In this document: positions 1-64,000 of the stretch, one piece after another
Position numbering within the stretch: the first letter of the stretch is position 1
How the letters are laid out: the number at the start of each line of letters is the position of its first letter
NCBI RefSeq assembly: GCF_030445035.2
Contig: NC_080683.1
Coordinates: 123,117,225 to 123,181,224, forward strand
Reading direction: 5' to 3'
Origin: Dasypus novemcinctus
Taxonomy: Eukaryota; Chordata; Mammalia; Cingulata; Dasypodidae
Length of the DNA: 64,000 nt
Translations under genes and position numbers: made by a program
Notes under the pieces: generated by a model
Database searches by the model: none
What the model saw: the letters and a program-made list of their open reading frames with translations, nothing else
Told to the model about the DNA's origin: nothing

Positions 1-3000
1 TCCGGCAGGGAAATATCCTAGCTGTGATTTTTAAATAGTTTTCAGTACTGAAGAGGAAAGAGTGGTGGTAAACACTGCTGTTTCTCATCAAAATAGTACA
101 GGAACGATACTGTTTGCATTTAGAAAGCTGCTGAGGAAATGCTTCCCGCAGAGGGCACCACAGCCTGCCGGCGTCGCCTCGCTCACGGGGCAGCTCTGCC
201 CCCCTGCCCGGCACGGCCTCCTGGCCGAGGAGCCTTCCCCGCAGTCAGCTCCTGAGGCCCGTGGGTGCAGGTGCGGGCGAGTGGGTGAGGCAGCCCAGCC
301 CCCCTGCTTGGCCCCTTTTTCCAGAAATAGCTCCCCCCCCCCCCAACGAGAGATGAGTGACGGAAAAGACCCGCTCCCACAGTGGCTTCCTTCGCGTCTG
401 CGCCTCTGGGGAGATGGACCAGCAGGTGACGCGGGGGGTCCTGGGAGCTGGGAGGTCTGGGAGGGGCCTCGTCCCGGCTCACCTCTTTGAGTCTTTGGAA
501 TTCCTGAAACGTGCGGCTGCTTCCCCTAGCTGAGGATGTGGACGAGCGCTGCCGGACGCAGCCCCAGGGACGAGGCCCTCCGTGGCGGCTCTCCTGGGCT
601 GAAGCCAGGCCAGGGCCCCGTGGCCTTCCTGGTCCCAGGGGGCTGCCTTCGGGAGGTGCCGGAGCTGAGTGCGGCACCTGCGGCGTCCCCAGTGGTTGGT
701 GGAGGGCTCGGGGGACTGGGGCGATTCCAGGCCCTGCCTCGAGCAGAGGCGAGCGACGGCCCAGGACTCCTGCCCGCGCCCGAGAGGCGCCAGTCCCCCT
801 GCCCCTCAGCCACTCCACAGTGTCCTCCCCAGCAGGCCCCCCCAGCCTGCAAAACCCAGCATCCGCTGGCAGGGTGAGGCACCGTTGCACACGGCCCTTG
901 CCTCCAGACGGAGGTCACCGCAGCCACCAAGGCCCTGGAATTTCTGAAAGAAATTAGAATCATTCTCTAAATACCAACGTCAAATTGCGCAGAAGGACAA
1001 ATCTTAACTTCGAAGCTACACCGGAAAATGGTTCCTGCTGAGTGGTAAGATGATGAGTAATTTTAGTCTTTTTTCTTACCATATATCAGATTTATAATCA
1101 AGGGAAAATATTACTTTTAATAAACTTTGACTTTTGTATTGAGATTTTAAATAATGTTTTTAGAGTGCACACTGTATTTTCATATGCCTGATTTTATTAG
1201 GTTATGAGTGATTTGCTGGTTACGTTAAGATATAACCAAGGGCTCGGGGTCGTGGAGTCACAGGCCTCAGAGTTAAAACGGGTGCCGAGAGATCACTGGT
1301 GTAGCGTTAAGAGAAAACTCCTGACACTGCATAAATGTCAGCAGAGCAGTGGCATGTTTTATTTAACACTGAATGCGTCGGAAAAGCAATTCGTTAGAAG
1401 CCGCGTCAGAGGCGCCTGGTGGTTTGGGGGGGACTTAGAGTCGCTTTCCCTGCTCGGTTGCTCCGTAGAAATAGGCGAAGCAGCCCTGGCGTTAGAGCCC
1501 CTCTCGGGGGCTGTGCTTTCTGTGGGCGTCCAGGAAACGTGAGCTGCTCTTCCGCTTCTAGGTGTGCGGGCACCTGGCAGGAGCTTCAGGTGGGGCCGCG
1601 CTGCCCATCAAGAAGGGGCCCTCCGCCGGGAGCGGGGAGCTGCGCCCGCAGTGCTGCTGCCCCCCTGGGTGCTCCCCTTCCCTCTTCCACAGGATCTAAG
1701 AAGATGGGAGAGCGCTGTGCTGCGCAGCCGCTTGCCGCGCTGGTCAGTGCTGCGAGCATCCCAGCCGAAGGCAAAGGCCAGGCCGGAGGGTGGACAGCGC
1801 AGGGGGCCCGGGCCGGGGTCCCCACGGCGAGTCTGGCCCTCGTTCGGCCCGGGTGTGCGTGGCCTGACGCGTCGACTCTTAGTTATTCTATATACCTAAC
1901 TAAAGGGAAATCAAGGAAAGTAATAGTGTGTGCGTAATTTATTATCTGGATGAATTTTCAGGAAGATGGATAAAGTCTTTAAAAATGATGGTATGGAGGA
2001 GAATTTTTCTTCCCTGAAACTTAAAAATAGCTTTTCCTCCTCTTCCCTCCCTCTCAACGGTATGAAAAGAAAACTGAATTTGGTTTTAGAAGGAAGGAGT
2101 GTAGCTAGCAGCATGTTTGGGTTGCAGGACCGTCTGAGAAGAGGTGGGTGCAGGCTCAGGCGTCCCGAGGGCACAGCTCCTCTGTTTATTACTCCGGCAT
2201 CTCGAAGCCTGAGGCCACGACTGTCATTCCGTCAGACAGGCAAGCTTTCCAAGAGGTGACACCGAGCTTCTGCAAAATTAGTACAAGCCAGGGAGTAGCA
2301 AATTTCAGAATGGTTTTCTTTGTCAGTACCTCCAGCCACCACGTTTTTGAGCCAAATGTAAAGCTAAGATGCCTGGTTGAAGTTATAAAGGTCCTTTTCC
2401 CCGCCCGGGGCAGCCCCAGTGCAGCCTTGCGCCGCCGCTGCCAGTGCGTCGTTTTGCTCACGGTCCCGTCTGGTTGAAGAGGTGGTGCCTGGGAAGTGGT
2501 CTCGGAGGGGCTCCGTGGACGGGTAGTGTCTGGAGGAAGACGCAAGACCAGGTTCTGAAAGTCCTTGGCCAGCTTTTGGAAATGAAAAGCAAGATGCTGC
2601 CTGGCCAGCCCTGGGCTTTGGAACGTCGCCTGGTCCCCACGTCCCCCTGCCCGGCCTGCCCCAGCCTTGACTTACCATCTTCACACCCAGATGTGGTGCT
2701 CTCACGTCGGGCCGCCTGCCCTGTCCTGCAAGCCCTGGACCTGCGTGCGCAGAGTGGCCTGAGAAGGGCGTTGCAGGGCAGCGGGTGCTCCAAGCCCGGG
2801 GCAGGCTGCCAGGGGCGCTGCTGCATCCCCGGAGTGCGGGACCCACGGGTGGGGCTGGAGGAGGCCCTGGTGGGCACCCGGGGCTCTTGCCCCAACGGGG
2901 ACGGCGCCTGCGGGTCCTGCGCTCATGCCAGCGCAGCCCTGTGGCTGCAGCACGCGTTCACCGAGCCCTCCACCCTTCGTCCCCTTGGGGAAGGACACTG

Positions 3001-3074
3001 GCCTTGAAGCCTGGGGTGTGGGGCAGGAGAGTTCCGCTCAGTGGACAGGAACGAGGGGCCTGGAGGACCCCACC

Positions 3075-3190
3075 GCCCACCTGCCAGCCACCCACCTGCC
3101 AGCCGCCCACCTGCCAGCCTCCCACCTGCCGCCACCCACCTGCCAGCCACCCACCTGCCAGCTGCCCACCTGCCAGCCACCCACCTGCCG
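3075..3190. repeat. 15-base minisatellite
   Basis: About eight tandem copies of a 15-base C-rich unit (core CCCACCTGCCAGCC), one copy one base short. Because the period is a multiple of three, all frames through it look open and repetitive. It lies in the PHACTR2 intron and I do not take it as coding. Confidence 0.85.
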
Positions 3191-3363
3191 CTCCTCCACC
3201 CAGAGGGCTCTGGCCCACTCACGGGCTTGTGGAGGCACGGGCTTCCCTGCTCAGCCCAGCCCTCGCTGCGGTGCCAAGCAGCTCAACCTCCCGTGCCCTG
3301 CATGTGCCCGCGGAGAATGGCGCCCGAGCCCCAGCGGGGCTGTTCCAGGACCACGGCGGCAGG

Positions 3364-3800
3364 TGCCCCAGGCAGTGTGTGCCCCAGGCCGGTTTGAGGG
3401 CCCCAGGTGACGTGCACCCCAGGTGACGTGTGTGCCCCTGGTGGCGTGTATATGCCCCAGGCAGCATGTGTCCCCCAGGTGGCGTGTGTGGCCCAGGTGG
3501 TGTGTGGCCCAGGTGATGTGTGTGCCCCAGGTGGCGTATGTGCCCCAGGTGATGTGTGCCCCAGGTGATATGTGTGCCCCAGGTGATGTGTGCACCTCAG
3601 GTGATGTGTGTGCCCCAGGTGATTGTGTGCCACGGACAGCATGTGCCCCAGGCGGCGTGTGTGCCACGTGCCTGTGCACCCTGTCTGGTGTGCCATGTGC
3701 GGTGTGTGTGCCCTGTGCTGCGAGTGTGCCCCGTGCTGTGTATGTGCCATGTGCGTGTGTGCCCATGCATTGTGTGTGCGTGTGCCCCATGCACCTTGTG
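3364..3800. repeat. Degenerate GTG-rich tandem array
   Basis: A run of irregular 15-20 base units built around TGCCCCAGGTGATGTGTG, with the period drifting and the 3' part (about 3660-3800) degenerating into GTGTGTGCC and ATGTGC repeats. Many units carry CAG|GTGATG or CAG|GTGGCG, which resemble splice-donor sites. It is intronic, and the open frames through it are a by-product of the repeat. Confidence 0.8.
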
Positions 3801-4243
3801 CACGGCCTGCACTTGAGCCAGGCATGTAGTGAACACCGTCCGTGCCGCTGTCGTGCCGATGCCCTGCTCTCTTCCACGTTTTAGATGAGGGGTCTGAGTT
3901 TAGAGGTTTTCTGTTTCTCTTTTGGAATCTCTTCTAGAATTTCTGCTTTTCCTTTAGGTTGGGGTTGACTCTTCCTGCAAGCATCCTGGGTGTCCTGTTG
4001 CACGGGTTACTGTAAATAAACTTCAGGAGTTGCACAGTCGGGCTTGTCGATGGCGTCCCCGTGGACGCGCTCCCGGGTCCCTCTCAGGCCCGCTCTGGGT
4101 GACCAGCTCCCCTCACCAGCTTGTCTGCATCAGCCTCTCTTACCTGTGCACGTACATTCCCCGGGGAACCCAAGGGGCCCGAGTTGGAGAGGTCTGCGCT
4201 GCGCAGACTGCGTCCTGGTGAGGGGAGCCACCAGCAAGCAAGC

Positions 4244-4405
4244 AGAGAATGGGGCAACAGCGGGCAGCGCGGAGAACGGGGCAACAATGGGCAGTGCGGA
4301 GAACGGGGCAACAATGGGCAGCGCAGAGAACGGGACAATGGCGGGCAGCACAGAGAACGGGGCAACAATGGGCAGTGCGGAGAACGGGGCAACAGCGGGC
4401 AGCCT
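4244..4405. repeat. 27-base minisatellite, six copies
   Basis: Six tandem 27-base units beginning GAGAACGGGGCAACAATGGG. The period is nine codons, so the plus strand reads as a nine-residue repeat (ENGATMGSA and variants) inside an open frame from 4044 to 4589. A short run of GGCA/GGCG repeats follows (about 4414-4440). No splice or protein family support, so it is called a repeat and not a gene. Confidence 0.85.
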
Positions 4406-4724
4406 GGTGGAGGGCAGGCAGGCAGGCAGGCGGGCGGGCAGCCCGGTGGAGGCGGGAATGGGCTGTTCAGCCAACGCAGACCTCGAGGCTCACTTTCGGC
4501 CCAGACCTGGCCTAAGGTCAAGAACTGAACTAAGGGACACGTTTTCGCATCACTCGCGTGTTGGCCAGTTTAGGCAAGCTGGGGCATAGGCTGGTTTTTT
4601 GTGTGTGTGTTTTGTTAGTTTTTTTTAAAATAATAACTTTCATTTTATTTCACATTCTTTCTAAATGAGTATGACGTAACAACAGTTATTTATTTATGGG
4701 TCACTGCATCAGATCCCTGTATAC

Positions 4725-4910
4725 ATGAGAAGAATGCCAAGAATATGGAGACAAATCAGAAATGATTTCTTTGAAACAAAAAGTAGAGCTTGCTAACAGT
4801 CAAGTACAGATTCATGAAATAATACAAAAAGATCTCCCCTAAATTATTGAATCAGAAGTGGATTATTCAAAAATTAAGGAATCAGAGAAAACACTTGGAA
4901 CTAGTTTATC
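4725..4910 (+). pseudogene. Possible fragment of a coiled-coil gene copy
   Basis: From the ATG at 4762 the frame reads MISLKQKVELANSQVQIHEI and onward for 26 codons to a stop. It then continues open for about 20 more codons of Glu/Lys/Ser-rich sequence. Just upstream a different frame gives EKNAKNMETNQ, so one frame change would be needed to join them. The composition is like a coiled coil and unlike the surrounding intron. The family is not recognised. It may be a decayed retrocopy or chance. Confidence 0.25.
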
Positions 4911-5044
4911 ATTATTCTCCCAGTTAGTATACTTAATGTTATTTAATTAACTAAAATAGCATGCAAAAAATTTTGTACAAAATTCATTCACAACTGAATG
5001 AAATCATTGAAACCTCTTATTTTTATTTCACTTTTTATATCTTT

Positions 5045-5935
5045 TTTTTTAAGGTACATAAATCACTCAAAATGTTACATTAAAAAAATATAAGAGGTTC
5101 CCATATACCCCACTCCCCACACCCCCCACTTCTCCCACACCAACAACCTCTTTCATCACTGTGGTACATTCATTGCATCTGATGAGTACATTTTAGAGCA
5201 CCACATGCACATTGTAGTTTCACTCTTCTCCAGTCCCTTCAGCGGGTTACAGCAGGATCTATAATGTCCTGCATCTGTCCCTGCAGTATCATTCAGGACA
5301 ACTCCAAGTCCTGAAAATGCCCCAATATCACACCTCTTTTTCCCTCTCCCTGCCTTCAGCAACTCCAGTGGCCACTGTCTCCACATCAGTGATACAATTT
5401 CTTCCATTGCTAGAGTCACAATAATTCTATAGTAGAATACCAGTAAGTCCACTCTAATCCATATTTTATTCCTCCATCCTGAGGACCCTGGGATGGTGAT
5501 GTCCACTCCACCTCTAAATTGAGAGGAGGCTTAGATCCCACATGGCTGAGGATGGAATTCTCCTGCTTGCCGTTGTAGACTCTCTTGGTTCCCTGGTGTG
5601 GTGGTTGACCATCTTCACCTCCTTGTTATCTGACCTGGGTAAGTCCAATGAACCAGAGAGTAGAAGTTGCAACTCTGCTGAGGCTCAGGGCCCAGCGGCA
5701 CATGGACAGTCCAGAGATTCAGGTCTCCTGAGCATACACCAACCCCAGCGCCAACCACAGGTTCAGTAAAAGTGACAGAAGCAGCATACAGAGAGAGGTC
5801 ACACCTGAGTCTAACTCCATTACACTCAGGAGCACAAATTCCAAAGTAGGGCACCCTGGCAAGGCACCGAACTCCAGAACTATCTGCCATGACCATAGGA
5901 CCTGGGTGTCTCTGTGGCCCTCATAGGCTAGTTTT
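5045..5935 (-). repeat. L1-type 3'-end repeat (xenarthran family)
   Basis: Read on the minus strand this ends in an A-rich tail (plus-strand T-run at about 5041-5052), as expected for a non-LTR retroposon. Related copies occur at 16150-16445 and 49025-49420, so it is an interspersed family. The body resembles an L1 3' region in size and tail but I cannot name the subfamily. The copy is long, about 0.9 kb, with no obvious insertion inside it. Confidence 0.65.
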
Positions 5936-7581
5936 ATTGTACCCTTAACTTTGAGAATTTCCAGTGTGCAGCAGTAACATCACAAAGCCCTTATCCCGTC
6001 ACAGGCGATCACCTCTGGGCTGCTCTTGCCTCATCTGTACTTTTGTCTTTAGCTTTTCATTTTCTAATACTTGCCTCAGTGTCCCTCCACGTGATAGTGG
6101 AGGCACGCCGAGGCGAGGGTCATAGGCTGTGACAACTCGTCAACTCAGAGTGTGGGAGCACACAGGAGAGTGACGACTGCTTCCTCAGGAGGTGGGGAAA
6201 CGGGGTTGGGGTGGCCTCGCGCAGTAAGATCTTGCAAGCTGGAGATGGAGGAAGTGACCCTGGGTAGAGAAGAGAACGTGGGCGCGGGAGAGGGACGGAG
6301 CCTTTTGTGAGGCACGGTGGCGGGTCGCTGGGCCCAGGGCAGTCTGTGCTGAAGGCCCTGTCCCCGTCCAAGAAACTTACACACCGCCCTGTGGGGGGGG
6401 CATGAAGTGCCTTTGGCCGAGGACCGGCTGGGGGACGGTACCTTGTAATGCGAGCGTGGGGCACAGGTTTGGTGGAGAGGGCCTGCGCAGGGAGACACGG
6501 GCTTACGAGGGAGAACCAGGGTTGCTCCCCCACGACCCTGAAAGAGAACGGGAGGAAGTGGTCAGTGGAGGAGCGTGGATGGGGAATCTCTAACAGGGCC
6601 AAAGGGGTGAGGCCGAGGAGGCTGTGCGGAGCCTTTGAGCTTGATCTTGGAAGTGAGGCTGTAGCTGGAAGACGGAGGGAGGCAGGGAGCCGTGGGGCCT
6701 GCGGGAAGTGGCACGGGGCGTCCAGTGGGCTGGCCAGCCATCCTGCCTACAGAGAGAGGCCACCGGTCATCAGGGCAGGACTTGGTGACCAGAGGGGATG
6801 GAGAGCGACGAGGGCACCGCAGAGGTGTTTAAAGGGATGGGACACTAAACGACGCAAAAAGTGCAGGGGCAGGCTTGCAAGAGCAGGCTCCACATGGCGT
6901 CGCGGACGCCTTCCTGTGTTCCTGGGCACGCGCCCAGCAGCCCCGTGTAGGAACGCGGGGAGGCGAGAGGCTGAAGCTAGTGAAACAGAGACGTTGGCTG
7001 ATGTTGCGTCTCCTAACCACAAGCCAGGCACCCCGTGTCCCTGCGGACGTGCCAGCCCCAAGAGTGGCGACGTCTCGAGTCCTGGGTGCGCTGTGACCAC
7101 GTCTGCCTAGGGCGGGCTTCTTGACCTTTCCTGCTCCACGCGCCCCGCTGCCAGCCAGGTGCAAACCACAGGCCCCTTCTCAGAACCGAGCGGCAGATGG
7201 TTTTAGGCCCGTCAACCAGCATCAGCTCTAACAACCCCTGTCATTTCCAAGTACGGATGAGTGCGTGCGATTTCTCAAGATAACACAACAACTGTAATGT
7301 GATATGAAATGAATCTTCCTGTCCTTTACTGCCGACATTCCTAAGTGAAGGAAATGCGAGGTTTCAGTTAGAGGTCAGAGGAAATAAAGATGCTAAGTTG
7401 ATTGCTTTCGGTTCGAGCTCACGGAACCCTGGCTAAGAGCCGCTGGTCTAGGGGCCGGCCGGCGCTCCGGCGTGTCCGTGGTAAGTACTGTCACGAGGCC
7501 CGTTTGTCGCGGTGAGTCCGTGTCACGAGGTGCCCTCCGGTCTGCTCCACGCACCCACGGCGTTGCTCTTTCTTATCGCAG

Positions 7582-7597
7582 GTTTCATCGTCCCTAG
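7582..7597 (+). CDS. PHACTR2: PHACTR2 terminal coding exon (C-terminus)
   Basis: PHACTR2 (phosphatase and actin regulator 2) binds G-actin through RPEL motifs and protein phosphatase 1 through its C-terminus. This exon holds only the last codons. After a pyrimidine-rich tract and TCGCAG, the exon opens with G (completing a split Arg codon), then TTT CAT CGT CCC TAG, giving F-H-R-P-stop. The PHACTR family ends in the conserved residues RFHRP, in the segment known from PHACTR1 to contact PP1. Synteny supports the call, since PHACTR2 sits immediately upstream of LTV1 on the same strand in human. The exon is far too short to find by open-frame search, and preceding exons are outside the window. 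Confidence 0.8.
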
Positions 7598-9419
7598 TGA
7601 GAGGCAGAACGTCTTGGAGACACCGGCCGACCCTCGGTGGGCAGAGTGCTGCTTCCTGAACGCCCGATGGTGCGCTGGCCGGGGACGTGGGTCTCCGCCG
7701 ACCTGGGGGGGAAGGACGGGCGGGGCAGGCTTTGCTGGAACGTGCTCCTTGCCTGCTCGCCCAGAGGCTGGCGCCGAGGAAGGGCGCTGGCCGAGGCCGT
7801 GTGCCCGAGGCGAGGGACACCATGCTCACAAGAGTCACGTCCTCCCGGGAAGACGCGCAGAAGCCGGTCGCCGGCTCCCCCTTGCCGGAGAGCCAGACTT
7901 TACGGTGGGGAGGAGCGGGAGCTGGAAATCGGGAACCAAGTATTTCATTATGTTAATGAAGAAGAGGAAATTGAAGCGTAAATGTGTTTTTGAGGTAGGC
8001 ATTGGGTAGCCGAGAGGTTTGGGAATCTGGTCACTGAACATGGATGTCTTAAAGACCTGAAGACTATTCTCACTTCACCATTATTTTGGTACAATATGGT
8101 GCATTCCTGTATGTCATGCCAGTGGATCCGGTTGCCGGGAATAAGTCTTGAGTGTTTTCCTGCATCTTTTTCCTAAAAGCAGGAGGCTCCCAGCAAGTCG
8201 TAACAAGCATGCTTACCCAAATTTTGTTGCATGCTTTAAATAGCGTAGCCGCACATGCTTTGCATTTTGTTGTCCTTCTCGTTTGTTGCCCCAAACTTTC
8301 GCAAGCATAACAGGACCTGGGATAAAGCCAGTTGTGATGTGGCCCTGTAAAACCGTAACAAGCTTTCCAAAAAAAACCTGTTGGTCTTCCCCTACCTCGA
8401 TTATCTCCAAAGCAATGACAAGCATACTCAGCGGAGGGGGTGGATACCGGCAAGCACGGCACCTTTTAAAAATGCGAATCCAAAGTTAAAATGTAAGCCA
8501 GGTACCAGCATGCTAGGTGGAACTGAAAAGGACTACTTTTTGTTCAGTGCTGCGTTAAGTTGAACTGCTGCTATTTAAAAATAAATAAAGAAGCACATAG
8601 ATCAAAAAATACCCAAAGACTAAACACAGGAAACTTCTGCTACGTTGAGGTGTGAGGAAAACCTCATCTTGAACTTCAAGTCCACAGGTTGCCTCCAGGA
8701 GCTCAGTCTTGACGTTGGAGGCAAACAAATGGGTGCCCATGCGTGGCAGAGGGCTGGGAGCCTCCAAGCTGACTCCCCACCCCGTCTGCCTTGCTCTTTT
8801 CCGTGGAGTCCAGGCACAGAACCTGTATGCTCATCTGTCGTAAGTTCCACTCCTTCATTCATTTCAGTATTTGGAAATCCTACCTTTGCACCTATTCTTT
8901 CACACTTACTTTGTGCCCCTTTTACTAAAAACACGTGGAGTGTACAGTAAGACAAGATCTAAATAGAGCTTATTTTATTCTCAGAGATTGGACTAGAATT
9001 TTCTGGAATGTTTCTGGTTCATAACATGGAAGATTTTAATTTTAGATCTCAGCCCCAAAATAAGTACTCAACTGAGTGGGTAAATGTATGTGTGGCATTT
9101 ACTGATTTTGAAGACCCACTCGAATTTGGATGATTTTGGTTAAAAAAACATTGGCATCAGCCGGCCTGTCGTGAAAGGCCAGGCCATTTTTAACCAGGAA
9201 GACTAACCAGTAAGGGGAGCGACGGCGTAAACCCAGGTTCTTCCCTCCTGCCGTTTCATCAGTGCCACGAGACACATTTTTGCTCTGAGAAGTTTTCTGT
9301 ATGCCCAAGAATCTGTCTCTGGCTGAGGTTTTGTCCATTTTGTGGTGTTTAAATCCAGCCATAGAAATCAACTTGGATTTAGTTTTTGGCCAAAGTCATC
9401 CTTTTCTTTATGAAATTGG

Positions 9420-9646
9420 GGTTTGTTTGTTTGTTTGTTTGTTTTTTGAGGTACCGGGACCAGGGATTGAACCCGGGACCTCATGTGTGGGAAGCCGGCA
9501 CTCAACCACTGAGCCACATTGGCTCCCCTGAGTTGGTTTCTTCCTTTGTCTTGCTTGTTGTTTGTCTTTAGGAGGCACCGGGAACTGAACCGAGGGCCTT
9601 CCACGTGGGAAACAGGCGCTCAACCACTTGAGTCACATCCGTCCCC
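9420..9646 (-). mobile_element. DAS-SINE dimer
   Basis: Two tRNA(Ala)-derived monomers in tandem on the minus strand. The plus strand shows the hallmark GATTGAACCCGGGACCTCAT (box B region) followed by CACTGAGCCACATTGGCTCC, then a second, more diverged copy at about 9570-9646. A (GTTT)n run at 9420-9441 is the A-rich tail. DAS-SINEs were described in armadillo, so this is a lineage marker. It sits within the PHACTR2 3' UTR. Confidence 0.9.
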
Positions 9647-12600
9647 TGATATTATTTTATTATCATTCTAGTGTCTTGGAAACATACTAAGGAATATGTT
9701 TCTCTTCATTTTTTTTACCTAAAATCTGAAACATTGTTTTGATTTCTATTCACAAGGTCTCTATTTAACTGGTAAATCTAAGATATTATCACCATGCTAT
9801 CACTCCAGATACAAGTCATAAGTAGTCTCTATTTGGTTGATAAGAGGAACAGATTTCCCCATTCTATGGTCAGTGGCATGTGATGCAATTCTTATTTCTA
9901 CAGTGAGATGCACCCAGGATGGAAATGAAAATCTGGGCCCTCCATACGTTGTTTTCCTTGAATGATATGTCAGCTTTATGAACTGCCCATGCTTATTTTG
10001 TACTGATGGACAAGTTTAGAGGGAAGTCTAAAAGTCTAAAAATTTAGCCACCGCCAGCCTAATATTTAAGTCATTAGAACCACCAATTATCTCATTAGAC
10101 TGATTCTTTACATAAAACGCTATGGAAAGAATGAAAGGATCATGAGCTAAGCTATATTTTGTAAAATAATTTTGTAAAGTAATTTTCAAAGTTGGAAGCT
10201 CTGCGCCCGCCAGTCCCTCCTCCAGCCCATCCAGGGCTGCTGCCCCCCACGAGCAGCAGAGGCAGGCCGCCCCCATCTCAGCTCTGCCCACCACCGGCAC
10301 CTGCCTAGGTGCCCACACGCTCTGGTTGCAGGGCAGGCGAGAGCCTGTGAACGAGTCTCATTTCTGTTGCTCCAGTTTCCTCCTGTTTCAAGTGTCACAT
10401 CGGTGGCAGAAACTAGTGGACTTTCCACAGTCCCCAAAATGGGACTAAGGAAGAAAACAAGCCCACCCGCAAGAAGGAACTAGATAGACTGCAGCAGAGC
10501 CAAGTGACCATCTGCTCGCAATAAAACGGAGGGAAAGGACACCAGTGGTGGCAGAGGTCACCCGGGGGCCCCAGAGCCTCTCCACGGGCCCGAGGCACCA
10601 GCCGGACACAGTCGAGGCGTGGAGGAGGACGGGAAATTTCTCACATGTTGGTATGTTAGACGTCATTTATCTTTAGGTTGATTCCTTAAAGTATTTAAAT
10701 GAAAACTATAATACTCAGTGAGCCGCTTGGGATACTTTAATTGCTGTTTTAAATGAAGGAAGAAAGCAAACACATTGAATGCTCTGATTTACCCAGAGAA
10801 ATTGACTTTCAGGAGTCATTTCCATCCCCTTTATTAGTCTAATGATTGCAGATTACTTTCTTCTGTTAGAAAACTGTATTCTATTAGTAGAAACTTCAGA
10901 AATGTGATGGAAGTAGAATTTAGGAAGTAGGGGGATTGGATATACCACTCGAACGTCACCAGATCTTTAAAATGAGAGGACGTCCCTAAAAACCCAGACA
11001 TCCGGTTTCTCATGCTGCAATTAATTCAGCGTTGCATTGGTACTTGGAAGAAATGCACCACTTATACTTAAAAGAGAAAAATCTGACAAGCCTGTGCTTC
11101 CTGGTACACATGTACCCCCTCACACAGAACAGGTATTTTATTTTTATTAATGGCAACAAGCCGACGTAATTTTCAAAAATTAGAGTCTTAACACACTGTC
11201 TTCATGACAGAGAAAAAGCCGTCCTGCCTACCACGTAGTAAGGTGCCCACGCTTGAACAGCAGACACTTTCCTTCCTTTCCTGCTCAAAAATGTATTCAG
11301 TCTCTCACTATTTTTTAAGTGGTTCCACCAGTAAATTTCATACAGAGTTAGAAATCTTCCTCAGAGTAAGTGATAGAATCAAGCCAGGTAAATGTATGTC
11401 CTTTCATCCATGTGGCGGGCGACATATTCCTAAATTCCAGCTCTGTTGTTGAGCCTCACCTTGCTGGTGAGAGCTTATGCTTTAGACAAGCTGATTTCTT
11501 CACATCCTGAGAGCATGCTCTAAGCACCAAAGAGCTATTTAGATTACGTTTATTTACAGGGTCTTTCTTGCCCTCTTGAAATGGCCGGTCTTCTACTTCG
11601 GGTTGTTTTCTACCTGCTGCTGGTGGCCCAGATCTCATGGTTCTATTTCAGAAGGCAGAACGAGCTTCCAGAGCCAAGGAGTGGCTTAGAGGGCGAAGGA
11701 CATGCCACAGCCCCAAGCATCAGCAAGCGGGAGCATGCCCAGCCCGGACAGTCCCTGCTCAGGGGACTCAGCTGTGAGGCTGGCAGGTGGGGGGTCCCCA
11801 GAGGAGCACCCTGCCCCCCTCCTTTTCACGTCCCCTTTTCTTTCTGTAGTCAGTGGGCTTAAGCTGTGTGGCGATGCAAACCACCGCTAGCATTTCTCGG
11901 GAGCTGGTCCACCTCTGCTTATTTTAAAGAAAACGTCATCCTCAATTAAGAAAACCCATTGACAGAGTAGCAAGATTTCTGGCAAAGAAACAGAGAATCC
12001 TGTGGCAGCTCGTCCCACCTATGGCCAACTCTGTAAAAAGAAAGGGGGGTGTCATTTTGAGGTCATGCTGGGATTTACTGCGCGCGCACACACACACAAA
12101 TGTCATTTGGCTCAGCACACTGCCAGCCACTGAGCAGAGCACCGGGAGCCCCGTTTCTCGGTGGGGCGGCTGCTGGCGCGTGTTGCTGAGCAGTGCCTGC
12201 TTGGCCAGAACTGGCCCAAGCACAGAAAGGTCTTTACCACCCCAGGCCCTGCCGGCTCAATGCCAGTAGCATCCCCAGTCCTTGTAGAACCCAGAGAAGC
12301 AGCCGCCCTGTGTCCACTCCTGGGAGGGTGGACGCGGCCCCAACTCCACTCTCTGTTGCAGTTTTGGGGCACAGGAAAAGTGCCCGTCCCCGAGCACCAC
12401 CTCAGCGCCTTGCGTCCCTTTGGGCCCCAAGCTGTCGTCCCCCTGGGCTTAGCCGTCCGTCTGCTTGCAGGCACCTTTCATCTGCCAGTTCTCCAGGGAG
12501 GGGCGCGGGCAGCTCTGTGAGTGCCCCCTGGGTACAGTGGCATGGCCCAGTCCCCAAATGCACTCAAAGGACACATTTTACTTCTGGTTTGTGCACAGTT

Positions 12601-14004
12601 TCACTTCAGTCCCAAGCCTGGGCAATGGCACGCAGGTTTTTGCACGGCTTAACGACAAGCCTCACTGCTAACCATCCACGTAAAGCCCGGGCTTCCCCAT
12701 TGTCTCCCACGGCACCTGCCTGCCGTGTTAGAAAGCAGCCTTGGATGCACATGCGAAGGCTGCGGCTCCCCGCCTTCTAATAAGACGTGTGACGGGAAGG
12801 TGCGTTACCTGTGGCTACCTGCCTATGGTCCACAATGCAGTAGTGGTCACACAAAGCCAGATGAGTGTGAACAAGGCCACCACTCTTCAGCCACACCAAC
12901 CATGCACACACAAGCTGATTCCCTCTCTCGCGCTTTTTGTTTCGCCAAAACTGAATGGTAGATAGGTCTTGAAATTATTTGGATGCCTTGTGGCTAGTAG
13001 AATGGAATTAATTTAGCCACTACAACTGTTTTGAATGTTCACATCTCTAGACAACTTTTTCCGAGACAGAGCAACTCAGAAGCCATAAGTGTGTGATTGT
13101 ACTGGGAAATGTTTGATGGTGCTTACGAATTTGTATCTTTTCAAAGAGCAGTATTTTTTTTTAAGAATATACTGAAGGAAGTCAATTCAAGTTTACAGTA
13201 TGTGAAATTGCCAATAATACTCGTGCCCCTTGCCGATTTGGGGAACCCTTCCCTTCGGGGATGCTCTTGTTATCTTTGATTGTGTCGTTACCTTACCTTG
13301 AAAAGTTGCCCCTACAATGCCAACAAGCATTCGGGAAAACTCGGAGTAGATTTGGGTCAAACCACTTTCTTCATCTAAAATACAGACACTCCTAACTTAC
13401 CTTTATTTCTTTTGTATCTCTTCTGTGGCTTAGAAATGTGCCAGTGTGTTCAAAACATTCTGCACTGAGTTCATGCAATTTAGCACCTACAAAAAATTCG
13501 AACTAGTCCTTTTTTTCCTTTTCAAGCAAAGAACTGTATATGCTCTTTTGTTATGTCAAGCTCTGGCTCGGGTGACTGGAATGGCAGCGGTGACCACCGT
13601 CCACATGGCTGGTTCCTGATTTCCGGCGCAGGATCGAATCCTCTGTCCCCGGCTTGAAGTCTGGGAGTGTAAATAGCGGGACCGGTTTGGGGACTGACAT
13701 GACAGTTTCTCTTTTTGGATGGTGGCTCTCAATCTGTACTGTATGCAGATATGTGGGTATGAATCTCCACAAGTATACGCACATGTGTGTATGTATTCCA
13801 CTATTGTAACCGGAAACAAAGACCATGTATTACCTTTTTTATTCTGTGCTGGTGTTTGTGTTATTTAAAAGCAAATTGTTGCTCTCTCTAGTTGTATATC
13901 ATGGGCTACTCTGCTGTGCACAAATCCAAGTGCCTTAGAACATTGTTTAGCTTTCCTAAATATATATAAATGCATATATGTATAAAATTGAGAAAAGTTA
14001 CCTC

Positions 14005-14010
14005 AATAAA
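14005..14010 (+). terminator. PHACTR2: PHACTR2 poly(A) signal
   Basis: Canonical AATAAA after an AT-rich stretch with several TATATA runs. The sequence downstream changes character, so cleavage is expected 10-30 bases later. Inferred from position only. Confidence 0.5.
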
Positions 14011-16149
14011 GTCATCGGGAAATGCTCAGTTTAGTCCGCTCCAGTTCCTCTTGCATTCAGACAGCGTTCTATCTTTTTAACTAAAGTTCCCTGAGTCCTC
14101 ACCTGGAAAGCCTAGGAAGACAGCTTTTCTGGCTGCCTGTCATTTCAGCTGCACCTGACCTCGGCACCTGTCCTTCTTACTTAAAATACCTGTCTGAAGC
14201 ATGGCAGCTTTTAACAACAGCACACGGTGTTGTGAAAACTCGGTGGCTTCCTCTTCTGTGGAAAGATGTTTGCGTTATAGTGTGTAAATATAAAAGAGAG
14301 CCCTCTAGAGTTCATAATATATAACATAAGCTTCCCCATTAGGCTTACTATTTAGTGTATAACAAGTAAAGAGAAATGTTTGGAACATATTTTTCGGCAG
14401 AAAGGGAATCGGAAGAGACTTTCCATGGCTCTCAGCAGTGGTTGCAAATAGTGATGGATGAAGATACGAGGGGGAAGCCGAAGAGCAACCTGAGCACGTA
14501 CTTCTAGACCAAAGAGGTAGAGGAAGCTTGGGGACCCTCCCCCCAAAAAGACAATTAGCAGGTTTGGAAAATTGGTCCCACATGTGCGCTAAGAAATTAG
14601 TCTGTCTCCATGGTCCACAGATAAGTGAGTGCCTCTCCTTTTGTTCTCCAAGGAAACCGACTTCTGCCTGAAACGTTGCTTTGTGAAGCCCAGTGGAGGT
14701 TAGCACTGGGCGGTTGGTGACATCCGACTGACGGGGCTGCCTCTTGGCTGGTCTCAACGCAGACTTGGGCTTGGGGCTGCCATGGCCAGCAGGCAGCTAA
14801 GACCCCAAGAGCCAGGACTCTGGGGGAGGGCCCCCTACCCCCACCCTCACTTGCTAGATGAATATTTTTGGGGTTGGTCCCTAATAATGGAGCACAGAAA
14901 ACTCCAGAGAAAGCTAAAGGCCCCAAAGTTTGTGGGAAAGTCGCTTTATCTGTTTGCTAAAAACAAGCACCATCTCTAGGGATTTTAAGATCAGAAGCTT
15001 AGGTGACCTTTCTAGGGAGGAGAGAGCTAGCATATTCCGTGCTTGTCTGTCCGAGGGTTTGTTCCTGGATGGGTTTTTGACCTTGCCCCAGATCCATCCA
15101 TCTGGAGCAGGAGGACTTGGGAATGGCAAGACTCTGCCTCTTGGTCCTGTGAAAGAACGCAGCGGTTCCGAGGCACTCTGCTTCCAACTTGCTCCGCCTT
15201 TATTCCTCGATTGGCCAAACTGAGTAACTCATAGTCCCCCAAGTCCTCTGTGAGCTCCCCCACCCTTATGCCATTCCCTCCGGCTGGAAAGTTCCTTTTC
15301 CTATTCCTTCCCCAAATTGTATTTATCTGTTAGCATCCCACACATCCTTCTAGAAATGACCCCAAATGTCTTCTCCAGCTACTGCATTGTAGTTTCTTTA
15401 AAACATTGAACAGCATATATAAATTTAGTAGATTTGGTTTTCTTTCTGGGTACTTCTAATACCCAGATACGACTGTGGCAAGCATTTTAACAACACTTTA
15501 AGATCTAATACATGGTATTTATAAATGTAGTGTCACATTTTCTTAAACATCTCATTATTATTTATAAGTATAAAAATATCTGCATACCTTTTGACTTTAC
15601 AAGTGTAAAATTAGCCATGTCTAAGTTGGAATTGTATGGCTATAGGTCAGATTCCATAACACTCCAGTTTCTAAACAATGCAAACACTTTAATACCAAGC
15701 ACGTATAGATTGTCCCAATAATTACAAAACAGTTACAAGTAACACAAAAATGCCACGTTTGGCTGTAACGTGATGTCTGGTTTTAACAACCATACCAGGC
15801 GTGAAGAGACCTTGAGAGAAGCCAATTTCACCGCCTCAGATGAGCTGAAATTCGGGGGTTGATAATCACGGTTTGCTCCGTGAGCAAACATCCACAACCG
15901 AGACCCGCATCCTAGGGGCCTCGTCCTTCTGGGAAGAACCCAGCCACCCCCGAGGCACACTCAGAACTGTTTTCAAACCCCCAGAGCCTGCGGGCCTCGA
16001 GTCCACAGCCTTCAGAAAGCACTGCTCTGCCAAACCAGGTTCGTTTGCCTGACAGCCGGGAGGAAGGCTGCACTCCCGAGGCACAGCTAACTCTAGCAGT
16101 CTTCCTGCCTGCTTGGAGTGCCGCGTGCTTTCCCTGTTCTTCCTTTTCA

Positions 16150-16445
16150 GCTAGACAAGATGTACTTAATGATGTCAAATTTTGGGGACTCGGAGTTGTC
16201 CTGAATGCTATTGCAGGGACAGATGCTGGACTTTTATATCCTGCCATAACCCACTGAAGGTACTGAGGGAGAGGGTAAACTACAATATAAATTATTACCC
16301 ATGTGGTGCAGCAGTGCTCCAAGATGTAGTCACCAAATGATGTGGGAAGAGTAGGGGGTGGTGTGGGGACATATAGGAACCTCTTATTCATTTTTTTAAT
16401 GTAACATTTGGCGTGATCTATGTATCTTTAAAAAAATTTATAAAA
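16150..16445 (+). repeat. L1-type 3'-end repeat, short copy
   Basis: Homologous, on the opposite strand, to the 3' part of the element at 5045-5935. Shared blocks include GGACTCGGAGTTGTCCTGAA, a stretch around AGGGACAGATGC, and a conserved end rich in TTTTTTAATGTAACATTT followed by an A-tail. It is truncated at its 5' end, as is common for L1 copies. Confidence 0.7.
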
Positions 16446-19045
16446 ACTAGATTCTGCATTCCTCCCATACCAATGTCCAGCCGAGTTTGTCCCTGAGGCC
16501 ACAGTGCTAAGTGCCCAGGATGGCGCCTTTAGGCTTGGAGTTGAGCTGAAGGTGAGAGCCAGGAGCAGGCTCAAGGGGCCAGCGGGCTAAGTCTCGAGGG
16601 TCCTTGTGAGCCTCCCGAAAGTGTTTGGCATTTCTCCGCTGGACAAGAGGAATCCCCCGACGTATTTAAGCCCCTGGGTAACATGCTCTGGTTTGCCTTA
16701 ACTCCCCTGGCCACACGTAGAGACTGGATTGGGGTCCACCTTAGCATTACAGTGTCTGTTCTGATCGAGGGGTGGGTGGCCCCACCGCGGTAGGACAATT
16801 TGGCATGAAGAGGCATGAGTGAATTCAGGGGCAGTGACGAGGTAGAAGTGGTTTTTGCAAATGGGGGACAAGGGAGAAGGAAACGTTAGGAATGGCCCTG
16901 CGTTTTGGGCCCGGGCACCACTATCCTGCGTGGATAGTGGTGACATCACTTGCTGAAGTGGAAAATGGACACTGGAAGGGAGAGCTCTTTCCAGCAGGCA
17001 AGGTAGCTGGAGACAGTGCAGAAACGACGACAGTGAAAATGTAATGCACTAGTTTGTAATTGCCTGGCTCTGTCTTCAAGACCATGAAACGACATAATTC
17101 ATATATCATCTGAACACGTACAATGATGTAGCTTTTTCCTAACACTGGATTTTACTGGTCAGCTTAATTTTAAACAAAATGGAATAGCACCTGAGGCTGG
17201 GGGATAAGTTGTAAAGCAAAAATTTACATTTGAAATTTCCTTATGTTGTCCCCAATATAATATACAGACATACAATCTCAGTAAGTCCAACTCTGCCTGT
17301 TTTTACTTCAGCATTAGATTAAGTGACTGGATATATAATTTGGTGACCGATAAATTAGTTTACATTTGGGTGCTATATCGTATGAGAAAGCAACATACTT
17401 TTCAGCATTAGGATTGCAGTCAGCTCGGAAAGCTGCTGAGCTGTGAGATGCACAACGACGGGGGGACGGAGGAGAGTTGGATAAGCTTCTCCATCGCTGG
17501 CGCACTGGCAGCCAGAGTCCCCAGTCCCCTTGGGAGTAATGATGGTGAGCTGGCCTCTAGCTCATTTGCTGGAAGTCTGGAGTTAAGTTCACAAGTTAAT
17601 GCAGGCCTGATGTGATGACTCCGTAATTTTAAAACATCTTCATTCATCACCATAGTGTCCTGGCTACTTGTTACTTGTAGTCATCACTGTTCTCTGGAGA
17701 AACATATTTTGTGCGTGTGCATGTGTGCAAAGAGATTTCTTTCAGGACCTGGCCCACTCATGGTGGGGCCTGGCAAGTCTGAGATTCATTGGTCGTCTTA
17801 CTGGGTCCCTCATCAATACCGCCTTAAATAAAATCCTTAGCACGTGCTCACCCTCTCTAGTATGAGAGTCCTGCTATTACCATATTTTTAAGGTCACCAT
17901 TAGCAGTATTTATCAAACTTTATTATACGGGTATCTAACTCGCTGCTTCTTTGGGTTTTGTTTTAAATTCTTTACTGTTTTTAATATACTAAAATAATAC
18001 TTCTACATCCTCGCTGTAAACATGTAAACAATGAAGAAATATTAAAACTAGATATTGAAAGTTCCCTACAGTCTTAACCCATCGCGGATAACCACTGCTG
18101 GCAGTTTGACACAGTCTCATTGTTTTCTGTACTTGCACTTTGATATATCTGTGTAAAATGTTATCTTTCTTGATGGTTTTTTTAGTTTTTGGTTTTTGTT
18201 CATTTGTTTACCAAAGAATGCCCACCATCTCCCAGGGCGCCCCCCAGCCTGCTGTTCCTTCCCACCTGGAAAGTGGCAGCGCACCTGCTCCTCCTTCATG
18301 CCACTTCACGGGAGCCCGTTGTATGAGCAGATTATACTTTTTTCAATTAATTCCCTCCGAATGGGATTGTCATTGTTTTGCTTTCACTCTTACAGTGCTA
18401 CAGAGATCATCACGATACATCCATCTTGATTTGCTCCGCCTTTGTGGAAATGAACTGTAGCCAGAAGCTCATTAATGTTTTCAAGCGTGTAATCTGTAAC
18501 TCCTGCAGTCACTGCCCAGGCTCTGCTGAGTTTGACTGTTCCCTAGCAGTTTCTCTCCTTTTTTGTGTACATTTGTTTGCTGATGTTTGGGGTTCCTTGG
18601 GTGATGACGATAGGGAATCGTTCTCCAAGTTGGAGAAGCACAGAATATGAGATAAACGGGCTAAAATGGTAAACACAATTTCCATGGGTGAGTTAGTTTC
18701 ATATAGAAAAGAATCGTTCAAAGCCTAGACTAAACCAGAAATTATGTTTAGTCCCCTTGAAATGGGGACAATTAAAGAGCATACGAATAAGAGAAGAAGT
18801 ATGGTTTGGATTTACTATCATTACTGTAATATTTCAATTATGGATGCCTTTAATGGTAACAATTTTCTGCGGTTAAAACAAGCCAGGGTCTTGTACATAT
18901 TCCATTTTAATGAACTCATTGTGCCAGACTGTGTATCCAGCAAATATTAAATGAGTTTACAGTATGTCACAGTTCTCAGAAGAGTCTCTCCACACGGTGA
19001 GCTCACTTTGTGTAGACTGCCACATCCCCATGTGTTGTCTTTTGA

Positions 19046-19270
19046 AATGAGCTATAGTGAAATGGTTAAATGAGTGACTCTCAAGTGACAATACCTGAGT
19101 TCACATACTATGGCCTCCTCACTTTATGTTCTTGGGCAAAAGTCACTTACCTTTCTGTTCCTCAATCTGTAACCTGAAAGATGGGGATAATAATTCTCTC
19201 CCCACTTAAGCCCTTTGATAAGGGTTTAATGAGTGAATATGCATAAAGTGCTTTAAGCAGTGCGATTATT
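19046..19270 (+). repeat. MIR-like SINE remnant
   Basis: Order and wording of the MIR core are visible: a TGAGTTCACAT block, then CTTGGGCAAAAGTCACTTAC, CTCAATCTGTAACCTGAAAG, ATGGGGATAATAATT, and a 3' part with TTAATGAGTGAATATGCATAA and AAGTGCTTTAAGCAGTGC. Diverged, as expected for a pre-placental SINE. Confidence 0.75.
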
Positions 19271-20489
19271 GTGCAACTTCTAGGCTGTCCCAGGGAGGGA
19301 CAGCCAGTGAGACAGGAATCCGTGCTCACAAGGAAGTCACTGCAGTGAGGTTTGTTCCAGACCAGAGGAAAGCCATCAGGATTTGATTGAATGTGACTGC
19401 GTGGAGCAGTGACATTGTAAGCACGATCATTTCCAATAGAAAGGCCCAGCGCCACAAAGGAGAAACACATCTCTCCATGGAAAGGCTATTTCTTGCGAGT
19501 GCACAAGCAAGGAACTGGGGTACTCTCCCCAAAACCAGTTTAAAGTGAGAATGGGAGCTACAGTTTTTAAAGGCAAAGGAGAGGGTTAGGGGAGAAGAAA
19601 AACAAATTAAAAAAAAAAAAAGCGGTGCCGGGGGTCTTGTGAAGAGGGTGCTGCAGTTTCTCAGTCCTGCGTTGTCTCAGGCCCCACAGACGCGTCCTTG
19701 TTTTCAGCGGCTAATTAATCCCAGTTTAGGAAGATCTCGTGACTGTTCTCAACTGACCACTCGAGGCTATCAAGCTTTCTGTCTCTGAGGAAAGTGACAG
19801 ATTCCCTGTGTTGTCAGGTGCTGCTGACACTACTCTGGTTGTGCCTTGAGCTGTTGTCTTATTCCTGTAAGCAAAACTGAGGAGGTCTGGTTAATATCCT
19901 TCAGGGACTAAGCACACAGAGTAAACCTCTAAAATTAGCTTCCTAGAAAACCAGCTCCAGTAGCGTATTAGAATTTTTAGAGCTGCTTAAGTGAGGAAAT
20001 TTTTAGAAAGGACATTTTCTGGCTATCAGTAGGGCAGGCATGGGATAGAGTGAGAGTGTGAGGGAATGGGCCCCTAACCCAGCTTTGGGGAGTGAGAGGT
20101 TTCCTAAAGGCTGAAGTGGCTAAGCTAAAACCTGAGGAATGGGAGGCAGAGGAGTTTCCTCCATGGGCATGAGAGCGTGGTCTCTTTTACACACAGGTGG
20201 GAACTAATTGCAAACTGTTTGACAGGGCTGAGTCACAGATTGGTGATGGTGGCGGGGAGGGACCATGAAGCTCAATAGATGGGTAGGACAGGAAGATATG
20301 AAGTCTTAGCTGCTGTGCACAAGAGGTTGGACTTCACTCTGAGACATGGAGGTAGAAATGGATTTTATGTAGGGAAGTGACATGATTGTATTAGAGAGTT
20401 AAAAATGAGTGTGAAAACGGGTCATGAGGTGATAAATTGTGATATACAGAGATAGAATGGACAAGATTTGATGGCTGCCTGCCTTAGGG

Positions 20490-20700
20490 AGGCAGTGTAG
20501 GGATGGATAAGGTATAGCCTCCACATCTTGGTTTTCCCACTTAACATGTGACCTAGGGCAAGTAACTGAGGTGCAGGCTCCACAACTACGAAATGAGTTC
20601 AGGATTATCTAACTATATTTCACAGGGTTGTTGAAGGAACTCAAGGACCTGATGAAGACATGATGAGTGACGGTGCACAGTATAATGTATTAGTATTAGA
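20490..20700 (+). repeat. MIR-like SINE remnant
   Basis: Weak MIR match: TGTGACCTAGGGCAAGTAAC, CTACGAAATGAGTTCAGGAT, CACAGGGTTGTTGAAGGAAC. More decayed than its neighbours. Confidence 0.55.
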
Positions 20701-20749
20701 CTGATACTAGGTAGTAGAACATAGTATAATATTAGAAGAAAAGAAAAGC

Positions 20750-20960
20750 TAGCAATGTGGTTAAGCAACCAGGCTCTAGTCACACTCCTGAGGCTTAAAT
20801 CCCTGCTCTGCCATTTACTAGCTGTGTGATCTTGAGAAAGTTACCTACATTTCTTTTGCCTCAGTTTTATCATTTGTAAGATGATGAAGATACTAGCACC
20901 TCCCTGCTAGTAATGTGGTAAGGAAGAAATTCAGGTAAGTATCAGAACATTAATTTAGTT
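20750..20960 (+). repeat. MIR SINE
   Basis: Clear MIR: GTGGTTAAGCAACCAGGCTC, CTGCTCTGCCATTTACTAGC, TGTGTGATCTTGAGAAAGTT, then CCTCAGTTTTATCATTTGTA, in the standard order. Confidence 0.85.
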
Positions 20961-21754
20961 AAATATTTGAATTTATGTGCCAGACATTCTTTTAGGCCCT
21001 GAGGAGAGATACTGCATTAAAAACAGACTCAACACAATCCCCAGCAAGCAGAGAATAAAAAGCAATAATGAATGCCTGGCACTCAGGCTTGCATGATGTC
21101 TCATCTCTGTGCTACAAAGCAATATCCCAAGACAAGTTCTGCGGTCTTAATCAAAATTCTTTCTGTAATTTTTATTGTACAAAAAGAATCGTAGTCCATC
21201 AATGTCTTTGTGGTAACATGTAGGAAGTGAAAACACAATCCCAGATAACTGAGACATTGAGAAGATGTGAGAAGTCGGGAAGAGGAAGGCACAATTTTGA
21301 GAGAAGTTCTGCTGGTAAACCTTAGGAGTGCATTACCCACCTCTTAGGCCCAGCAGAGGCACGGAGAGGGCGCCGTCCCACCTGGGGTCTTCCTGAGAAG
21401 GGGCATTGACCACGCGCTTGCTTACGCCAGTTCAGGTGATGTATGGGAGTCCTGTATGACAGGCATGTTTGTTTTTTAAGTTCACACTTTCGCTATACAC
21501 TGTTTTGTATATGTGCATGTATGTATGACATATTTAAATAAAATTGTATTTTAAAAGATTTCCAGGAACGTCTGGAGGGAATAAACACTAACTCCTACCT
21601 TACAAGGAAGGATGTGCAGTCACCAGAGACCCTGAGTGTGAATTACTAGTTCAAGTACCTCCTACAGTCAACAGGGACATTTGGACGCTGTCCCTTAAAC
21701 GCTGGTAAAGAATTGATTGAGCCTGGCGAGGTCTGAGAGAAGTCTGCCCAGCGT

Positions 21755-22077
21755 CCTCCGTTGCCAAGGCAACCGCCCCGCCCGGCTGGAAGGGAGGGAA
21801 CCTCGCCTGGGGACTGGGATAGCTCAGCCTGGACGAACCCGGCTTCCCAATCTTTCTCGCGATTGTTACAACGGAGCTTGACGTCACTTCCTGTGCGACC
21901 CATCAGGTCTTCAGTGATTGGCCGCATCAAGGCACGCGGCCTGACGTCCGGGAGGGTACTTCCGGCGGGGCCGGACCTCCTGAAACCGCGGTGAACCGGG
22001 GTCTTGTGGAGCCCGGAACGCAGCGTGTTGCCTCGGAGGCGCCCTTGTCGGGGTGAGCGCCGCGCGGCCGTAGTATG
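21755..22077 (+). promoter_or_regulatory. LTV1: LTV1 CpG-island promoter
   Basis: GC-rich, CpG-dense sequence without a TATA box, directly before the LTV1 start codon. Readable motifs: a palindromic X-box GTTGCCAAGGCAAC (21760-21773, RFX-type), a TCTCGCGA element (21855-21862), a perfect CRE TGACGTCA (21879-21886) followed at once by an ETS-like CACTTCCTG, an inverted CCAAT box ATTGG (21917-21921), and ACTTCCGG (21958-21965, ETS/GABPA type). This is a typical housekeeping promoter. The start of transcription is probably near 21980-22040 but cannot be fixed by eye. Confidence 0.75.
22075..22077 (+). CDS. LTV1: LTV1 coding exon 1 (start codon only)
   Basis: The ATG is followed immediately by the donor GTGAGC. 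The next codon (Pro2) opens exon 2, so this exon contributes only Met1 plus 5' UTR. Confidence 0.85.
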
Positions 22078-25000
22078 GTGAGCGGACTGGCGTCGTCTCG
22101 GCGGCCGGGGCGGGGTCTCCAGTGCCGGCACATCCCGGGCACATGGTGGTTCAGGGCGGGCCTTCCACCGCGGAGCCGCCCGGGGCGCGGGGCCGAATCC
22201 TGAGCGCCCTTCCCTCGCAGGGCCTGCTGCCCCGCGCTTCTTAGGCTGGCCGGAATCCCTGGCCCAATACACGCCGTCCTGTGCTTCCTGGGTGGGGCAG
22301 ACGGGATCTGTTTGCCGTGGGGAAAGGGAGCTTGGGTAAAGTCTAAGCTCGGACCCCAGCAAGGCCGTTGCTCTAGAGGGACTGTGATTTCCTCGGTTAG
22401 AAAATCAAAGGTGAATAGCAAAATAAGAAAATGGTTAGCGATGATGAGTTTTATTAGACCGCGCTGATTGCGTTATGGTTTTGTTTACTAGCTGTGACAT
22501 GAAATGTTTACCCTGCTGGGAACTGTCCACTCCAGATTTTCCTGTAGCAGACTCTTGACATTCTGGCTCAACCTATCTGAGACCTTCCTTTAGTAGCCAA
22601 TCTAAAATAGCTCCTTAGTCATTCCTGCATCACCATATGTTGTTTTCTTTCTCTGAAATCATTATTTTATTTCTTTGGTTACTGTAGTCTCTTAAAACAG
22701 AGGGACTTTGGATTGTCCACTTCTGTATTCCTAGCACCTGTAGCAAGGTCTAGCCCAGAGAGGAGCTCAAAAAGCGTTTGTTGAAGGAAGAGCAGTATAG
22801 CTTCTGTAGAGCATAGCTGATGCTGCCTGCCTTACTAGTGTACATATGAAAAGTTTGTTGTGCTTTCACTTTGCTTATAGAGTAGTCATGATGGCTGCAC
22901 AGATGATGGTACTGTTTGCTAGGTTTCTGGGTCTGTTTTAATGTCTTGTTCTGGTTTTGTTCCTTTCAAGCCTCACAGGAAGAAAAAGCCCTTCATAGAG
23001 AAGAAGAAAGCTGTGTCTTTCCATTTGGTCCACCGGAGCCAAAGAGATCCTTTAGCAGCAGATGAGACTGCACCCCAGAGGGTTCTGGTACCTACACAGA
23101 AGGTGAGTCCTGCTCCTAAGTCTAAGGAGATGGACTGTTGATAGTGCTTAATAAATTGTGTTAATAGCCACTGTTCTCAGATAACTGTGATCCTCTGGGA
23201 AACAATATTTATGACTTAATTTTCAATAAATGTGTTGATTTTGACATGAATATTTTGTTTGTAAGAATAAAGTATTTTTGAGAAGTTTAAATGAGCAAAT
23301 ATCATGAAGTAATGGTAAATATTTACTGAACCACCAGGTACAGTGGTGCAAGGTGTTATTTAGGGCATAATCTTATGCACTCTCTCTCTTTCACTAAGAT
23401 CCTGCCATTTTATGACCATAAATTTCATTTTGCCACCTGATCATTCATTTCATGAGCTGTAAAAATGCAAACTCATGAATCGTCTTCAGAAAATGTGAGA
23501 GAGCCTTAAGATGCTTGGTTTGATTTTCAGTCTTTTAGTCACAGTATACTCGTTAAGTATAGTACTGTGCTGGAGTGTTGGGGGACATTGGCCATGTTTT
23601 TCAGAAAAGCCAGTTTGGGTTATACTTTGTGACATTTCTTTGCACACAAATATAAGCATTATACTTGTCCTTCAAGGCCCTCTAGTTTTCTACTCTTCCA
23701 AGTACAAAATATAATGCGTGTGTTTTCTTGGCTTTAATTGTTGCACAGCAGTATCTAGTAGGAGGAGGAATTGTTTTATTCTGTTTTCATTGGGTAACAC
23801 TATGCTGATTTCAGTGGGCCACTTCTGATTCATAAGCTCTGTGTTTCCTGAGCTTGTCAAGAATTCTTGTTCTCCTTCCTTTTCAGCTAATGTGCTGGTG
23901 TGTCATTTGCCTCCTGTTCAGAAACTGTGCCATTTAAGGTTCCTTTGCCTCATCCTGGGATAATTCCGTGTGGTTTGTTATCCCAGGTAAATGATGAAGA
24001 AAGGCGAGCAGAACAGAGGAAGTACGGGGTGTTCTTTGATGACGACTACGACTACTTGCAGCACCTCAGGGAACCGTCTGGCCCCTCAGAGCTTGTTCCC
24101 ACAAGCAGCTCCAGTGTGCACAGCGAGAGAGATGAGGGGGAGGACGCCTTAATCATTCCAGTAAGGCATTTCAGCAGTCGAGTGTGATGGGATGTGTGTG
24201 AAGAATCCACCATTTTAAAATCCATGTAGCTATGTGGGTTGAGTTTTAAATGTTTGGGACATTTAATGAAATGGTGACAATATGAAGGACACAAAGTTAG
24301 TCATGCCCTTGTTACAGTTGTGTGTGTGTGTTTGTGTGCACACACATGCCATTGGGGCGAGTGGGCCTCCTGTTCTCTGGTGGCAGGTGTCAAAAGTAAA
24401 AGCCTTAACTCAGGGTAGAACTTTAGCTGGACAGACATGGTCACATTAGGGGGCATTTTGCAGTAGAAGAAAAGCATCTGGTAACTTTAAAATGACTTCA
24501 GAATCTTAAACTGTGTTCTAAGTTTGAACCTAACTCACAGACTTTTCAGATCTTTCTGTAAATAACAATGAGAGTACACATTTCTGTGAAATTAGTATCA
24601 CTAATTTAAGTTGTTTGTTTCCCTGTTAACGAGGCCCGTGTGCTTATCTTTTCATTTTGTATTTCATACAGAGTAAACTTACTATGTTAAACTTACGTTA
24701 CGTGCACTGTTGCAGAATGGCTTCTGTGGTTTATTTACTTACAGGCAGCCTGTTAGAATGCCATGTTTCAGTGGAATTAAACTGAATTTCCTTATCACCT
24801 GGCACTTAAAAGATTGACCTTGGGTCTGTAGTCCAAAGGGAAGAACAATTTCCCCGCTTCTTCTCTAAGCCTGTCAGGGTCTAGGTATCCTTCCCCTCAG
24901 GGTGATGAGGTGATGGCTCCTCTCCACGGCTGGTTGTGTAAGAGTCAGAGGGGTTTGGTTTCAGGGTATCACCCTAAAGAAGGACGGAACAAGAACTGCA

Positions 25001-28000
25001 GCTTCTCCGCGAGGTCTTGGCCATCTTGCAGAGTCCTAGAGCCACCACCACTCTCTATCCCAGTCTCTCCACCCTGTTCCCCAAGTCTTCACATCGTAGA
25101 AGGATTCTTCTCTTGTTGGACATGTGGAAGGAAGGGTGGGACGGTCTTGTAGCTGCTTAGCTGCTTTATCTTATTTAGGGAGAAAAGTTTTAATAAAGTC
25201 AAAACATCTTCTGGCTGGATTATAATGACCAGCACAAGACTAGCTTTTAATTCTTAATTCATTTTGAGTAAAAGTAGTCGTTATACATACTCAAATCATG
25301 TATATGACTTAGATTATTTTTCAAGATTTGAAAAACATCTACAAAGGTAAATTCACTAAATACAAGTTTCTCTTTTCCTTTATTATCCCACATTCCAAGG
25401 TTAGCATATCACAAAGAAAATCTTTAAAAATGGACTATGTAGCAGAAACAAATCTTTGCCCATGTTTGTTTACGCTGTTGAGGAACTAATTTTGAAAGCT
25501 CTGTGAGCTGTGCTACAGGCAGCCTTACTCCTGCTCCTCACAGGCCTGTGGCTCAGTCTCTGTGAGCCATGAGGCTTCACCTCCCAGCTTCCACCTCCTG
25601 CCTCCCTGTGAGGGGCTGGGTGGAGTTGGGGAGGGCCACAGAGACGGGTAACGCATGGTTACTGCCCTCACGCCACTAACGATTAGGCTGAGAAGAGGAC
25701 ACTGCCTACAGACCAGTAAGAACCTGTGCTGGCCTGCATTTGAGTGGATTCAGCGGTGAGGAAAGGAGTGTTCACACAGGAAAGCTGTAGGCAGGGGTGT
25801 AGGAGGCTGGGGGCGGAGCCGGCCACACGCAGGTGGGGATTCTCCAAGAGGCAGGACCTCACAGGCGGAGGAAGAAGGCATGTGGAGCCCGAGCTATGGG
25901 GACCTGCTCCTGGCCCAGTGTCTGGCGCATAGGATCTCAGTAAATAGTGTTGAATTTTTACATGACAGTGAGGCATTGGACCGATATTTGCATGGAGGTC
26001 ATTTGTTGAGTAACCATAAATTGGGATACACAGAGTAGATTTCAACTATAGAGGGCTTTGGAAATGAGTTTAAATGTGGAGTGGAAAATCAAGGATTGTT
26101 GTAAATTCAAGAAAGGCACATGGTAAAGACGTTAAAGATCTTTCACCTGACAGTGGCATGCAGGCTAGATTAGATCTCAGCTGGCCAAGCAGCTGTCACA
26201 ATATCTGTCTTGGTGAACCTCGGCTAGGCTGGAGCCCAAGGGAACAGAATGAAGTCAGTGCGTGCAGGAGATTCGGAGGGACAGAGGGACAGTAAGGAAT
26301 GACCCGTGACCACTCTAGGCTTTGAGACAGCCAATTCTGAGAGAGGCTGTGCGTTGCTCGAGATTGGCCTTCTCTCTGGTTTGAGAGGGAGAGCATTCGC
26401 TTTGTTTTGAAGCTTCAGGAAAGGGCAGTCAGGAAGTCTGGAGGTGAGTCCCAGTACCTTACTTAATGAGCAGTCTTGGGCAGGCAAGGCTTTGAGCCTC
26501 TCAGCACCCCTTCTTAACTGGAACAGGCTGACAGCTCACGGGGTTGGTGGATTAAAGAGAAAACTTCGGGACGTTTGTAGAGAGGTTGGTTTTGAGGAGA
26601 TGATGGATATGCGTGTTTGAAATATATGACTGGCACTCAGGTGAGAAAGAATGCAGAAAGTAGTTCCAAAGTATCTAAATATGCCTAACCATTGTGCAAT
26701 TCCTTTTTCAAGAGCACCGGAATTAAGTTGCCTTCGTCAGTGTTTGCATCGGAGTTTGAGGAAGATGTCGGATTGTTAAATAAAGCAGCTCCTGTTTCAG
26801 GTGTGTACTTTCTTTAACTTTTCAAGGGCATAGAGCTGTATTTCACAAAAGGAAATGCATAGTAATGTGTAGAATGTTTCTGTCCCTAATCAGTTGGAAC
26901 AATTGAGATGGGTGCAGAGTAAGGATCATTAGAATAAGCGTGTCAGTGTCCTTTTTATTGCTGTTATCAATCCTGAGAACAGGATTTGGAGAGGAAAGTG
27001 GACAGAGGAAACAGTGGTATCTAACTAAACTTACACAGTGCAGTCTTTGATTTAGTTTTGTTTTATTGTGGTAACGTGCATATAATAAAAAAAGATTTTC
27101 CATCTTAACCTTTTTTACTTTTTTTTTAGAGCTCCTGTAGGTTTCCAGAAAAATCATACAGAAAGTGCAGAGTTCCCATGTATCCCAACACCACCACACA
27201 CGTAGAGTTTTCCCTACTGTCTACATTTTACATTAGTGTGGCACATTTGTTAATTGCTAAACCAATATTATAATGACATTGTTAACTAAAGTCCATAGTT
27301 TAACACTCAGACTCATTTTTTGTGTTGTGTAATTTTAGGGGTTTATTAACAATTTTCACTCTGGTAACACGTAAAACATAAAATTTCCCGTTTTAACTAC
27401 TTCCAAGTGTATACAATTCACTGGCATTAGTTGCACTCAAAATGTTGTGCAACCATCACGACCATCCGTTACCAAGACTCTTTCAGGACCCCAGACAAAC
27501 TTAGTACCTAGTAAGCAGGAACTCCCCATTCCCCTCCACCGCCCACTGGTAATCTCTTTTTCTGTTAATTTGCTTATTCAGTGCAGTCTTGAAAATACTT
27601 AATCTGTTGGCTTTCAGAGTTTCTCCCAAGAGAGCTGTGCGTTCTAGAAGTATTTGTAAACGCCTATGCTACCATCTGTAGATACACTGAAAATGGATCA
27701 TCATGGTACATGTGGCGGGGGAGGGCATATCAGCTTGGTATTCTAGAACAAACACTGCTTCTGTGGACTTTCTCCTAAATTGCTTTAGCTGTCAGCCAGC
27801 ACTGTATACCATGTAGCATTCATTCATTCATTGTGCAGATTTTTGAGTTGCCACTGTGTGACGGGGTCTCGGGTTAAAACAGAATAAAGCATCGTTCCTG
27901 ACCTCAGAGAATTCACCACCGATTGAGATGACAGTGAGAAGTTAGGACTGTAATTCACATGGATAAATAAGGATGGGTGAGGGCACTGGACAGGCCTCAC

Positions 28001-31000
28001 AGAGGAAGCGAGGTCAGCTTTAAACCCTTAAGTGGAAGTTCCACAGAGAGAAGGAGAAGGACAGTGTGGAGGAAAGGCTGTTCCAGAGAGGAAGCTGTGC
28101 GAGGAACCCGGGGCCCCGGACGGGCCGGCCTTGGTGGCAGTGTGAGAAACGTAGCGGAAGAAAGAGGCTAGGGTTGTTAAAATCTCATAGCTGAAATAAG
28201 ACGACTTTGGCAGTCCACAGACACTTCATTTGCATTACCTGTGAATTTGAAGCCCACTTTCTTCCTGTAGGTGAACACGCTGAGCGTGCTGAACAGACGG
28301 TTAAACCTTACAGATCTGTGACGGGCGCTGGCTCTCCCTGTGGGCAGTGTTAAGGGAGAGAGGCTTTCCTTTGTTTTGCTTTCTTATTGCAGTTATCCAT
28401 CTCTATGTCTACTCCTCACTAGATTGAACTTTTTTATCGCTTGTACATAGACAGAATCTGACATATAATAGGTGTTCAGATGGTTATGTGAAGGAATCAT
28501 GCAGTTTGGGAAATGGTAGTTTGATTTTTGTTTTCCTTGAAGGCCCTCGACTGGATTTCGATCCGGACATTGTTGCAGCTCTTGATGATGATTTTGACTT
28601 TGACGATCCAGATAATCTGCTTGAAGATGATTTTATTCTTCAGGCCAATAAGCCGACAGGAGAGGAAGAAGGAATGCATACGCAGTACGTGTAGTTTGTT
28701 TCAAAGGAAGGATGGCCAGATTCTGGCTTCCTCTTTGGGGTGGTGGTGTTAGAATTTTATAGCTGGAAGAGACCTTTGAGGATGTTTAATCTGCCCCTGT
28801 ATTTTATAGCAAAATATGTAAGCCTCCAGGCCTTTGCCAGCCCTTAAGAGGTGCCTTGGGCCCAGGTGTCCTGGCTGCTAGCTCACTGTCTTCCCTGACC
28901 CAGATGGATCTGGCAGCAGGCCACTCCACCTCCGCATGAGCCCTCCCCAAGTGCCCTCCAGCTTTACTTGTGTAGGGTGTTTCTGGTTTTTCGTGGTTTT
29001 AACAATTAATCGATGGCTTTAACTTTAGGACATTGGAGGCTGAAGATGGCAGCGAGTGGGAAGATATGGACGATGTGCAGGAAGGAGGTGATAGCACTGA
29101 GTGTGACTCAGAAGGCCCACCGTCAGACGACGACGATGTGTGTGCGCCAGGCAGACCTGGTGGGGTAGCGGAGAGCCGCTTGTTTTGGGAAGAGGAAACA
29201 AAGAGCCGCTTCACGGAGTATTCCATGACCTCGTCGGTCATGAGGAGGAATGAGCAACTGACTCTGCATGATGAGCGGTTTGAGAAGGTGAGGCCCCAGC
29301 AGCAAGGCCTCTCGTGGGGGCACCTGTGCCTTTCATCCCCCGGCTGGACTGGAGGAGCGGAGAGTGCACGGCGCTTGAGAAGACAGAGCCATAACGCCTT
29401 GGCCTTGGTTCTGGGGGCCGTGTGCGCGCCAGGGCTCTCGGGCGGCCTCCATTCTGCGCTCTGTCTGTCCATACGGGCTCGCCTTCTGGTGTAGCCCCTC
29501 ATGCTTGTGCGCTGTGTAGTCTTCAGCTCGGGCAGCTGGGCCTTGTGTGCTCTGCTCCCTCCCCGAGCCCGAGCCCTGGAGCGATGCCCGGCACTTAGCA
29601 GGAGTGCAGGCTGGCACGTCATCGGTACTCAGGCCGCTCAGTGATGAGGGGTGGGTGGGGTCCTGCATGGGGCATCCCACATACAGGCTCTAACACTTTT
29701 TTTTCCTTAATAATTATTTCAAATTAAAAAAAAAAACAGTAAGGCAGCTCAGCAACTTATGGAAACATACTCCTAAAAAGTTCTTTTTTTAGGTACATTT
29801 ATCATTTAATTCCAACTGCTAATTCAGTTGTTCCCCTCATGTTCAGAAAGATACACAGATGAACACACACTAAACGGCATTGTCCCTGTCACCTTATTAA
29901 TGGAAAAAATGAAGAGAAGAGATGCTTGATCATATTCATATCTCACAAAATACGGTCACAAATGTTCTTTTTCTTTTTCCTTTAGTATTAATATAGTACC
30001 AACTTTACTTTTGCTTCAAAAACATTACATTTTTGTCAAATATAGTCTATAAATTACATTAGTTGGTTTTCCCATGTATCACCACAGTCCTAACACCCTA
30101 TAGTAGAACATTTCTATATTTATATTATTGACCACAATCCTCATTTACTTTGAAAATCGTTATCATTGTCTGTATTATCCTCCAGCCGTCCTCCAGCTAA
30201 CATTCATCTCCCTAGACTGCTTGTTTGAACCACACATCCTTAGATCAAGTGTTTGTTGCATGCATAGTAATGTGTTACCATCAAGTCCAACCATTACCAT
30301 GTATTTTACATTTGACCTTATTTTAAACATCGTACAAACATCCAGCACTTACTTCCCCTTCTCATCCCATATTCCATCTCCCACCAACCTATACTTAGTC
30401 CAACTGTGTAACTCTGCTCGTTGTATTTAGATCATATTAGTGGGAGCATCAATATTTGTCTTTTAATGTCTGGTTTATTTCACTCAACATAATATCCTCA
30501 AGTTTCCTCCATGTTGTCATGTGCTTCTCCAATTGATTTCTTCTTACAGCTGAGTAATATTCCACTGTATGCATATACCACATCTGTTCATTCATCAGTT
30601 TCCAGGTCATTTCCATCTTTTAGCAATTATGAGTAATGCCACTATGAACATGGGTGTGCAAGTATCTCTTCACATCCTTGCTTTCAGTTCTGAATATATT
30701 CCTAGTAGCAGAATTGCCAGATATAATGGCGGTTCTGTATTTAATTTCCTGAGAACTACCAGATTGTCTTCCGTAGAAATTGCGCTATTTTACATTCCCA
30801 CCAGTGGTGGAGTGCTCCTGTTTCTCCGCATCCTCTCCAGCACTTGCAGTTTTCTGCTCTTGTACTAATGGCCGTTCTGTGTGGTGTGAAAGGATACCTC
30901 ATTACAGTTTTGATCTGCACCTCCCTCACAGCTGATGATGTTGAACATCTTAAAGGCTCTAACACTTTGAAAGTGTCTAAAATGCTGTATGGAGGAAAAG

Positions 31001-33620
31001 GTCTCTTCAGCATTTTGCTCTCCCAGCTGAATAGAAAACCTGCCCGTTTCCAGTCTCGTTTAAGTCTTGAAGTGCTGGACTGGGCTGCTTGCACCTCATT
31101 GTTACGGTGTTTATCCCTCTTAGGATAGTGCGGTAATACCATGCAGAACTAAAATTAACACAAAAATAACATTCCAATGGCAGAGCCGTAAGGAGAGCAT
31201 TTGTTTTCCATGTGTCTTTCTGTTTGCATTCAGTTCTATGAGCAGTATGACGATGACGAGATTGGTGCCCTGGACAACGCGGAGGTGGAGGGCGCCATCC
31301 CCGCCGACAGCGTTCGGCTTCAGGAGGTGCTGAATGACTACTACAAGCAGAAGGCGGATGAGTACGGCCGCTCTTCTTTTCCTCTCTTGGTGCTCTGTCC
31401 TATTTCTGCCTGAGCTCTGTCATTCAGAAACCACGTGAAGAAGATAGTACAGTTTTCCAAAGACTTTGGCTTTGTGAGCCTGTTGGTTTTCCCACATTTG
31501 GGGATTCTGAGTTGCGGAGCTGATGGCAGTGGGCGGGAGCACTGAGCCCCCCTTTCCCTGCCACATCGACTTGGAAGAGCATGGGGGAGGTGAGGGGTGG
31601 GAGGTGTGCGACGTGTTACAGTGGAGCGTGAGAGCAGCTTCTAGCCTCTGTGTCAGTCTTTAGAAAAGAAATTATTGTGGTAACATACATACATAGAACT
31701 TGCCATTCTAGTTGTTCGTGTTTTTTTGAGGTACTGAGGCTGGGTATTGAACGTGGCACCTCATAGGTGAGCAGCCAGCGCTCAGCCCCTGAGCTCCACC
31801 AGCTCCCCTCTAACCACTTTTAAGTATAAAGTTACCTCCGCCATGTTGTCCTACCATCACCACCATCCATCACCAGAACTTTCCCATCTCCCCAGTCAGA
31901 AACCCTTTGCCTGTTAGGCATTAATTCTGTAGCAGTCTCTTTTTTTTTCCTGTAGCAGTCCTGATTCCATCACTAACTGATTTGCAATCTGAAACTACCC
32001 TTGCACCTTCTTTCATCTTCCTGAAATGTGAGGTGTTCTGGAAAGGCCGTAGTTATGGCTTATAGAAAGATAAGTTTGTCTCTATAGCTAGATTAGCAGA
32101 ACTGATCAGCTAGTTCTTTGGTAAATCAGCATCAGTAGCCACATCAAGTTGACTCGTCCCAGAGAGAAACGAGTGAGCTGTTCAAGTCTGTCAGCAGGTC
32201 TGATGTGCCATGACAGCTGGTAATGCACTCCCCCACCCGCCTCCAGAGGACAAGGACCTGTGTAATTTGAAATGTCTGAATGCTTTGGCAAGGATTTGGC
32301 CCATGTTTTCTTTGGTTAGCAGCATCTTGGTTAATTTATAACCTTGCAAAGATGCAGGTAGGTCTTTCCTCCCCCTCAGCAAAATGAAGGTCCAAACTCA
32401 CTGGAGGGCAGTGGTGGGCTGGACAGGAAGTGACCAGGGCACTTGACACAGGAGTTTAACAAGTGCTTTTAAGTGCAGTTACAGATAGTATAAAAATGGA
32501 TGTTTTCTTTTCTCCACCTCTGTCTTGACTTTTAAAAATTCAACCAAAAGTTGCATCAAATTGAGCACCCTCGAGCCCTCTGAGGGCCTGGACCTGCCAG
32601 TGAGCGAGCTCGAGGAGTCTGAGGTGGAGGAGATTGTCACGGTTGTGCTGGAAGAAGCCAGAGAGAAGTGGGACTGTGAATCCATTTGTAGTAAGTAACT
32701 TAGAGAACATCACCTTCTTAAAAAATACTTACACCTTCGTTGAAGTTCGGATTTTAGGGTGTTTGGAGAGGGTGGTGTTCTTAGTTGAAACAGTTTAAAG
32801 ACATTGGTGAGAAGCCTCCGGCATTGGTTGGGGCCAGTGTCCCCCCACCCGTAGGAGCCCTGCCCTGTGGGCCGCCCCTGGGGCCCCAAGCCAGGATTCT
32901 GCGCACTGAAAAGCTGAAAGTACTTATTTGACCTTGACAGTGTATGTGTTTTTTTAAGGTACATACTCAAATCTATACAACCACCCGCAGCTCATCAAGC
33001 ACCCACTAAAGGTGAGTCCTGCCGTCCGCGCCATTAGCGCAGTGCGGGGGTCAGCACACACAAACTCACTTCTCACACGGCTTTATCCCCATGGCCAGCA
33101 GCACCGCTGGGACAAGTGGTATCTGTGTGTCATTGGGGAGACGTTCTTTTTCACAGGAATGGGCAGTAACCAGAGTGGCTTTTCATCTCTCTCTCAGCCC
33201 AAACAAATCCGAATATCTTCTAAGACGGGAATTCCTCTCCACGTCTTACCTGAGAAGGGCCTCACAGCAAAGCAGGTGGAGCGAATGCAGATGATTAACG
33301 GCAGCGATCTGCCCAGGGCGTCCACCCAACTGCGCTCCAAAAATGAGAGCAGGGAAGAAAGGAGAGCCAGGAAGCAAGCTGTCAGGGAAGAACGCCAGGT
33401 GAGACGCAGTCCCTGGGTGCGGGTCAGAGAGCTGGAGGGAGCCAGGCTGAGTCGGTTAAAATGAGTGTGCCTCGGGTTGAGGGCACGAATGGCACATCCT
33501 CTTGTACAGGAGCGGAGGGTGGAGAAGAAAGCTAACAAATTAGCCTTCAAGCTGGAGAGGAGAAGGCAGGAAAAGGAGCTGCTGAATTTGAAGCGAAACG
33601 TCGAGGGTTTGAAGCTGTGA
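22075..33620 (+). CDS. LTV1: LTV1, 40S ribosome biogenesis factor (whole gene, 11 coding exons)
   Basis: LTV1 joins late pre-40S particles with ENP1/BYSL and RPS3 at the head and beak. It helps their assembly and export, then leaves after casein kinase 1 phosphorylation. Coding exons are 22075-22077, 22971-23102, 23987-24160, 26713-26800, 28543-28684, 29029-29287, 31234-31361, 32551-32690, 32959-33011, 33198-33398 and 33510-33620. All have GT-AG borders and consistent phase, giving 1431 bases and 476 residues (human 475). The N-terminus is basic (MPHRKKKPFIEKKKAV). Residues about 130-190 hold the acidic LDFDPDIVAALDDDFDFDDP block. The C-terminal third is highly charged and probably helical, ending NVEGLKL. 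No stop or frameshift is visible. Start choice follows the conserved MPHRKKK. Confidence 0.95.
22700..22790 (+). repeat. Old LINE-2-type 3' fragment
   Basis: In LTV1 intron 1. Shows the familiar TTCTGTATTCCTAGCACCTG and AAAAAGCGTTTGTTGAAGGAA pattern of L2 3' ends. Short and diverged. Confidence 0.55.
22971..23102 (+). CDS. LTV1: LTV1 coding exon 2 (residues 2-45)
   Basis: Acceptor TTTCAAG, donor AAG|GTGAGT. Encodes PHRKKKPFIEKKKAVSFHLV through VPTQK, nearly identical to the human N-terminus. Confidence 0.95.
23987..24160 (+). CDS. LTV1: LTV1 coding exon 3 (residues 46-103)
   Basis: Acceptor ATCCCAG, donor CCA|GTAAGG. Encodes VNDEERRAEQRKYGVFFDDD and onward. The acceptor AG is followed by GTAAAT, so the junction also resembles a donor. 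Confidence 0.93.
24161..26712 (+). other. LTV1: LTV1 intron 3
   Basis: Mostly unique sequence. A short GT-rich microsatellite lies at about 24318-24345. A MIR-like fragment is at about 26410-26560 (AGGAAGTCTGGAGGTGAGTC, then AGCAGTCTTGGGCAGGCAAG). No exon or RNA gene seen. Confidence 0.5.
26713..26800 (+). CDS. LTV1: LTV1 coding exon 4 (residues 104-132)
   Basis: Acceptor TTTTTCAAG, donor TCAG|GTGTGT, ending in phase 1. Encodes STGIKLPSSVFASEFEEDVG through APVS. Confidence 0.93.
27055..27565 (-). repeat. L1 3'-end fragments (antisense, composite)
   Basis: In LTV1 intron 4. The plus strand shows the usual antisense L1 3' UTR phrases: CAGAGTTCCCATGTATCCCA, GTGTGGCACATTTGTTAATT, AACTAAAGTCCATAGTTTAA, and later GTGCAACCATCACGACCATC. 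The order suggests at least two pieces, one interrupting the other at about 27118. Confidence 0.75.
27815..27920 (+). repeat. Ancient interspersed repeat remnant
   Basis: ATTCATTCATTCATTGTGCA, then TTGCCACTGTGTGACGGGGT and TTCCTGACCTCAGAGAATTC, which follow the common mammalian pattern of an old LINE/MIR-type 3' end. The class is not certain. Confidence 0.4.
28543..28684 (+). CDS. LTV1: LTV1 coding exon 5 (residues 133-179)
   Basis: Acceptor CCTTGAAG, donor GCA|GTACGT. Encodes the acidic signature block LDFDPDIVAALDDDFDFDDP and the LLEDDFILQANK that follows. Confidence 0.95.
29029..29287 (+). CDS. LTV1: LTV1 coding exon 6 (residues 180-266)
   Basis: Acceptor AACTTTAG, donor AAG|GTGAGG. Encodes TLEAEDGSEWEDMDD, an acidic linker, then ETKSRFTEYSMTSSVMRRNE and QLTLHDERFEK, the best conserved stretch of the protein. 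Confidence 0.95.
29755..30985 (-). repeat. L1 3' region (antisense)
   Basis: In LTV1 intron 6. The plus strand reads as an antisense L1 3' end: CACTCAACATAATATCCTCA, TGAGTAATATTCCACTGTAT, GTAATGCCACTATGAACATG, TTACATTCCCACCAGTGGTG, in the standard order, about 1.2 kb. Moderately diverged. Confidence 0.85.
31234..31361 (+). CDS. LTV1: LTV1 coding exon 7 (residues 267-308)
   Basis: Acceptor TTGCATTCAG, donor ATGA|GTACGG (phase 2). Encodes FYEQYDDDEIGALDNAEVEG and then RLQEVLNDYYKQKAD. Confidence 0.95.
31675..31930 (-). repeat. L1 3'-end fragment (antisense), split by a DAS-SINE
   Basis: In LTV1 intron 7. L1 3' UTR sequence on either side (ATTGTGGTAACATACATACA, then AACCACTTTTAAGTATAAAG and CACCACCATCCATCACCAGA) flanks the SINE at 31722-31808, so the SINE is younger than the L1. 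Confidence 0.75.
31722..31808 (-). mobile_element. DAS-SINE monomer
   Basis: Minus-strand DAS copy inside an L1 fragment. The plus strand shows GAGGTACTGAGGCTGGGTAT, TTGAACGTGGCACCTCATAG and CGCTCAGCCCCTGAGCTCCA. Diverged from the 9420 copy. Confidence 0.85.
32551..32690 (+). CDS. LTV1: LTV1 coding exon 8 (residues 309-355)
   Basis: Acceptor CCAAAAG, donor TGTA|GTAAGT. Encodes CIKLSTLEPSEGLDLPVSEL, then EEIVTVVLEEAREKWDCESI. The acceptor tract is A-rich and weak, but the human-like protein sequence fixes the border. Confidence 0.92.
32959..33011 (+). CDS. LTV1: LTV1 coding exon 9 (residues 356-373)
   Basis: Acceptor TTTTTTAAG, donor AAAG|GTGAGT. Encodes STYSNLYNHPQLIKHPLK. Only 53 bases long. 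Confidence 0.93.
33198..33398 (+). CDS. LTV1: LTV1 coding exon 10 (residues 374-440)
   Basis: Acceptor TCTCTCTCAG, donor CCAG|GTGAGA. Encodes PKQIRISSKTGIPLHVLPEK through RKQAVREERQ. Flanking introns are short (186 and 111 bases). Confidence 0.95.
33510..33620 (+). CDS. LTV1: LTV1 coding exon 11 (residues 441-476 and stop)
   Basis: Acceptor TTGTACAG. Encodes ERRVEKKANKLAFKLERRRQ, EKELLNLKRNVEGLKL and TGA. A basic, probably helical C-terminus. Confidence 0.95.
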   Translation, partial: ERRVEKKANKLAFKLERRRQEKELLNLKRNVEGLKL

Positions 33621-33821
33621 CAGTGACATGTCGAGGGGCATCTCTGTTCCCTGGCGACCGGGAGCTTCAGGAGGTGGCAGCGAGCGCTGCCATTTCACTG
33701 GCAGATACCTGGAGAGCAGCGCAGCACCTGACTGTTGATACAGTGAGTGTTCCCTGCCGGCCGTCTTGTAAACACTGTCATATTTTAACATTTTAACATT
33801 TTAAGCGGAGATTTGCTCTGC

Positions 33822-33827
33822 AATAAA
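33822..33827 (+). terminator. LTV1: LTV1 poly(A) signal
   Basis: AATAAA about 200 bases after the stop codon, following an AT-rich stretch. Leaves under 0.7 kb to the ZC2HC1B start. Confidence 0.8.
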
Positions 33828-34379
33828 TGTTCTAATGAACATGAAATATTTGGATAAATTAAAGGAACATATTTTCTTACCTTGACTGGAATTGGTGTTT
33901 TCATTTATTTGCGTGCTTGTCCTACTTGCTTTGAGCAGATGCTCCGTGTATTTTAGGGTTGGAGTGGCGTCACATGGGCTGGCCCAGTGGCTCAGTTAAC
34001 CCGGTCCTGAGAGGCTGTTTATCCTGATAGTGAAATGAGCTTTCCTGGGAAGCTCCCCTGCTGAGAAGCCAAGCGCCCTTGCTGTGGAGAAAGGTCTCTT
34101 TAAAGGGACGCTGGGACAGTGGTTGAGGCAGCCTGGCGGCCTGCCCTGGTTCCGGGGGCAGTGAGGCAGGACACAGGTTAGCAGGGACCGTCAGGAGACC
34201 CGGTTCGGAATCGGAGCTCCTGGCTTCAGTGTGAACCGTCAAGTTGGGCTTCTCAGTATGTTTCATGCTTCAGGACCATTCCTACTGGATGAAAACACAC
34301 AGCTGTGAAACCATATCCTGTGATTTTGGGGAACATTTTTTACTTTAGACTCAAGGCTCAGGTGGTGGCTGCATCACAA

Positions 34380-34516
34380 TTGTTAATTATTTGGTGGGCC
34401 ATGACTTGTGCAGCCAACAGGTGGCCGTGGCCCTTGCCACACGCCCATGTGGGAGATGGTGCTGCTGGCCCTGCTGGACAGCCCAGGGACGCCGTGGGGT
34501 GGGAGCGGGGCGCAGG
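34380..34516 (+). promoter_or_regulatory. ZC2HC1B: ZC2HC1B 5' UTR and probable promoter
   Basis: Between the LTV1 poly(A) site and the ZC2HC1B ATG there is room for only a compact promoter. The last 80 bases are GC-rich (GACGCCGTGGGGTGGGAGCG). No TATA box is clear. Inferred from gene spacing. Confidence 0.45.
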
Positions 34517-34544
34517 ATGGCAGCCGCCGGCCCCGCCCTAGCAG
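34517..34544 (+). CDS. ZC2HC1B: ZC2HC1B coding exon 1 (residues 1-9)
   Basis: ATG then MAAAGPALA and the first base of an Asp codon, with donor GCAG|GTGAGC. Human starts MAGAEPFLAD, so length and phase match exon 2 exactly (G|AT = Asp10). Confidence 0.85.
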
Positions 34545-37500
34545 GTGAGCTGCGTCTCATTGCCGCCACGCCAGAGAGGTCTTGGACTGTGGGATTCACT
34601 CGATTTGGCTTTCCCAAAGTTGGTCCATGTTTTCTTGCTCTAGCTGTGTTACCAGGTTTAATCCTAAGTGAATCATGGTGGGATCTCTTAAGAGTGTTGT
34701 TAAACCAGCAGTGTTAGTCTGCTGCTGCCAACATAGATAAGAGTTTGGCTGATACCGCCTGTTACAGAAGTGGGACCAGGAGAGTGTTTCAGGGCCACCC
34801 TGTGGCAGCCAAGGGTCAGGTGGCACTTTATTTAGTGTCGGGACTGTCCTAAATCCTGAAAGGATCACGACTGAGCTCTCTCAGTTGGAGGTTTCCTTTG
34901 TCCTTGTGCTATTCAGCCCCATCTTAGGGGCTTCTGGTTGCCCTGCACATGACCACGTGGCTTAAGTCAGCATGTCCTGCATTTTGTAATTAAGAGGCAC
35001 TTCTGGTGTCACTGCACATGACCACGTAGTTTAAATCTGCACGTCGACTCCACAGCACAAGTCTTGAGAAAGCATACTGCGATTTAGGCTGATTTATTTT
35101 CCAAACCTAAGATCTTCATTTCGTTTTAGAGAAACTAATGCTTTCATAACTGTTTTAGCACATTTCTTATTATTTCAGTCATCTGTAAACAAGCGCTGAG
35201 GACTTAGTGGGAGCCCCAAGCTTGGGAGTGTGATGAAGGAAGTGGGTCTTTGGCTCCAAGGACCTGGTGGACTGAGGCAGTATGGGAGCACCCAGCCGGG
35301 CAGGGGAGGCCCCGCCCCGCACTCCCGCCAGCCCCCAGGCTTCCCCCCCCAACACGCCCCTCCCGTGTGCTGCCCCGCCTCCCCTCTGCCGTCCTCCAGG
35401 GCACCTGCTGGCATCTGAGATGCATTTCGCTTTTCAGTCTCTGGTGAGGGCCGGGAGCTTGGGTTTGCTGCCTTATGCTTGGGCCCAGGGCAGTGCCTGG
35501 CATGGGACGCAGCCGCTGAGCATGCACATGTGCGCAGGTGGTGAGGGCTCCTTCCACCCAGAGGGGCCAGCAGGGCCCGGGCTCGCTGAGGCCCGCAAGG
35601 AGGCAGGACGCCGAGGCCTTCCAGGGGGGCAGAACCTCGACGCCTTGGTTTTGTGTCTTAAAAAAAATCTGTGTTTAAGCACTGTCCAGGAGCGGCTGAA
35701 AATCCACTTTTTCTGATATCTTCGTACTACTGTTTTTAAAGTCACACTCGGTGTCTTAGGACAGCCGTCGGTGCGGCTGACTGGTGATGCGTTCTGTTCC
35801 CTCCACTGTGAGGTCGTCAGGCGCCCTGGGTGCGGGCCCTGTGGCCCTCCTGCTCACCGCGCCGTTCCGGGGCTCTGACGCTCCTGTGTGTGCACGTAGG
35901 GATGCTGGGTGGAGCTTGTCAGGTCCAGCCATGGGTCAGGAGACAGTAAAAAGAAAACTGCCCCTTTTTTTCCCCTTAGGTTTTCTGAAACTAATCCACA
36001 CCCCATAAAGGAGGATGTAGTAAAAAGCACCCAGTTAAAGAGTAATAGACCAATGCCCACTATTCCCGTTAGTAGAAGGGAGGAGCTGCCTGGGGTCAGT
36101 CCCACTTTCACTCCGCTTTCCCTTCAGGGACCTCCTGCAGCGCATCCAGCCCTTTCAGGGCAGTCATCTCCTCGCCTTTTTTTTTTTTTACCACCTTGTT
36201 AGTTTGCACAACTGAGAAATACGCACAAAGCTGACGTGGTGAGGACAGGGTTTGCTGCCAGGGGTGAAGGTTCCCAGGAGGAGGAGAGCCTTAACCTGGC
36301 TGTGGGTGAGGGCTGATGCCAGCTTCTCAATTTTCTGAGGGCCCCGTGGACGGTGGGTGAGCCAGGTGTGCAGTGAGCCCCAGGGCACAAGCTGCCGTGT
36401 TGGCAGGTGGGTAAGCCAGGTAAGCAGCGAGCCCCGGGCACAGGCCACTGCGTTGGCAGGTGGGTGAGCCAGGTGTGCAGTGAGCCCCAGGGCACAGGCC
36501 ACCGCGTTGGCAGGTGGGTGAGCCAGGTGTGCAGCGAGCCCCGGGCACAGGCCACCACGTTGGCAGGTGGGTGAGCCAGGTGAGCAGTGAGCCACAAGCC
36601 ACCGCATTGGCAGAGGGGTGAGCCAGGTGAGCAGCGAGCCCCAGGGCACAGGCCACCGCGTTGGCAGGTGGGTGAGCCAGGTGAGCAGCGAGCCACAAGC
36701 CGCCGCATTGGCAGAGGGGTGAGCCAGGAGAGCAGCAAGCCCCAGGGCACAGGCCACCGCGTTGGCGGGTGAGCCAGGTGAGCAGCGAGCCCCAGGGCAC
36801 AGGCTACCGCGTTGGCAGGTGGGTGAGCCAGGTGAGCAGCGAGCCCCAGGGCACAGGCCACCGCGTTGGCAGGTGGGTGAGCCAGGTGAGCAGCGAGCCC
36901 CAGGGCACAGGCCACCGCGTTGGCAGGTGGGTGAGCCAGGTGAGCAGCAAGCCACAAGCCGCCACATTGGCAGATGGGTGAGCAGTGAGCCCTGGGGCAC
37001 AGGCCACCACGTTGGCAGCCGACCTCCGCAGAAGGCTGCCCAAGAGCCGTTTCTGCTTTCTGCCTGCAAGCTCACCAGGCCACCTCCATCTCGAGACCAG
37101 CACAGCCCCTTCTGCAGGGGGAAGTGACTCTTCTCGGCCCGTCCTGCCTTGATAGGAGGGGGAGGGCAGGGGCTCCACAGGGACGTAGGGGAAGCCAGGG
37201 ACCCCGGGACCTGCCGTGAGCCTCCCAAGGCAGAGGGGCCCCAGGCACGCAAGCCTCCACGTCTGCCCTGAGGACCGGCCTGCCCTCCCCGCTAGCCCTC
37301 ACCCCTCCCAGCCGGCCCTCCCCCACCTGCCCTCCCCACCTGCCCCCCCCGCTGGCCCTCCCCCCTCCCAGCTGGCCCTCCCCGCTGGCCCTCCCCACTG
37401 GCCCTCCCCCCTCCCCGCCGGCCCTCCCCCGCCGGCCCTCCCCCCTCCCCGCTGACCCTCCCCCGCTGGCCCTCCCCGCTGGCCCTCCCCGCTAGCCCTC

Positions 37501-40500
37501 ACCCCTCCCAGCCGGCCCTCCCCCACCTGCCCTCCCCACCTGCCCCCCCCCGCTGGCCCTCCCCCCTCCCCGCTGGCCCTCCCCGTCCCCGCTGGCCCTC
37601 CCCCCTCCCAGCTGGCCCTCCCCGCTGGCCCTCCCCCGCTGGCCCTCCCCACTGGCCCTCCCCCCTCCCCGCCGGCCCTCCCCCCTCCCCGCTGACCCTC
37701 CCCCGCTGGCCCTCCCCGCTGGCCCTCCGGCCCCAGTGCCCAGCTCTCCTCTCCCTCCTGGGCTGTCACCTCTTCGGCTGTATCTGACTCATTTTACTGT
37801 TGACCTCACCCTCTAGTAATCTCTTTTTTCAAGGAGGTATCAGGAAATGAACCCGGGACCTCGTGCATGGGAAGCAGGTGCTCAGCCACCTGAGCTACGT
37901 GCACTCCCCTCCAGTCATTCTTGAGACAGTGGTTACAAGGGAAGTAAATGCTTTAAGACCCCCCATGTCTGAAAGTAGCTTAGTCCACCCTCCTTCTTGA
38001 GCAATAGCTTGGCTGGGCAAAGAATTCTAGGTTGTAGATGATTTTCCCTCTGAATTTTAAAGGCTTTGTTCAGTTTCTTTCCATTTTTTGCTGTTGGGAA
38101 TCTGAAGCCGCTTGGATGCCTGATACTTCACATATAATTGTTTTTCTCCAAACTCCTTGTCTCCAGTGTTGGGAAATTCACAACGATGTCCCTTGTCATA
38201 GGTCTATCCCCCCGCTCCCCCCATGCTGGCTCCTGCCACCCAGAGGCTCCTGCCCGTGACTTCTGGGAAATTCCTAAAAATGATTTTCTTTCCTTGCATT
38301 TTCTTTCTCTCTCGAACTCCTGTTATTCGGCGTACGACCTTCTGGGCTGCGCTCTAATTTGCTCGTTTCTCTCCCTTTAAAGCCGTTTTCCTCCACCTTC
38401 TGGGAGACTTCCAACGATCTCCCAGCCTTTTGTTGCCTTTTCCTTTCCGTAAGGCTTCTCCTGTGCCTCGAAGTTGCTTAGGGCTGACCTCTTGGAGGCG
38501 CTGCACAGCCCTTAGGACACCGTCGTGGTCAGCTCGGGATTAAGTGCGGAGGCTGCCGGCACTGGGCGCTGCCGCGACCTGGAGCTTTGCTGTGGGGCGC
38601 TCCGGTGGGCTGTGTCGGGGAATCTCCCCGTGTCAGGAGCTCGGTATTGCCTCACCTGGGAAGTTCTCGTTCCACCTGGCACAAAGGCCCGGCAGGCGTG
38701 GTCCTGTGAGCCGGGTGGAGGCGGCGGCGCCCTGGGTGCCGAGCCCGGCTGGCGAGGGCTTAGCCAGGCGCCCAGCTCCCTGCTGGTGGAGGGGCGCCAG
38801 GCCCCGGCTGTGCCTGTGGTGGCGGTGCACGGCCCCGCACCCTTCCCACAGAGGAGACTTCTGGAGTGGAGAGGGAAAGGCACCTAGGGATGTGGAGGGG
38901 CGGGCACCCAGGAATCATGACTCCTTTTCGAACGACGTCCGCCCTGGCTCTCCCATCTGCTAGCAGGCTCTCCCCTCCACTGTCCACCCCACTTCCAGAG
39001 GCACCTCGCCCCGTGGCTCCCCTGACTTTGAGGGTTCCGCAGTGTAAATCCGGACGGCTCTCGGCGCTCCCTGCTGGCCCGGGAGGAGACCGCGGGCCAC
39101 ACGCTTCCCAGCCCCCCGTTCTGGCACCACCTCCTCCCCGCCCTGTCCTGTGGTCCCCTCCGTTGCTGTCCCTTTATGAGGTTCTGCGGGGGTTGGGCGA
39201 CGGCAGCGCTGGCTGGGGCGTTGCACCGGCCATCCCAGGTCCTCCGTCTCCATCCTGTCTCATGCCCGCCCCTGCGGGGACCTGACAGCATGAGGCCAGC
39301 GTGTGGTGGTGGGACGGCTGCTTCACCTGGCTGCAGCGAACCCGGGGACCCTTGACTCCTGACAGCGGACTGAGAAAATGTCCTCCTCGCCTTTCTCGGC
39401 CACACTCAGTGGCTTGGGAGGCGTCTCTGCAAAGCAGTTTGACCTCAGCTCAGAGAGGGCTTGGTCCCCAGCGGCCATGCTTCAGCCCCTTCCAGCCCAA
39501 ATCCACCCCATGCTGCTCCCAAGCCTTCTCAACTGGCACCCCTGGCGCCTGTTTATTGTCGACATGCTTGGCAAAACTGTTCACCACTGCCACACTTTGT
39601 TTCCCTGTTTAAAAAGTGTCCTAAGATTATAGAGCAGTGTTTAGAAATAGTAGCTGTGCTAGTCCATGGCTGAGAGTCCGGGGGGAGGTCACAAAGGGGA
39701 TGCGCACTGTTCAGGACAGTCCCCACCACGGGATAAGAGTGCAAGTCACTCTTTTATTCTGAGTTTTTAAAGTAATAATATATAATCTTCTGAAAATGCA
39801 TGAACTAGAGAAGAAAACACCCTTATTACCACTTGGGTAATCATTTAACCTTTCTCTATATGTCCTTTCAGCTTTATCTTTCCATATATGTGTACATTTA
39901 CATATATGTCATGTTTATGAATTTTAATGGCTGTCTACATTTGTGATATTCACATGTTCATAAATGTGCGATTAAACCTGTATCCTTGATGTTTCCATGT
40001 TACTCTCCCATCCACGGGTTTTAATAACTGTGCTCTCGTCGGCGTGGCAGCCTCTGTTTACTGATACTCCCGACTCTGTGGCCATGCAGTCGCCGTCACG
40101 ACTCGGCTTTGCTGTCATAGTGTGAAAGCAGCATAGACAGTGGGTCAACGAATGAGTGGGGACTTGCAGCCCCAGATTTGGCCCACCGACCGTAGTTGGC
40201 CAACCCCTAGATTTTTTTTAACACCTTAGTTTGAGATAATGATAGATTCAGAGAGAGCTGCAGATGCACAGAGATCCCACGCCCCCCTGGCCCCGGTTCC
40301 CCCAGTTGCCGCCGCCATAACTCGGGAAGCGCAGCAAAGCCAGCAGCGGCACCGTGCAGCGTGCACGGGGGTCTGTCCACCTCGTCGCGTGCGCCGCTCC
40401 CACAGTCCAGGGCAGAGAGACTCCTTGGCCCAGAGACCTCCCCGGCTCTGGCCTGCAGAGGCAGGGCCCTTAGAGGCTGGCGGCCGGAGGGAAACCCCTC

Positions 40501-43500
40501 GTCTCATGAAACGAAGGGGGCGTTAGGAAAGGGACCCCAGGTGAGGCCCAAGGATCCTCCTCCCCGTGGCTGGCGGGAGGGAAGGGTGTGAGGCCGGCCG
40601 GGCGGCCCCCCACCAGCGCGGCGGCGTGCTCACCGCTGTCTCCCCACTCTCCTGCAGATGGCAGTCAGGAATTGTTTCCCTGTGAGGTCTGCGGAAGACG
40701 CTTCGCAGCAGATGTTCTGGTAAACATAAAGCCCCTCCGCTAAACGAACTGTAAAGGCAGCGACGATTAAAGACAGATGTGCAGGGCGGGGGCGAGGCCC
40801 GGGCCCTAGCCAGGCCCAGCGCGGCGGCACCTCGGACCGTCCTGCGGGGACGCAGGTGGAAGTGTTTGGCACAGCCAGCTCTTTCTGGAGCGGTTTTGGC
40901 TCTCTCGCCTTTCCCATAAGCATCAAAAATCCCAATTTCAAGGTCAAGGCACCAGGGAAATTAGCTAGTCGAGAGGAATGAGCGCTGGCGCTTGGACATC
41001 TGGAAACTTGGCTTTTAGCTTCAAATTTGTCACTAATTCCATCAAGTCCTTTAACCTTTTCTGTTTTCTGCTTTGACATATATAAAACAGAACCCTCTGG
41101 CTCCAAGGGTTTTACACAGTTTGCACAGAATAACACGTCGCGATGCAGAGTCCCGCTTACCGGATGCTAAGTCCCCTGACAGATGGCGATAAAGTTGAAT
41201 TACAAGCTTGATTTATTTCAAAATCAGGGGCTCAACGTGGCATTAGACCCCAGCATTATAAAGGGAAACCCCGATGTCTACAAAGAAAGCGGATTAGAAC
41301 AAATCTAAGATGATAATGAACATAGCTGTCAGCTGGCCTCCTCGAACCCGGGACCGGGTGGGCTTGACGGCTCTGGGCTGGAGCCCTCGCTGCCTGCGGG
41401 CAACGCGCTGCCGAAGGCGGCGGGTGCTACTGCCCGCGCAGTCTTTAAAGGGGGCTGTCTGCTCCTGGAGCTTGGCCAGGTGTAGCACTTCCTGGTACAG
41501 GAAGGGGCTCAGGGGGCCTGGGCGGCCCTGACCCTCGCATCCGTTGCCTGTGGTGGCAGCTGCCACCATGGCCGGCACTGGCTGCACCCCACCAGGGCGC
41601 CCGGGGCTCCGGGGGCTCCGTTGTGGAGAGACCCCCAACGTCGAGGGCATCTGTGGGCTCTCGAGGCTCAGGTGCCGAGTGCTGGGTCACGCGCTCCCCC
41701 TGCCCCCCCCCCCCCCCCCCGGCATTCCTGATGCCTGGCTGCTCAGCCAGGCGCAGTGACCAGTCCTGGGGGGCCCGGACCCAGCAGGCAGGCCAGCGAC
41801 GGCCCTAAGGTGGCCCGCCGCCTCCACCAGAAGGGAGGGATGTTGGACTAACCCCCCCGCGACCCCCGCCAAGAGGGCCGCCAGGCGGAGGGAGGCGGTC
41901 GGGGAGCGCAGGACCCCGGAAGGCAGGCTCCCCGGCCGCCGATGCCTTGGTCACCCTCGTCCAGCACGAACCTGGGTGGGAGGGCGCGGGCTGCCCTGTG
42001 GGGACTCAAGAGGGGCGCGGGCCTGGCACGAAGGTCAGCCGGGCCCTCGTGGCGCTGAAACTCCCCTCCTCGCCCGTTTCCAGGAAAGGCACGGGCCGAT
42101 ATGCAGGAGACTCTTCAACAAGAAGCGCAAACCTTTCAACTCCTCCAAGCAAAGAGCGCAGGGCACCGACCTCCCCTCCCTGCGGGCAGCTCTTCCCCAC
42201 AAGGTACATGTCTTCCCTGCAGCCCCGCAGCCCACTGAAGCCTATTTGGGGGCTGTCTGGTGTCATCGTTGCCTGACAGTGCAGTGGGATGTCGTGGAGG
42301 AATAATCCACCTTTACTGGTGTTTTGGGTTTTGTTTGTCATCTTGCTCACTTATATTCCCAAATGTATTTCGTATACTTTCTAGACCTGGCAAAAAGAAT
42401 CTCCTTTATTTTTTATTAGACTAGCATTCAGTCTAGCAGTTCATTTGAGAGAAAGTCACTTTTAATCTTACATTTAGTCGTCCTTTAAGCGTTGTAGACT
42501 TGTCTCTCTGATTTTTATTTTGGGTTTTCCCTCACTATTATGACTTACACAAGAGCCTTATTTTCTAAACCTCTTTCAACAATTCTTTAGACAAACAAGT
42601 TTCCACTGTACTGGGGAGAGGGAGTCTAGGGGAACTCTCTGTACTTTCTATGCAATTTTTCTCTCAATCTAAGACTGCTCTGTCCAAAAACAAAACAAAA
42701 CTAATCCTTCCTTTTCCCAAATTTCATATCCCTGTTTCCGGTAAATTCAAATCCAAGCTTAAAAAACTGTAATGGAAAGGTTTATAGTGCCATGGGTGTT
42801 GATCGCTGTTTCACTTCTCAGCCTCCACCTGTGAAGAAGTCTAGCTGGAGGCAGCAGCACCGGGAGTTCATTGATGCGATTCGGTCGGCGAAGCAGTGCA
42901 CCTTGGCCATGAAGGAGGGCCGGCCTCTCCCAGCTCCCCCGCCTCCGGCCGCCAACCCAGGTGGGTGCCACTCGGGCTCGCTTCCGGGCTCCCCTCCTGA
43001 CCAGTTAGCGCTGTGCTTGACCTCTGCCCAAGCCGTCCTGCTTCCTTCTTACGCACTCTAGCGCTCACAGGCACATGTGAAGGCCGCTTTAGCATGCACC
43101 TTCTATCTGACCCTAATTGTTTTCAATTCTCCTTAAAATGAAGCTCAGTCTCGGAGAGCCCCGCCGTGCCCCACACAGCGTCCCCACACAGCGTCCCCAC
43201 ACGTCCCGAAGGCCAGGGCTGCCCCAGGTCAGAGTGCCCCGTGCCTGGTGCAGCACGGGACTGAGCTCCTCAGAACCTCGGCCTCCCTTTCCTGTTCAAG
43301 CAATCTCACGAGGGACCGTGCAGCAAGAGGGTTATGCTGGACTATGACTGATGCCTGGGGTTACTGCCAACAACAAAATAGATGCACTGATAGTAAGGGA
43401 TGCTAGTTCTAATTTTGTGTGTGCTCTACAAAGTTCAGAAATTATACACACACACATATGTGTGTGTGCATGTTAACATGCACACAGTAGCCAGCAACCT

Positions 43501-46500
43501 ATAAAAATACTGGGCATGCAAAGAAGCAGGAAAATGTAACCCATAATCAATGGTAATAGCAGAGATGATGAAATAAACAGATTTAGGGAAACGGACTTTG
43601 GCCCAGTGGTTAGGGCGTCCGTCTACCACATGGGAGGTCCGCGGTTCGAGCCGGGGGCCTCCTTGACCCGTGTGGAGCTGGCCCATGCATGGTGCTGATG
43701 CGCGCAAGGAGTGCCACGCCACGCAGGGGTGTCCCCCGCGTAGGGGAGCCCCACGCGCAAGGAGTGCCCCCGTAAGGAGAGCCGCCCAGCGCGAAAGAAA
43801 GTGCAGCCTGCCCAGGAATGGCGCCGCCCACACTTCCCGTGCCGCTGACGACAACAGAAGCAGACAAAGAAACAAGACGCAGCAAAAAGACACAGAAAAC
43901 AGACAACCGGGGAAGGGGAGGGGAATTAAATAAATAAAAATAAATCTTTAAAAAAAAAGAAATAAACAGATTTAAAACAGCTCTCACAAATGTGAAGGAC
44001 CTAAAGAAAAATATGGATATTGTGATTAAGAAATGGGAAATATCAAAAAGAGAACTCCTAGAGCCCTGCCAGGTAAGATAACTACTTTGCACTGATGAAG
44101 CACTTGCATTCCTAATCAGTGCAAGAAGATTGTAGTGATTGCAGTAGCAGGCCAAGATTCCTACCAACTACAACTAGAAAGCTGAGCAAATTACTCAAAA
44201 GTGACCACTACCAAGGTCTTGCAGGATCAAGATTCTGGAATTAAGTGAGGGCATGAATAGAAGAATATTTGGTTTCTAGTTAAAGTAAAATACCTGTTAA
44301 TTAACATAATCATGGTAAAGGTGTAGAAGTAAAAAGTAAAGTACTAAAGTAGTTAAGTTCATTGACTTTGCAACAGTAAGTACAGCAAATTTAACACACT
44401 GCTTCATTATGGAAATTAATTAGCATCAGCTAATTAGAATATCTAAAACAAAATTTTACCAGATGCCCTTTACAACAGATTAGACAGGATCATTAAACTT
44501 GAAGACATAGCACTGAAAACTAAACTGCGGGGAGCCGGCTGTGCCTCACTCAGCTGGGCTCCCACCCACCACAGGGGAGGCCCTGGGTTCACGTCTCAGG
44601 GCCTGCTTGGGCAGGCGGGCTGGCCTGCACTCCATGGAGCACTGCCCAGCCCTCAAGTGCCACAGAGAGCCAACTCAGCAAGGTGATGTAACAGAAAGAG
44701 AGACAAGTGAAAACACAGAAGATCACCCAGAGAATAGACAACAAGCAAGCCACAAGGGGGGGCGGGTAATAAATAAAAATAAATGCAGACATGCAGAAGA
44801 ACGCAAGCGAATGGACACAGAGTAGACAGCAAGCAAGCTGCGGCGGGGGGGGGGCTGAGCACTGGAAGTATAGCTGGGGACAAAGATAAACCGCTTCGGT
44901 GATGTGAGGGACAATCAGGTGGTGAACACAAGCTCAATTGGAGTCCAGGAAGGAGAGGAGAAATAGAATGCAAAAAAAAATTCTTTGAAAAACTGGCTAT
45001 TTTCCAAACTTTAGGAAATATATAAACCCAGAGATCTAAAGCTCAACAATCCCAGAGCAGGATAAACACAAAGAAAACCACATAAAGGTAAATCTTAAAA
45101 GACTGGAAGAAAAGGAAAACAACAACAACAACAAAAAACAAAAACAAAAGAAAAAAACAACTGTCAACCTAGAATTCTATACCAATAAAAATATTATTCA
45201 GAGATGAAGACAAACAACATTTGCAGATGAACAATGAGAGAGAACTCATTGTCAGTAGACCTCCATCGTAGTAAAAAATGGTCAAAGGAAATCTTTCAAG
45301 TGGAAGGAAAATGATTCCAAAAGAAAACTAAGATCTACATAAAGGTATGAAGCCACAGATAATGGTGAATATGTGAGTGAATATCAATAATCTTTTTTTC
45401 CTTTTTGCTTTAAAAATAAAATTGACTAGGAGCAATTGCATATTCTGGGGATTGTAAAATAGAGATGTGAACTACATGCTTAAAACAGAAGCATGTTGTT
45501 GTGAATGAAGGCTACATTCCACATGAGCAGGAACAACACTAGATGAAGGTGGACTATTAAAAGATGCCTACTGGGAAGTGGATGTGGCTCAACCAGCTGG
45601 ACACCCGCCTGCCACGCGAGAGGTCCAGGTCCAGTCCTGGTGCCTCCTAAAAGAAGATGAGCAGACACCACCCCGCCACAACGAGCAGATGCCACGAGCC
45701 AGTAAATGCCGCAGCCTGCAGGAGTGGACATGGCTCAGGCTGTTGGGCACTCGCCTCTCATGAGGCAGGCCCCAGGTTTGGTTCCCGGTGCCTCCTGGAG
45801 AAGGCGAGCAAACAATGACAGAGAGACAAGAGCGGGCATTAATTAAGAATAAATCAGTAGACCTTAAAAAAAGCACACCTACTGTAAACCCTATAGTAAC
45901 ATCTTAAAAATATTGAGGTAGAGCTAGTAAGGCAATAAGTCAGTGGTGGAATAGAGAGAAAATGGAAAAATTCCGTTCCAAAGAAGATAGGAGAAAAGGG
46001 TCAAGGAACAGATGGGAAAAAGAGGATACATAGCAAGTTATAGACTTGACCCTAACCATATGGATCATTATATAGAGATGGTCTAAATACTCCAATAAAA
46101 GGTAGAGATTGTCAGACTGAGTAGTAACAGAATATCCAACTATACTTGTCCCCCTCAAACAGAACTTCAAGGAAAATGAAACAAAGACTGACAAAACTGG
46201 ACAAAGTAGACAATTCCACATTTATATTCGGACATTTCATCCTTCCTCTCTTAGTAACTGATAGAATAAGCAGTAAAAATCAGTAAGGACATGGAAGACT
46301 TTGAACAACAGTACTAGCCAGTTTGACTTAACTCCTAATACTGGGATATGACACGAGCAACAGTGAATGCCCCATCTTTTTAAGGACACATGCCACGTTC
46401 ACCGAGAGGCCTGCAGGACCACAAAAACAGCTCCACCTGCATTTAAACGGACTGACATCATACAGAATTAAAGTTTGAACTGAATAACAATGAAAACATA

Positions 46501-49500
46501 TCAAAATTTGTGGAATTCAAATGAAGTACTGCTTAGTGGGAACTTTATATCTGTAAGTGCTTATATTAGAAAGAAGAATGGCTTCAATTAATTATTTCAA
46601 GCTTCCATTTCAGGAGGTTAGAAGAACAATTAAACCTCAAATAAATAGAAAAAGAATCAGTGTAAGTAATCATATTAACAAAATATTTTTAAAAGCATGA
46701 ACGTCTCAATAGATACAGAAAAAAGCCTTTGACAAAATGCAACTCCCGTACATGTTAAAAAAACAAAAACCCTCAACATAGTAGAAATAGAAGGGAAGTT
46801 CCTCAGTGTGAAAGGGCGTCTTTGAAAAACCTAGAGTTCACGTGATGCTTAATAATGAAAACTGAACATTTCCCTGCAATCAGAAACAAGGCACGGCTCT
46901 CCACTCTGATCACATCTGTGCTGTAAATTGTAGCCAGTATAATAAGGCCAAAGACAGAGAGAGAGAAAAGCATAAAGATTGGAAAGGAAGAAGTAAAACT
47001 CTCTTTACAGAGTGATCATGAATGTACAACTGTAGAAAATCCTAGGGAATCTGCAAAACTACTAACATTAAAAGTGAACTTAAAGGAGTTTCAGGACGTA
47101 ATGTCAATACATGTAAGTGAATTGCCCTTAGTATACTAAGTATGAACAGGTGAAAAATGAAATTTAAATTACCATTTACAGTAACATCAAAAAGCAATGA
47201 ATACTTAAGGATGTATTTAACAAATACAAGACCTGTAAAGTGGAAACCATAAAACATTGCTAAGAAAAATTAAAGAGGACCCAGGTCGATGGTGAGACAT
47301 GCTGCTTCCGTGGACTGGAAGGGCGGGTGTAAGTTAAGATGTCAGTTCTCCCCCAGGCGATCTAGGGGCTCAGCGCCTTTCCAGGAAAAACCCCAGCAAG
47401 TTTTTGTGTGTTTGTTTTTTGTTTTTGTTCATTAGTTTATTTGTCAAGTAGCAATTGACCAGTTGATTCTAAAATATATATGGAAACCCAAAGGACCTGG
47501 AATAGCCAGGATAATACTGAGAACAGAACAAGACTGGCAAACTTAGACTCTCTGATGTGAACACTGACAGAGTGACAGCAATGACGACAGTTTGTGAATT
47601 GGTGTAGGGTAGAGCTCTATGTCAGTGGAAAAGAAGAGAGAGTCTAAAAATAGCCCTAGGAATTGCCCTCTCTGGGCAGCTGGTTGTTGACAAAGACGCT
47701 GCAGCCCCCAGCGGGAGGAGGGAGAGCCTTGGCACAGGGCTGGGGCAGCACAGTGACACCTGCCCTATACTCACACCACACGCGAGGATTCACTCCAGAT
47801 GGCTCATGTCTAAGTATCAGGCCACAGCTCTAAAACTTTTAGGGAAAAAAAAGAAAACCTTTTAGGTTACCAAGATTTCTTAGGCAGAATACAAAATGTG
47901 CTAACAGTTAAAAAAGGACTTGACAAATGGGCTTCGTGAAAATTAAAAATTTTAGTATTTGAGAGACACCACTAGGAAAATGCAAAGGCAAGCCCCAGGC
48001 TGGGAGAAGATAACCTGACAAAAGACTTGGAAGAAGAAGAGAGAAAGAGCTGGTACAGCAGTGAGGAGGTGACAGCACAGGAGGCAAAGGGCAAGCCGTT
48101 ACGGGAGAGGAAAGGCCACCAGGGAGCGGCTACTGAGCCCCGAAAAGGTGCTGGGCCTGCAAACTCAAATGACACGCCACCAGGTGCCGGGGGAGTGGCC
48201 AGGGGTGACGCTTGGCAGGGCGGAGTGGCGAGGGTGCAGGGCCGCGGGGGCACGGGCGCGGCCACTGCAGCAGAGAGGTCCCCGGCTGGCTCCCCGGGGC
48301 TGGGGAAGGCTGCACTGCTCGCTCCAGCAGCCTCCCTCGCGCCGCAGGACTCCCAGCCACGCCTGCCATCGAGCAGGTTGACAGCCGGTGGGACATTCGC
48401 CAGCTGGAGCCCCGGCAGGGAGCGGATGGGAGCGCTGCCTGCAGGACCTGCGGGTGGGGGGGCGGGGCGCAGCGGCGTGTGCGGGCCGGGAGAGGCGCCC
48501 GGAGGCATTGACACGCGGGATTCCATCCGTGGGAACTTAGGAAACTGGAAAAACGCCTCTGCAGCTGCGGGGCGGGGGACCAATGGCTGCAGGGGGCGCG
48601 AGGGGCCTCTTTCCAGGGCAGTGAAACCCGCGGGACCTTCCCTGCCAGTGGCTCCACCCGTGGACACGCTGCTCGGCACTCGGGACCTGTCCGCTGAAAG
48701 CAGGCGCTTCCTGCTGTGTGTCAGGTCCTCTCCAGAGTGTGTTCTTAAAAATGTCATCCTGCTAGGAAAACCCTCTGAACTTCTGTACCAGCGCCCAGGC
48801 TCCGCGCTGCCTCCCTCTCCTGCGTGCTGATGAGAGCAGCTTAAGGCGGGGGCGCCTGTGGGCGGCCAGGAGCAGAACCGGCGCTGGGGGACCTGCCTGC
48901 CCCCTCGCCCGAGGCCGTGGCTGGGGGCCCTGGCTCGGAGCAGGAGTTCTGCGTTCTGTGATGATTGCTTCTTTAAAAGAAAGTTTTCCCAGCACCAACT
49001 ACAGTTCCAGTGAAAGTAACAGCAGAGGACCTGAATCTCTGGACTGACCATGTGATAGCCAGGCCCTGAGCCTCACAGACTTCAGCTCCTACCCTCTGGT
49101 TTATTGGACTTGCCCCACTCAGCTAGCATGGAGCTGAAGAAGATCAACCACCACACCAGGGAGCCAGGAGTGCCTACAACTGAAAGTAGAATTGCATCCA
49201 TCATCCATGTGGAATCTAAGCCCCCTTTTGTAACAGATGTGAAGTGGACACAACCATTCCAAGGTCCACAGGATGCAGGATTAGAGTGGACTTACTGATA
49301 TTCTGTTCATGAACTATTGTGATTAGTAATCGAAGAAAATGTGGCATTGGTGTGGAGAAAGTGGCCATGGTGGCTGCTGGGGGTAGGAAGTGGGAGGAAG
49401 AGATGAGATGTGGGAAAAAAAAGAAAGTTTTCCTTTTGCCAGGCATCAAGTACACCGTTTCTCTTTGTCTTTTATATTTCTTACGCTGAAATACCATTTT

Positions 49501-52500
49501 CTGGTTCTTTCCTGTGCCCTTAGAATTGTATCCACCAGGCAAAACAATTAGCAGGTCGTTTTCATCCCTATTAGATCACTTCATCTGCGCAGGAGCTTGC
49601 CGTGGCCGCCTGATCTCAGGCTTCAGCACCAGCCGTTCACACCACTGGCCACCGAGACACGCAATGTGGCCTGGAGGGCGCGGGCGACCAGGAATCAATG
49701 GCCAAGTTTTTCCAGCAGGATACCCTATTTTCATGACTCGGTTTTTGTGACTGCATGTTGTTCTAGTCCCTGCCTTCTTAAGCAAGGTTGCCGGGGATTC
49801 AGGTTTCCGGGGTGTCACCAGTTTGTGGGGGCAGTGACGAGGAATAGCCCCTGTGAGGTCCGAGACGTCCAGTCACGCGTCCCCGGCAGCCCCCAGGGCT
49901 CCACAAAATGCTCGCCTTTTAGACGACACTTGCTTTCTCCTTTAATTTTCTAGGAGGTCTCGCCTAATCCCCCAAATTCCGCCCGGGGCCCTGGTGGGAG
50001 AGAAATGCGCCACCTGCGCTGTTGGCGGCACAAAGCCCCATGGCAGGGTGGCAAGAAGAGCCTGGACAGGAGGGCTGGGCGCTGCCCGCCCTCGCTGGGC
50101 CCGGGTGTGACTTGTGGCAGCCGTGTTCCTGGTGCGACACCTGACTGGCCAGTGGCCCCGAAGGTGGCAGCCATGTTCTAGAAGTTTCTGACAGCACCTG
50201 GGCCTGTTGGTTTTCTGAGCAGCATCACTCTTTTGGCCCCCAGAGCCCACCCTCCTGGGCCTGGCTCCCCAGGTGGCTCGGCCTGTGCAGGGGGCTCTGC
50301 AGGCCCGAGGACCCGGAGGCGGGGCCAGCTCAGGCCTGGGGCCGTGCACGGGGGCTCAGCCCGAACCCGCCCCGAGCCTGCCCTCTGCTCTCCTGGGCCT
50401 CGCTCCCCGTGTGGAATTCTTAGTCCTGGGGCCCCTCGACGAGCAGTCGCGGCCCCTGGTGTAAAGCAGAGGCTGGCGCTCAGCCTTCGTTCCATGCGGG
50501 GTTAAGGAGCAATGCCTCCTTCCAGAGTGTGGCAATTCCAGTTCTTACAACTCTTACCTTCCGGGAGTTTTCATTCTAGGAGAGGGTTTGTTCAAATGGG
50601 AAACTCCCCAAACCTTAGAGGGTGGCCTTGGGCAGCCCCTTGGCTCTGAGGCCGCGCGGCCGCACACGCCAGCCCCACCTGCGGAGGCGGGGCCGCGCCC
50701 AGCCCGGGCTCCCCGCGGGCTCGGGGCGCGGGGTCTAGCCCGCCGGGGAGCTGGGGCTCTGCTGCGTGGCCCCTGCTGGCCCTGAGGGGCCCAGGCCGAG
50801 CGGAGCAGAGCCCTGCTGCGTCCCCGGCCCTCGGCCTGGCTGGGCTCCCGGCGCCCCCGGCCCCAAGATGACCTTGGACTTCCCTCACTTCCCGTTTCCC
50901 TCCCCGGCCAAGTATGTCTGGTGATTGCAAATGAAAGACAAATGTGGAGAGTGGACACTGCCCAGAACCCCGAGGTCCTAGTGCCGGCGCAGCTGCCCGG
51001 GCGCCGGGTCCAGCGGCCGTTCTCACCTCCCGCCCCCCCTCCGCCCTGCCACCTCCCCCCGCCCACCGCTGACCTCCAGGGAAGGACCTGCCTCCCCTCT
51101 CGGAGGGGAAGGGCCGCAGCTGCAGAGGCCGTGTCCCTGCCGGGGCCCTCCCCTCCCCCTGCCCTCTGTCCCTCCAGCGCCGACTCTGGGAGCCAGGAGG
51201 GCCCCTTCACGAGGAGTCACCGAGCAGCCGCGGGGAGGGTGGGTCCAGGGGCAATTCCCCCAAGGAGCAAATAAGCAGGCCGCACCCCCATGCTCCCAGC
51301 GTTCTGGACCCCGTTGTTCGTGTCCAAGCCGAGTCGTGTCCAAGCCGAGTCGTGTCCTACTTACACATTCAGCACCGTCCACCCATAGCTGGTTTGAAAT
51401 GGCAACTGCAGACGACAGTCAGTGCCTGCACTGCAGGATGTCACTGTCACACCTCCATGCAGGTGATGTCAGCGCCTGCACTGCAGGAGGAGGTCACCAT
51501 CACACCTCCCTGCAGGTGACGTCAGTGCCCGCGCTACAGGATGTCACTGTCACACCTCCCTGCAGGTGAGTCAGCGCCCGCGCTGCAGGAGGAGGTCACT
51601 GTCACACCTCCGTGCAGGTGATGTCAGCGCCTGCACTGCAGGAGGAGGTCACTGTCACACCTCCGTGCAGGTGACGGTCAGTGCCTGCACTGCAGGAGGA
51701 GGTCACCGTCACACCTCCATGCAGGTGATGTCAGCGCCCGCACTGCAGGAGGAGGTCACTGTCACACCTCCGCGCTGCCCGAGGTCACTGTCATCCCTTC
51801 CCTGCAGATTACATCCAGTGCCCGCACTGCAAGAGGAGGTTTAATGAAACAGCCGCCCAGAGACACATCAGTTTCTGCAAGGACCAGCCTTCTCGCCGAG
51901 TCTTCGATCCAGTGCAGACAGTGGCCAAGCTGGCATCCAGAGCACAGGTAGTCCTCTCCCCAGGTGGGGAGCCCCTGCCCCTGCCCCTGAGCCTGACCCT
52001 GAGCCTGACCCCAGCCTCACGCCTAGAATAGCTCATAGCCTAGGAAGTGCGAGTGCCGAGACCTGATGCGGTGACTGATCCCTCAGGGCAGCCTGCGATC
52101 CCGGGCCCCCGCCACGCCACACGCCGGGCGCCTGGCAGCCTCGGCCGCTCTCCTCCCCGGTTTCACTGCCATCAGCTTCTTCCGTGGCTTTTTCTCTCGC
52201 TCTTGGTCTGAGTTTCCTTCTCTTCTGGAGGACTGGGGCAGGACTCACCCCCCTGGATGAAGAGGGTCACGCCTTAAGTGCTACTCACCAGAAGTCCCTG
52301 CTTGAAACGGCTCCACACCCAGGAATGGCTTAACTTCAAGAACACGCTTTCCTGGGGTCTACACAGCTTCAAACCACACTCCACCCTCTGGACCCCCAAA
52401 ATACATGTTCTTTCCATATGCAAACGCAGGGGCTGGGCGGCAGGTAGAGCAGCCCCTGTCGGGGCCCTGGGCGCCCGCGCTGTGGCCGGGGTCTCCAGGG

Positions 52501-55500
52501 AGGCCAGGTGGCCGTCCCCCGACTTCGCCTTTCCTGCCAAGGGCTGTTTTTTCCCTCTGGATTCAAAACGAAACCATCTTCAAGTGCGAAGGAAACAAAA
52601 AGGCCCCCTACCAACCACCGATGAGACCGCCCTCCTTCCCCCGCGCTTCCCCGGGTGCCCCCGGCCCGGGCCTCGGGGTGGGCTGGCAGCGCCGCGCCAC
52701 ACGCTCGGCGCCCGCAGGGCCCTGTGGGGCTGGCCCCGTGGGGCGGGCAGCCTGCGGGGGCCGGTCCAGGAGGGGGCCCAGCCCAGCGCCTGCGCCTCCC
52801 GGGGTGCTGGTGGGTGGAGGGGACCCGGCCCAGCACCCTGTGCCTCCCTGTGGTGCTGGTGGGTGGAGGGGACCCGGCCCAGCACCCTGTGCCTCCCTGG
52901 GGTGCTGGTGGGTGGAGGGGTCCCGGGTCTGCCCCTCGCACCTCAAAGTGCTGGTGGGTGGACTTGCTCCCGGCCCAGCTCCTGCGCCTCCTTGGAGGGC
53001 TGGTGGGTGGAGGGGTCCCGGCCACGTGCCTGTGACTCCTTAGGGTGCAGAGGGGTGGGGGGGGACCTGGCTAGGACCCTGCCTCTCCTTGGGGTGCTAG
53101 TGGGTGGAGGGGGACCCAGTACCTTGCACCTCTCCTTGGGGTGCTTGTTGGTGGAGCGGGACCTGGTCCCGCGCCCTGTGTATCTCCTTGGGGTGCTGGT
53201 GGCACCACTTCTTGGGCTACTGGTGGGTGGAGGGGGACCTGGCTCAGCGCCTGTGCCTCTTCTTGGGGTGCTGATAGGTGTAGGGGGACCCAGGACAGCG
53301 CCCTGTGTATCTGTTTGGGGTGCTGTTGGGTGAGGGGGAACTGGCCCCAGTGCCCTGCACCTCTCCTTGGTGTGCTGGTGGATGGAGGGACCCTGTCGGG
53401 CACCTGCACCTCCTTGGGGTGCTGATGGGTGGAGGGGGACCTGGCCAGCGCCCTGGACCTCTCCTTGGGGTGCTGGTGGTGGAGGAGGACCCAGCACAGC
53501 GCCGGCACCTCTTCTTGTGTTGCTGGTGGGTGGAGTGGGACCCGACTCAGAGTCTGCGCCTCCTTGGGGTGCTGGTGGGTGGAAGGGGACCCCACCCAGC
53601 ATCCTGCACCTCTTTTTGAGTTGTTCGCCAAAGGAGTGGGACCTGGCACACCAATGGACTCCTTGGGGTGCTGGTGGGTGGAAGGGGACCCGGCCCAGCG
53701 CCCTGTGCCTCCTTGGGGTGCTGATGGGTGGAGGGGGACCCAGCACAGCGCAGGTACCTCTTCTTGTGTTACTGGTGGGTGGAGTGGGACCCAGATCCGC
53801 GCCCTGCACCTCTCCTTGGGGTGCCCGTTGCGGGGAGGGGAGCCCGGCCCATTGCCTGCACCTCACCTTGGGGTGCTGGTATGTGCAGGGGCACCCAGCA
53901 CAGTGCCCTGCCTCTCCTTGGGGCGTGTGTGGGTGGAGTAGGACCTGGCCCAGTGCCCTGTGTCCTCCTTGGGGTGCTGGTGGGTGGAGGGGCACCCGGC
54001 ACAGAGCCCTGTGACTCTCCTTGGGGTTTTGTTTGGAGTGGGAACGGCCCAGCACCCTGCACCTCTCCTTGGGGTGCTGGTGGGTGGAGTTTTACCCGGC
54101 TCAGGACCTGCACCTCCTCGCGTGCTGCTGGGCAAAGCGGGTCCCGGCTCATCACCTGCACCTCTCCTTGGGGTGCTGATAGGTGTAGGGGGACGTGGCC
54201 CAGTGCCCTGTGACTTCTTAGGGTGCTGGTGGGTGGAGGGGGACCCGGCCCAGCGCCCTGCCTCTTCTTGGGGTGCTGCTAGCTGCTGGCCGGGGACCCT
54301 GCTCCCAGCACCGTGCACCTCTCTCCTAGGGTGCGGCTCAGGTGGGCCCCAGAAGAGAGCCGACGGTGACGAGGGCCGTGGGAGCTCTGCTGCAGAGCAG
54401 GGCGTCGGCCGCCAGCGCCCCCGCCAGGCCAGGTGAGCGCGCAGGCGTCGCTTTGCAGGTGGGGTTGGCAGGGGCTGTGGGCGCTCTGGGGTCCGTCAGG
54501 GTAGGAAGGGCTGTGCCTGTGTCGCACATGGGGGGTGCCCCCCGCAAGGGCTCTACCCACCGTCCTGCGGGCTCCACCCACCTTCTGGGGGCTCTACCCA
54601 CCATCCTAGGGTCTCTGGGTGCTCTACCCACCGTCCTGGGTGCTCTACCCACCCTCCTGAGTGCTCTGCCCACCGTCCTGCAGGCTCCACCCACCCTCTG
54701 GGGGCTCTGCCCGCCTCAGGGGGCTCTGGGGGCTCTACCCACCTCGGGGGGCTCTGCCCATGGCCCCCGCCTGCTCACTGCTGCGGGCCTGGCCGCCTCC
54801 GGGTTGGCACCCTGGCTCTGGGGAAAGGTACGGGCTCGGGACCCAGTGCTCGGCCGCCGCACAGCCGGGGTCGGGTGGCGTCTGCTGGGCCCCTCCCTGA
54901 GACGAGCGGCTTGAAAACCGGGTGCTGGTCCTCACCGGCCGCCGCGTCATCTCCAGGGCGTCCTCGAACGGGGCGAGAACTGCCTGACGCCCTCCAGGTG
55001 ACAGCACCGGAGCCCTTACGCTGTCCTAATTTCTCATCATTTGCTTTTCCATCCTTGGCCAAAACTGGACTAGACACTTCCAAAATTTCCTCACAGTCCT
55101 GCCAAGTCCTTAGCTGTGCCTTTGTCTGTAAGTTACTGTGGCAGCATATATACAGCAGACTCTCCCACTTAAACCCGTTTCACATAGACAATTCAGTGTG
55201 TCTTTATATTCACAAGGTGGCTCGACCGTCCCCACCACCCATTACCAGAACTTTCCATCACCCTCAACAAACCCTGTGCCCACTAAGTGTTAACCCCCCA
55301 CCCCACCCCGTGCCTGTGATCTGCTGCCTCTGATTCTGCGTATTCCAGTTATTTCACATATGTGAGATCACCGGTACTTATTCCTTTGTGTCTGGCTTAT
55401 TTCACTCCTGAGGCCGAGATTCATGGCCATAGTTACTTGTATCAGAACTTCATTGTTTGTTTAGGGCTGAGTAATACTCCCTGCTGTGTCCAGGCCACAT

Positions 55501-58175
55501 TTTGTCTGTGCGTGCATCAATCGAGGGACACTTGGTGGCTTCCCATTTGGGCAATCATGAACAAGCCGCGACAAGTGGCTGTGCCTCCCTCAGGTGGCCC
55601 CAGCAGCTTCTTCAGATAAACAACATTTAAAAAATCAGCATGTGAGAAATTGAGGCTCTTCACAGAACACTGGAAAATGGAGAAAACAGCAGGGAAAAAA
55701 GAAGCTCCCTAACCGCTGCCCCGCCACCGCTTGGTGACTTCCCTTCCCTCTGCCTTCTGCCGGCCCCCAGCCCCCACCCAGACTCCTCCTCCCTGGGGTC
55801 CGGGTTCCTTGGGAATGGCCCAACATGGACGCGCGTGGCCAAAGCTGCTCCTGTCCCCGTGGGTGCCCTGCCCAGCTCTGGCCTGGCGCTCCCCCGCCTC
55901 CAGCCTGAGCTCAAGGGAGCCGCATTGACCGCCTGCCTTCCAGCTGGGCAGCTGGCAGGGGGCAGCGGGGGCAGCTGGGCAGCTGGCGGGGGGCAGCGGG
56001 GGCAGCTGAGCAGCTGGCGGGGGGCAGCGGGGGCAGCTGGGCAGCTGGCGGGGGGCAGCGGGGGCAGCTGGGCAGCTGGCGGGGGGCAGCGGGGGCAGCT
56101 GGGCAGCTGGCGGGGGGCAGCGGGGGTAGCTGGGCAGCTGGCGGGGGGCAGCGGGGGCAGCTGGGCAGCTGGCGGGGGGCAGCGGGGGCAGCTGGGCAGC
56201 TGGCGGGGGGCAGTGGAGGCAGTGTGGGGAGCTGGCGGGGGGCAGCAGGGGCAGCTGGGCAGCTGGCGGGGGGCAGTGGGGGCGGTGTGGGGAGCTGGCG
56301 GGGGGCAGCGGGGGCAGCTGGGCAGCTGGCGGGGGGCAGTGGAGGCAGTGTGGGGAGCTGGTGGGGGGCAGCGGGGGCAGCTGGGCAGCTGGCGGGGGGC
56401 AGTGGGGGCGGTGTGGGGAGCTGGCGGGGGGCAGCGGGGGCAGCTGGGCAGCTGGCGGGGGGCAGTGGGGGCGGTGTGGGGAGCTGGCGGGGGGCAGCGG
56501 GGGCAGCTGGGCAGCTGGCGGGGGGCAGTGGAGGCGGTGTGGGGAGCTGGCGGGGGGCAGCGGGGGCAGCTGGGCAGCTGGCGGGGGGCAGTGGGGGCGG
56601 TGTGGGGAGCTGGCGGGGGGCAGCGGGGGCAGCTGGGCAGCTGGCGGGGGGCAGCGGGGGCAGCTGGGCAGCTGGCGGGGGGCAGTGGAGGCAGTGTGGG
56701 GAGCTGGCGGGGGGCAGCGGGGGCAGCTGGGCAGCTGGCGGGGGGCAGTGGGGGCGGTGTGGGGAGCTGGTGGGGGGCAGCGGGGGCAGCTGGGCAGCTG
56801 GCGGGGGGCAGTGGGGGCGGTGGGGGAGCTGGTGGGGGGGCAGCGGGGGCAGCTGGGCAGCTGGCGGGGGGCAGCGGGGGCAGCTGGGCAGCTGGCGGGG
56901 GGCAGTGGGGGCGGTGTGGGCAGCTGGCGGGGGGCAGTGGAGGCGGTGTGGGGAGCTGGCGGGGGGCAGCGGGGGCAGCTGGGCAGCTGGCGGGGGGCAG
57001 TGGAGGCGGTGTGGGCAGCTGGCGGGGGGCAGTGGAGGCGGTGTGGGGAGCTGGCGGGGGGCAGCGGGGGCAGCTGGGCAGCTGGCGGGGGGCAGTGGGG
57101 GCGGTGTGGGGAGCTGGTGGGGGGCAGCGGGGGCAGCTGGGCAGCTGGCGGGGGGCAGTGGGGGCGGTGGGGGAGCTGGTGGGGGGGCAGCGGGGGCAGC
57201 TGGGCAGCTGGCGGGGGGCAGCGGGGGCAGCTGGGCAGCTGGCGGGGGGCTGTGGGGGCGGTGTGGGCAGCTGGCGGGGGCAGTGGGGGCGGTGTGGGGA
57301 GCTGTTTAGATGAAGGTGTGGCCCTCCCCGCACCCTCCCAGAGAGGCTCTTGGCCCCGCGGGCGACCGGGGGACGTGGCTCCTTCTCGAGGCCGGGGCAG
57401 AACAGGGCCCTGCCGTGGCGGTGGGGACACAGGCTGTGTTTCGGGACCCTGGTCTGGGGCAGCTGGGGCAGCTCTGCTTTAGCCCGGGGCCAGTGGTGTC
57501 GGGGCGGGACCGTCCCTGCTCCGGTGTCCCCCTTGGTAGTGAGTGTCAGGGTCCCTGCTGCCCTGCACAGAGGGGACTCCCTCAAGCATCCCTCAGCATC
57601 TCCCCCAGGAAACCGCCCCTGGAGCTGGCTCTCGGCGGCCTCCGGGTGGCCTGGCGGGAGCGCACGGTGTTTGGTTCCTCCCCTCAGAATATGCCATTAG
57701 CAAGAGGTCCTGAGCAGACCAGCCCTGCCCCCAGGCCCGGCCATCTGCCCCTTCCCTGCGCCCGAGGCCCTCCCCTGAGGCACTGCTGGGCCGGCAGGAA
57801 GAGCCACAGGCCCAGGGGAAGAGCCACAGGCCCAAGGGAAGAGCCACAGGCCCAGAAAAAGAGCCACAGGCCCAGGGAAGGAGCCACAGGCCCAGGGGAG
57901 GAGCCACAGGCCGAGGGGAGGAGCCACAGGCCGAGGGGAGCTGGGAGCCCCGTCTGCCGCAGGTCAGACTCCTGGGGTTCACCTCCAGGAGTGGGAAGGC
58001 TAGGCTTGAACTCAGCGGGATTTCGGTCTTTCCTTTTACTTTCCTTGCTGTTTTCCTTGCTGTTTTCCTTTGACATAGTAACAAATCTGTTTATGTTTGC
58101 AAAGGATTAGCGGTGGACCCGGATCCTGGAGCGACTCTCAGACGAGGAATTACTGAATCTCCTAAAGAAGAGTAA
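34517..58175 (+). CDS. ZC2HC1B: ZC2HC1B, C2HC-type zinc finger protein (whole gene, 7 coding exons)
   Basis: Member of the ZC2HC1 (FAM164) family, small proteins with two zinc fingers and no established biochemical role. Coding exons are 34517-34544, 40658-40719, 42084-42203, 42822-42960, 51808-51947, 54330-54432 and 58105-58175. All have GT-AG borders in phase, giving 663 bases and 220 residues (human 222). Finger 1 is C18-x2-C21-x11-H33-x3-C37 and finger 2 is C121-x2-C124-x11-H136-x3-C140, with all ligands intact. Between them lies a basic stretch and a Pro-rich stretch (residues about 106-116). The C-terminus is more diverged (ends ESPKEE, human ends SSKKD). The frame is intact despite several minisatellites in its introns. 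It runs head to tail behind LTV1. Confidence 0.93.
34925..35050. repeat. Two-copy imperfect duplication
   Basis: A stretch of about 60 bases occurs twice in tandem. Both copies contain CTTCTGGT, CTGCACATGACCACGT and a TTTAA/CTTAA block followed by a GCA run. In ZC2HC1B intron 1. Confidence 0.6.
35060..36350 (+). other. ZC2HC1B: ZC2HC1B intron 1, 5' part
   Basis: GC-rich non-repetitive sequence with no recognised exon. Open frames here have no splice or family support. Confidence 0.4.
36353..37017. repeat. 54-base minisatellite, about 12 copies
   Basis: Unit of 54 bases including GTTGGCAGGTGGGTGAGCCA and GGTGAGCAGCGAGCCCCAGG. Two or three units are shortened or variant (for example near 36590-36610 and 36760-36780). 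The period is 18 codons and no frame contains a stop, so open frames run through it on both strands (up to 354 codons on the minus strand, repeat AHLAHPPANAVACALGL). Each unit carries donor-like CAG|GTGAGC and CAG|GTGGGT. In ZC2HC1B intron 1. Confidence 0.92.
37287..37735. repeat. C-rich array with a 200-base higher-order repeat
   Basis: Short units such as CCCTCCCCGCTGGCCCTCCC fill the region. The phrase GCTAGCCCTCACCCCTCCCA starts at 37291 and again at 37491, and the sequence after each is nearly the same, so a unit of about 200 bases was duplicated on top of the short repeat. Strongly strand-asymmetric (C-rich plus strand, G-rich minus strand). Confidence 0.85.
37824..37910 (-). mobile_element. 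DAS-SINE monomer
   Basis: Plus strand shows AAGGAGGTATCAGGAAATGA, ACCCGGGACCTCGTGCATGG and GAAGCAGGTGCTCAGCCACC, the minus-strand DAS monomer. Located just 3' of the C-rich array. Confidence 0.88.
37985..38430 (-). repeat. Old LINE-like remnant
   Basis: Begins GAGCAATAGCTTGGCTGGGC and AAAGAATTCTAGGTTGTAGA, phrases that recur in many mammalian repeats of LINE type. Later parts (TGTTGGGAAATTCACAACGA, TCGAACTCCTGTTATTCGGC) continue the pattern. Exact family not certain. Confidence 0.5.
38440..40210 (+). other. ZC2HC1B: ZC2HC1B intron 1, 3' part
   Basis: GC-rich from 38500 to 39500 and AT-rich from 39740 to 40020, where the sequence looks like an old decayed repeat. I see no exon. Confidence 0.4.
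40215..40330 (-). repeat. L1 3'-end fragment (antisense)
   Basis: TTTAACACCTTAGTTTGAGA, then TAATGATAGATTCAGAGAGA and GCACAGAGATCCCACG follow the start of an antisense L1 3' UTR. Short. Confidence 0.5.
40658..40719 (+). CDS. ZC2HC1B: ZC2HC1B coding exon 2 (residues 10-30)
   Basis: Acceptor CTCTCCTGCAG, donor CTG|GTAAAC. Encodes DGSQELFPCEVCGRRFAADV plus Leu, including the two Cys ligands of zinc finger 1 (C18, C21). Confidence 0.95.
42084..42203 (+). CDS. ZC2HC1B: ZC2HC1B coding exon 3 (residues 31-70)
   Basis: Acceptor CCGTTTCCAG, donor AAG|GTACAT. Encodes ERHGPICRRLFNKKRKPFNS and onward, with the His and last Cys of finger 1 (H33, C37). Confidence 0.95.
42822..42960 (+). CDS. ZC2HC1B: ZC2HC1B coding exon 4 (residues 71-116)
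   Basis: Acceptor CACTTCTCAG, donor CCAG|GTGGGT. Encodes PPPVKKSSWRQQHREFIDAI, RSAKQCTLAMKEGRPLPAPP and a short Pro/Ala tail. Confidence 0.95.
43586..43958 (+). mobile_element. Chimeric DAS-SINE, near full length, perfect target-site duplication
   Basis: Starts GGGAAACGGACTTTGGCCCA (box A region) and carries GTCCGCGGTTCGAGCC (box B). A non-tRNA part of about 180 bases follows (GAGTGCCACGCCACGCAGGG, AGCCGCCCAGCGCGAAAGAA), then an AATAAAAATAAATC tail. The 16-base GAAATAAACAGATTTA flanks it on both sides (43570-43585 and 43959-43974) without a mismatch. Both the structure and the perfect duplication point to a fairly recent insertion. Confidence 0.95.
44527..44858 (+). mobile_element. DAS-SINE, diverged chimeric copy
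   Basis: GGGGAGCCGGCTGTGCCTCA, then CACAGGGGAGGCCCTGGGTT (box B-like) and an A-rich 3' part with AATAAATAAAAATAAATGCA. Inserted in the old L1. Ends in a G-run. Confidence 0.75.
45573..45872 (+). mobile_element. DAS-SINE dimer
   Basis: Two monomers, the first from GGGAAGTGGATGTGGCTCAA and the second from GGAGTGGACATGGCTCAGGC, each with a box B-like block (AGAGGTCCAGGTCCAGTCC and GGCCCCAGGTTTGGTTCCC), then a linker with AAGAATAAAT. Flanks AAAAGATGCCTACT and AAAAGCACACCTACT look like an imperfect target-site duplication. Nested in L1. Confidence 0.88.
48090..48660. other. Intronic CpG-rich block
   Basis: After the L1 remains the sequence becomes abruptly GC- and CpG-rich (for example GGGCCGCGGGGGCACGGGCG). 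No splice-supported exon. It could be an orphan CpG island in ZC2HC1B intron 4. Open frames of 175-359 codons on the minus strand here are composition artefacts. Confidence 0.45.
49025..49420 (+). repeat. L1-type 3'-end repeat, third copy
   Basis: Homologous to 5045-5935 in opposite orientation. Shared text includes GCCCTGAGCCTCA, TTATTGGACTT, ATCAACCACCACACCAGGGA and GATTAGAGTGGACTTACTGA. Ends early compared with the other copies, in a short A-run. Confidence 0.75.
49440..50225 (+). other. ZC2HC1B: ZC2HC1B intron 4, unclassified part
   Basis: Mixed composition. No exon, RNA gene or named repeat recognised. Confidence 0.35.
50228..51290. other. Intronic CpG-rich block
   Basis: CpG-dense sequence including GAGGCCGCGCGGCCGCACAC and TCGGGGCGCGGGGTCTAGCC. 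No coding exon seen. A candidate orphan CpG island or unannotated promoter within ZC2HC1B intron 4. Confidence 0.45.
51418..51807. repeat. 49-54-base minisatellite, seven copies plus a partial, derived from the exon 5 border
   Basis: Units start GTCAGTGCC or GTCAGCGCC at 51418, 51468, 51521, 51570, 51623, 51677 and 51730. A partial unit then leads directly into ZC2HC1B exon 5. Each unit has TGCAGGTGA, then GTCAGCGCCTGCACTGCAGG and AGGAGGTCACTGTCACACCT. The exon 5 border reads TCCCTGCAG|ATTACATCCAG then TGCCCGCACTGCAAGAGGAG, nearly the same as the repeat. The array therefore looks like an expansion of acceptor plus exon start. Confidence 0.9.
51808..51947 (+). CDS. ZC2HC1B: ZC2HC1B coding exon 5 (residues 117-163)
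   Basis: Acceptor CTTCCCTGCAG, donor ACAG|GTAGTC. Encodes DYIQCPHCKRRFNETAAQRH and ISFCKDQ, the whole of zinc finger 2 (C121, C124, H136, C140). It then continues through FDPVQTVAKLASRAQ. Confidence 0.95.
52800..54329. repeat. About 50-base minisatellite, about 30 copies, ending at the exon 6 acceptor
   Basis: Unit contains CTCCTTGGGGTGCTGGTGGG, then TGGAGGGGGACCCGGCCCAG and CGCCCTGCAC. Period ranges from about 45 to 60 bases. It runs without a gap into CACCTCTCTCCTAG|GGTGCGG, the exon 6 acceptor and first exon bases, which look like one more unit. Two units keep a TTAG|GGTGC acceptor-like border (AG at 53042-53043 and 54220-54221), the rest have TTGG. Open frames up to 370 codons are repeat by-products. 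Confidence 0.9.
54330..54432 (+). CDS. ZC2HC1B: ZC2HC1B coding exon 6 (residues 164-197)
   Basis: Acceptor CTCTCCTAG, donor CCAG|GTGAGC. Encodes GAAQVGPRREPTVTRAVGAL, LQSRASAASAPARP. Human has GRAQMGPKKEPTVTSAVGAL. Confidence 0.92.
54545..54765. repeat. Degenerate tandem repeat
   Basis: Repeated CTCTACCCACCGTCCTGGG and CTCCACCCACC units of about 25-30 bases, irregular. Directly 3' of exon 6. Confidence 0.75.
55130..55600 (-). repeat. L1 3'-end fragment (antisense)
   Basis: In ZC2HC1B intron 6. Plus strand shows ACCCATTACCAGAACTTTCC, TGTCTGGCTTATTTCACTCC, AGGGCTGAGTAATACTCCCT and CACATTTTGTCTGTGCGTGC, the antisense L1 3' UTR order. Confidence 0.8.
55944..57305. repeat. 31-base G-rich minisatellite, about 44 copies
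   Basis: Core unit GCAGCTGGGCAGCTGGCGGG followed by GGGCAGCGGGG, spaced 31 bases. A variant with GTGGGGGCGGTGTGGGGAGC alternates from about 56215 on. G-runs of 4-6 on the plus strand throughout. No unit has a stop in any frame, so frames of up to 641 codons stay open on both strands; none is a gene. In ZC2HC1B intron 6. Confidence 0.95.
57801..57940. repeat. 20-base minisatellite, seven copies
   Basis: GAGCCACAGGCCCAGGGGAA with starts at exactly 57801, 57821, 57841, 57861, 57881, 57901 and 57921. No length change between units. In intron 6, 165 bases before exon 7. Confidence 0.95.
58105..58175 (+). CDS. ZC2HC1B: ZC2HC1B coding exon 7 (residues 198-220 and stop)
   Basis: Acceptor TTTGCAAAG completes Gly198, then LAVDPDPGATLRRGITESPK, EE and TAA. 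Human reads LAMDPASGAKLRQGFSKSSK. Position and phase agree; divergence is higher than in the fingers. Confidence 0.88.
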
Positions 58176-58720
58176 CTCCTGGGGACCAGGTAAGCTGGCA
58201 GCCTCCAGCCAGGCGCTGCTGGCCGTGTGGTGCCGCCGCGGGAGCCGGACGCCCCGGGCTGGGCCGTGGAGCTGCTCCGGCCAGCCGAGCAGCGCCACAG
58301 CCCCCAGCTCCTCACCCAGCAGGACAGGAGACCGGAGGCACTGCTGCTCGGCCCCCTTTTGCCAACTCACTCCCCCAAAAGGGCAGTTCCCCAAGACGGG
58401 CACGGGAGACGGGTTCCTGTGACACTGGCGCTTGATTTTTGATGGTGTGAAGTGTCGGTATAAATTTAAAAATTACAGAGCTCTGTGAATTGAACGTGCT
58501 CACCGTGGAGACCATGAAGTTCTGATGTGCTTTTTGTCCTGCTTGCAGACCGGTTCCCAGAACGTGCCGATGGCCGCGCGCCAGGGACGCTGCCGAGGGC
58601 ACGGAGGCACCTGCTCGCCTACTCACGCCTGCTCCACGGCGCCACATGGGCCACGTGAAAACTGGCTCCCTATTGCCTCCTGACCTGTGCCCTTCAAATT
58701 TCAAAAGTTCATTAAAAACC
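58176..58720 (+). other. ZC2HC1B: ZC2HC1B 3' UTR with a probable last intron
   Basis: Fifteen bases after the stop region begins there is a strong donor, CCAG|GTAAGC (intron from 58190). A matching acceptor, GTCCTGCTTGCAG, ends at 58548, and an ATTAAA signal is at 58711-58716. This suggests a final untranslated exon of about 180 bases. The stop is within 50 bases of the junction, so decay of the message is not expected. Inferred from splice sites only. Confidence 0.45.
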
Positions 58721-59479
58721 TCATCAGTCTGTATGATAACACTTGACTTAAAGAGTCACTTTAATTTTTTTTAATGGGCATTTAACAAGTTTTTTAAAAA
58801 AATGTTGCTCTGATACAGGGAATTCCTGTGATGCCGGCCTGTTGACGGCCCTAGCTGTGTCCCGGCAGCGCTGTGAAGCCACTTCAGCACGTTTTTCCAG
58901 TGGACGTGAAGCCGTAATTAGTGACGTCCCTGTTCTAAATGTCCACCCGCACAGCACAGTGGGGGGCCCCAGGCTCCTTTTCAGAACTCACTGCAGTGGA
59001 GCGGACAGCCAACAAAGACCTTCCCCGTAAACTTCCCGTAAATTCTTCTATACTTACACTTTTTAATCTAAGAACTTTATTTTTCTTGAACTCAAGAAAA
59101 TTTTGGTTAGGAAAGGTGGGCTGTTTTCCTGGCTGACCTGAAGGCTACACGCGTAGTGCGGCAAGCAGCGCAGGGGCCGCGTGCCAGGCCTGCTGCAGGT
59201 GAGCCAGGCGCGTGCAGGGAGAGCGTGTGGAGAGCTCAGCAGCGCGCCTGGCACGGGAAAGGCCGGCGGGGAATGGGAGCCGGCCCAGCCCGCGCCACAG
59301 CACCTGCGCCCCCAGCGCCCCACTTCTGGCCCAGACGCCTTTGTAGGGCGCCTTTCTCTCCCCTCCCCACCCTGCTTACCTGTGAGACAACGAAAAAGCC
59401 TCATCAGGTTTAAGGGGTGAGGCTTTTGGAAGGCCCCTGGTGCTGTGAATTTAACAGAACCGTCTGAAGTCATAATTAC

Positions 59480-59485
59480 TTTATT
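59480..59485 (-). terminator. PLAGL1: PLAGL1 distal poly(A) signal candidate
   Basis: AATAAA on the minus strand. It lies further 3' than the candidate at 59796-59805, so a longer 3' UTR is possible. Confidence 0.3.
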
Positions 59486-59795
59486 AAAAAAGAAGCCAAG
59501 TTTTTGGTGTGTGCTGAGCAGAGGTCAGTGCAGTAGCCACTGGGGCCACAGTGAGCCGGCAGCACGTCCACCTCGGCTGGGGGTTGGTGGTGAGGGTGTC
59601 TAGAAAGGAGGCTGCCTGCATGATGGGTGGGTGCTGCTGTGGGCAAGGCGCAGTGTCCTGGAGAAGAGCGCCGGCAGGCACGGGGCCAGGGCGGGCCGGA
59701 CACCATGCGCTCCTTTGCTAGGTCCCGGACGCACTGCGAAACAGCTGTGATGGAATAAAAACTACTGGTGACTTCCGTGGATGAATAAAAATGCT

Positions 59796-59805
59796 TTTAT
59801 TTATT
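59796..59805 (-). terminator. PLAGL1: PLAGL1 poly(A) signal candidate
   Basis: Two overlapping AATAAA hexamers on the minus strand (AATAAATAAA) about 500 bases after the PLAGL1 stop codon. Confidence 0.5.
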
Positions 59806-60301
59806 GGTGATTACAAACAATATTGAGAAACTTAAGCAGAGTAATATATGCCAGAAAAAGCAAAGGCTATTTTTAATATATATATATTCAAAATTCCAGT
59901 AATATTTTCTTAAATTCCCATTAAAAATATAATCAGTATTATTAAAGTCAGCAAAATGCTTTCCTTGAGCGAGGCCAGGCCTATTCTATCACCGACGCGG
60001 GGTACACAGCGATACCCGTTCTCTCTCGCAAGCGCGCCTGGCAGCTCGGCCTTGACGATAAATGCGGCGGGCGGTAACACACGTCGAGCACGTCTTGGAA
60101 GTCAAGCTAAGCGGGAAAAGGCCTTAAATGGTGCGCTCTGCCTTCCACAAGCAGCTCTGCTAAGACTAGGGGGTGGCTATGGCGAGAGCGGACGCGGCTG
60201 CGTCCAGCCCTGAAGGTAGGAGATCCCTGAAGCGGACGCCGGCCTGGGCGCGGCGCCGCGGGGCGGCGGGCCACGGGGCCCACGCGCGGCGGCCGCGGCG
60301 C
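59806..60301 (-). other. PLAGL1: PLAGL1 3' UTR
   Basis: Between stop codon and the nearest poly(A) signals. The part next to the stop (60220-60301) is extremely GC-rich and includes a 24-base segment (60256-60279) found again in the zinc finger 1 region. Confidence 0.5.
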
Positions 60302-61199
60302 TCAGCGGAAGGCGTGGTGGAAGTGCGGCAGGATGGCGGCGCCCGCGCCCGCGGGGAAGAGCGGCGCCAGCGCGGGCAGCGGCGCCAGGCCCAGGCCCAC
60401 GGGCAGCGCCAGCGCCTGCTCGGGCGGCGCCAGGTGGCCGAGGTGCGGCGCCAGCGCGTCGCCGGCGCCCAGGGGCAGCGTGGCGGCCGCGAAGGTGCCG
60501 GGCGCGGGCGGCAGCTGCCAGAAGCCGAGCAGCGGGCCCAGCTCGAGCGCGGCGGGCGCGGGCGGCGCGGGGCTGGGCTTGCGGGCCGGGCCGGCGAGGG
60601 GCGCGCCGGGCAGGGGCACGAGTGAGGTAGGCGCGGCCTGGAAGAGGGCGGCCGGCGGGCCGGGCGGGGGCGGCGGCCCGGCGAGGGGCGGCGCGGGCCC
60701 CGCGCCCTGGCCCAGCAGCTCCTGCGGGTGCGTCTTCTTGGTGTGGCGCGTCAGGTGGTCCTTGCGGCCGAAGCGCTGCGCGCAGAACTGGCACAGGAAG
60801 TCCTTGCAGCCCGTGTGCACGACCAGGTGGCGCCGCACGTCCTTGCGCGTGTGGAAGCGGCGCTCGCAGTGCTCGCAGCGGTGCTTGCGCTCCCGGGGCC
60901 CGCCGGCGCGGGCGCGCTCCTGCGCGTGCGCCTTGAGGTGGTGCAGCAGCCCCTCGGGGCTGGCCAGCTCGCGCCCGCACACGCCGCACGTCAGGTCGCC
61001 CTCGCTGGCGGCGTGCAGCGCCAGGTGCCGCTTGTAGCCCAGCGCCGTGAGGTACTTCTTGCCGCACTGCTCGCAGCCGAAGGCCAGCTTGTTGGGGTTG
61101 TGCGTCTGCAGGTGGTTCTTGAGGTGGTCCTTGCGGTTGAAGTTCTTCTCACAGTGCGGGCACTGGTGCAGCTTCAGGGCCGAGTGGGTGGCCATGTGC
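60302..61199 (-). CDS. PLAGL1: PLAGL1 (ZAC1) last coding exon: zinc fingers 3-7 and C-terminus
   Basis: PLAGL1 is a nuclear C2H2 zinc-finger transcription factor that restrains growth, and is imprinted (paternally expressed) in mammals. The exon begins after CCGCCCCTGCAG and completes a split Arg codon, then HMATHS closes finger 2. Fingers 3-7 are intact: [95 protein letters not shown]. The tail carries [13 protein letters not shown] and ends [12 protein letters not shown], which identifies PLAGL1 and not PLAG1 or PLAGL2. The linker between is rich in Ala and Pro and about 100 residues shorter than in human. Composition is extremely GC-rich. No stop or frameshift is seen in this exon. Confidence 0.95.
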
Positions 61200-62704
61200 C
61201 TGCAGGGGCGGCAGGGGCGGGGGCGGGGAGGGCGGTCAGGGGCGCGGCCTCCCCGCTCACCTGCCTGTCTCTCCAGACCCCGTCACACCGGGCCGCAGTG
61301 GGGACAGGAGCGCCAACGGCACAAGGCCAGGGCCGCCCTGGGAAGGACGCGTCCTACGTGGCGGAAGCGCCCTTCCCGGGGTTAGATGACGCCCTGGGTG
61401 TCCAGGGGCCACTCTGCCTTCTGGACAAAAAGCCAGGGACTGGGCCCTCCTGGGTGGGACCAGGACCCCAAAGGAGGGTGCTCAGGAGCCTCCCAGATGG
61501 GCCTCGGGGAGAGCGTCAGTGGACACCACGTGCCGGCCCCCCACCCCGAGCCCACACTGCCACCCCCCTCTGGCCTAGCTTCCTTCTCTGCACCCCTGAC
61601 GAAGGGCAAATAGTTTATAATTGGCAAAACCCGAAAAGATACATTCTAGGAGAGCTAAGCTGCAACATGTCAGCTCTTCTTTGACCTTCGTCCTTAGTCT
61701 TCGCTTCCGGGACGCGCCGTCGCCATCCCGGTCCATCGGGAACGTCAGGGGAGCTGCTGTGTGTTTATCCCATCTCTTCACAGTGCCACCAAACTCTACC
61801 CTCCAGCTCCGAGACGTGCTACGAGGAAGCCCTGGTTTTGTCGCCCTTGGACTTTAAAAGGCTCTTCCTAGGAAGTGCGCGGGGCGGTGAGACGCCCAGC
61901 GTGGCCCAAGTGCTTCTGACCAGAGAACTGCGGCCAGCTCGGGCGCCCGGCCTGCCTCCTGCCAGGCGCTGTCTGGGCAGCTCGTCACCAGGGGCTGCGG
62001 CTTGTCCTACTGACAGCTTAAGTGCACAGCCCCCACAGCACAAAGAAACGTGCCCACCCCACCCTCTAGGAGGGCGAGGGTCTCCCTAGGCCAGCTCCTC
62101 GAAGCCAGAGCAGCCCACGCCCTCCCCCACACTGGGAGCCGAAGGGTGACTGGGAGCCAGCGTGGAACCCGGCCCCAAGTCCCAAGAGCTAGCCTGAACC
62201 AAAGAGTGGCTTCCTCAGAAAGCGGGCAAAGCCTCCTCCCTGCCCTGCCCAGCGCCGGGGGCAGTGTGTGAGGCCACGGGGGCAAGCGGGCAGTGTAGGC
62301 GGGAGGTGGGCTGGCGGCTCCAAGGGGACCCGGCGTGTCCTGCCGAGCGCCCAGTGACACCTGCCATGTGGCCTGACTTCTGCAGGGGCCACGCTGGCTG
62401 CGGCCTGGGCCCCCGGCCTCGCCCTGCCTCTGGCGCCCGCGGCCTCCTTCCAGCACCCTCGTTGGGCTGCGGTCATCTCCACCTGGTCCCTTCCAAGTGA
62501 CTGGGCCCCTGGGGAGGCGGCCTGAGGCCTCCCCACACTGACCTCCACCATCCCCTACAGTCACCTGCCCAGGTCCCGGTGGACAGCACCGCTGCCACGG
62601 CCCAGCCACTCCAGCCGTGGTCCGCGGGCGCTCGAGGCCTGGCCAGGCCCGACGGCGCCACCACGAGGGCCGCGCAGGCGGCTCCGGGCACGCCGGCCCC
62701 TCAC
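61200..62704 (-). other. PLAGL1: PLAGL1 intron between the last two coding exons
   Basis: Acceptor CCCTGCAG at the 61200 side, donor GTGAGG at the 62704 side. GC-rich, no repeat or further exon recognised. Confidence 0.75.
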
Positions 62705-62811
62705 CTCATGAGCTTGTATCTGGACGCGAAGGCCTTGCCACAGCCGGGCTGCGGGCACTGGTAGGGCCGCTCCCGGGCGTAGGAGCAGGCGTACATGGCG
62801 ACCTTCTCCAG
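62705..62811 (-). CDS. PLAGL1: PLAGL1 penultimate coding exon, altered first zinc finger
   Basis: Encodes [20 protein letters not shown] and [15 protein letters not shown], ending AG|GTGAGG with a split Arg codon that matches the next exon in phase. Human reads [20 protein letters not shown]. Zinc finger 2 is intact. In finger 1 both His ligands are Tyr here, and the expected Cys-x2-Cys segment upstream is absent, replaced by a Pro/Ala-rich repeat. The usual start (MATFPCQLC) is not found. An in-frame ATG at 62796-62794 could start a 329-residue protein with six fingers. Another in-frame ATG lies at 62943. The start is unresolved. Could be true loss or an assembly fault. Confidence 0.75.
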
Positions 62812-62870
62812 CGGCCGCGGGGCGGCGGGCCACGGGGCGGCGGGCCACGGGCGGCGGCTCAGGCGCGGGG
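62812..62870. repeat. GC-rich short repeat in place of PLAGL1 finger 1
   Basis: GGGGCGGCGGGCCACG-type units repeat two to three times. A 24-base segment (62815-62838) is identical to 60256-60279 beyond the PLAGL1 stop codon. Confidence 0.7.
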
Positions 62871-64000
62871 CCAGGCGGCCAGCAGCGCGGCCAGCGGGGC
62901 GCGGGCGGGCGGCCGCATCCCACGAGGCCACCTTAGGCCCCACGAGCTGCCAGCTCCTGTGCCCCCTTCACGGGTGGCCTCGGGCCCTGATGAGCTTCCA
63001 GGGGTGGCGGGGCGGCGAGCATCACGGCGGCAGGGCCGCCCGTCACCAGCCTGCCTGCGGGAAGAGGAGAGGTTCCGAGGGGCCACGCAGTGCCCGCCCG
63101 CCCGCAGGGGGACACGCAGCCAGCCCGGCCCGCTGTCCCCTGGGCGGACCGCGAGCTCGGGGGCCGTGGGCACGTGGGTAGTGGGGCGAGAGAGAGGTCT
63201 GCATGTGCGACCTGTTCTGATGCCGGGGGACACAAGGGCACCCACAGCAGGCTGGGGCAGCTGGGTCCACGCCACCGCCCCGCGCCCGCCTGCCCGGGAC
63301 CGCACTGTCACCTCCTCTCCCCGCTAGTGGACATGCGTGTCCAGGGAGGCACTGGGGCGCAGCCACGCGCTCAGGCAGCGCCTCCAGCCCAGCTGGCCTC
63401 TGCCAACGGGCCAGCCTGCCGGGTGCCCATAGCCCGGACCTTGGCGTCGAGGCTCCGCCACTGCCAGGGCTCCAGGGTGCTTCTTCACCGCGCAGCACCC
63501 GCCATCCCACTTCCTTTCTCACCAGAGCAGCCCCGAAAGCCAGACGGTGGCCCCAGGGTTGACCGGCAACAGTTCAAGCAGCTGCGCGTGCCTTTCCCGA
63601 CGGCGCAGGCTGGGGTGTCTGCGGTCCTTCCCCTCCCGCACGCCTCTAGGGTCGCTCAGAGCTCCCCGTGCGCCCGGCACCCTCCTCCTGCCTCCGTGGA
63701 GCATCCCCTGGCCTGGGGATTCCGTGCAGACCCTCACCCGGGTGTGGGGGAGCCTGGCCGCAGGCCGCTCCTCTGCCCGAAGCCCCGTCCCCCATTCCAA
63801 GGCGCTCCTGGGCCGACACTGAGGCCCCCCCAACACTGGGCCATGTTCAGAAGCCTGTCCCGGGAGCCACATCCTGTTTGGCCGAGTTTTGCTGCCAGGT
63901 CTTGAGCTGTTGTCACACTTGAGTCCATCATCACCAAATAGCCCCCATGTAGAAATGCCCCAGGTCCCGGCTCCCAGTCCTGCAGCCGGGACATGGCGTG
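62871..64000 (-). other. PLAGL1: PLAGL1 upstream intron or 5' region
   Basis: GC-rich to the window end, no repeat, RNA gene or further PLAGL1 exon recognised. The imprinted promoter region and noncoding 5' exons would lie to the right of the window. Confidence 0.35.

Follow-up and report, generated by a model that had tools for sequence, protein, structure and literature searches.

A minisatellite in intron 4 of a ZC2HC1B-type gene of Dasypus novemcinctus appears to consist of tandem copies of that gene's own exon 5 splice border, and as its units copy this border, the gene would carry a row of look-alike splice sites upstream of the authentic acceptor. The window, i.e. the whole stretch of 64,000 nucleotides that was analysed, represents 123.1-123.2 Mb of a 127.1-Mb contig within a genome of 3.61 Gb. 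Tandem Repeats Finder (TRF) places the array at 51418-51771 (Period: 53; 6.8 copies; 87% matches), and in full it spans positions 51407-51780, comprising six complete units as well as partial ones. A sequence-only reading had previously proposed that a minisatellite before exon 5 resembles the exon border and was derived from the exon's acceptor and zinc-finger start. Alignment, shuffled controls, a window-wide BLAST comparison and a genome search all support this derivation, and the array, together with the copied border, proved larger than had been described.

The host gene is encoded on the forward strand, with exons 2 to 5 arranged in order: exon 2 at 40658-40719, exon 3 at 42084-42203, exon 4 at 42822-42960 and exon 5 at 51808-51947. 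These exons were located by translation and the use of family motifs, and their ends are those inferred from the translation. Exon 4 terminates in CAG and supplies the first base of a split Asp codon, while exon 5, which is 140 nt in length, is entered in phase 1 and left in phase 0; its frame is open with that of exon 4 and the in-frame join reads ...PPPPAANPDYIQCPHCKRRFNETAAQRHISFCKDQ.... The intervening intron 4 is 8,847 nt in length. Comparison of the exon 5 frame with the Pfam family zf-C2HC_2 (PF13913) yielded a bitscore of 25.7, slightly below the curated cut-off of 27. An open reading frame coding for a PLAGL1-like C2H2 protein, the second half of which is very rich in Ala, Gly and Pro, is present on the reverse strand (60302-61282), a position that presumably agrees with the mammalian gene order near ZC2HC1B. 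A search of solved structures with this protein matched only other C2H2 proteins; the names ZC2HC1B and PLAGL1 are both provisional assignments, in agreement with the family and domain matches. The ordered exons, the putative C2HC finger and the neighboring PLAGL1-like reading frame fit the identification of the gene as ZC2HC1B in the sequence-only reading.

When cut at GA(G/T)GTCAC, the array resolves into six full units, u1-u6 (51437-51751, forward strand), starting at 51437, 51490, 51540, 51592, 51645 and 51699 and measuring 53, 50, 52, 53, 54 and 53 bases, respectively. Each is made up of an intron-acceptor half followed by an exon-start half. They are preceded at the 5′ edge by a partial unit (51407-51436; matched by a two-unit query at 51407-51438) and followed by a seventh unit, u7 (51752-51780), of only 29 bases, which lacks the TGCAG|GTGA part, presumably through deletion. 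An eighth piece begins at 51781 and passes directly into exon 5, and the exon border is therefore itself a unit. The 5′ half of the units is homologous to the last 27 bases of intron 4 (51781-51807; the GAGGT edge, pyrimidine tract and CAG) and their 3′ half to the first 33 bases of exon 5 (51808-51840; YIQCPHCKRR after the split Asp codon); these two stretches, both in register with the array, make up the copied border. The alignment between units and border proceeds from GAGGTCACTGTC on the intron side through CTGCAG to GCACTGCAAGAGGAGGT on the exon side, the exon half of u2 requiring a gap, and the unit-type states that differ from the native border include GTGA and CACACCTCC. At the unit junctions, exon-side text is followed by GAGGT and then by intron-side text, and the copied segment has GAGGT at either edge. 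The sequence-only reading had counted seven units of 49-54 bases; the present analysis gives six full units (50-54 bases), the shortened seventh and the partial unit at 51407. Over seven segments, GTCAGTGCCCGC(A/G)CT occurs in its exact wording in one and in a relaxed form in all, GCAGGAGGAGGT in five and CCTGCAG in two; the 27 copied intron bases had been overlooked. A separate 16-bp tandem repeat (51318-51357; 2.5 copies) is located approximately 50 bases 5′ of the array.

The border sequence (51781-51840) shares 73-82% identity, with gaps counted, with the six full units. Against 1,000 dinucleotide shuffles per unit, alignment scores of 44-63 for the full border were reached by none of the shuffles in any of the six units, with the shuffled sequences scoring approximately 14 on average and no higher than 29. 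The intron half alone was likewise reached by 0/1,000 shuffles in all six units, and the exon half alone by 0/1,000 in five units and 3/1,000 in u2. Minisatellites abound in the window (TRF gives 51 rows if overlaps are counted), and a GC-rich repeat might resemble a GC-rich exon by coincidence; the shuffles, the arrangement of both halves in the same order and register, and the comparison with other arrays in the window argue against this and render a chance resemblance vanishingly improbable. In this comparison, ten larger arrays, obtained by selecting and merging TRF rows and omitting short arrays, were masked and searched against the window by BLAST. The best match of the intron 4 array outside its own extent is to 51781-51840 (Bitscore: 56.3; e-value: 4.8e-10), the next attaining 28.3 bits; none of the other nine exceeds 39.2 bits, and that match lies near the array that produced it.

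Other repeats are present in the window. A 54-bp minisatellite of 11.5 copies (36352-36953) has a consensus unit with a donor-like CAGGTGAGC, and within the window no source beyond its own array could be found above 24.7 bits. Two arrays with units of 49-51 bp adjoin each other downstream of exon 5 in the same gene and together measure approximately 1.5 kb (52769-54278), and a G-rich 31/63-bp array (55941-57304), in which the short unit is repeated 43 times with 86-92% matches, is accompanied by a related piece at 57449-57509.

At the level of the genome, a 109-base two-unit query (e-value ≤ 10) returned five matches, four within the array and one to the border at 51781-51840 (Bitscore: 48.2; e-value: 0.0012, with one candidate region scored), in a search which skips common words and scores the best candidates only. 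Within the scope of such searches, a genome-dispersed repeat family was considered and rejected, as a 501-base query (e-value ≤ 0.001) matched one place and the matches of the 109-base query all fall at this locus; the array is thus found at one place in one assembly.

The direction of copying was evaluated for the exon half using paralogs within the same genome. A genome search with the exon 5 protein identified three places, namely the window itself, a locus (L003) whose exon shares 61% protein identity over 46 amino acids and which we take to be ZC2HC1A-like, and a weaker paralog (L004; 55% over 29 residues; e-value: 0.02) which also codes for DYIQCPHC. The L003 exon has its acceptor at the same phase as exon 5, and 32 of its first 40 bases are identical to those of the native exon, compared to 23/40 in L004. 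Each of the six units differs from the exon by substitution at seven or eight exon-half sites, gaps excluded. At these sites, L003 carries the native letter at six to seven and the unit letter at one in every unit, while L004 carries the native letter at four to five and the unit letter at one to three. Both paralogs thus mostly carry native letters, suggesting that the coding text preceded the array, and the exon-to-array direction put forward in the sequence-only reading is supported for the exon half. Under the opposite order, the gene would have received part of an older array by copying, or array text would have entered the border through gene conversion. The one unit letter per unit in L003 and the one to three in L004 would be in keeping with this, and the polarity covers the exon half, the 27 intron bases having no paralog. 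Against it, the predominantly native letters of the paralogs hold in all six units, and the exon text codes for a finger common to two paralogs elsewhere in the genome. Furthermore, this finger weakly matches a distant solved protein (9y6s_4E; e-value: 0.008; the top match being an unrelated C2H2 protein), and an older array is considered very improbable.

The subsequent history of the array can be followed less closely. The native letter is missing from all six units in 9/60 columns, and ten of the fifteen unit pairs are 88-97% identical, which suggests, without proving, a single founder with later spread. The five pairs involving u2 reach only 78-83%, barely above the identity between native border and units (73-82%), which leaves a single founder unproved. 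A tree of the units that included the exon border, as had been called for in the sequence-only reading, yielded support for none of its four inner branches (29/55) and placed u5 beside the exon, and no claim is therefore based on it. Furthermore, the left edge of the array begins mid-unit, which simple duplication would not produce; as u7 in addition lacks TGCAG|GTGA, deletions are assumed at both places.

Splice-site content was assessed with unfitted acceptor and donor matrices. On this scale the native exon 5 acceptor scores 5.89, those of exons 2, 3 and 4 score 5.43, 5.74 and 4.80, respectively, and the six decoy acceptors in the units score 3.57-4.99, values that 0.7-1.8% of 705 upstream AG sites in the same intron attain. 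The designation of the units as decoy acceptors in the sequence-only reading is thus apt as regards their sequence. Where the exon has ATTA, the units carry GTGA after the decoy AG, and the full units can therefore also be read as donors: CAG|GTGA is found in 6/6 full units and is missing from the shortened u7. The first such predicted dual site, CAG|GTGATG, lies at 51460-51468 (acceptor AG at 51462) and like sites occur at 51515, 51617, 51670 and 51724, all five with a donor score of 3.23. The remaining one (51563-51571; AG at 51565) has the perfect sequence CAG|GTGAGT and combines an acceptor score of 4.99 with a donor score of 8.51, exceeding each of the 383 GT sites that were scored in the part of intron 4 preceding the array as well as the four inferred donors of the gene (0.72-5.94). 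Within the array, six sites pass both thresholds (acceptor: 3.5; donor: 3.2); a further three are found on the forward strand and three on the reverse strand. At 59379 on the reverse strand, beyond the 3′ end of the PLAGL1-like reading frame, a strong acceptor abuts a donor in tttcgttgtctcacag|GTAAGC (7.01/7.35 with the same matrices).

These scores raise the question of whether the decoys are used. Should exon 4 be spliced into the units at some rate, frame-shifted transcripts would result and reduce the output of the gene, and the length of the array would tune it. Such leakage could take the form of a 5′-extended exon 5 or of a cryptic exon at 51463-51565 (forward strand; 103 nt) or 51516-51565, the former predicted to shift the frame and to meet a stop in exon 5. 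Among eight modelled isoforms (six in which exon 5 is extended to a decoy and two with a cryptic exon), seven are frame-shifted, while the eighth (345 nt) retains the frame and includes a stop; a stop is met by the end of exon 5 in five and not in the other three. The overlap of the decoy scores with those of the gene's own acceptors and the strength of the donor at 51565 would favor leakage, and in the human ABCA7 VNTR a copied donor is described as used with a shift of the frame (PMC5954066). Against this, the scores derive from unfitted matrices and the decoy pyrimidine tracts contain purines. Lancelet genes with comparable repeats, termed mirages, are furthermore reported to yield regular mRNA, without disturbance (PMC3087553, PMC3902484), the former adding that the mirage copies could serve as cryptic sites. 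The local folds of the six decoy acceptors (-7.8 to -13.5 kcal/mol, versus -3.0 for the native site) would also speak against their use, but do not go beyond those of shuffled sequences. Masking of the individual decoys by hairpins was rejected on this basis (z-scores: +0.31 to -1.48), and the fold of the 461-base region 51400-51860, which is better than 100/100 shuffles (z-score: -2.67), represents only a weak lead for masking. Taken together, such use of the decoys is considered unlikely.

The dual sites could also form a chain of recursive splice sites derived from the exon border, by which the decoy array would repair its own errors. As exon 4 ends in CAG and GTGA follows the decoy AG, a transcript mis-spliced to one of the full units, whichever it is, would again contain a donor, CAG|GTGA. 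A second splice from this recreated donor to the true exon 5 acceptor would then remove the remaining 83-345 nt before exon 5 and produce a normal mRNA. The change from ATTA to GTGA would then have been favored because it renders the decoys harmless. Unit u7, which would be too near exon 5 for removal in a second step, has lost its acceptor; this fits the proposal, but is a single event. Juxtaposed acceptors and donors, a feature of ratchet points, are present in the array as scored by the unfitted matrices, with a strong site at 51565 only. Ratchet points belong to very long introns, and by the customary notion of length the 8,847 nt of intron 4 fall short of this. In Drosophila, an acceptor and a donor abut in ratchet points, as they do in 6/6 full units here, and ratchet points are mainly found in long introns and are conserved (PMC8605326). 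Such self-repair is regarded as improbable; if true, recursive splicing would illustrate one means by which arrays of this kind evade selection.

Minisatellites that supply several splice sites are known from other genes. That of IFI6 (6-16) provides several repeated donor sites and differs from the intron 4 array in its location on the donor side and its shorter unit. Closer in design are the lancelet mirages of BflGb6 (globin) and Adh3, which tandemly repeat the 3′ end of the intron together with the 5′ start of the exon beside the true border, as here, and retain the AG/GT signals in many copies, as CAG|GTGA is retained here (PMC3087553). The BflGb6 repeats are 81-100% identical, vary in number between haplotypes and have units of 150-160 bp, those of Adh3 being 10-72 bp, compared to 50-54 bp in this mammal-type gene (PMC3087553); the design has been proposed in lancelets as a route to new introns. 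Two further features of the mirages, a repeat unit that crosses the intron-exon boundary (27 + 33 bases) and an array that adjoins the authentic border in register, are found here. Unlike the mirages as there described, the units have left the exon state in the nine columns noted above and carry GTGA behind the decoy AG of every full unit. In the human ABCA7 intron 18 VNTR, the splice site at which the minisatellite begins is likewise repeated, but this is a donor site, the unit measures 25 bp and is present in about 12 to 427 copies, and the text consulted mentions no coding sequence from an exon within it (PMC5954066). Exon-intron tandem repeats in human segmental duplications likewise arise by minisatellite expansion at a border, with new splicing patterns and introns claimed, but they differ in belonging to recent primate paralogs, half in coding exons; the available text mentions no acceptor-derived zinc-finger case (PMC2812944). 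A literature search by titles and abstract openings, conducted mostly outside subscription journals, found no acceptor-derived minisatellite in ZC2HC1B. Judged by its sequence features, the intron 4 array is of the lancelet type of border-derived minisatellite, a design that is already known.

We consider it highly probable that the array arose by duplication of the intron 4/exon 5 border and expanded thereafter, with its decoys mostly ignored and the array largely neutral. A segment of approximately 55 bases across the border would have been duplicated in tandem, between breakpoints sharing the word GAGGT, a step that would have involved microhomology. The extra copy would have become intronic, and unequal exchange or slippage would have expanded it to a minisatellite, the exon copy meanwhile being kept under coding constraint. 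As the duplicated border would have founded the units, each full unit would combine an acceptor-like site with a piece of former zinc-finger code. We infer a single founder, the microhomology step, the disregard of the decoys by the spliceosome and the near neutrality of the array; weak tracts and competition by the native site would keep the decoys silent. The array is thus most likely a neutral by-product of duplication that does little. It appears to represent a clear case of a minisatellite seeded by a splice border in a mammal-type gene, in which a donor-like site appears to have arisen within a copied acceptor, and may offer a system for testing how the spliceosome selects the right site among near copies.
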